Below, in pieces: positions 1-30,414 of a DNA stretch of 30,414 nt (its first letter is position 1; the number at the start of each line of letters is the position of its first letter). Origin of the DNA: a virus. The notes under the pieces are model-generated. The model worked only from the letters and a program-made list of their open reading frames with translations, had not been told where the DNA came from and ran no database searches. Both the position numbers and the translations under genes were made by a program. Where the stretch lies: positions 1 through 30,414 of the IMG/VR virus record IMGVR_UViG_3300038701_002748; one strand, given 5' to 3'.

Positions 1-91
1 AAAGAGGGGAAACGCGGGGGTTTTGTCGGAATGGTGGGTTTTGAGAGCCTCAACAATTCAACAGTGTGGCTCAACAAATGGATGTTGAACG
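1..91. other. Leader upstream of the packaging genes
   Basis: No gene is visible. The stretch contains several CAACA/TTGAA words, including a short inverted pair TTCAAC (57-62) and GTTGAA (84-89) just before the terS start. This could be an operator or a small hairpin. No convincing -35/-10 pair was found. Confidence 0.3.
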
Positions 92-823
92 ATGGATGTT
101 TCAGCGCCGAAGGTGATGACCAAGGCGGATTTCTGCCGGATGGTCGGTGTTGACCGCTCGATGGCCAATTACTGGCGGAACAGCAATGCGCTGACCGACG
201 ATGCTTTTGTCGGCACAGGGCGCGGGGCCAAGGTTGTCGTCGCGGTTGCGCTGGAACAACTGAAGGACCGGCTGGACTTGACGCAGCGGGTTGCTAATGG
301 CCGGGCTGATCTGGAGAAGCCGGCAACTGCTGCGGTAGCGCCGACCGCGCCCGTGTCAGAGCGGGTAACCCGGGACGGGACGAGGACGACTGCCGAGGAT
401 GAATTGCGCCTGGAGCGCATTCGCAAAGTGCGCCTGGAGAACGAGGCGCTGGAAGCGAAGCGCAGGGCCGAGGCCGGGACATACGTGCGGGCCGAAACGG
501 TCGCCCGGATTGTTGCATCGGCGATGGCGCAAGTGTTGTCGATGATCGAGAACGGTTTTGAGGTGCAGGCCGAAACGATCGCGGCGGCGCTGAAAGAGAA
601 GGGGGTTCAGGTCGACGCGCGGGATCTGGAATTGTTGATGGCAACGGCATTTCGGTCGCAGCGCGCAGCGCTTGCCAAGGCGCAGGCAGCGGCGTTGGCG
701 GAATTACCGTCGGTGGTCGAGGACCGTGCCGAGGATCGTGCCGAGGACCTGCCTGGCGGCATTCAATCCGGCATCGATGATGCCGATCTGGAAAGAAACG
801 ATGATGGGAGTGCTGCTGGCTAA
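92..823 (+). CDS. Terminase small subunit (Nu1-like)
   Basis: This is probably the DNA-recognition subunit of the packaging terminase, which binds the packaging site and delivers DNA to the large subunit. Residues about 8-35 (TKADFCRMVGVDRSMANYWR) read as a helix-turn-helix of the Nu1/MerR-like kind. The middle is a charged, probably coiled-coil stretch (about 95-130), and the C-terminus is acidic and rich in short ED repeats. It lies directly upstream of a GpA-type large subunit and overlaps it by 23 nt, the usual pairing. The ATG at 92 has only a weak ribosome binding site, so the start is uncertain. At 243 aa it is longer than lambda Nu1 (181 aa). The call rests on the N-terminal HTH and on position rather than strong full-length similarity. 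Confidence 0.75.
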   Translation: MDVSAPKVMTKADFCRMVGVDRSMANYWRNSNALTDDAFVGTGRGAKVVVAVALEQLKDRLDLTQRVANGRADLEKPATAAVAPTAPVSERVTRDGTRTTAEDELRLERIRKVRLENEALEAKRRAEAGTYVRAETVARIVASAMAQVLSMIENGFEVQAETIAAALKEKGVQVDARDLELLMATAFRSQRAALAKAQAAALAELPSVVEDRAEDRAEDLPGGIQSGIDDADLERNDDGSAAG

Positions 824-2798
824 TCCGCAACATCTGGTCGGGTCGGCGCTTGCGTCGGCGCTGGAACCGCCGCCGCCGCTGGACCTGCATCGCTGGGCCT
901 GTGACAATATCGTGTTCGGCAAGGACAGCCCCTATCCGGGGCCGTATGATCCGGCACGGTTTCCGTGGAACGAGGAAATCCTGCGGGCGTTGAGCCCGGA
1001 TGACCCGACCCGTCTGGTGGCGCTGAAAGGTTCGGCACAGTTTGGCAAGACGGTGATCGCGCTGATCTTTTGCGCGGGATCGGTTGCGGAGGCCGGCGGG
1101 TATTTCCTGTATGTCCATCCGCAAGAGGACAATGCTGCGCGCTGGGCGAAGATGAAGCTGCGCCCAATGCTGCGCCAGTCGTCTTGTCTGACCAAGGTTT
1201 TCGGGCGGGTTGAGGAAAACTCGCTGTCATACATCGAGCGCCGGGACGGTCTGGGCGCGATCCAGGTCAGTGGTGCGCGGTCCGAGGCATCGCTGTCGAT
1301 GGTTTCTGCCGAACGGCAGGTCCAGGACGATCTGGCGAAATGGGAGGACAACAACGCCGGTGATCCGGAAGCGCAGGCCGACAGCCGGTCGGCGTCGTTC
1401 CGCCGCCGCAAAGTGTTCAAGGCGTCAACGCCGCTGATCATGCCGGGATGCCGGATCACGGTTGCCTATGATGGCGGCACGCAGGAACAGGTGCATATGC
1501 CGTGCCCGCATTGCGGTCACGCGCATCCGCTGACCTGGGCGAACATGCAGGAGACGTCGGAAAACCGCGATCCCGCGGATGCCGGTTTTTCCTGCCCGGA
1601 ATGTGGCGGGCTGATCCAGCAGCATCACCTGCGCGAAATGCGCCGTCAGGCACATTGGGTGGCGGGCATTCCCGCCGCACCATATCGCTCGTTCTACATC
1701 TGGCGCGCCTATATCGGCGTCGACACGTTCGCGGATATCTGGCGCGCCTGGCTGAAGGCCAAGGGCGACCCGAAAGCGGAACAGGTTTTCTTTAACGACT
1801 GGCTTGGCCTGGCCTATGAGGTGGCCGGATCGGCACCACCCGCCGAGGCGCTGATCGAGCGCGCCGAACATGGACACCGTCGCGGGGTCGTGCCGCATGG
1901 CTTCCCGATGCTGACCGCCGGGATCGACGTGCAGGGCGGCGAGAGCAACCCGCGTTGTGAGGCGCAGATTGTTGCCTGGGCCGGCGACCTGCGCCGCGCG
2001 GTGGTTGATTACATCGTGGTACGGGGCAGTATCACCGATACCGAAACCCGGGCCGAACTGACCCGGCTGATCGGACGCAAGTGGCTGACCGAAAGCGGAT
2101 CGGCCATGGGCCTCGACCTGACCGCGATCGACGCGAACGCCTATACCGCCGACGTGATGGACTGGGTCAAGACCCAGCCGTCGTCGAAACTGATCGCGGT
2201 GCGCGGTGCCAATTCGGAGTTGGCCCCGCCGATCGCGCTGGTGAAGTACGAGAAGAACAAGCGCGGCCAGAACAAGCGGTTCCAGCGCCGGTTCTACAAC
2301 GTCGGTGTCAGCGGCATGAAGGCGGCGCTGTACCGCAACCTGACCAAGGACGACCCGCTGGCGCGGGGTTACATCGCCCTGCCGAACGGGATGGAGGCGG
2401 AGTATTTCGAGCAGCTGACCGCAGAGACCCGGGTGCGCCTCAACAAGGCGGACAAGCGCGGTCGCATCGCCCAGGAGCGCTGGGCATGGATGCTGAAGCG
2501 TGACGCCCGAAACGAAGCGCTCGACAACATGAACTATGCCGAGGCCGCCGCTGTGCGCCTGGGCTGGCGGGACAAACAGCGCGACGATGCCTGGTGGGAT
2601 GAGCGGATCGCGGAGCGGTTTGCATCGCCCGCCGGGCAGCTGGACCTGGAAGACTGGACCGCCCCGGCGGCGGCAGGATCCGGAACCGCTGGTGGTGATG
2701 TCGCGAACGGCGTTCGCGGTGCCGCGGGTGAAAAGGCAAGTGGCCCCCGCGCGGCGGGGAAGTCGCTGGCGGCGCGGCTGAAACAACCGGGAGACTAA
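801..2798 (+). CDS. Terminase large subunit, GpA family
   Basis: This is the ATPase/nuclease motor that cuts concatemeric DNA and pumps it into the prohead. From the ATG at 801 (preceded by GGAAAG) the protein is 665 aa, close to lambda gpA. A Walker A-like KGSAQFGKT lies at about 76-84. A GpA-typical zinc pair, CPHC (235-238) and CPEC (265-268), follows. The nuclease domain opens with the Asp of GIDVQGG (about 376). An upstream in-frame ATG at 672 would lie deep inside the small subunit gene and gives an unrelated Arg-rich leader, so 801 was chosen. The C-terminal tail (about 620-665) is Ala/Gly-rich and contains one copy of the palindromic repeat at 2702-2718. The next gene starts 3 nt after the stop. 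Confidence 0.95.
   Translation: MMGVLLANPQHLVGSALASALEPPPPLDLHRWACDNIVFGKDSPYPGPYDPARFPWNEEILRALSPDDPTRLVALKGSAQFGKTVIALIFCAGSVAEAGGYFLYVHPQEDNAARWAKMKLRPMLRQSSCLTKVFGRVEENSLSYIERRDGLGAIQVSGARSEASLSMVSAERQVQDDLAKWEDNNAGDPEAQADSRSASFRRRKVFKASTPLIMPGCRITVAYDGGTQEQVHMPCPHCGHAHPLTWANMQETSENRDPADAGFSCPECGGLIQQHHLREMRRQAHWVAGIPAAPYRSFYIWRAYIGVDTFADIWRAWLKAKGDPKAEQVFFNDWLGLAYEVAGSAPPAEALIERAEHGHRRGVVPHGFPMLTAGIDVQGGESNPRCEAQIVAWAGDLRRAVVDYIVVRGSITDTETRAELTRLIGRKWLTESGSAMGLDLTAIDANAYTADVMDWVKTQPSSKLIAVRGANSELAPPIALVKYEKNKRGQNKRFQRRFYNVGVSGMKAALYRNLTKDDPLARGYIALPNGMEAEYFEQLTAETRVRLNKADKRGRIAQERWAWMLKRDARNEALDNMNYAEAAAVRLGWRDKQRDDAWWDERIAERFASPAGQLDLEDWTAPAAAGSGTAGGDVANGVRGAAGEKASGPRAAGKSLAARLKQPGD
2702..2718. 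repeat. Palindromic repeat, copy 1 (inside terL)
   Basis: CGCGAACGGCGTTCGCG is an odd palindrome with 8-nt arms around one central G. Here it is read in frame as Ala-Asn-Gly-Val-Arg in the non-conserved C-terminal tail of the terminase. The 15-nt core recurs exactly at 8766-8780, 16862-16876 and (reverse complement) 22312-22326. Confidence 0.75.
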
Positions 2799-2801
2799 GC
2801 G

Positions 2802-3014
2802 ATGGCGACGACAGAGCAGAACACGGCATGGCTATCGGAATGCGAGGCTGCGCTGCAGAAACTGCTGACCGGGACCCAGGCGGTGTCGGTCGGTTATGGT
2901 GGCAACAGTGTTTCCTATACCGCCGCGAATATCGGCGCGCTGCGCCAGCGGATCGCGGAGCTGAAACGTAACCTGGGGCAGGTAAGCCCGCGGGCAACCC
3001 GCCCGCACTACTGA
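2802..3014 (+). CDS. gpW-like head-tail joining protein
   Basis: This is a 70-aa protein matching the lambda gpW type, the small protein that seals the filled head at the portal and prepares it for FII and the tail. It has the family pattern: an N-terminal helix (ECEAALQKLLTGTQAVSV), a short beta hairpin (GGNSVSYTAAN), and a second helix (IGALRQRIAELKRNLGQ) with a basic tail. Its length equals gpW (68 aa) and its place between terminase and portal is the lambda position. GGGAG lies 8 nt before the ATG. The gene is tightly coupled to terL. Confidence 0.88.
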   Translation: MATTEQNTAWLSECEAALQKLLTGTQAVSVGYGGNSVSYTAANIGALRQRIAELKRNLGQVSPRATRPHY

Positions 3015-3084
3015 TCATCGACCCTGATCGCCTGATCGCCGATCCGCCCCGTCGGGCGCGTGCCCCAACCTGCAAGGTGCTTCC

Positions 3085-4683
3085 ATGGCCTTTCCGCCCT
3101 CGCCAATCCTGGACGTGTCCGGGCGTCCGATGCAGCGTGCCGAGCTGCGCGATACCGCCCATGCCGGTGCGTCGTTTCGTAGCCCGGAAATGTCAGGCTG
3201 GCATCCGGGTTTGCAGTCTGCGGATACGGCGTATCTTTACGAGCGCGACACGCTGGTCGCGCGGGTTCGCGACCTGGCGCGCAACGATGGCTGGATTGCA
3301 GGTTCGGTGCAGCGTCTGCTGGATAGCATCATCGGCTTTGGCCTGCGGCTGAAGGCGAAACCAAACTGGAAGGCACTGGGGCTGGATCCGGAATGGGCGT
3401 CGGAATGGTCGCGTGACGTCGAGGCGCAGTGGCGCACCTGGGCCTATGACCCGCGCAATTTTATCGACACGACCCGCCAGACCAATTTCGGCGGATTGAT
3501 GTGCCTGGCGATGAACCACCAGATCGTCGACGGCGAGGGGCTGATCATTCCGAAATGGCTGGATCGGCCCGGATCGAAATTCAAGCTGGCGCTGGAGGTG
3601 GTCGATCCTGATCGTATGACCAACCCGAACGGCGCACCCGACAGCGACCGGTTGCGGCGCGGGGTCGAGCTGGACGAGAATGGCGCGCCTGTCGCAGTGC
3701 ATGTCCGTAGCGGTCACCCGCATGACATGACCTATGGCGGGGTGCAGTCGTGGCAGACCGTGCGGATCCCGATGGAGACCCCGTGGGGCCGTCCGATGGC
3801 GATCCACCATTTCGAGGCGACGCAGGCCGGACAGCATCGCGGTCGATCGGTTTTCGCGCCGGTGCTGCAGCGCCTGCGCATGGCGCAGCAGTATGACCGG
3901 ATCGAAATGCAGGCGGCGGTGATCAATGCCTCGCTGACCGCGTTTGTTGAATCGTCGATGGATCGCGGCTTCGTTGAGGAAATGCTGGATGGCGACAACA
4001 CCGGACTGTCGAATTACCAGGACGGGCGGGCGAGTTTCTATGACGAAGCGCCGGTCCGGATGGATGGTGCGCGGATCATTCACACCTATCCTGGCGACAA
4101 GGTCGACATCCCGGCGTCAAACCGTCCGCATTCCGGCCATGACCAGTTTCTGAAGCTGGCGCACCGCAACCTGGCGGCAGCGACCGGTCTTTCCGCGCCG
4201 CAGGTTTCGGCAGATTACAGCGGGTTGAACTATTCCACCATGCGCGCTGCGTTTATCGACGTGCATCGCAATGTCGATGCGCGGCGGTTCTATTTTGCCA
4301 GTGCCGCGCCGAGCCAGATTTACATGATGTGGCTGGAAGAGGCGATCGACAATGGCGCGGTTGAACTGCCGCCCGGTGCACCGGACTTTCACGCCGAGAT
4401 GGCGGCCTATGCGCAGAGCGAGTGGCTGGGGCCAGGGCGCGGCGTCATCGACCCGACCAAGGAGGCCCAGGCCGCGCTGATGCGGATCGACGGACAGCTG
4501 TCCACCGCGACCGAAGAGGCCGCGATGCAGGGCCGCGATTTCGAGGACATCATCCGTCAGCAGGCCGAAGAGGCACGGTTGCGCGAGGAGTACGGGGTGC
4601 CGGATCCGAACTGGGCAATGCTGCAACAGCGCGGCGGCGACGGGCATGCCAGTGACATGGAAGTGACGAGGGCGACGCAATGA
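3085..4683 (+). CDS. Portal protein (lambda gpB family)
   Basis: This forms the dodecameric ring at one head vertex through which DNA passes and to which the tail docks. The 532-aa product matches the lambda gpB family in length. The N-terminal part carries the usual ARDL-xRN-xGWIAGSVQRLLD stretch and the IGFGLRLKAKPNW segment (about 62-95). The family hallmark ADYSGLNYSTMRAAF is at about 375-389. The C-terminal region (about 455-532) is Gln/Glu-rich and probably helical. The ATG at 3085 has a modest AAGG upstream. The stop overlaps the next start as ATGA (4680-4683), so portal and protease are translationally coupled, as B and C are in lambda. Confidence 0.93.
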   Translation: MAFPPSPILDVSGRPMQRAELRDTAHAGASFRSPEMSGWHPGLQSADTAYLYERDTLVARVRDLARNDGWIAGSVQRLLDSIIGFGLRLKAKPNWKALGLDPEWASEWSRDVEAQWRTWAYDPRNFIDTTRQTNFGGLMCLAMNHQIVDGEGLIIPKWLDRPGSKFKLALEVVDPDRMTNPNGAPDSDRLRRGVELDENGAPVAVHVRSGHPHDMTYGGVQSWQTVRIPMETPWGRPMAIHHFEATQAGQHRGRSVFAPVLQRLRMAQQYDRIEMQAAVINASLTAFVESSMDRGFVEEMLDGDNTGLSNYQDGRASFYDEAPVRMDGARIIHTYPGDKVDIPASNRPHSGHDQFLKLAHRNLAAATGLSAPQVSADYSGLNYSTMRAAFIDVHRNVDARRFYFASAAPSQIYMMWLEEAIDNGAVELPPGAPDFHAEMAAYAQSEWLGPGRGVIDPTKEAQAALMRIDGQLSTATEEAAMQGRDFEDIIRQQAEEARLREEYGVPDPNWAMLQQRGGDGHASDMEVTRATQ

Positions 4684-5591
4684 TCAGCTATCCACAAATT
4701 GCGTCGCGATTGTTCAATCGTCCGCTGCTGATGCCGCCGCAGCGGTTGTCGCCGTTGCTGTCGGTGCTGGGGCCTCGGCTTGGTTTCGACGGGGTGATGG
4801 TGGACGGCGTGCGCCGCCCATTGTCCAGCCTTGCCGCGCAAGCTGCGGGCGCGGCGGATGCGGGCCTGGACCTGGCAGGTGGTCCGCAATCGGCCCCTGA
4901 AGCCTATGGCCCGTATCCGGTCGAGGAGGGGGTCGCAATCATCGAGATCACCGGCACGCTGGTCAACCGGGGCAAGTGGATTGGCGAAGATTGCGGCATG
5001 ACCTCCTATGAGGGGTTGGCGCAGCAGGTCGGCACTGCCGGGGTGGATCCGGGCGTGCGGGGCATCCTGCTGGACATCGCGTCGGGTGGCGGTGAGGCGG
5101 CGGGCTGCGAGGCCATGGCCAATCTGATCGCCCGCGTGGCGGCTGTGAAACCGGTCTGGGCGGCTGTTGGCGACGAGGCGCTGTCGGCGGGGTACTGGCT
5201 CGCCAGTGCGGCGGGCATGATCTGCCTGCCACAGTTGGCCGAGGTCGGGTCGGTCGGCGTCTGGTGCCTGCACATGGACCAGTCCCGCGCGATCGACAAA
5301 CAGGGCATCACGCCCAGCCTGATCTTTGCCGGCGACCACAAGGTGGATGGTCACCCGTTCGCCGCCCTGGACGAGGCGGTACGTGCGGATTGGCAGGTCA
5401 GTGTCGACCACACAAGGCGGGTCTTCGCCGAGGCCGTTGGTCGTTATCGCGAAATCAGCGTCGAGGCGGTGCTGGCCACCGAGGCAAGATGTTTGACCGG
5501 CACCGCCGCGATCCAGGCGGGTTTGGCCGATGTGATCATGGATCGATACGAAGCGCAGGCGGAACTGACGGCGCGGATCGCCGCCGCCTGA
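4680..5591 (+). CDS. Prohead serine protease, S49 (ClpP/SppA-like) family
   Basis: This is the capsid maturation protease equivalent to lambda gpC, which cleaves head proteins and scaffold inside the prohead. In the 303-aa product the crotonase-like fold shows as VAIIEITGTLVNRG (about 85-98), DIASGGGEAAGCEAMAN (132-148) and the nucleophile region DEALSAGYWLAS with Ser169. Lys221 in FAGDHKVDGHPF is the expected general base of the Ser-Lys dyad. Unlike lambda gpC, there is no C-terminal scaffold extension. The scaffold seems to be encoded by the separate next gene. The start overlaps the portal stop by 4 nt. Confidence 0.93.
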   Translation: MISYPQIASRLFNRPLLMPPQRLSPLLSVLGPRLGFDGVMVDGVRRPLSSLAAQAAGAADAGLDLAGGPQSAPEAYGPYPVEEGVAIIEITGTLVNRGKWIGEDCGMTSYEGLAQQVGTAGVDPGVRGILLDIASGGGEAAGCEAMANLIARVAAVKPVWAAVGDEALSAGYWLASAAGMICLPQLAEVGSVGVWCLHMDQSRAIDKQGITPSLIFAGDHKVDGHPFAALDEAVRADWQVSVDHTRRVFAEAVGRYREISVEAVLATEARCLTGTAAIQAGLADVIMDRYEAQAELTARIAAA

Positions 5592-5667
5592 CCAACCTTG
5601 CAGCCGTTCGCGATGGTGCGGGCCGCTGATCCTGTAACCAAGTTTCCAACAAAACGAGGAAAAGACC

Positions 5668-6267
5668 ATGGCAACCAGCAATTTCTTGAACCTGTTCGGG
5701 CGTGGAAAATCGGCAAAGCGCAAGGCCGATGATGCGCCGGTCAAGGATGACGATGACGCCGCCACGGCGCAGGCCGCCGAGGGTGAGGATGGCGAAGACG
5801 AGGAAGAGGAAGACGGCACCGATGACAACGCCGCCAATCCTGCCGCCACCCCCGCCGATGAGGAAGGCGGCGAGGATGAGGCAGCGGATGGCGAAGACGA
5901 GGAAGAGGAAGACGCCATGCCCGCCGACAAGAAAGAGGCCGCGGCCTATCGCCGGGGCCGGGCGGCAGGCGTGCGGCGCGAACGCCATCGCACCGCAAAG
6001 GTTATGAGCGCACCCGTAACGGTGGGGCGGGAAAAGACCGCCGCGCTGTTGCTGGCCTCCGGGTCCACCCCCGCCGCCGCCATTGTGACGGCGTTGGCCT
6101 CGGTGCCGAAATCAAACGGCAGTCACCTCGACGATGCCATGCGCAAGCTCGGCAATCCACCGACCGGCCCCGGTTACGAATCGCAGGCGTCGAATGGTTC
6201 GAGCCTGGCCGATAAGCAGCGCGCCCGTCAGGAGGCCAAGCTGAAGCAATCCGCGCCGCCTCGCTGA
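5668..6267 (+). CDS. Probable scaffolding protein (Nu3-like)
   Basis: The 199-aa product has three parts: a basic N-terminus (MATSNFLNLFGRGKSAKRK), a very acidic Asp/Glu/Ala linker (about 20-90), and a C-terminal helical part. The segment YRRGRAAGVRRERHRTAKVM followed by ASGSTPAAAIVTALAS (about 92-150) resembles the ERxR...A-x-L region often found C-terminal to S49 phage proteases, where it acts as scaffold. Position between the protease and the gpD/gpE genes also matches lambda Nu3. A good ribosome binding site (AACGAGGAAAAGACC) precedes the ATG. The function is inferred from composition, this motif and synteny. The acidic linker is partly made by an exact 29-bp duplication. Confidence 0.65.
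   Translation: MATSNFLNLFGRGKSAKRKADDAPVKDDDDAATAQAAEGEDGEDEEEEDGTDDNAANPAATPADEEGGEDEAADGEDEEEEDAMPADKKEAAAYRRGRAAGVRRERHRTAKVMSAPVTVGREKTAALLLASGSTPAAAIVTALASVPKSNGSHLDDAMRKLGNPPTGPGYESQASNGSSLADKQRARQEAKLKQSAPPR
5787..5914 (+). repeat. 29-bp direct repeat in the acidic linker of the scaffold gene
   Basis: Positions 5787-5815 and 5886-5914 are identical. The copies are 99 nt (33 codons) apart, so they are in frame and both encode a DGEDEEEED block. This looks like an internal duplication that lengthened the acidic linker. Confidence 0.85.
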
Positions 6268-6351
6268 TCGGTGCTGTTTCAATCCCTGGGCCGACCGGCT
6301 CTGATCCAATCCATCGCGGCGTGAGGCCGCACAGAAATAAGGATTTCCGAT

Positions 6352-7020
6352 ATGACCAGTTTGACGGAAAAGAAATACACCAGCGATTTTCTGCTGGGCG
6401 AAGCCGCGCACCATCGCAGCCGTGCCGCTGCCACATTCCTGGCAGGGGACGGCGCGACAATCGACCTGCAGGCGGGGACCATCCTGGGCCGCATTCTGTT
6501 TGATGATCCGGCGGGTGCTGCCGACGGTGGAAATACCGGTAATGGTGCGCTGACCGTCGGTGACCTCGGTCGTCTTGCGGTGCTGGGTGTCTATACACTG
6601 ACCTGCATCGAGGACATTGACGCGGGCGGACGGTTTTCCGTTACCGCGCCTGACGGCACGGCGCTCGCCGAGGCGTTGGTTGGCGCCGCTTATTCCAACG
6701 ATCACCTCGGCTTTACCATCGCCGATGGTTCTACCGATTTCGAGTTGGGCGATGCCTTCACGATCACGGTGGCGGTTGGCTCACTGAAGCTGGTCCCGCT
6801 GGATCAGGATGCGGTTGATGGCTCGCAGGTCTTTGCCGGGATCAACCTGAACAGCGTCACGGTGCCCGATGGCACCGATCTGGCCGGCGTCATCATCACC
6901 GGTGAGGCGGTGGTAAAGCGGCAGGGTCTGATCTGGCCGGCGTCGATCGACGCTGACGAGCAGGCACAGGTCGAAAAGGAGATGGCCGCAAGCCTGATCC
7001 AGATCCGCGAAAGCGCCTGA
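6352..7020 (+). CDS. Head decoration protein (lambda gpD-like)
   Basis: This 222-aa protein should bind the outside of the expanded capsid as trimers and stabilise it. The N-terminal EKKYTSDFLLGEAAHHRSR is typical of the gpD-like family, in which proteins start with a similar FLLGE...SR motif and then a beta-rich region. The C-terminal half keeps the VPLDQDAVDGSQVFAGI and GEAVVKRQGLIWPA segments of the family. The central 45-135 region, rich in Gly, Asp and Thr, is an insertion relative to lambda gpD (110 aa), as in other longer decoration proteins. An AAGGATTTCCGAT spacer precedes the ATG. It lies directly upstream of the major capsid gene, as in lambda. Confidence 0.87.
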   Translation: MTSLTEKKYTSDFLLGEAAHHRSRAAATFLAGDGATIDLQAGTILGRILFDDPAGAADGGNTGNGALTVGDLGRLAVLGVYTLTCIEDIDAGGRFSVTAPDGTALAEALVGAAYSNDHLGFTIADGSTDFELGDAFTITVAVGSLKLVPLDQDAVDGSQVFAGINLNSVTVPDGTDLAGVIITGEAVVKRQGLIWPASIDADEQAQVEKEMAASLIQIRESA

Positions 7021-7090
7021 TCGCGCGATAGGATTAACCCGTCGTGACGGCTGCCTGAAGGCGCGGCGACACAGTCTAGGAGTATTCAAA

Positions 7091-8128
7091 ATGGATGGTT
7101 TTCCGGATGTCTTCGGTGGGAGCGCGATGTTCTCCACCACGTCTTTGACGCAGGCGATCAACGTCATTCCGAACATGTACGGTCGGACACAGGAACTGGG
7201 CATCTTTGGCGCGCCCAAGGGCATTCCGACGACGTCGGTTGTTCTGGAACAGCGCAACGGTGTGCTGCACCTGTTGTCGACCAAGGAACGCGGCACCCCG
7301 GCCAATGGCAATGTCGCGGCAAAACGCTCGGCGTTGAGTTTCATGGTGCCGCATATTCCGCTGGATGAGGTCATTAAGGCCGAGGATTTCCAGGGTGTGC
7401 GGATGTTCGGCAGTCAGAACCAGCTCGAAACGCTGCAGAATGTCATGTTGGACCGCCAGGAATCCATGGCGCAGAAACATTACATCACCTGGGAGTACCA
7501 CCGCATGGGGGCGCTGTCGGGCAAGATCCTGGATGCCGACGGCTCAACCCTGCATGACCTGTTTACGGCCTTTGGTGTGAGCCAGAAGGTCGTCGATTTT
7601 GTGCTGGGGACTGAAGGGACCAGCGTGCAGGAGAAGTGCCTCGAAGTAACGGGGCATATCGAGGACAATCTGCAGGGCGAGGTGATGGACGGTGTGCATG
7701 CGCTGTGTTCGCCGACCTGGTTCAACAAGTTTATCAAGCACCCGTCGGTCCGCGAGGCGTTCAAGTATTACTCCTCGGTGCAGGAACCTTTGCGCACGGA
7801 TCCGCGAAAGAGCTTCCCGTTCGCCGGCATCACGTTCGAGGAATATCGCGGCAAGGCGTCGTTCCTGAATGCGGATGGCACGACGTCACAGCGCCTGTTC
7901 GTGCCGGATGGCGATGTCCGGTTTTTCCCGACCGGGACCCAGAACACATTCACGCATACCTGCGCGCCGGCGGATTTTGTCGAGACGGCAAACACCATCG
8001 GCCTGCCGCTTTACATGAAGGCAGAGCCCGGCGACATGAACCGCTGGATCGATCTGCACGCGCAGTCCAACCCGCTGTTCCTTTGCAACCGTCCGGCGTT
8101 GCTGGTGCGTGGGCATTCTTCCGACTGA
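7091..8128 (+). CDS. Major capsid protein (lambda gpE family)
   Basis: This is the 345-aa shell subunit, matching the length of lambda gpE (341 aa), an HK97-fold protein. The family features are the N-terminal FSTTSLTQAINVIPNMYGR, the segment RNGVLHLLSTKERGTPAN (about 54-72), LDRQESMAQKHYITWEYHRMGALSGKI (spans about 120-146) and the C-terminal IDLHAQSNPLFLCNRPALLV. An excellent AGGAG lies 8 nt before the ATG. The gene is followed by a hairpin-rich spacer that could set its expression apart from downstream genes. The CDS itself is intact. Confidence 0.95.
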   Translation: MDGFPDVFGGSAMFSTTSLTQAINVIPNMYGRTQELGIFGAPKGIPTTSVVLEQRNGVLHLLSTKERGTPANGNVAAKRSALSFMVPHIPLDEVIKAEDFQGVRMFGSQNQLETLQNVMLDRQESMAQKHYITWEYHRMGALSGKILDADGSTLHDLFTAFGVSQKVVDFVLGTEGTSVQEKCLEVTGHIEDNLQGEVMDGVHALCSPTWFNKFIKHPSVREAFKYYSSVQEPLRTDPRKSFPFAGITFEEYRGKASFLNADGTTSQRLFVPDGDVRFFPTGTQNTFTHTCAPADFVETANTIGLPLYMKAEPGDMNRWIDLHAQSNPLFLCNRPALLVRGHSSD

Positions 8129-8181
8129 CGGATCGCCAGCCGTCGGTTTGAGGGTGGGGTGTTCCGGTTCTTGCGACCGGG

Positions 8182-8248
8182 ACGCTCCAGCCCTGTTTCC
8201 CTGTCGTTGTGCCTAGGTGGCGCTGGCGGGGGTACAGGCCTGGAGCGT
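8182..8248. terminator. Long inverted repeat after the capsid gene, terminator-like
   Basis: ACGCTCCAGCCCTGT (8182-8196) pairs with ACAGGCCTGGAGCGT (8234-8248) with a single mismatch and a 37-nt intervening segment. The right arm is followed by TTTAACTTTT. This could be a weak or attenuating terminator, or an RNA-stabilising stem, that raises capsid mRNA relative to the genes behind it. Confidence 0.5.
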
Positions 8249-8282
8249 TTAACTTTTGCAACCGATTTTGAGGAGAAGTGTC

Positions 8283-8687
8283 ATGCGTCATCTGCAGGCC
8301 CTGGTGGCCTTTGTTTTTGTCGAGAACGATCGCGGTGATACGCGCTCGGTGCCTGTGAACTGGACCGGCCTGGTGCCGGCGGCCGAGGCTGACAAGCTGG
8401 TTGAGACAGGCAAGGCCCGCTTTCTCGACGCCGTGGAACAGGCCCCCGCCGCCCCGCCGCCGCCGCCGACCGCAGAACAGGTTTCCGGCGCATTGCAGGA
8501 GATTTTCCCGACCCTGTCCGATGAGGACTGGGGCAAGGACCGGGTGCCGAATGTCAGGTTGTTGACCGGTGCGTTGTCTGATCATTTCGACCGCCGCGTC
8601 AAGCTGACCGCGGCGGATCGTGATGCGGCGCTGGAAATCTATCGCGTCGCCAATCCCGATTTGTTCAACCCGCCGGTCAAGACCTGA
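8283..8687 (+). CDS. Hypothetical head protein, lambda FI position
   Basis: The 134-aa product is of unknown function. The start chosen is the ATG at 8283 because GAGGAGAAG lies just before it; the in-frame ATG at 8256 has no such site. Two parts are joined by a proline-rich linker (APPPPPT, about 52-60). The N-terminal part ends in PAAEADKLVETGKARFLD. The C-terminal part (VRLLTGALSDHFDRRVKLTAADRDAALEIY) resembles the final helix pair seen in small head-completion proteins of Mu-like phages (HI1506-like). It sits between the capsid gene and the FII-like connector, where lambda has FI, so a role in packaging or head completion is plausible. This is a positional inference. Confidence 0.55.
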   Translation: MRHLQALVAFVFVENDRGDTRSVPVNWTGLVPAAEADKLVETGKARFLDAVEQAPAAPPPPPTAEQVSGALQEIFPTLSDEDWGKDRVPNVRLLTGALSDHFDRRVKLTAADRDAALEIYRVANPDLFNPPVKT

Positions 8688-8761
8688 TCTGCCGCTTGCC
8701 GCCCGCCGGGTCCGTTTCTCTCCGCCCCAATGGCGGTGGTGGTTGCGGTGATGATGCCAGC

Positions 8762-8784
8762 CCCCGCGAACGGCGTTCGCGGGG
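8762..8784. repeat. Palindromic repeat, copy 2 (intergenic hairpin)
   Basis: CCCCGCGAACG, G, CGTTCGCGGGG is a perfect hairpin with 11-nt arms around one base, in the 133-bp gap between the 8283-8687 gene and the FII-like gene. An outer CCAG/CTGG pair (around 8758 and 8788) may extend it. TGTTTTGAG follows, too poor in T for a clear terminator. It shares its 15-nt core with the copies at 2702, 16861 and 22305. Confidence 0.75.
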
Positions 8785-8820
8785 TGTCTGGTGTTTTGAG
8801 ATTTTCTGAAAGTGTGCGCG

Positions 8821-9177
8821 ATGACCAGTTGGGCAAATCAAACGGCAGGCCTGATGCGTGCGGCGGTGACTGCGTTTGCAGATCCTGTCGTGCTGTCGCT
8901 GCTGGATGAGGCGGGCGATCCGCTGGACCCTGTGTCGCTGTCGGGTGTTTTCTTTGAGCCGATGGAAACCGTTGTCGCCGAGGGTGAGGAGGTCGGTTTC
9001 GACCGCACCGTTCCGTCGCTGGCGCTGGCGCTGGCGGATGTGCCCGCCCGGTTGATGGAATCCGGCGGCTGGAAGGGGGCGACGGTGGTCGTGCGCTCGC
9101 AAAACTACACCGTGACCCGCCGCCCGGAAACCGATGGACAGGCGGGGTTGCGGCTGTCTTTGAGGGTATCCGCATGA
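8821..9177 (+). CDS. Head-tail connector, lambda FII-like
   Basis: The 118-aa product resembles lambda gpFII (117 aa), the protein that docks on gpW/portal and forms the site for tail attachment. The order of features fits: an N-terminal helix (ANQTAGLMRAAVTAFAD), then beta strands with GVFFEPMETV (about 43-52), a VPSLALALADVP segment, then GATVVVRSQNYTVTRR and a final strand. These match the FII pattern GVFDDP...PSLFVR...GDTLTI...V. The ATG at 8821 is preferred. Upstream GTG/TTG codons are possible, because no clear Shine-Dalgarno is seen. The stop overlaps the next start by 4 nt (ATGA, 9174-9177). Confidence 0.72.
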   Translation: MTSWANQTAGLMRAAVTAFADPVVLSLLDEAGDPLDPVSLSGVFFEPMETVVAEGEEVGFDRTVPSLALALADVPARLMESGGWKGATVVVRSQNYTVTRRPETDGQAGLRLSLRVSA

Positions 9178-9740
9178 CCCTGGCCCTGACCCATGCCGCC
9201 CCGGATGTCCTGGCGGAGATTGTCGCGGCGGTGCATGCCGCGCTGTCGGCGAATGCGACCTACCTGGCGATTGCGCTGTCGTGCATCGTCGACACGCCGG
9301 TTGACCCCGCCGATCCGCGGGACGGCACCCGGCTGGAGGTTTACGCGCGATCGGAAAGTGAGAGCTTTGCCCGCGCCGGTCACCCGATTTCGCACGACAG
9401 CGAGGGGCAGGTCGGCATTCTGATCTGCCTGCCGACCAATGCGGACGGGTGGGAGACGGCGTTGCGCGCCTTGCGCGCGCGGGTCCGCGCGGTGCTGCTG
9501 CAGGATCCGGATTTCGACTATGGCCGCGACATCCGGCGGATCGACCACGCGCTGGCCTTTGATGGCGACGGTGCGCTGGTCGCCGGGGTCTGCGCGATGA
9601 CGGTCAGTTTTGTCTATCGCACCGAATACGACCCGCCCGCCGGCGTTCCGCTGGAGGGTGTCGATGTCGATGTCGACATGACACTCGGCGATGCCCTGAT
9701 CGATGCGCGGCTGGTGATCGACCTGCCGCAGCCAACCTGA
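9174..9740 (+). CDS. Probable tail terminator / completion protein
   Basis: The 188-aa product has the alpha/beta look of tail terminator proteins: an N-terminal helix (DVLAEIVAAVHAALSA), a run of strands including TRLEVYARSESES and GQVGILICLPT, a long helix (GWETALRALRARVRAVLLQD), and a closing strand AMTVSFVYRTEYDP. Tail terminators of lambda gpU and Mu gp37 type have this layout and sit between connector and tail tube genes. They cap the tail tube and bind the head. The C-terminal 30 residues (GVDVDVDMTLGDALIDARLVIDL) are unusual in that they resemble the extended C-termini of other alphaproteobacterial phage homologues. Sequence support is moderate and position support is good. It is translationally coupled to the connector gene. 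Confidence 0.6.
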   Translation: MTLALTHAAPDVLAEIVAAVHAALSANATYLAIALSCIVDTPVDPADPRDGTRLEVYARSESESFARAGHPISHDSEGQVGILICLPTNADGWETALRALRARVRAVLLQDPDFDYGRDIRRIDHALAFDGDGALVAGVCAMTVSFVYRTEYDPPAGVPLEGVDVDVDMTLGDALIDARLVIDLPQPT

Positions 9741-9765
9741 TGCCAACCAACAGAGGAGCCGCGTT

Positions 9766-10005
9766 ATGGAGCGCATTTTCGTAAAGCCCGCGCCGGGGAT
9801 GCAGTGCCGTCTGCCAGGCGGCGCGCTGATCAGCCCGGCGGGTCAGAAAGTTGACCTGACCCCGTTCATCCGCCGTCGCCTCGCCGATGGCGATGTGGTG
9901 AAGGCGAAACCGCCGGCTGCCGCTGGGTCGCCCCGGGCTGCGCAGAAACCATCCAAATCCAGTTCCGGCACCACTGCCGGCCCCACGACACACTCGGAGG
10001 AGTAA
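9766..10005 (+). CDS. DUF2635 protein (Mu gp38-like)
   Basis: This small 79-aa protein has the DUF2635 pattern: IFVKPAPGMQCRLPGG...ISPAGQKVDLTPFIRRRLADGDVV (about 4-46), that is a KPAPG start and an RRLADGDV end. Members lie immediately before the tail sheath gene in Mu-like myophages, as here (3 nt gap). Their exact role is unknown; a tail assembly role is presumed from synteny. The C-terminal 30 residues are Ala/Ser/Pro-rich and probably disordered. GAGGAGCC precedes the ATG. Confidence 0.8.
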   Translation: MERIFVKPAPGMQCRLPGGALISPAGQKVDLTPFIRRRLADGDVVKAKPPAAAGSPRAAQKPSKSSSGTTAGPTTHSEE

Positions 10006-10008
10006 CCC

Positions 10009-11499
10009 ATGGACTTCAATTCAATTCCGGATGACCTGCGCGTCCCGCTGTTCTATGCCGAGGTCGATGCATCCCGCGCCGGGACATTCCAGATCCGCCA
10101 GCGGATGCTGATCCTGGGCCACAAGCTGTCGGGCGGCACTGCCACCGACGGGGCTTTGTCGATCGTTGCCACGGCTGATCAGGCGTCGGCGCTGGCGGGC
10201 CTGGGTTCAATGCTGCATGGCATGGTCGTCAAGGCGCTGGCCAATGACCCGACCATCGAAATCCACCTGCTGCCGGTGGCCGATCCCGACGGGACGGCGG
10301 CGATTGGCAAGGTCAATATCAGCGGCACCGCCACTGCGGCGGGTGTGCTGCCGATTTACATCGGCGGGCGCAAGCTGTCGGTGTCGGTCGCGGTCGGTGA
10401 TACCGCGACCGCGGTCGGCGCGGCGCTGGCGGCTGCGGTCACCGCCGACACACAGCGGATCTGTTCCGCCGCGAACGACACTGGCACGGTGACCCTGACG
10501 GCACGCCATACCGGTGTGGTTGTCAACGGCACCCCGGTCGAGGTCGCCCCGTTGGGTGCTGTGCCGGGCGGCGAGGTTGTGCCGGCGGGCCTGACCGTGA
10601 CCACGACGGATTTTGCCGACGGGGTCGGGGTGCCGGATCTGGCCACCGCGCTCGCGGTTCTGGGCGACGATGCCTATGACTTTATCGTCAGCCCGTTTAC
10701 CGATACCGCCGCGCTGGATGATCTGGACGATCTGTTGAACGGTGTGTCGGGTCGCTGGTCCTACGCCCAGCAGATCTACGGTCATGCCTTTGCCGCCAAG
10801 GTCGCCACCCTGTCAGCGCTGTCGACCTTTGGCAATGCGCGCAATGGGGAGCATGTCACCGTTGCCGGTCTGCGGGCCTGTCCTTTCCCGGTCTGGGAGA
10901 TCGCGGCGGCGGTTGCGGCCCGTGCGGCGTCCAGCCTGCGCAACAATCCGGCCCGCCCGTTGCAGACGCTGGAGGTTATCGGCATCACCTGTCGCCCGGA
11001 TGGCGGCCGGTTCACCATGACCGAGCGCCAGACGCTGCTGTTTGACGGCATCGGTACGGTTGCGGTGGATGACCGCGGCGTGATCCGGCTGGAGCGGCTG
11101 GTTACGACGTTCCAGACCAACGCCTTTGGCCAGCCCGACAATGCCTGGCTGGATGTCCAGACGCCGTTCACCCTGGCCGAGGTCCTGCGCCGGTTGCGCA
11201 TGACCCTGGAACAGAACTTCGCCCGCGTCTCGCTGGTCAGCGACAACACGCCGATCAAACCTGGTAACGCGACGGTAAATCCGGCGATGATGCGGGGCGC
11301 GATCATTTCGGAATATTCCCGGATGATCGATGTCGGCCTGGTTGAAAACCTGCCGGCGTTCAAGGCCAACCTGATCGTCGAGCGCAACGCCGATGATCCG
11401 AACCGGGTCGATGTGCTGTACCCGCCGGACCTGGTGAACCAGCTGCGCGTCATCGCGGTGCTGGCGCAGTACCGCCTGCAGTATCCGGCTGCGGCCTGA
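10009..11499 (+). CDS. Contractile tail sheath protein (Mu gpL-like)
   Basis: This 496-aa sheath subunit makes the phage a myovirus: sheath rings surround the tube and contract on infection. Family signs are the N-terminal PLFYAEVDASRAGTFQ, the RMLILGHKLSGG segment (about 35-46), the central Ig-like inserted domain (about 100-205, rich in Gly/Thr/Val), the AYDFIVSPFTD stretch (about 220-230), and the C-terminal LFDGIGTVAVDDRGVIRLERLVTTF region that forms the conserved handshake core. Length is the same as Mu gpL (495 aa). GGAGGAGTAACCC precedes the ATG, a very strong site fitting high expression. Confidence 0.93.
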   Translation: MDFNSIPDDLRVPLFYAEVDASRAGTFQIRQRMLILGHKLSGGTATDGALSIVATADQASALAGLGSMLHGMVVKALANDPTIEIHLLPVADPDGTAAIGKVNISGTATAAGVLPIYIGGRKLSVSVAVGDTATAVGAALAAAVTADTQRICSAANDTGTVTLTARHTGVVVNGTPVEVAPLGAVPGGEVVPAGLTVTTTDFADGVGVPDLATALAVLGDDAYDFIVSPFTDTAALDDLDDLLNGVSGRWSYAQQIYGHAFAAKVATLSALSTFGNARNGEHVTVAGLRACPFPVWEIAAAVAARAASSLRNNPARPLQTLEVIGITCRPDGGRFTMTERQTLLFDGIGTVAVDDRGVIRLERLVTTFQTNAFGQPDNAWLDVQTPFTLAEVLRRLRMTLEQNFARVSLVSDNTPIKPGNATVNPAMMRGAIISEYSRMIDVGLVENLPAFKANLIVERNADDPNRVDVLYPPDLVNQLRVIAVLAQYRLQYPAAA

Positions 11500-11509
11500 C
11501 CCCGCCGGT

Positions 11510-11569
11510 TCTGATCGATCAGAGCCTGACCCAACACAACCGGACCCGCGCGAATGGCGTTCGCGCCAT
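11510..11569. repeat. Two hairpins between sheath and tube genes
   Basis: TCTGATCGATCAGA (11510-11523) is a perfect 14-bp palindrome holding two GATC sites. ATGGCG-TTCG-CGCCAT (11554-11569) is a 6-bp stem with a TTCG tetraloop and overlaps a degenerate copy of the palindromic repeat (11548-11566). Neither is followed by a T-run. They may tune mRNA processing between sheath and tube. Confidence 0.5.
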
Positions 11570-11595
11570 GCGGGCCAGAACCGAGGAGAAAGACC

Positions 11596-11955
11596 ATGGC
11601 CAATCGGCTTGGCGGCGTTCTGAACATTATCGCGGGGGGTGTCGCGCTGGAGGTGCGGGGTGCTGTGACGCTGCGCACCGGCAGCGGGGTGCGTACCGCC
11701 GTTGTCGGCCAGACCGGCACTCATGGCTATACCGAGGAGCCCTCGACCCCGGGGGTGTCGGTTGAGGTATCACACCGCGCGGATTTTGATCTGGCGGCGC
11801 TGAAGGCCAATGACGACATGACCCTCCAGATCGATCTGCAGGATGGCAGCAGCTATGCCCTGGCCAATGCCTGGCTGGCGAACGATCCGCAGGTCAACCT
11901 GATCGATGCCGGGACAACCTTGGAATTTGATGGCCTGAAACTGGAGAAACTGTGA
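11596..11955 (+). CDS. Tail tube protein (Mu gpM-like)
   Basis: The 119-aa product matches Mu gpM (118 aa) and the Phage tail tube family, which builds the inner tube through which DNA passes. The sequence starts MANRLGGVLNIIAGGVALEVRG and continues with GTHGYTEEPSTPGVSVEVSHR (about 45-66), then LKANDDMTLQIDLQDGSSYAL and a final EFDGLKLEKL, in line with the family pattern of a beta barrel closed by a short strand. The ATG at 11596 is chosen because GAGGAGAAAGACC precedes it; an earlier in-frame ATG at 11554 has no such site and lies inside the hairpin. The stop overlaps the next gene. Confidence 0.9.
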   Translation: MANRLGGVLNIIAGGVALEVRGAVTLRTGSGVRTAVVGQTGTHGYTEEPSTPGVSVEVSHRADFDLAALKANDDMTLQIDLQDGSSYALANAWLANDPQVNLIDAGTTLEFDGLKLEKL

Positions 11956-12266
11956 TGCCCCCTGTTGAAACGCCACCCGCGCCGGGCAGTGTCACGGTGC
12001 AGCTGACGAAACCGGTCACTGTGGCGGATCACACTTATGACGCGCTGACCCTGCGCCCGCCGACCGGTGCCGACATGGTGAAATGTGGCACGCCGTTTTC
12101 CATCGGCACCGATGGCGGGATTACCCCGTTGCCCGCTGCGGTCAAGAAATACGGCGTTGCGCTGGGCGGGGTCCTTCCCGCCGTGATCGACCAGTTGTCC
12201 GGCCCTGACTTCATGGCGCTGACCCAGGCGGTCATGGCTTTTTTCGGGGACCCGGCGGCGTCTTAG
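11952..12266 (+). CDS. Tail assembly chaperone, short form (Mu gp41-like)
   Basis: This is the upstream frame of the two-frame tail assembly chaperone that coats the tape measure during tail assembly. The product is about 104 aa. It reads VTVQLTKPVTVADHTYDALTLRPPTGADMVK in pieces, typical of the gp41/TAC family (a strand pair followed by RPPTGAD), then helical segments ending AVMAFFGDPAAS. The start is the GTG at 11952 or the adjacent ATG at 11955, both overlapping the tube stop. A slippery heptamer lies seven codons before the stop, and the long form continues in the -1 frame (see the separate entry). Confidence 0.85.
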   Translation: MMPPVETPPAPGSVTVQLTKPVTVADHTYDALTLRPPTGADMVKCGTPFSIGTDGGITPLPAAVKKYGVALGGVLPAVIDQLSGPDFMALTQAVMAFFGDPAAS

Positions 12267-12442
12267 GACCTGCCGGGGACATCCCGCTGGACGATGTGAT
12301 CGACCGGTTTTTCTTTCAGGCCTATTTCTGGAAATGCCCGCCGCCCGCCGTGTTGGCGCTGACCGTCGCGGAATTGCAGGTCTGGGAACGCGCCAACCAG
12401 CGGGTGGTTGAGGAAATCAAACGAGAGACGCACGCGCCATGA
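11952..12442 (+). CDS. Tail assembly chaperone, long form made by -1 frameshift
   Basis: Ribosomes slipping at 12239-12245 would continue in the -1 frame to a TGA at 12440-12442, giving about 163 aa. The added part, about 65 residues, contains DDVIDRFFFQAYFWKC, then ALTVAELQVWERANQ and a basic tail. This is the expected GpE/Mu gp42-type extension, with aromatic helix and W-E motif, that recruits the tape measure. The frame between 12267 and 12438 has no other gene, is open throughout, and its stop overlaps the tape measure start (ATGA), as in other phages where the G-T type frameshift is established. An independent start is not excluded (a GTG near 12296), but no good ribosome binding site is seen. 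Confidence 0.82.
12239..12245 (+). promoter_or_regulatory. Programmed -1 frameshift slippery site TTTTTTC
   Basis: T TTT TTC fits the X XXY YYZ rule in the gp41-like frame (codons GCT TTT TTC GGG). Slipping back one base lets both tRNAs re-pair on TTT and leads into a frame open to 12442. It sits seven codons before the zero-frame TAG (12264-12266). A GC-rich stretch follows, but no clear pseudoknot was worked out. Confidence 0.82.
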
Positions 12443-14223
12443 CACAGCAAAAGGGTGATGTCGTTTTCCGGTTTTCCGGGCTCGACGGGATTTCGTCTGT
12501 CGCAAAGAAAATCAGCCGTAACCTCGGCGGGTTGTCGCGACTGGGTGGCGGGCTGCGCGGCCTGGCCGCGCCGCTGGCGGGCGTGGCGCGCGGTTTCTCG
12601 GCGCTGGCCGCGCCGTTGAGCGTGCTGTCCGGCGCTGGTCTGGCGGCGGGGCTTGGTCGGTCACTGACCCAGTTTTCGGCGATCGGCGATGAGGCCGCGA
12701 AAATGTCGCGGTCTCTCAACATGACCGCCGGGGCTTATCGCGAGTTGGGCTATTGGGCCGAACGGTCGGGCCTGGCGACTGAACAATGGCGCATGGCGCA
12801 GATCGCGCTCAACACCCGCCTGGCGCAGGCCGATGGTGGCGGCAACCAGGTCGTCGCGGATCTGCTGGCGTCGCTGAATATCGAGCTGCGCGATGCGCAG
12901 GGGAATTTGCGCAACACCGACGCGGTCCTGTCGGATCTGGCGGTCGCGTTTGAGGCAAACACCGACGCCGCGACGCGGACCCGGATGGCATCTGCCTTGT
13001 TTGGCGAGGAGGTCGGCATCCGCATGGTCGACGCGCTGTCGAATGGCGCGGATGTCATGGCGGAACTGCGCAAGGAGGCGGTGCGGCTTGGCATCACCAT
13101 GTCGCAAGAGGATGCGGCGGCGGCGGAAAAGCTGACCGACCAGTGGACCAGCCTGATGCGGGTGGGGGAGGGGTTGTCCTTCACCATCGGCTCGCGCCTG
13201 GCCCCGGTCGTCGGCCCGCTGATCGAGCAATTCACCGAATGGGTTGTCGTCAACAAGGACCTGATCGCAACGCGGATCGAGAGCGTGGCGCTGAAACTGT
13301 CTGCCGCGCTGGAAGGTATCGACTGGGTCGCGCTGGGCGACGGGCTGTCCGGCTTTGGCGATGGCGTGGCGTCGCTGGTCGATCTGATCGGCGGCTGGGA
13401 CAATGCCGCCATCGGCCTGGTCGCGGTGCTGAATGGCCCGCTGATCGCCTCGGTGATCCAGCTTGGCCTGGCTTTTGGCAAGCTGGGGATGGTTCTGCTG
13501 ACCAGCCCGATCGGCTTGGCTATTGCCGGGGTCGCCTATGGCGCATCGCTGATCATGCGTAACTGGGATGCGCTGGCGGGCTGGTTTGAAACTATGTGGA
13601 CCAGTGTCACCGGGGTTTTCCGGGGTGCGGTCGATACCATCGCGGGGTTGCTGACCGGCGATCTGGGCCGAGCCTTTGACGGCATCACGGCAATCGGATC
13701 CGGCCTGGTCGCCGTGTGGCGGGGCATTGGTCAGGGGATCGTTGCGGTTATCCGCGCGGTGGTTGGCGATATCGGCGCGCTGTTCGGGGTTGATCTGGCA
13801 GCAATTTTCGACCGGCAAATCGCCGCGCTGACCGGTTTTGTCGACGGCTGGACCGCCCCGATCCGGGGGCTGGTTGATTTTATCGAGGGCAGTTTCCAGC
13901 GCCTGGCACAGCTGGGCGATGACCTGGCCGGTGGTTTCCGCCAGGTTCAGGCGCTGATCCCGGACCTGCCGGACTGGATGGGCGGCGGGTCAGACACCAC
14001 GGTCGCGGCTGATCCGAATGCGCGTCCCGGTGCCATCGGGTCGGCGCTGTTGCGCCAGTCGGCGGCGGCGGGGGCGGTCGGTGGTGGCGTCAGCTCGGCC
14101 CCGGTGCAGGTCAACACGATTATCAGCGGTCAGGTTGATCGCGTCGAAACCAGCGTCGACAACGGGTCGGAGCGGGTGCGTGATACCAATTTCGGCGGCT
14201 CGCTGGCGCTGGCCGGCGGCTGA
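12439..14223 (+). CDS. Tape measure protein
   Basis: This 594-aa protein sets tail length and is injected or released at infection. It follows the frameshifted chaperone with an ATGA overlap, the expected position. The N-terminus (VVFRFSGLDGISSVAKKISRN) is basic and helical. Residues about 30-75 are Gly/Ala/Leu-rich (GLSRLGGGLRGLAAPLAG), then the helical core carries repeated TRMASALFGEE and LTDQWTSLMRVGEGL segments. Hydrophobic stretches at about 330-375 (AIGLVAVLNGPLIASVIQLG, LTSPIGLAIAGVAYG) are typical membrane-like parts of tape measures. Using the usual ruler of about 0.15 nm per residue, a tail near 90 nm is inferred. The C-terminus is Ala/Gly-rich. Confidence 0.9.
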   Translation: MTQQKGDVVFRFSGLDGISSVAKKISRNLGGLSRLGGGLRGLAAPLAGVARGFSALAAPLSVLSGAGLAAGLGRSLTQFSAIGDEAAKMSRSLNMTAGAYRELGYWAERSGLATEQWRMAQIALNTRLAQADGGGNQVVADLLASLNIELRDAQGNLRNTDAVLSDLAVAFEANTDAATRTRMASALFGEEVGIRMVDALSNGADVMAELRKEAVRLGITMSQEDAAAAEKLTDQWTSLMRVGEGLSFTIGSRLAPVVGPLIEQFTEWVVVNKDLIATRIESVALKLSAALEGIDWVALGDGLSGFGDGVASLVDLIGGWDNAAIGLVAVLNGPLIASVIQLGLAFGKLGMVLLTSPIGLAIAGVAYGASLIMRNWDALAGWFETMWTSVTGVFRGAVDTIAGLLTGDLGRAFDGITAIGSGLVAVWRGIGQGIVAVIRAVVGDIGALFGVDLAAIFDRQIAALTGFVDGWTAPIRGLVDFIEGSFQRLAQLGDDLAGGFRQVQALIPDLPDWMGGGSDTTVAADPNARPGAIGSALLRQSAAAGAVGGGVSSAPVQVNTIISGQVDRVETSVDNGSERVRDTNFGGSLALAGG

Positions 14224-14259
14224 TCGTTTCGCAGTGTTCAAGGTCAGGGAACCGCTTTG

Positions 14260-15432
14260 ATGAGCTTCAGGGACCGCCTTCAGCCGGCCTCGTTTCGGGG
14301 TGTGGCGTTTCACGTCGCGGCGTCGGAAAAGACCGGCGGGCGCGTTGTCGTGTCGCACGGCTTTCCAGGTCGCAACGAGACGGTGCCCGAGGATATGGGC
14401 GGCGCGGCGCGGGAGATCGGTTTCGAGGCCTATGTCCTGGGCGCGGATTATGACCTCGACCGGCAGCGGCTGGAGGCGGCTCTGGATGATCCTGGCCCGG
14501 GCGAGCTGGTGCATCCGACGCGCGGTCGGATGCTGGTCCAGGCCCTGGGCTACAGCGTCACGGAGTCGGTGACCGAAACGCGGATCGCCCGGTTCCGCCT
14601 GCGCTTTGAGCGTGCAGACGCGGTGGCCTCACCGATCGAGACGGTGGACAGCCGAACCGCAGTCACGACCGCCGCCACGGCGGTGCAGGACGCGGTCGCG
14701 GTGGATTTCGAGGAGCGGTTCACCATTTCCGGCCTGCCGGATTGGGCGGTGACCCTGTCGGGTCAGCCGCTGGCGGATGGTGCGGCGCAGCTCGCTTTGG
14801 CGTTTCCGGGTGTGCCGGGTGTGTCGGGTGTGTCTGGTGTGTCTGACCTGCTGGATGCCGAGGCGGCGGCGCGGTCGGGTGATCCGGTGGCCGCGCTGCA
14901 GTCCGGGTTCGACGCAATCGGTGCGGCACAATTGGCGGCAGGCGATCTGGCTGCGGTCGAGAGGCTGTCGCGTTTTACGGTTCTGCTGGCAGCGCCCGCC
15001 AGTCTTGCCACTGCGGCGCGGCTGCAGGCGGCGAACTCTGCCACTGTGGCGATGGCAACGTCGCGGCGGCTGGCGGTGACAGAACGGGCGCTGGCGTCGT
15101 CGCGGCGAACATTCGGCAGCGCCGATTCGGCGATCAGCCTGCGCGAGACGCTGGCCACGGATTTGAAAGTCGAGGCGATTGCTGCGGCGGACGCAAAGCA
15201 GGACGCCACCGCGCGGGCGTTGTTCGACCTGCGCGCGGCGGTGCTGTCGGATCTGACAACCCGCGGCGCAAAGCTGGAGCGGCTTGCGCCGTTTGCGGTG
15301 CCGCCCGGCCCGGCCCTGGAGATCGCGCACCGGCTTTATGGCGATGGCCGTCGTGCCGCAGAACTGACCGGCTTCGCGCCGGTGCGAAACCCGTTGTTTC
15401 ACAGCGGCACCGGCATCGCGCTGGGTCGTTGA
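14260..15432 (+). CDS. DNA circularisation N-domain protein (Mu gp43-like)
   Basis: The 390-aa product opens with the DNA_circ_N domain (about 1-90): SFRDRLQPASFRGVAFHV, HGFPGRNETVPEDMGG, and DDPGPGELVHPTRGRMLV, all diagnostic. Despite the domain name, in Mu-like phages this protein is a tail/baseplate component adjoining the tape measure and hub. The centre (about 175-200) holds a 9-nt tandem repeat, and the rest is Ala-rich and helical. ATG 14260 with AGGTCAGGGA upstream was chosen over the TTG one codon before. A large inverted repeat follows the gene. Confidence 0.87.
   Translation: MSFRDRLQPASFRGVAFHVAASEKTGGRVVVSHGFPGRNETVPEDMGGAAREIGFEAYVLGADYDLDRQRLEAALDDPGPGELVHPTRGRMLVQALGYSVTESVTETRIARFRLRFERADAVASPIETVDSRTAVTTAATAVQDAVAVDFEERFTISGLPDWAVTLSGQPLADGAAQLALAFPGVPGVSGVSGVSDLLDAEAAARSGDPVAALQSGFDAIGAAQLAAGDLAAVERLSRFTVLLAAPASLATAARLQAANSATVAMATSRRLAVTERALASSRRTFGSADSAISLRETLATDLKVEAIAAADAKQDATARALFDLRAAVLSDLTTRGAKLERLAPFAVPPGPALEIAHRLYGDGRRAAELTGFAPVRNPLFHSGTGIALGR
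14809..14844 (+). repeat. Four tandem 9-nt repeats in the gp43-like gene
   Basis: Units GGTGTGCCG, GGTGTGTCG, GGTGTGTCT and GGTGTGTCT encode GVPGVSGVSGVS, a probable flexible hinge between the N-terminal domain and the helical body. Copy number could change by slippage without breaking the frame. Confidence 0.8.
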
Positions 15433-15460
15433 TTTGTTTTTATCGTCGATGGGGTCTGCG

Positions 15461-15531
15461 CCAGCCCGCTCCCCCACCCGGCCACCCACGGGATCGTAGA
15501 CTATGGGTGGCCGGGTGGGGGAGCGGGCTGG
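15461..15531. repeat. Perfect 28-bp inverted repeat between baseplate genes
   Basis: The arm 15461-15488 is the exact reverse complement of 15504-15531, with a 15-nt loop between. Nothing in the 126-bp gap between the gp43-like and gp44-like genes codes for protein. No T-run follows the stem (GTTCCGCCTG follows), so a simple intrinsic terminator is unlikely. An RNA stem of this strength would block exonucleases or ribosomes, or it may be a mobile palindromic element. The GTG start with AGGAGAAATC at 15559 lies 28 nt after. Confidence 0.9.
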
Positions 15532-15558
15532 TTCCGCCTGTCGGGTTCAGGAGAAATC

Positions 15559-16638
15559 GTGGGTGTTGTTCTGGAAATTGATGGCCGACGGTATGACGGC
15601 TGGATGGAGGCCAGTTTCGTGCGCTCGATCCGGCAGGTGGCGTCGGTTTTTTCGCTGGCGGTGACCGAGCGCTGGACCGGACAGGAGCAGCGCTGGACAA
15701 TCCAGCCGGGTCAGGCCTGTCGCCTGACCTCGGCGGACCTGCCGCTGGTGACCGGTTTTGTCACCCGGTACGAGCCGGGGTTTTCGGCATCCGACCGGCA
15801 GGTCCGGATCGCGGGCGCGTCGCGTACCGTCGACATTGCCGACAGCTCGATCGTGGTGCCGGGCGGGCAGTTTGCGGGCTACAGGCTGGACGCCATCGCC
15901 CGCGCGCTGCTGGCCCCCTACAGCCTGCATCTTGACCTCAAGATGCCGGATGTCGGCGCGGCGTTTTCCGCCCCGGCGGTGACACCGGGCGAAGAGGTCG
16001 CAGCCTTCCTGACACGGCTGGCAGCGGATCGCGGCGGCTTGCTGTACGACAACACGGCGGGCAATCCGGTGATCGGGAAACCGGCCACCGGTCGCGCTGT
16101 CTCCGGCCTGGTGCAGGGCCGCAACGTGCTATCGGGCCACGCGACCCTGTCTGCCGAGGCGCGGTTTTCGGAATACATTTTCCGGGGCCAGGCCCTGGAA
16201 ACAGACAGCTTCAGCGGACCACCCGCGCTGTCGGGCGAGGCGCGGGCGCGCGATGCCGGGGTTACCCGCTATCGCCCCCGCGTCAGCGTCCCGTCGGGTG
16301 ATCAGACCGGCGACAGCCTGGCGACGCGGGCGGCGCATGAACGCGATCGCCGCATTGCCGACGGCGTCAGCGCCACCGTGACGGTGCAGGGCTGGCACCA
16401 GGCCGACGGCTCGCTGTGGCACCCGAACGACATCGTGCCGGTGTCCATTCCGGCGCTGGGGATCGAGCGTGACATGCTGATCGAGACGGTGACCGGGACG
16501 CTGACACGGGCGACCGGGACGCTGACCCGCCTGACGCTGGTGGTGCCGGAGGCGGTCGATACGACCGCGCTGCGCAGTGCGAATGTGGACGGCGGAATTA
16601 ACGGTGTCAGCTGGCAAGGGCTGATCCCGAACCAGTGA
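15559..16638 (+). CDS. Baseplate hub protein (Mu gp44-like)
   Basis: The 359-aa product belongs to the Mu gp44/GpD-like hub family that forms the trimeric ring between tube and spike. Signs are the N-terminal SFVRSIRQVASVFSLAVTERW (about 18-38), then RLTSADLPLVTGFVTRYEPGF, a central FLTRLAADRGGLLYDNTAGN (about 150-170), and the C-terminal WHQADGSLWHPNDIVPVSIP with GIERDMLIETVTGTLT. It starts with GTG, supported by CAGGAGAAATC directly upstream. No in-frame ATG is near. The spike gene begins 10 nt after the stop. Confidence 0.87.
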   Translation: MGVVLEIDGRRYDGWMEASFVRSIRQVASVFSLAVTERWTGQEQRWTIQPGQACRLTSADLPLVTGFVTRYEPGFSASDRQVRIAGASRTVDIADSSIVVPGGQFAGYRLDAIARALLAPYSLHLDLKMPDVGAAFSAPAVTPGEEVAAFLTRLAADRGGLLYDNTAGNPVIGKPATGRAVSGLVQGRNVLSGHATLSAEARFSEYIFRGQALETDSFSGPPALSGEARARDAGVTRYRPRVSVPSGDQTGDSLATRAAHERDRRIADGVSATVTVQGWHQADGSLWHPNDIVPVSIPALGIERDMLIETVTGTLTRATGTLTRLTLVVPEAVDTTALRSANVDGGINGVSWQGLIPNQ

Positions 16639-16648
16639 GGGGTTGGTG

Positions 16649-17236
16649 ATGAGCAGTCTGCTAGCGCGTGCAGTGGAGGCGCTGGGTCGCCGCCTGGCGA
16701 GTTTTCTGGTGCGCGGCGTGGTGCGCGATGCGCTGGACAGCGGACAGCTGCAGCGCCTTGACCTCGACCTGCTGGCGGAGGAAAGCGCCACAGTGCCGCG
16801 CTATCAGTCCTATGGCCTGACCGCGGTGCCGTTGCCAGGCGCGGTCGCGGTAGTGCTGTGCGCGAACGGCGTTCGCGATGGCGCGATGGTGCTGGCGGTT
16901 GAGGATCAGCGCTATCGCCTGACCGGCCTCGCCGATGGTGAGGTGGCGCTGTACGACGATCAGGGTCAGGCGGTAATTCTGGCCCGCAACGGGATCCGGG
17001 TTGTCGGCCAGAATATCAAGTTTGAAACCGAGGGCGTGTTCCGCGTCGATGCCGACCGCATCGAGCTGCGCGCCGCCGCCTATTCGCAGACCGAGGTCAA
17101 CGGCTATGGCAACCGCCTGACCCATACCGGCGGCACGGCGTATAGCCTGGAAAACTACACAGACGGGGCGACGGTAACGCCGTCGACCCTGTCGATTGAT
17201 CAGCCTGACCTGCCGACCGATCACCCGGACGGGTGA
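16649..17236 (+). CDS. Baseplate spike protein (Mu gp45-like)
   Basis: The 195-aa product is the membrane-piercing central spike type. It has the gp45 order: an N-terminal helical part, an OB-like domain with LPGAVAVVLCANGVRDGAMV (about 62-85), then a beta-helical stretch (DQGQAVILARNGIRVVGQ, and alternating strands from about 105-150). ATG 16649 follows GAGGGG at a good distance; the TTG 6 nt before is less likely. One palindromic repeat copy lies in it at 16861-16877. No His-x-His iron tip is obvious at the C-terminus, which ends in STLSIDQPDLPTDHPDG. Confidence 0.87.
   Translation: MSSLLARAVEALGRRLASFLVRGVVRDALDSGQLQRLDLDLLAEESATVPRYQSYGLTAVPLPGAVAVVLCANGVRDGAMVLAVEDQRYRLTGLADGEVALYDDQGQAVILARNGIRVVGQNIKFETEGVFRVDADRIELRAAAYSQTEVNGYGNRLTHTGGTAYSLENYTDGATVTPSTLSIDQPDLPTDHPDG
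16861..16877. repeat. Palindromic repeat, copy 3 (inside the spike gene)
   Basis: CGCGAACGGCGTTCGCG is identical to copy 1, again read in frame as Ala-Asn-Gly-Val-Arg. It falls in a loop of the OB-like domain of the spike. Confidence 0.75.
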
Positions 17237-17264
17237 AGATCGGCACCAACGCGAAAGGACCACC

Positions 17265-17714
17265 ATGCCGGACATTGCCCATGTTTTTGACGGCGACACG
17301 CTGACCGGTGACTGGCTGTTCGGCGCTGGCGGTGCTGTGGTCGATGCCGGGCTGGAAACCGCGGTCGTGCTGTCGCTGTTCACCGACGCGCGCGCCTTGC
17401 CCAGCGATGCGCTGCCAGACGGCTCGACCGACCGGCGCGGACATTGGGCCGATGCGGTGACCGGACGCCCGAAAGGGTCGCGCCTGTGGCTGTTGTCGCG
17501 GGAAGTCACCCGCCAGGTGGTCGCCCGGCGGGCCGAGGATTACGCCCGCGAGGCGCTGGCCTGGATGATCGATGACGGCGTTGCCGACCGCATCGATGTC
17601 GCAGCCGGCATCGAGGGGCTGGACCGGCTCGGTCTGGTCATCACGCTGTGGCGCGATGGTGCGGAGATCTATGCCGGACGGTTCGGTACGATCTGGAAGG
17701 CAATTGCCGCCTGA
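17265..17714 (+). CDS. Baseplate wedge protein (Mu gp46-like, GP46 family)
   Basis: The 149-aa product matches the GP46 family, which joins hub and wedge of the baseplate (gp25-like in T4). GDWLFGAGGAVVDAGLETAV (about 14-33) and SLFTDARALPSDALPDGSTDR, followed by RGHWADAV...GSRLWLLSRE (about 59-80), are the conserved parts. An Arg/Glu helix and a beta end (DRLGLVITLWRDGAEIY, GRFGTIWKAI) close it. ATG 17265 with GAAAGGACCACC was preferred over upstream alternatives overlapping the spike gene. Confidence 0.9.
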   Translation: MPDIAHVFDGDTLTGDWLFGAGGAVVDAGLETAVVLSLFTDARALPSDALPDGSTDRRGHWADAVTGRPKGSRLWLLSREVTRQVVARRAEDYAREALAWMIDDGVADRIDVAAGIEGLDRLGLVITLWRDGAEIYAGRFGTIWKAIAA

Positions 17715-17745
17715 TCGCGGATCAATTTTTTAAGGATTTGCGTCG

Positions 17746-18798
17746 ATGCCGTTTTCCCGTCCCACCCTGACCGCGCTGATCACGCGCGGGTTAGAGGATC
17801 TGCGCCTTGCCGTTGACGGCCCGGTCTTGCGACAGTCCAACCTGGCGACCGCGTCTGAAGTGATGGCCGGCCTGGTCGACGGCGTCTATGCCGGGCAGGC
17901 CTATACCGCCCGCCAGGTGATCCCCGACACGGCGGAGACCGAATTTCTGGAAATGCACGCCACGCGCTGGGGTATCACGCGGATCGCTGCGACATCGGCC
18001 AGCGGATCGCTGACCGTCACCGGCACGACCGGGGTTGTGGTTCCGTCGGGCACGGTGTTTGCCCGCGCCGATGGCGCGCGGGTCGCCTCGACGGCGGCGG
18101 TGACACTGGCGGACGGCACGGCGACTGTTGCGGTGACCGCCGACACGGCGGGGATCGACGGCAATGCCGACGCCGCCACCGGTTACCTGTTGACCAGCGC
18201 GATTTCCGGCGTTGATGCCGCCGCCACGGTGGTCAGCCCCGGCCTGTCCGGTGGCGCGGCGGCGGAAAGTGATGCCGCTTTGTTGTCGCGGTTGCTGGAG
18301 CGAATGCAGCGCCCGCCCCATGGCGGCGCGGCGCATGATTACCGCGCCTGGGCCTCGACGGTCGCCGGTGTGACGCGGGTCTGGGCCTTGCCGTCGCATT
18401 CCGGTCTCGGCACCGTCGGCGTGGCCTTTGCGATGGACGATGCCGACGACGGGCCTATTCCCGATTCCGGCACCATCGCACTGGTCCAGGCGGCGGTCGA
18501 TGCCGAACGTCCGGTTACCGCCGATGTCACGGCATTTGCGCCGACGGCATTGTCGGTCGATGTCGAAATCACCGGCCTGTCGCCGGACACAACGGCGGTG
18601 CGTGCTGCGGTCGAGCTGGAACTGGCGGATCTGTTCCGCCGGGCGGGCGACCTTGGCACCGTCTTGCCGATCTCGAAGATCTGGGAGGCGGTATCGATCG
18701 CGGCGGGCGAGCAAAGCCACACCATCACCGCACCGGCGGGCAATGTGACGCCGACGGCGGTGCAACTGCCGGTCCTGGGCACGGTCAGCTATGCCTGA
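17746..18798 (+). CDS. Baseplate J-like protein (Mu gp47-like)
   Basis: The 350-aa product belongs to the baseplate_J family, which forms the wedge ring that links sheath contraction to the spike. Conserved parts are SNLATASEVMAGLVDGVYA (about 28-46), LEMHATRWGITR (about 67-78), then GTTGVVVPSGTVFARADG and the Thr/Ala strand repeats (about 80-165), RLLERMQRPPHGGAAHDY (about 183-200) and WASTVAGVTRVWALP. The stop is followed by a 30-nt gap before the gp48-like gene. An AAGGA lies upstream of the ATG. Confidence 0.93.
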   Translation: MPFSRPTLTALITRGLEDLRLAVDGPVLRQSNLATASEVMAGLVDGVYAGQAYTARQVIPDTAETEFLEMHATRWGITRIAATSASGSLTVTGTTGVVVPSGTVFARADGARVASTAAVTLADGTATVAVTADTAGIDGNADAATGYLLTSAISGVDAAATVVSPGLSGGAAAESDAALLSRLLERMQRPPHGGAAHDYRAWASTVAGVTRVWALPSHSGLGTVGVAFAMDDADDGPIPDSGTIALVQAAVDAERPVTADVTAFAPTALSVDVEITGLSPDTTAVRAAVELELADLFRRAGDLGTVLPISKIWEAVSIAAGEQSHTITAPAGNVTPTAVQLPVLGTVSYA

Positions 18799-18828
18799 TG
18801 CGTCGCGCGGTTCTGATCGAAAGCAAAA

Positions 18829-19449
18829 ATGATGAGTGCGACCGAGGATGACCTGACTGCCGACTATGCCCGCGCGGCGCGTCGGTTGCTGCCGCGCGGT
18901 GCGGCCTGGCCGGTGGATGATCCCGACAGTGCCATGGCCCGTTTCTGGGCCGGGCTGGCCCGCGAACTGGCGCGCTGGCACCTGCGCGACGAGGCGCTGG
19001 TGATCGAAAGTGATCCCGGCGCTTCGACCGAACTGCTGACCGACTGGGAGCGGGTGCTGGGCCTGCCTGACGACTGCATGCCGGTCGCCGCGACTGTCGG
19101 CGAGCGCCGGCAGGCGGTGGTTGCCAGGTTGACGGCCCTGGGCGGGCAATCGCCGGCCTTCTTCGAGGCGCTGGGCACGGCACTTGGCTACGAAACGACC
19201 GTCGAGGAGCGCCGCCCGTTCACCTGTGGCGTGTCGGAATGCGGCGGCACCCATGAGCTGATCGAGGAGTCGCTGCGGTTTGACTGGTTTCTGCGCGTCG
19301 CGGGGCCGCGGGTCGTGCATTTCCACTGCGGCGAGGGCGAGTGTGGCGTGACCGCGCTGACCGACTATCGCGAGGCGACCGATCTTAACTGTCTGGTGCA
19401 GCGGTTCAAGCCTGCCCATACGCAATCCACTCTGATTTATGAGGGCTGA
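18829..19449 (+). CDS. Mu gp48-like tail protein (DUF2313/YmfQ)
   Basis: The 206-aa product has the DUF2313 pattern: ADYARAARRLLPRGAAWP (about 10-27), FWAGLARELARW, STELLTDWERVLGLPD (about 65-80) and TVGERRQAVVARLTALGGQS. The protein ends the Mu-type baseplate gene block and probably connects fibres to the baseplate. The C-terminal third carries two close cysteine pairs, CGVSEC and CGEGEC (about 133 and 167), which could hold a metal; this is common but not universal in the family. The start is ATG 18829 or the ATG one codon on. Confidence 0.88.
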   Translation: MMSATEDDLTADYARAARRLLPRGAAWPVDDPDSAMARFWAGLARELARWHLRDEALVIESDPGASTELLTDWERVLGLPDDCMPVAATVGERRQAVVARLTALGGQSPAFFEALGTALGYETTVEERRPFTCGVSECGGTHELIEESLRFDWFLRVAGPRVVHFHCGEGECGVTALTDYREATDLNCLVQRFKPAHTQSTLIYEG

Positions 19450-19451
19450 AG

Positions 19452-20039
19452 ATGGAATATGTGCCACCGACAAACGGCGATACCGAAGATCCAGACCGCG
19501 TCTATACCGATGGCACGGCCGGTGTGCCGGGATCCGGGTCGATCCCGCCGGCCGAGTTTTTCAACACGCTTCAGGCGGAATTGCTGGCGCTGATCGAGGG
19601 CGCGTCGCTGACGCCGGATTCGGAAGACCTGGCGCAGCTGCTGGCGGCGGTGAACGCCCGCGCGGCGGCGGTGGTGGCCGCGCTGGCCGTGGTGCACAGC
19701 AGCAACGTCGTCGACGCGGGGTATTTCTCAACCCCGGAAGTGCTGGCCATCGAGACCGGCGAGGTCGATTTCGACGTCACCGACAGCGCGGTGTTCACCC
19801 TGGACGTGGATGAGAACATCGCCCTCAACCTGCCAACGGTGCCGGCGGGGGCGGGCGGCATGTTCATCCTTTACGCCACCCAGGACGCCACTGGCGGGCG
19901 CACCCTGACCCTGGCGTCGGGTTACGAAATCGCGTCCGGTGCCTGGGACACCACCGCCGACGCGGTCAACATCCTCTGGGGCACCTGTGACGGGTCCGGC
20001 ACCATCGACCTGGTGATCGGCCAGCGAGGTGCGGCATGA
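19452..20039 (+). CDS. Tail fibre or fibre-anchor protein
   Basis: The 195-aa product starts with YVPPTNGDTEDPDRVY and then VPGSGSIPPAEFFNTLQAEL with TPDSEDLAQLLAAV (about 22-62). This last block is the typical N-terminal attachment domain of Mu-type tail fibres. The rest (about 80-195) is beta-rich (EVDFDVTDSAVFTLDVDENI, AGGMFILYATQD, TIDLVIGQRG) and resembles a single fibre-shaft or tip domain. It is short for a fibre, so it may be an anchor on which the SPRY protein of the next gene sits. It overlaps that gene by 4 nt. Confidence 0.7.
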   Translation: MEYVPPTNGDTEDPDRVYTDGTAGVPGSGSIPPAEFFNTLQAELLALIEGASLTPDSEDLAQLLAAVNARAAAVVAALAVVHSSNVVDAGYFSTPEVLAIETGEVDFDVTDSAVFTLDVDENIALNLPTVPAGAGGMFILYATQDATGGRTLTLASGYEIASGAWDTTADAVNILWGTCDGSGTIDLVIGQRGAA

Positions 20040-20644
20040 TCCCGTTCATGACCGCCCCCTTTGTCGTGCCCCCGGTCTATGCCACCTGGGACGCGACCGA
20101 CACCGACCTGACCGGCGTATCGTCAAACATAACGCTGTCGAATGGCGACCTGACCGCGACGGCCGGAAACGGTGCTGCGGTCCGCGCCACCGTGCCGATT
20201 ACCGACGGCTCGTGGTATTTTGAGTATACCGCCGCGACCGTTGGCGCGAACGACATTGTCGGAATCCTGGATGCGACCCAGCAGAACGACATCGCCACCA
20301 CCGGGCATTCCGGGTGCTGGGGCTATTCGCTACACAACGGTGATCTGCACCATGACGGGTCGGAAACCGGCAGCCATGGCGCGGCAATCTCAAATGCCGA
20401 GGTTTTGGGCGTCTTCGTCGTTCGGTCGGGAACATCGGTGAAGCTGTGGTTTGAGGATGACGGTGGCTATGTCCAGGGCGATCCCGGCGCGGGGACCAGC
20501 CCAAGTCTTGATCTGACGCTGGCCCAGACGGTCTGGCCGGGGATTCGCCGCACCAACCCGAATACCAAAATCGCGACCGTGAATTTCGGTGAAACCAGTT
20601 GGTCCCGCAACCCGCCCGCCGGGTTCCGGGCCCTGACAGAATAA
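20036..20644 (+). CDS. SPRY-domain tail protein, probable receptor binder
   Basis: The 202-aa product looks like a SPRY/B30.2-type beta sandwich: GNGAAVRATVPITDGSWYFEY (across about 44-65), VGANDIVGILDATQ, HSGCWGYSLHNGDLHHDGSE (about 93-112), VLGVFVVRSGTSVKLWFED and WPGIRRTNPNTKIATVNFG, in the family order of WYFE, WGY and a terminal NFG strand. SPRY domains occur at the tips of phage fibres and are likely to bind surface glycans or proteins. Start coupled to the previous gene as ATGA (20036-20039). Receptor binding is inferred from position and fold. Confidence 0.72.
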   Translation: MIPFMTAPFVVPPVYATWDATDTDLTGVSSNITLSNGDLTATAGNGAAVRATVPITDGSWYFEYTAATVGANDIVGILDATQQNDIATTGHSGCWGYSLHNGDLHHDGSETGSHGAAISNAEVLGVFVVRSGTSVKLWFEDDGGYVQGDPGAGTSPSLDLTLAQTVWPGIRRTNPNTKIATVNFGETSWSRNPPAGFRALTE

Positions 20645-20655
20645 AGGATTTTGCA

Positions 20656-21261
20656 ATGCAGATTGCACTTTGCGATGCCAGCAACGATGAGATTCTGTCG
20701 CTGCAGGATAATGGCCGACAGGTGGTGTTGCCGGATGGCCGCACCCTGGCCGGGCCGATTTCAGTGCCGCTGACAACCTCTGTCGGGGTCTTCCGCGCGG
20801 TTCAGCCGCGCCCGGTTTCCCCGCTGCAACAGGCCGCCGACGACGTGCTGACCGTGTCCGGCGATGTGGTCTACGTCGGATCGGCGGTTGCGGATCGATC
20901 GCTGGCCGAGTGCCAGGCGGTGCTGCAGGCCGAGATCCTGGCGCGGTTCGAGGTCCAGGCCGAGGCGTTGGTCGCCGGTGAGTACGGTCCGACCGAGCGT
21001 GAAACCTGGCCAATCCAGCGCGAGGAGGCAAAGGCCTATGCCGCCGATGGTGCCACACCGTTTCTGGATTCGATCCGCCGCGATGGCGAGGACCGGGCAA
21101 CCCAGATCGCCGCGGTTGCCGCCAAGGTGGCGGAATACGAGGCGGCGACCGGTGCGCTGCTGAAAGCCAAGCGCACGCTGTCGGCCGCCGTGGACGCGGC
21201 AGCATCGGTGCAGGACTGCAGTGACCTTCAGGCGGCAATCGCCGCGAATTGGCTGGCCTGA
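20656..21261 (+). CDS. Tail fibre assembly-like protein
   Basis: The 201-aa product has a variable N-terminal part and a conserved C-terminal part: YGPTERETWPIQREEAKAY (about 113-131), GATPFLDSIRRDGEDRATQI (about 134-153), then AAKVAEYEAATGALLKAKR. This T-E-R-E-TWP-Q-EA pattern is the same as in tail fibre assembly/chaperone-like (DUF4376-type) proteins that follow fibre genes. It starts with ATG 20656 behind AAAGGATTTTGCA. Probable role: folding or attachment of the fibre encoded upstream. Confidence 0.68.
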   Translation: MQIALCDASNDEILSLQDNGRQVVLPDGRTLAGPISVPLTTSVGVFRAVQPRPVSPLQQAADDVLTVSGDVVYVGSAVADRSLAECQAVLQAEILARFEVQAEALVAGEYGPTERETWPIQREEAKAYAADGATPFLDSIRRDGEDRATQIAAVAAKVAEYEAATGALLKAKRTLSAAVDAAASVQDCSDLQAAIAANWLA

Positions 21262-21262
21262 C

Positions 21263-21742
21263 ATGGCATACCGATATTCCGAAACCAGCCGTCGGCGTCT
21301 GCAGACCTGTCATCCGCTGTTGCAGGCGGTGATGATCCGCGCGATCGGCTTTCAGGTCGTCGACATCTCGATCCTGGAGGGCCATCGCCTCGCCGAGCGC
21401 CAGACCGAAATGCTGGAAACCGGGCGCTCAAAGCTCGGCCCCTGGAAATCGATGCACAGCCCGTTTCCGGCGCTGGCCGTCGACGCCGCGCCGTATTTTT
21501 CCGACGGTCGGCGCATCCCCTGGGACAGCCGCGACGAGTGGCTGCGCTTCGCCGGCGTGGTCGAGGCTGCCGCCGCGCTGGAGGAGGTGCAGATCCGCTG
21601 GGGTGGCGATTGGGATCGCGACTGGAACCACAAGGACCAGACGTTCCACGACCTGCCGCATTTCGAGATGATCGTGCCGACGGCTGAATTTGCCCGCGCG
21701 ATTTCCCAAACCCGCGAAAGCGGGTCCTGGATGGCGCTGTAG
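21263..21742 (+). CDS. Endolysin, M15-type peptidoglycan peptidase
   Basis: The 159-aa product is an L-alanyl-D-glutamate/D-Ala peptidase-like (M15) lysis enzyme that cuts peptide stems in peptidoglycan. Zinc ligands can be placed: His65 and Asp74 in KSMHSPFPALAVDAAPY, and His133 in LPHFEM. GGDWDRDWNHKDQ (about 114-126) precedes the last His, as in T5-like peptidases. It lacks a signal peptide, so it needs a holin. Its ATG is 1 nt after the previous stop with a weak ribosome binding site, implying coupling. Confidence 0.88.
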   Translation: MAYRYSETSRRRLQTCHPLLQAVMIRAIGFQVVDISILEGHRLAERQTEMLETGRSKLGPWKSMHSPFPALAVDAAPYFSDGRRIPWDSRDEWLRFAGVVEAAAALEEVQIRWGGDWDRDWNHKDQTFHDLPHFEMIVPTAEFARAISQTRESGSWMAL

Positions 21743-21785
21743 CGCCGTCTGTCCCTGCCAACCTCCGAAATTGAAGGAAAAGACC

Positions 21786-22271
21786 ATGCGAAACTGTTTG
21801 CGTTTTGTCGGCGCCGTGATCGCGCTGGGCCTGCTTGCCACGTTGCCCGGCTGTATCTCGACCGATCCGGCGGCGTTCCTGACCCAGGCCGCCGAGGCCA
21901 AGGGTCGATTGTCCGAGGAAACCCTGGGTCGCGTCGCCAAGGCGGTTGATTTCTATTGCCTGTCTGTGCCGTCCGTCGCGCGGGCCGGGTTGCGTGAGGA
22001 GCTTGCCTCCCACACCACCGGCGCGCGGCTGGTGATCACCTGTCCGGGCGATCTGTCGATGCTGACCCCGCCGGCACAGGACCCGCCCGTTGCGGCATTG
22101 CAGCGGATCGAGGCGGAACGCGCGGCGCTGTCCGTGTTTGACATGAACGCCAACCCGCCGGATCTGCTGTCGCATGACAGCCTGCGCGTCCCGCTGGTTT
22201 CCGTCGGCACCGCCGCTGACCCGCGCGCCAGTGCGGAGGATCTGTTCCAGGCGCTGTTGCTGCCTGGCTAA
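21786..22271 (+). CDS. Putative lipoprotein of the lysis region
   Basis: The 161-aa product has a lipoprotein signal: basic MRNCLR, a hydrophobic core (FVGAVIALGLLATL) and the lipobox LPGC with Cys at about 23. The mature part is helical and acidic with two further Cys (about 58 and 86). Its place between the endolysin and the terminator suggests an outer-membrane-disruption (spanin-like) or superinfection role. However, no matching inner-membrane spanin is seen next to or inside it, so the role is open. A clear GAAGGAAAAGACC precedes ATG. Confidence 0.6.
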   Translation: MRNCLRFVGAVIALGLLATLPGCISTDPAAFLTQAAEAKGRLSEETLGRVAKAVDFYCLSVPSVARAGLREELASHTTGARLVITCPGDLSMLTPPAQDPPVAALQRIEAERAALSVFDMNANPPDLLSHDSLRVPLVSVGTAADPRASAEDLFQALLLPG

Positions 22272-22304
22272 CCGTGCCTGACGAACCCTGACTTGTCTCC
22301 AAGG

Positions 22305-22340
22305 CCACCCCGCGAACGCCGTTCGCGGGGTGGTTTTTTT
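22305..22340 (+). terminator. Rho-independent terminator with palindromic repeat, copy 4
   Basis: CCACCCCGCGAACG, C, CGTTCGCGGGGTGG is a perfect 14-bp arm hairpin followed by seven T (22334-22340), after the lipoprotein stop. The central 15 nt are the reverse complement of the core repeat of copies 1-3. It probably ends most transcription from the structural operon. Genes at 22357 and beyond would depend on readthrough or another promoter. Confidence 0.85.
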
Positions 22341-22356
22341 GCAGGAGCCGCCCGCC

Positions 22357-22836
22357 ATGAAAAAATCTTCCACTGCCCGGACGGTTGGCGAACTGCCGCA
22401 ACCTGTCCATTTTTCAGTCGATCCTGTGGATGCCCCGACCGCCGAGGTCGAGGTCAGCGACATCTCGGTCACCTTTGACGAGGCGCTGTCGCGCGTTCGT
22501 GCGGCCCCGCTCTGGCGGCTGACCGCCCCGGTCACCTATCGTGACGGGCTTGGCGTCAGTCTGACCATTCCGGCAGGGTTTGAAACCGATCTCGCCTCGG
22601 TGCCGCCGGCACTCTGGCCGATTTTTCCGCCCTTTGGTTTCCATCTGCGCGCCGCGATCGTGCATGACTATTTCTATGCCACCGGCTGCATCGCCCGTGC
22701 CCGCGCCGACGCCATTTTCCTGACCATCATGCAGCGCTATGGCGTTGCCCCCTGGCGCTGCTGGGCGATGTACCTCGCCGTGCGGCTGTTCGGCGGGCGC
22801 AACTGGGGCAAGCGGATCTCCGAGGTCGGGAAATGA
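22357..22836 (+). CDS. DUF1353 family protein
   Basis: The 159-aa product has the DUF1353 pattern: IPAGFETDLASVPPALWPIF (about 68-87), PPFGFHLRAAIVHDYFYATG (about 88-107), RARADAIFLTIMQRYGV, and WRCWAMYLAVRLFGGRNWG. The function of the family is not established; members occur in phage lysis or tail-end regions. ATG 22357 sits 16 nt after the terminator T-run, behind AGGAGCCGCCCGCC. The stop overlaps the next start as ATGA. Confidence 0.85.
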   Translation: MKKSSTARTVGELPQPVHFSVDPVDAPTAEVEVSDISVTFDEALSRVRAAPLWRLTAPVTYRDGLGVSLTIPAGFETDLASVPPALWPIFPPFGFHLRAAIVHDYFYATGCIARARADAIFLTIMQRYGVAPWRCWAMYLAVRLFGGRNWGKRISEVGK

Positions 22837-23249
22837 GCCCGGTTTGGGATGGCCCCGACCGCCGTGCGCCGCATCGCCAGCAGGAAGAATTGATCGCGGA
22901 TGCGGTTCGTCAGGCCTGTGATCAAGTGGCCGACCGTGTGGTGCAGGAAACTGTGCCGGTCGCCATCGAGCGCACATTCCAGAAATTCGGCATCGACACG
23001 ACGGACCCCGTCGCGGTGCAGGGCGATATGGCGTATTTGAGAGAAGCCGCGCAACGCGCGCGCGATCCGGAGGTTCTGGCCGATCGCGCCTTTACCCGCG
23101 AAACCCGGCATCGCTGCGAGAAATTCTGGAGCCAGTTTTACAGCGCCATTCTCCAGACTGCGGTCAAATTCATCCTGTTGGCATTTCTGGCCGGCACCGC
23201 CGCGACCATCGGCCTCAACCTCGACAGCATCATCGGCCTTGTTAGATAG
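22833..23249 (+). CDS. Holin-like one-span membrane protein
   Basis: The 138-aa product starts SPVWDGPDRRAPH and has a charged middle with KFGIDTTDPVAVQGDMAYLREA (spans about 49-70), which resembles a recurrent phage family beginning WxGxDRR and carrying a GxDxxDPxxxQxDxxxLR motif. One transmembrane segment lies near the C-terminus (FILLAFLAGTAATIGL, about 112-128). Position after the endolysin suggests a holin or anti-holin, but one span and length do not prove it. ATGA overlap with the previous gene. Confidence 0.6.
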   Translation: MSPVWDGPDRRAPHRQQEELIADAVRQACDQVADRVVQETVPVAIERTFQKFGIDTTDPVAVQGDMAYLREAAQRARDPEVLADRAFTRETRHRCEKFWSQFYSAILQTAVKFILLAFLAGTAATIGLNLDSIIGLVR

Positions 23250-23424
23250 GCTGGCCAAACAGGCCCCGGTGATCAGCCCTGCCGGCGTATCGGCGGGGGT
23301 GGGGTGCGCAAACACCCCGAACCGCAGCGCTGAAACGCTGCACTTAGGCCAGGATTGACCCTCCCGGCGTTCGCCCCGCCTGTCACACGCGCGTGACGCG
23401 GGCAACCATAGGTCATCAAATCCA
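23250..23424. other. Spacer with tandem small hairpins before the methylase gene
   Basis: No gene was found. Three inverted repeats stand in a row: GGGGTG/CACCCC (23301-23306, 23313-23318), GCAGCG/CGCTGC (23324-23329, 23336-23341) and GTCAC/GTGAC (23382-23386, 23393-23397) around ACGCGC. None has a T-run. The last could be an operator near the methylase start. No clear promoter was found. Confidence 0.4.
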
Positions 23425-24300
23425 ATGGAGTCTATCAATCTTCATTCCGTCGATCCGGTCCGTCCCGTCGCCCCCTACCTCGGCGGAAAGCGCCACCTGG
23501 CCAAGCGCCTGGTCGAGCGTATCAACGCCATTCCCCACGCGACCTATGCCGAGGCATTCATGGGTATGGGCGGGGTGTTTTTTCGTCGCACCCTCCAGCC
23601 CGAATCCGAGGTGATCAACGACCTCAATCAGGATGTCGCGAACCTGTTCCGCATTCTGCAGCGCCACTATCCACAGTTTCGGCAGGTGATCGAGTTTCAG
23701 CTCACCACCCGCGCGGATTTCAACCGCCTGGTCGCCACCGATCCCACAACCCTGACCGACCTCGAACGCGCCGCCCGGTTCCTGTACCTGCAGCGCACGG
23801 CGTTCGGAGGCAAGGTGAGCGGAAACAATTTTGGTGTGAGCGTTGGCCAATCATCACGCTTCGATTTGCAGAAGCTCGGCCCGATGCTCCAGGAGGTCCA
23901 CGCCCGGCTGTCCGGCGTAGTGGTCGAATGCCTGCCGTATCAGGATTTCATCCCCCGTTACGACCGCCCTGGCACGCTGTTCTATCTTGATCCCCCGTAT
24001 TTCGGCTGTGAGACCGACTATGGCCCGGGCATGTTTGCGACCGACGATTTCGAGCGCCTGTCGGACCTGCTGTCGGTGTTGTCAGGCCGGTTTATCCTGT
24101 CGATCAACGACACACCGGAGATCCGCGAGATTTTCGGGCAGTTTGAGATCGAGGAAGTGACAGTCACTTATACGATCCAGGGTAATGCCAACACCAAACA
24201 GGCCGCAGAGTTGATCGTGTCCGGCGGTGTCGGTCTGTCCGAAGAGGATGCTCCGCGCCCAACACAAGATTTATTCGGCCAACCGCGCTATCTGCGATGA
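23425..24300 (+). CDS. dam: DNA adenine N6-methyltransferase, Dam family
   Basis: The 291-aa enzyme should transfer methyl from SAM to N6 of adenine, probably in GATC. Motif X/I elements are PYLGGKRHLAKRLV (about 17-30) and AEAFMGMGGVFFRR (42-55). NDLNQDVANLFRILQ (65-79) carries the motif-II Asp. The catalytic motif IV is DPPY at 189-192 in FYLDPPYFGCETDYG, and a motif close to FILSINDTPEI follows. Length and order are those of class D12 enzymes such as Dam. The ATG at 23425 has a weak ribosome binding site and the gene stands alone between hairpins and attP, like a moron. Likely use: protecting phage DNA from host restriction or timing replication. Confidence 0.93.
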   Translation: MESINLHSVDPVRPVAPYLGGKRHLAKRLVERINAIPHATYAEAFMGMGGVFFRRTLQPESEVINDLNQDVANLFRILQRHYPQFRQVIEFQLTTRADFNRLVATDPTTLTDLERAARFLYLQRTAFGGKVSGNNFGVSVGQSSRFDLQKLGPMLQEVHARLSGVVVECLPYQDFIPRYDRPGTLFYLDPPYFGCETDYGPGMFATDDFERLSDLLSVLSGRFILSINDTPEIREIFGQFEIEEVTVTYTIQGNANTKQAAELIVSGGVGLSEEDAPRPTQDLFGQPRYLR

Positions 24301-24348
24301 TCGAGTAAGTCGCATATTCCGCGCGCTACGGTGCAGTTTCCCCTTCGC

Positions 24349-24390
24349 ATTTCCGGACACATTTCCGGACACATTTCCGGACACAATTTC
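24349..24390 (+). repeat. Left arm repeats: three 12-bp units
   Basis: ATTTCCGGACAC occurs three times head to tail (24349, 24361, 24373) and ends with AATTTC. The whole 42 bp recurs without change at 24559-24600. Size and tandem direct orientation fit arm-type integrase binding sites; replication iterons are the alternative. Confidence 0.9.
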
Positions 24391-24438
24391 CGATGAAAAA
24401 ATCCTAACAACCTGAAAAATAATAATAAAAGATATCGT

Positions 24439-24460
24439 CCAAATCCTACTCGCGGAGCCA
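24439..24460 (+). other. attP: Putative attP core: 3' end of a tRNA-Asn gene
   Basis: The sequence ends TCGCGGA-G-CCA (24450-24460), the 3' acceptor strand, discriminator G and CCA of a tRNA. Upstream CCTAC (24445-24449) would be the T-stem 3' strand and TCCAAAT (24438-24444) the T-loop, matching TTCAAAT but for one base. A 3' acceptor strand TCGCGGA with G73 pairs with a 5' TCCGCGA, the start of many alphaproteobacterial tRNA-Asn(GTT) genes. No other part of a tRNA precedes it, as expected for an attachment core copied from the host gene. Confidence 0.72.
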
Positions 24461-24469
24461 CTTTTCCAG

Positions 24470-24490
24470 CCCCGTTTCGACGGGGTTTTT
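24470..24490 (+). terminator. Intrinsic terminator with TTCG tetraloop
   Basis: CCCCGT-TTCG-ACGGGG (24470-24485) is followed by five T and then ATTTGTTTT. It stands ten bases after the tRNA-like CCA, as a host tRNA terminator would. After integration it would serve the rebuilt tRNA gene and would shield int from outside transcription. Confidence 0.85.
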
Positions 24491-24558
24491 ATTTGTTTTC
24501 AATTAGTTAAGCGCTATTTTGCCGTCGCGCTGAATTGGCTTTTTGTCGAAAATGCTTG

Positions 24559-24600
24559 ATTTCCGGACACATTTCCGGACACATTTCCGGACACAATTTC
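24559..24600 (+). repeat. Right arm repeats: three 12-bp units
   Basis: This is an exact second copy of the 24349-24390 block, in the same orientation, ending 4 nt before the first possible integrase start. If integrase binds here, it would likely repress its own expression. Confidence 0.9.
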
Positions 24601-24604
24601 GGGA

Positions 24605-25957
24605 GTGTGCACGTTGGCAGGGTATTCCAGGGAATATTTAGTGCTGGATCGAGGCCGGTGGTTGTTTCGGCGGCGGGTGCCGCGTGACCTGGTTGATCTG
24701 GTCGGTCAGTCGACGATCAAAATTGCATTGGGTACCGACTCCTTGATTGTGGCGCGCCAGCGTGTTGGTGCTGTGAATGCCGATTGCGAGGCGCATTGGA
24801 AGGCGTTGCGGTTGGCAGATGGCGATGAGGCTGCGAATGCCGTTCGCGCCCGATTTGCGGCGGCGCAAGCGCAGGCGCGACGGTTCGGGTTTGACTATCG
24901 ATCGGTTGACGACCTGGCCACTGGTCCGCTTGAGGATCTGCTGGCGCGGGTCGAGGTTGCCGGGGGTGCCGGCGCGGCAGAACCGCGCGGTCGGGCGCTG
25001 GCTGCCGGGTTGCTGGGCGGTGTGCCGAGGCCGCCGCTGACCTGGGCGGCCGCATTCAAGTTGTTTGAAGAGGCAACGGCCACCGATCGTACCGGCTTTG
25101 GTCCGGATCAGCTGCGGCGCTGGCGCAATCCGCGACTGTTGGCAATCCGGAATTTCGAAGCGGTCGCTGGTTCCGTGGCGCTGGCCGAGATCACCCGCAG
25201 CCAGGCACTGGATTTTCGTGCCTGGTGGATCGATCGTATCCTTGACGAGGACATGACCGGCGAAGCGGCCAACAAGTCCTTTGGCTTTCTGTCAGCCATG
25301 TTCCGGACGGTGAATGACCTGCAGCGGCTTGGTCTCGACAATCCGTTCACAGGGTTGTCAGTGAAGCTGCGGCAGGGCGATGAACGGTTGCCGTTTGATA
25401 CCGACTGGATCGCAAACACCTTGCTGGCCCCCGGGACGCTGTCCGGCCTGAATGACGAGGCGCGCTGGGTTCTGTTCATCAAGGCGGAAACCGGCGCGCG
25501 GACGCGGGAGATTTGCGGGCTTGATCCTGACGGGCCGGGCGGTGGCGATATCCGCATCGATGCCGACGTTCCGCATATCGTGATCCAGCCGAACCAGTTT
25601 CGAGGGTTGAAGAATGCCCACACCAGGCGCTCGATCCCGCTGGTTGGTGCGGCACTGTCAGCCGCCAAGGCGATGCCGGGCGGGACCGGCCGATACAGGA
25701 CCGGTGCGGATTCGCTGTCGGCGACGGTGAACAAGTTCCTGCGCGAGAACAACCTGCTGGCCACGCCGCAACACTCTTTTAATTCCCTTCGCCACAGTTT
25801 CGAGGACCGCCTGACCGCGGTCGAGGCGCTGGAGAAGGTCCAGGCCGCGCTCATGGGGCATCGCTATGCCAGGCCGCGCTATGGGGCCGGGCCGAGCCTG
25901 GCGCAGAAGCAGGCCCTGTTGAGGCGGATCGCGTTCAAGGGTGTCGAATTTTATTGA
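24605..25957 (+). CDS. int: Tyrosine-type integrase
   Basis: This site-specific recombinase catalyses integration and excision at attP. The N-terminal RGRWLFRRRVPRDLVDLVG (about 16-34) is the DUF6538-like arm-binding region. A SAM-like core-binding domain spans about 145-250. Catalytic residues in the 450-aa reading are Arg299 (TGARTREI), Lys336 (LKNAHTRRSIP), Arg396 (NSLRHSF), His419 (LMGHR) and the nucleophile Tyr426 (ARPRYGAG). The usual His of HxxR is Asn393 here. Start is uncertain: GTG 24605, TTG 24614 (GGGAG upstream) or GTG 24641 (AGGGA upstream); no ATG is near. The 3' end overlaps the convergent nuclease gene by 7 nt. Confidence 0.93.
   Translation: MCTLAGYSREYLVLDRGRWLFRRRVPRDLVDLVGQSTIKIALGTDSLIVARQRVGAVNADCEAHWKALRLADGDEAANAVRARFAAAQAQARRFGFDYRSVDDLATGPLEDLLARVEVAGGAGAAEPRGRALAAGLLGGVPRPPLTWAAAFKLFEEATATDRTGFGPDQLRRWRNPRLLAIRNFEAVAGSVALAEITRSQALDFRAWWIDRILDEDMTGEAANKSFGFLSAMFRTVNDLQRLGLDNPFTGLSVKLRQGDERLPFDTDWIANTLLAPGTLSGLNDEARWVLFIKAETGARTREICGLDPDGPGGGDIRIDADVPHIVIQPNQFRGLKNAHTRRSIPLVGAALSAAKAMPGGTGRYRTGADSLSATVNKFLRENNLLATPQHSFNSLRHSFEDRLTAVEALEKVQAALMGHRYARPRYGAGPSLAQKQALLRRIAFKGVEFY
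24833..24847. repeat. Degenerate palindromic repeat inside int
   Basis: GCGAATGCCGTTCGC differs from the reverse complement core by one base, and is read in frame as Ala-Asn-Ala-Val-Arg, close to the ANGVR of the other two coding copies. Confidence 0.4.
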
Positions 25958-26433
25958 GGCGTCCACCAAATTCCGATCCTGGCGGTCCGGGCATAGCGTT
26001 CGGCGTGTCGATAGGGTGTCATCTCCGGCCGGCCGAGAAGGTATTTTCGCCAGGTCCAGGCCATGCCCTGCGCCAGCAGGCCGGTGGCAATGTCGCCGGC
26101 GGGTGTGGTGCAAACCGCCACGGCGCGCTTGTAGCGGTCGGTGTTCACGACATCGCAGGCCAGCACCTGGTCGTCGACCAGGTCATCGAGCGCGCCCCGC
26201 GCTGTCGGCCCGAGGGGTGTGTCCATTTCCGGCGCATCGATGCCGAGCAGGCGCACGGTGATGTCGCGCGCGCCATCCGGTCGACCGGTGAAGATTAGCG
26301 TATCCCCGTCGATCGCCAGCGCCTGGCCAGTGATGATCGTGCCGGGTGGTAATGCCTCGGCCGATCGCGCCCGGCCCGTCGATGTGGTGCTGGCCAGCGC
26401 ACAGCAGATCAGGGCAATCGTCCATGGTTTCAT
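25951..26433 (-). CDS. Exported thermonuclease (SNase family)
   Basis: The 160-aa product is a staphylococcal-nuclease-like, calcium-dependent phosphodiesterase. Catalytic residues are visible: Asp42 in IDGDTL, Arg61 in ITVRLLGIDAPE, Glu69 of the same motif, and Arg103 in DRYKRAV. A signal peptide (MKPWTIALICCALASTTSTG, then cleavage near RSA-E) sends it to the periplasm or outside. ATG 26433 is chosen because AGAGAGGAAAAACG lies just before it; a longer reading from 26529 would put the signal peptide inside. It is the last gene of the minus-strand operon and converges on int. A role in degrading host or competitor DNA is inferred. Confidence 0.9.
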   Translation of the reverse strand: MKPWTIALICCALASTTSTGRARSAEALPPGTIITGQALAIDGDTLIFTGRPDGARDITVRLLGIDAPEMDTPLGPTARGALDDLVDDQVLACDVVNTDRYKRAVAVCTTPAGDIATGLLAQGMAWTWRKYLLGRPEMTPYRHAERYARTARIGIWWTPQ

Positions 26434-26474
26434 CGTTTTTCCTCTCTCCATCGCCGGGTCAGTCTCTGGTCCGA

Positions 26475-26558
26475 TTACAGCGTCGACAGGCTCGTTGATT
26501 TCTCCAGCCGCCGCTTGCACCAATGGCATACTTTTTCCCGCACTGCACGCCGTGGCAT
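26475..26558 (-). CDS. Possible 27-aa Cys-x2-Cys microprotein
   Basis: A short frame begins ATG at 26558 and reads MPRRAVREKVCHWCKRRLEK, then six more residues with a TAA at 26475-26477. GAGGG lies upstream at a long distance. CHWCKRR resembles half a zinc ribbon. It fits neatly in the gap between two minus-strand genes in this tightly packed operon, but its size makes the call weak. Confidence 0.35.
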   Translation of the reverse strand: MPRRAVREKVCHWCKRRLEKSTSLSTL

Positions 26559-26571
26559 CGGTTGACGCCCT

Positions 26572-26760
26572 CTATTGCTCTGTTTCCAAGTCGGCGACCG
26601 GGATTAGGGTTGCCGCCGCGCTGTCATCCCACTTGACTAAAACCAGGCCCGCGCCGATTGGCACGGATCCGTGATCCTGTATCTCCCCCCGCCAGAACGT
26701 CGCGTTGTTTTCTGGTTCATGCACCACCCGCGTGCCGGGTTTGGCGTTTTCAATCTGCAT
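26572..26760 (-). CDS. Unknown 62-aa early protein
   Basis: The product reads MQIENAKPGTRVVHEPENNA, then TFWRGEIQDHGS and LVLVKWDDSAAATLIPVADL, a small all-beta (SH3- or Tudor-like) look with VKWDD near the end. The start at 26760 is fixed by GAGGAGCGTCAC directly before the ATG. No function is known. It lies in the string of small minus-strand genes with similar ribosome binding sites. Confidence 0.7.
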   Translation of the reverse strand: MQIENAKPGTRVVHEPENNATFWRGEIQDHGSVPIGAGLVLVKWDDSAAATLIPVADLETEQ

Positions 26761-26770
26761 GTGACGCTCC

Positions 26771-26971
26771 TCAATTGAAGTATTCGATTGTGCCGACCCG
26801 CCCGACCGAGGCGAATTCATCTGCTGTTTTGGGGTTTAAGGTGGCTGTGTCGCATCCCGTCGACTTCGGCATGTCCACGATTGGACCGGCATAGATCATA
26901 TCGATGCCTTTCCAGAGAATGACGGTGCCGGGGGAAACCGCGTCATGCACTGCCACGTTGATGTGCTTCAT
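26771..26971 (-). CDS. Unknown 66-aa early protein
   Basis: The product begins MKHINVAVHDAVSPGTVILW and continues MIYAGPIVDMPKSTGCDTAT, ending FASVGRVGTIEYFN. Beta-rich, soluble, one Cys. AAGGAGCGATGAACG precedes the ATG, one of the near-identical sites of this operon. It ends 10 nt before the next gene. No family was recognised. Confidence 0.68.
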   Translation of the reverse strand: MKHINVAVHDAVSPGTVILWKGIDMIYAGPIVDMPKSTGCDTATLNPKTADEFASVGRVGTIEYFN

Positions 26972-26984
26972 CGTTCATCGCTCC

Positions 26985-27161
26985 TTATAGACCTGGTACC
27001 CACGTCTCATCGTGGCCTTTTGACAGCGCGTAGATTGCGCTGATTTCCTGCTGGGTCATTGTCTCCAGTGTTGTCCTGACGCAAGCGCCGCATTGAGCGC
27101 GATTGTCTACAGCCTCAATAATTGTGGCGATGCGGTCTAGTCTGGCTTGGTTGGTATCCAT
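26985..27161 (-). CDS. Unknown 58-aa early protein with Cys-x2-Cys
   Basis: Reading the minus strand from ATG 27161 gives 58 aa starting MDTNQARLDRIATIIEAVDN and ending GHDETWVPGL, with a TAA at 26985-26987. ATAAGGAGGATCAAGGGCA is just before the start. CGAC (residues 24-27) could bind metal together with His50. Mostly helical. No family was recognised. It would be missed by a 60-residue length cut-off. Confidence 0.68.
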   Translation of the reverse strand: MDTNQARLDRIATIIEAVDNRAQCGACVRTTLETMTQQEISAIYALSKGHDETWVPGL

Positions 27162-27176
27162 TGCCCTTGATCCTCC

Positions 27177-27557
27177 TTATTGCTCGTCTCGTTGATAACC
27201 ATCAATAGCCTGCTGCCACGCAGCGGCAGCGGTATAGCAGCGCTTACCTGGCCGAAATTCGTTCGGGTCGTGCAGCGCCTGTCCATCCCAAAAGACACTG
27301 TGTCTGGAGCCATCGAGATTGAGGCTTGGAACAGACAGCACAGCAGGCCGTGACCGGTCCAGCTTTGACGGGTCGCGCCAGATCAGGTCCGCGCCGAACA
27401 GATCGGCGATATCATCTGTGCGCTCGGCGCTAAGACCAAACGAGACCAACTCGAAACCATGACAGTGTTTAGCAATGGCCTCGTACTTTTCACCCAAAAA
27501 CATCGCCAGACAGGCGACTGCACAATCGGACTTAAAGTGCTGCTGGACGGTCTCCAT
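27177..27557 (-). CDS. Papain/C39-like cysteine protease
   Basis: The 126-aa product has the layout of a minimal C39-type (papain-fold) peptidase: VQQHFKSDCAVACLAMFLG (residues 4-22) with an oxyanion Gln (5 or 6) and nucleophile Cys12, then SRHSVFWDGQALHDPNEF (84-101) with catalytic His86 and Asp97. There is no signal peptide, so it acts in the host cytoplasm if active. It could process a phage or host protein; C39 domains of ABC exporters cut at double-Gly sites, but no exporter is present here. AAAAGGAGCGACAC precedes ATG 27557. Confidence 0.7.
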   Translation of the reverse strand: METVQQHFKSDCAVACLAMFLGEKYEAIAKHCHGFELVSFGLSAERTDDIADLFGADLIWRDPSKLDRSRPAVLSVPSLNLDGSRHSVFWDGQALHDPNEFRPGKRCYTAAAAWQQAIDGYQRDEQ

Positions 27558-27569
27558 GTGTCGCTCCTT

Positions 27570-27758
27570 TTATCTCGGTTTGATAGAGCCGATCAGGTCA
27601 TCAATGCGAGCCTGTATCGCCTCAATTTCAGCGTTGAAGATGTCCATGCCATCGGTCAGGACTTCCGTGAATTTAGCTTCCGCAAGCATGTCTCTGGAGA
27701 CCATCAATTGAGATCGACGGAGATGCCCCTCGTTCTCAACTTCATCTAAGATCGACAT
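27570..27758 (-). CDS. Unknown 62-aa helical early protein
   Basis: The product begins MSILDEVENEGHLRRSQLMV and ends AIQARIDDLIGSIKPR. It is likely an all-helical, coiled-coil dimer (heptad-like FNAEIEAIQARIDDLI at the C-terminus). ATG 27758 follows ATAAGGAGGGATGT; longer upstream readings run into the radical SAM gene and were rejected. No family was recognised. Confidence 0.68.
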   Translation of the reverse strand: MSILDEVENEGHLRRSQLMVSRDMLAEAKFTEVLTDGMDIFNAEIEAIQARIDDLIGSIKPR

Positions 27759-27774
27759 ACATCCCTCCTTATTG

Positions 27775-28668
27775 CTATGCGCCCCAAAGGTCTGTTTGAT
27801 TTGGGTCCACGCTTGACGGGGCGGTTCTGTCAGAAGCGCGATAGCCTTCAAAATCGGTGTATTTCCACAAGTGCCGGTTCGCCCACCGGGCCACATCCAC
27901 CAGCAGCCGCGCTGTCCAGTCGTGTCTAACCCACGGCTTTTTATCCAAAGCATTTAGCTTCATGAGCGGCTGGCAGTGCGGATCTCCGCCCCAATCGATC
28001 ACGCGCTGAATGCGCCCCATGCACACGTCGAATGGCTCGTTACCGATTAATACGTATACCCGCTTCCGTCTTTGCGGAACGTCTCCGAGCATCTTCATTA
28101 CGCGCTCAACGTGCGGGCCGTCGCCCTCATCATCATAGGCGAACCGCCACGGACCTTTGTTGATCGGCATCCAGCGTCGATACACTTCTTCGTCAAATGT
28201 GCGCGGTTCAAAACCGCTGTTTGCATCGAGTAGCGGCACTTCTGCTGCGCGGTAGCGGCGAACAATATGATCCTGATATTCCGGCGACAAAGCGGATAGA
28301 TTGTTGTCGCAAAGGACCGGCCGCACCGGAAAGTCTGGCAACTCGGTGAACGCCTTTCCTTCCATCGCAGGCACGATGCAGAACCAGCATCCGACCGGAC
28401 AACCCCGGCTTGCGATGGTGGCCATCGGATTTTGTTTGGTGATCGCGTCGGGATAGTCTCCACCGGTCTCCGCAACTTCTGATAAATATTTCATTTGAGT
28501 GAATACGCCCGGCCCACCGGCACGGACTTTATAGCCTTGAGCCCGGTAAAAGACTGCTCGCTGGTATGCGTCTTTCAACATCCAGGTGAACGCAACAGAC
28601 AGATAGGCGGTATCACCCTCCACCCAATCGGCCAATCCACCGCACCATTTTCCGAGGCTATAAGCCAT
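27775..28668 (-). CDS. Radical SAM enzyme
   Basis: The 297-aa product has the radical SAM cluster motif C-x3-C-x2-C: Cys90, Cys94 and Cys97 in ASRGCPVGCWFCIVPAMEG. An N-terminal part (LSVAFTWMLKDAYQRAVFYR, RAGGPGVFTQM, about 23-60) resembles the remnant of a B12-binding-like Rossmann domain of MiaB-type enzymes. RVYVLIGNEPFDVCMGRI and VIDWGGDPHCQPLMK (about 218-255) look like later strands of the barrel. The substrate is unknown. The start at 28668 is set by AAGGAGCGATTATCGAAA. It lies between small unknown genes and near the DNA methyltransferase, so DNA or RNA modification is a reasonable guess, not shown. Confidence 0.87.
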   Translation of the reverse strand: MAYSLGKWCGGLADWVEGDTAYLSVAFTWMLKDAYQRAVFYRAQGYKVRAGGPGVFTQMKYLSEVAETGGDYPDAITKQNPMATIASRGCPVGCWFCIVPAMEGKAFTELPDFPVRPVLCDNNLSALSPEYQDHIVRRYRAAEVPLLDANSGFEPRTFDEEVYRRWMPINKGPWRFAYDDEGDGPHVERVMKMLGDVPQRRKRVYVLIGNEPFDVCMGRIQRVIDWGGDPHCQPLMKLNALDKKPWVRHDWTARLLVDVARWANRHLWKYTDFEGYRASDRTAPSSVDPNQTDLWGA

Positions 28669-28684
28669 TTTCGATAATCGCTCC

Positions 28685-28852
28685 TTAGTGTTTGTTCCGC
28701 AGGAAGCACCCGGAGTACCCGTTGCACCCGTGCTCCCAACAATCGGTACGGCGGTAATCTTCGGTGCAGTGACGCTCTTTCGGGGTCCACTTTTCTTCAA
28801 GGCGCTTGAGAAATCGCCGAGATTTCCAACGCCTGATCCAGCCTAGTAGCAT
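28685..28852 (-). CDS. Unknown 55-aa Cys-rich protein
   Basis: Read from ATG 28852, the product starts MLLGWIRRWKSRRFLKRLEE and ends with a Cys-rich part carrying CTEDYRRTDC, then HGCNGYSGCFLRNKH. The four Cys with His suggest a small metal-binding domain. The N-terminus is basic and amphipathic. AATAAGGAGCGATTAACG precedes the start, the best form of the repeated ribosome binding site. No family was recognised. Confidence 0.65.
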   Translation of the reverse strand: MLLGWIRRWKSRRFLKRLEEKWTPKERHCTEDYRRTDCWEHGCNGYSGCFLRNKH

Positions 28853-28871
28853 CGTTAATCGCTCCTTATTG

Positions 28872-29502
28872 CTATGCCGCCGCGCTCTGCGGTGCATTCG
28901 ATTGATAGACCGCCCGCGCAAACCCCATTGGCGTTGCGCTGCGCATGTTCGCCCGGTTCGGTCCTGGCGGTGCTTTATGTATCCGGTCATCCGGGCAGAC
29001 CTCATCCGGGTGGACAGGCGGCGGCATGACAAATCCGTTGCCCGTCCAGAGGCAGGTCTTTTTTTGTGTATTCGTCGGACGCCTCCAGCCCGCAATAGTG
29101 CCACGGCTGGAAGGTGTGATCCGGCTTGCGCCAATAGCTGCTGATCGTGGAGACCGGGTTTTCGATACAGTATGGCGCACCGAACCACTCAGCCCAGAAT
29201 GCTGCACGTTCAAACAGTTCCACGGATTGCGCCAGAGCGCCCAGGCCTTTGCCCTGGAACCAGCGAGCGCCGGATACAGCCAGATGGTCGCATGGTGGGA
29301 AAGCGGCCAGGAAAGCCACGCCATCCTCCACGACCTCACGGGGCGGCACCCACGTTTTCATATCCGCCTCTATAAACCGGATTCCGTCGCGCTCAGTCTC
29401 TCCGCAGTGCTGGAGGTCCACGCATATTGCGCGGTATCCGGCATCGACCCAGGGCCGCGCCATCGCACCGGTTTTATCGTACAGACTGACCATCCAAGTC
29501 AT
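28872..29502 (-). pseudogene. C5-cytosine-type DNA methyltransferase, frameshifted
   Basis: The frame from ATG 29502 encodes SLYDKTGAMARPWVDAGYRA (SAM site, about 6-25), a motif-IV-like FPPCDHLAVSGARWF (about 68-82) and an ENP motif (YCIENPVSTISSYWRKPDH, about 111-129). It then runs out of the family pattern after EYTKK. The expected tail, TCLWTGNGFVMPPP and then DRIHKAPPGPNRANMRSATP and GFARAVYQSN, is present in another frame down to a TAG at 28872-28874. The switch is at a run of seven A (minus strand; T-run around 29059-29065). Removing one A restores a single 209-aa protein. As written the protein stops at 29002 with 166 aa. The intact type modifies cytosine in phage DNA. Confidence 0.82.
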
Positions 29503-29517
29503 GGCGTTTGTGTCTCC

Positions 29518-29778
29518 TTAATGCTTGGTGCCGGTCGCGGCCTCTACGGTATCGGTCGAGCCGTGCGGGCGGATGTAATCAGGTTCATCAAATCCGTCCG
29601 GCAGGTCGCTGCCGTCAGGTGCTGCAAAGACCACGCAAGCCTGCTCGCCGTCGTCGTAGACCTCTGCGACCGCGCCATAGATGACCTCGCCCTCAACCAT
29701 CACATCGTAGCGCTGGCCGAACATGGCAGTGGCAGTCCCATCCCATGGGGTCCAGCCTTCATCTTCCGGGTTTTCCAT
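29518..29778 (-). CDS. Unknown 86-aa acidic protein
   Basis: The product starts MENPEDEGWTPWDGTATAMF and continues QRYDVMVEGEVIYGAVAEVY, ending DEPDYIRPHGSTDTVEAATG. The pattern W-x-PW-G, V-x-V and a final DYIRPH resembles a common family of small phage proteins that begin W-x-PW-GG and end DIxAYR, of unknown function. ATG 29778 follows GGAGAATTGAAA. The TTG 6 nt upstream is less likely. Confidence 0.68.
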   Translation of the reverse strand: MENPEDEGWTPWDGTATAMFGQRYDVMVEGEVIYGAVAEVYDDGEQACVVFAAPDGSDLPDGFDEPDYIRPHGSTDTVEAATGTKH

Positions 29779-29780
29779 TT

Positions 29781-29924
29781 TCAATTCTCCACACGGTTTG
29801 GCCCAGGCATAGCGCCGGGGCGTTGTGGTATCCGATGCTCACACATCACACATTCGCGATAATCCTCATTCAGGAAATCGACGTATTCGTGACCGAATAT
29901 CCAGCACCAGAACCTAAACATCAT
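29781..29924 (-). CDS. DUF1660-like 47-aa zinc protein
   Basis: The product reads MMFRFWCWIFGHEYVDFLNE, then DYRECVMCEHRIPQ and a short tail. CWIFGHEY followed by CVMC is the layout of DUF1660-type small phage proteins (an aromatic FGH segment and a C-x2-C pair), possibly one zinc knuckle. Its start overlaps the previous stop as ATGA (29921-29924) behind GGGAGAGGA; the second ATG at 29921 is equally possible. The stop (29781-29783) comes just before the next start at 29778. Confidence 0.65.
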   Translation of the reverse strand: MMFRFWCWIFGHEYVDFLNEDYRECVMCEHRIPQRPGAMPGPNRVEN

Positions 29925-30414
29925 TCCTCTCCCGTGCAGTTGCCGGACGTTTCAAAAAGCGGCATCGGCGCGGGTTCATCTGGCGTGGCTGCCGCTGTCT
30001 GGGCAGTGCGGCGGCGGTCATGCGGCCATGTCACCATCCACGGTTTAGGTTCCTCTACACCTTTAGTTCCAAGGCTTTCCTCTTCCACATCGTCAATCCA
30101 TGTGAAGTAGCCGAGCGCCCCTGTCGCGGGGATCGGGCCGCGCTCAACCGGATCAGCGCAAACAAGGCCACGCGGTCCAAAGAACCAGGGGCTATCGCTC
30201 TCCGAGACGATATCGGTGACGGTCACCACGCCGATGATCGCGCCGCGAACAAGGTTGTCAGGGCGCGGGCAATCGACGCCAATCGATAGCATGAAGTGCC
30301 TGGCATCTTCATACTCTTCTCGCGTCATTCCCTTTGCCGCGTGAAGGGCGATCCGGCCCGGCTTCATGCCGTGCTTCACGGCGGGGATAGAGCGGTTCTC
30401 TATGTCCTTCCCGC
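29921..30414 (-). CDS. ASCH-domain protein, 5' end beyond the window
   Basis: The reading frame is open to the right edge, so the N-terminus is missing. The visible part begins with KDIENRSIPAVKHGMKPGRI and continues ALHAAKGMT, the ASCH hallmark of an ENR motif then a strand ending in HA-x-K. Later NLVRGAIIGVVTVTDIV and GALGYFTW are the second strand block. ASCH domains have a PUA-like fold that binds RNA or modified nucleosides, and some cleave N4-acylcytidine. A GTG at 30379 lies inside the domain and is not the real start. The C-terminus is a disordered tail ending CTGEE. Confidence 0.83.
   Translation of the reverse strand, partial: GKDIENRSIPAVKHGMKPGRIALHAAKGMTREEYEDARHFMLSIGVDCPRPDNLVRGAIIGVVTVTDIVSESDSPWFFGPRGLVCADPVERGPIPATGALGYFTWIDDVEEESLGTKGVEEPKPWMVTWPHDRRRTAQTAAATPDEPAPMPLFETSGNCTGEE

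Follow-up and report, generated by a model that had tools for sequence, protein, structure and literature searches.

The region between positions 24349 and 24600 is very probably the intact tRNA-Asn attP of an unintegrated, temperate, contractile-tailed alphaproteobacterial phage, and the neighbouring DUF6538 integrase would bind both its arms and its core. The analysed stretch, referred to as the window, is the IMG/VR record IMGVR_UViG_3300038701_002748 with a length of 30,414 bases and without direct end repeats. Its genes include a small and a large terminase, a portal, a major head protein, a tail sheath and a tape measure, a set that indicates a contractile-tailed phage. Within the region, repeated arm-type sites lie on both sides of a core resembling a tRNA 3′ end, and an integrase gene directly adjoins. 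The earlier note had proposed a complete attP at this location, which is well supported by the match of the core, by relatives with the same plan and by relatives integrated at tRNA genes. No full tRNA was detected in the window by ARAGORN, as is expected for an attP. The features are arranged as follows:

23425–24300: DNA adenine methylase gene, the immediate neighbour of the repeat and core region on the side opposite to int
24349–24390, plus strand: P arm, with the 12-bp arm-type site TTTCCGGACACA repeated three times in tandem and a partial unit besides
24438–24460, plus strand: attP core, the 3′ end of tRNA-Asn(GTT) from the T-loop to CCA (TCCAAATCCTACTCGCGGAGCCA), assigned by matches to genomic tRNA-Asn genes
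24468–24492, plus strand: Rho-independent terminator, a hairpin with a T-run (24468–24487)
24559–24600, plus strand: P′ arm adjoining the integrase start, again with the 12-bp arm-type site three times in tandem
24605–25957, plus strand: tyrosine integrase gene (int) with DUF6538 (predicted arm-binding), core-binding and catalytic domains, assigned from the open reading frame list, DUF6538 and phrog_1

The two outer blocks are identical at 42 of 42 bases, and each consists of three perfect 12-bp units and a partial fourth. The six exact copies of TTTCCGGACACA start at 24350, 24362 and 24374 in the P arm and at 24560, 24572 and 24584 in the P′ arm, which ends 4 bp upstream of the GTG start of int. 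Searched across the window with up to three mismatches, the two-unit pattern was found at these two blocks only, and it did not occur in any of 100 dinucleotide shuffles; the blocks are also the two highest-scoring tandem arrays of the whole window. The unit contains ACA, as do many units of relatives (28/40). While the identical triple-unit blocks, their start-to-start distance of 210 bp and the position of the integrase gene directly downstream were all described correctly before, the designation of the arms as mirrored was wrong, since the blocks are direct copies in the same orientation.

The identification of the core holds up. Aligned to alphaproteobacterial tRNA-Asn genes, as the earlier note had suggested, 19 nt of the core (AATCCTACTCGCGGAGCCA) are exactly present in the tRNA-Asn(GTT) genes of four genomes (L045–L048). 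Allowing up to two mismatches, TTCRAATCCTACTCGCGGAGCCA occurs in 37 of 385 alphaproteobacterial genomes, and all 30 near-match loci examined with ARAGORN were tRNA-Asn(GTT), with two bases in the T-loop of the phage core being unlike tRNA-Asn. The terminator proposed behind the tRNA end is likewise present, and in one of the four exact-match genomes (L048) the tRNA-Asn gene is followed by a similar hairpin with 82% identity over 53 nt. Neither a host carrying the complete core and 3′ flank of this phage nor a lysogen was found in the genomes searched. The order of genome G365 matches the core and terminator only in part. As a side observation, a huge viral contig (L041, IMGVR_UViG_3300013426_000013, 313,762 bp) carries adjacent tRNA-Pro and tRNA-Asn genes, the latter with a 3′ end identical to that of the phage core.

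The integrase was assigned to phrog_1, and its N-terminus matches DUF6538 (PF20172) with 56.2 bits at a Pfam cut-off of 27. The structure model, calculated from 17 sequences, reached a mean pLDDT of 87.2, and its best structural matches were the Tn1549 and lambda integrases, with a match to full-length lambda Int (1z1b) over 469 columns. Residues 12–71 were modelled as three strands (12–15, 18–24 and 37–41) and a long helix (47–71) at a pLDDT of about 80–93; folded in isolation, the N-domain gave a poor, unusable model. A layout of three strands and one helix has been described for arm-binding domains (PMC8138268), and the DUF6538 domain is thus predicted by the full-length model to share the fold of known arm-binding domains. 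DUF6538 is therefore likely an arm-binding domain, which by analogy would contact the 12-bp units. The domain is present in 109 of 398 sampled Pseudomonadota genomes, and no paper naming it was found in a literature search whose coverage excluded most subscription journals. In the clade of this integrase, the HxxR motif (around residue 393) has lost its first histidine, in whose place N, Y and others occur; for the IntDes subgroup, a tyrosine at this position has been reported (PMC8138268). The sequence GGGAG (24601–24605) overlaps the listed GTG start and sits 8 bp upstream of a TTG codon in the same frame (24614), around which the alignment of the relatives begins, so that the true integrase start may be this TTG. 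Directly after int and convergent with it, a staphylococcal-nuclease homologue (PF00565) is encoded on the minus strand (25951–26529), and the stretch from 26430 to 29940 contains small leftward genes with a recurring strong ribosome-binding sequence upstream (TAAGGAG, minus strand).

Direct searches of viral contigs yielded no close integrase relatives and no exact copy of the repeat; a search with the alignment of relatives did recover related viral contigs. One of these, L155 (IMGVR_UViG_3300006467_000425), is among the closest known systems; it encodes an integrase that is 45% identical to that of the window and shows the same order of three 12-bp units, a tRNA-type end (CTCCGGAGCCA), a terminator, three 12-bp units and int, with a start-to-start distance of 208 bp between the blocks. 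Its unit TTTCGGGATACA is identical to the window unit at 10 of 12 positions. The units of L155 vary at a few positions, and its putative tRNA end is assigned from its own sequence. P-side units were present in L166, L176, L214 and L220 as well; the unit counts in the P and P′ arms were 4 + 3 in L176, about 3 + 3 in L166, 2 + 2 in L214 and L211, and 3 + 2 in L220.

Including the window, the separations between P and P′ were 210, 208, 190, 164, 221, 220, 208 and 209 bp. The spacing claimed earlier is thus correct for the window, but it is not a fixed property and ranges from 164 to 221 bp among the relatives. Seven of the eight separations fall within about 0.2 turn of whole helical turns at 10.5 bp per turn, in a comparison that was picked post hoc with the register left free, and it is only suggestive that integrase bound to both blocks would face the same side of the helix.

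Integrated relatives adjoin full tRNA genes and carry the repeats beside the integrase at one end. In the prophages of genomes G333 (tRNA-Gln) and G001 (tRNA-Ser), the units of the integrase side recur before a second tRNA end approximately 40–46 kb away, and from these sequences the arms appear to be split between attL and attR; the units were weaker in G363 and G453. The shared cores of the integrated relatives measure 19–23 bp (20 bp in G333 and 19 bp in G001, spanning T-loop to CCA), the same extent as the window core. With regard to the earlier suggestion to look for prophages with the same integrase at the tRNA-Asn gene, DUF6538 relatives do reside beside tRNA genes.

The arrangement was surveyed across the integrase family, which is large and has been little described, and the layout recurs within it. 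A tRNA gene of one of many specificities was located within 400 bp upstream in 65 of 99 DUF6538-type integrase loci, in 64 of these on the same strand. Tandem repeats of 11–13 bp were found directly before the int start in 40 of 89 non-redundant loci (approximately 0.5 expected), when the last 90 bp upstream of int were required to match at 9 of 10 bases, and about half of the DUF6538 loci showed no clear repeat pair under this strict threshold. By lag, repeats occurred at 12 in 14, at 13 in 24 and at 11 in 3 of the 89 loci, with 0.1–0.2 expected per lag; the remaining lags were empty apart from 24–25 and stray single matches, and control regions farther upstream gave a single match at lags 11–13. 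The regularity of the blocks, previously regarded as unusual for attP arms, is hence typical of this family, and judged from these sequences tidy repeat arms are its rule and no oddity. A second upstream block of at least two units was found in 7 of the 36 loci lacking a tRNA gene, with the window among them, and in none of the 49 loci integrated at a tRNA; this is the pattern expected from integration, by which the P arm would be moved to the far end. In two loci (L033 and L034), the tRNA-like end approximately 100–150 bp before int is reversed compared to the other relatives, while the arm repeats look normal. The similarity of the unit sequences correlated with that of the N-domains (Mantel r 0.42, permutation p 0.0005), and this correlation was set aside as proof since it is driven by close relatives.

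Short tandem repeats of one direction within an AT-rich stretch (44.7% G+C compared to 63.6%) also resemble iteron arrays, and the repeats could accordingly serve a replication initiator, with the tRNA end being incidental. An iteron origin should have the initiator gene next to the repeats; here, the adjoining genes encode a DNA adenine methylase and the integrase, and no rep gene was among the proteins scanned. Since the relatives moreover keep the repeats together with an integrase and a tRNA end, and part them to both ends of integrated prophages, this origin was rejected as extremely unlikely. Slightly less remote, yet still very improbable, is that the P′ block mainly acts as an operator through which either integrase or a repressor controls the int promoter, with the P block as a spare copy. 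Binding 4 bp from the GTG would indeed influence int expression, and in ICEMlSym-R7A, attP-bound IntS was reported to stop intS transcription (PMC11963761). However, an operator leaves unexplained why matching blocks flank a tRNA core and why they part to attL and attR in relatives; autoregulation would not conflict with a function as arm sites and may be an additional role of theirs.

A decayed or chimeric module that no longer works would agree with the missing lysogen and with the weak match of the integrase to the Pfam catalytic-domain model (E 0.095). It is nevertheless exceedingly improbable, as the reading frame is open over 450 codons and R299, K336, R396, H419 and Y426, the full R, K, R, H, Y set in the alignment, are kept and conserved in close relatives, while all six arm units are perfect and 19 nt of the core match exactly.

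For the intact attP, we propose the following course of integration, modelled on lambda integrase. The DUF6538 N-domain would hold both outer blocks through three 12-bp arm sites per side, all pointing in one direction, while the core-binding and catalytic domains would grip and cut the tRNA-like core. The latter, in which the crossover presumably lies, would recombine with the 3′ end of a host tRNA-Asn(GTT) gene, and a full tRNA-Asn would be rebuilt from the host 5′ part and the phage segment from T-loop to CCA with its terminator, which would replace that of the host gene. Afterwards, the tRNA would be followed immediately by the P′ arm and int, with the P arm at the far end before the displaced tRNA fragment. 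A more far-reaching reading, which we consider rather doubtful, is that DUF6538 defines an arm-binding lineage working with near-symmetric arrays of two to four 12–13-bp sites per side in the same direction, on which integrase subunits sit head to tail per arm. Since a recombination complex has four integrase subunits and there are six arm sites, integration and excision might under this reading each use their own subset of sites, perhaps with less need for host bending proteins.

Lambda integrase is two-handed and binds arm and core sites separately, as is predicted for the integrase of the window. The lambda attP differs in that its arms are uneven and its core does not derive from a tRNA. 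In the mycobacteriophages CrimD, Pixie, Giles and L5, short arm repeats flank a tRNA- or tmRNA-derived core 5′ of int as in the window (PMC3203893), while their integrases differ. The Pixie attP carries 2 + 3 arm repeats in direct orientation, comparable to the direct blocks described here, and in CrimD a terminator lies between the core and P3 as in our layout, but the CrimD repeats measure 11 bp and their two pairs are mutually inverted (PMC3203893). ICEMlSym-R7A is alphaproteobacterial as well, with IntS arm motifs and int beside attL; it differs in having five arm sites of another consensus (TGKTGGTATC) and in being an ICE rather than a phage (PMC11963761). Direct-orientation arm repeats around tRNA cores were thus already known, and the window is a very regular case, while the family-wide arm signature of DUF6538 integrases appears to be new.

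DUF6538, a domain so far without an assigned function, thereby becomes a probable arm-binding domain that can be recognised in the DNA by its signature of 11–13-bp tandem repeats directly before int. The signature aids in locating attP, attL and attR, and hence the host tRNA targets, in many prophages, and it could yield integration vectors for alphaproteobacteria.
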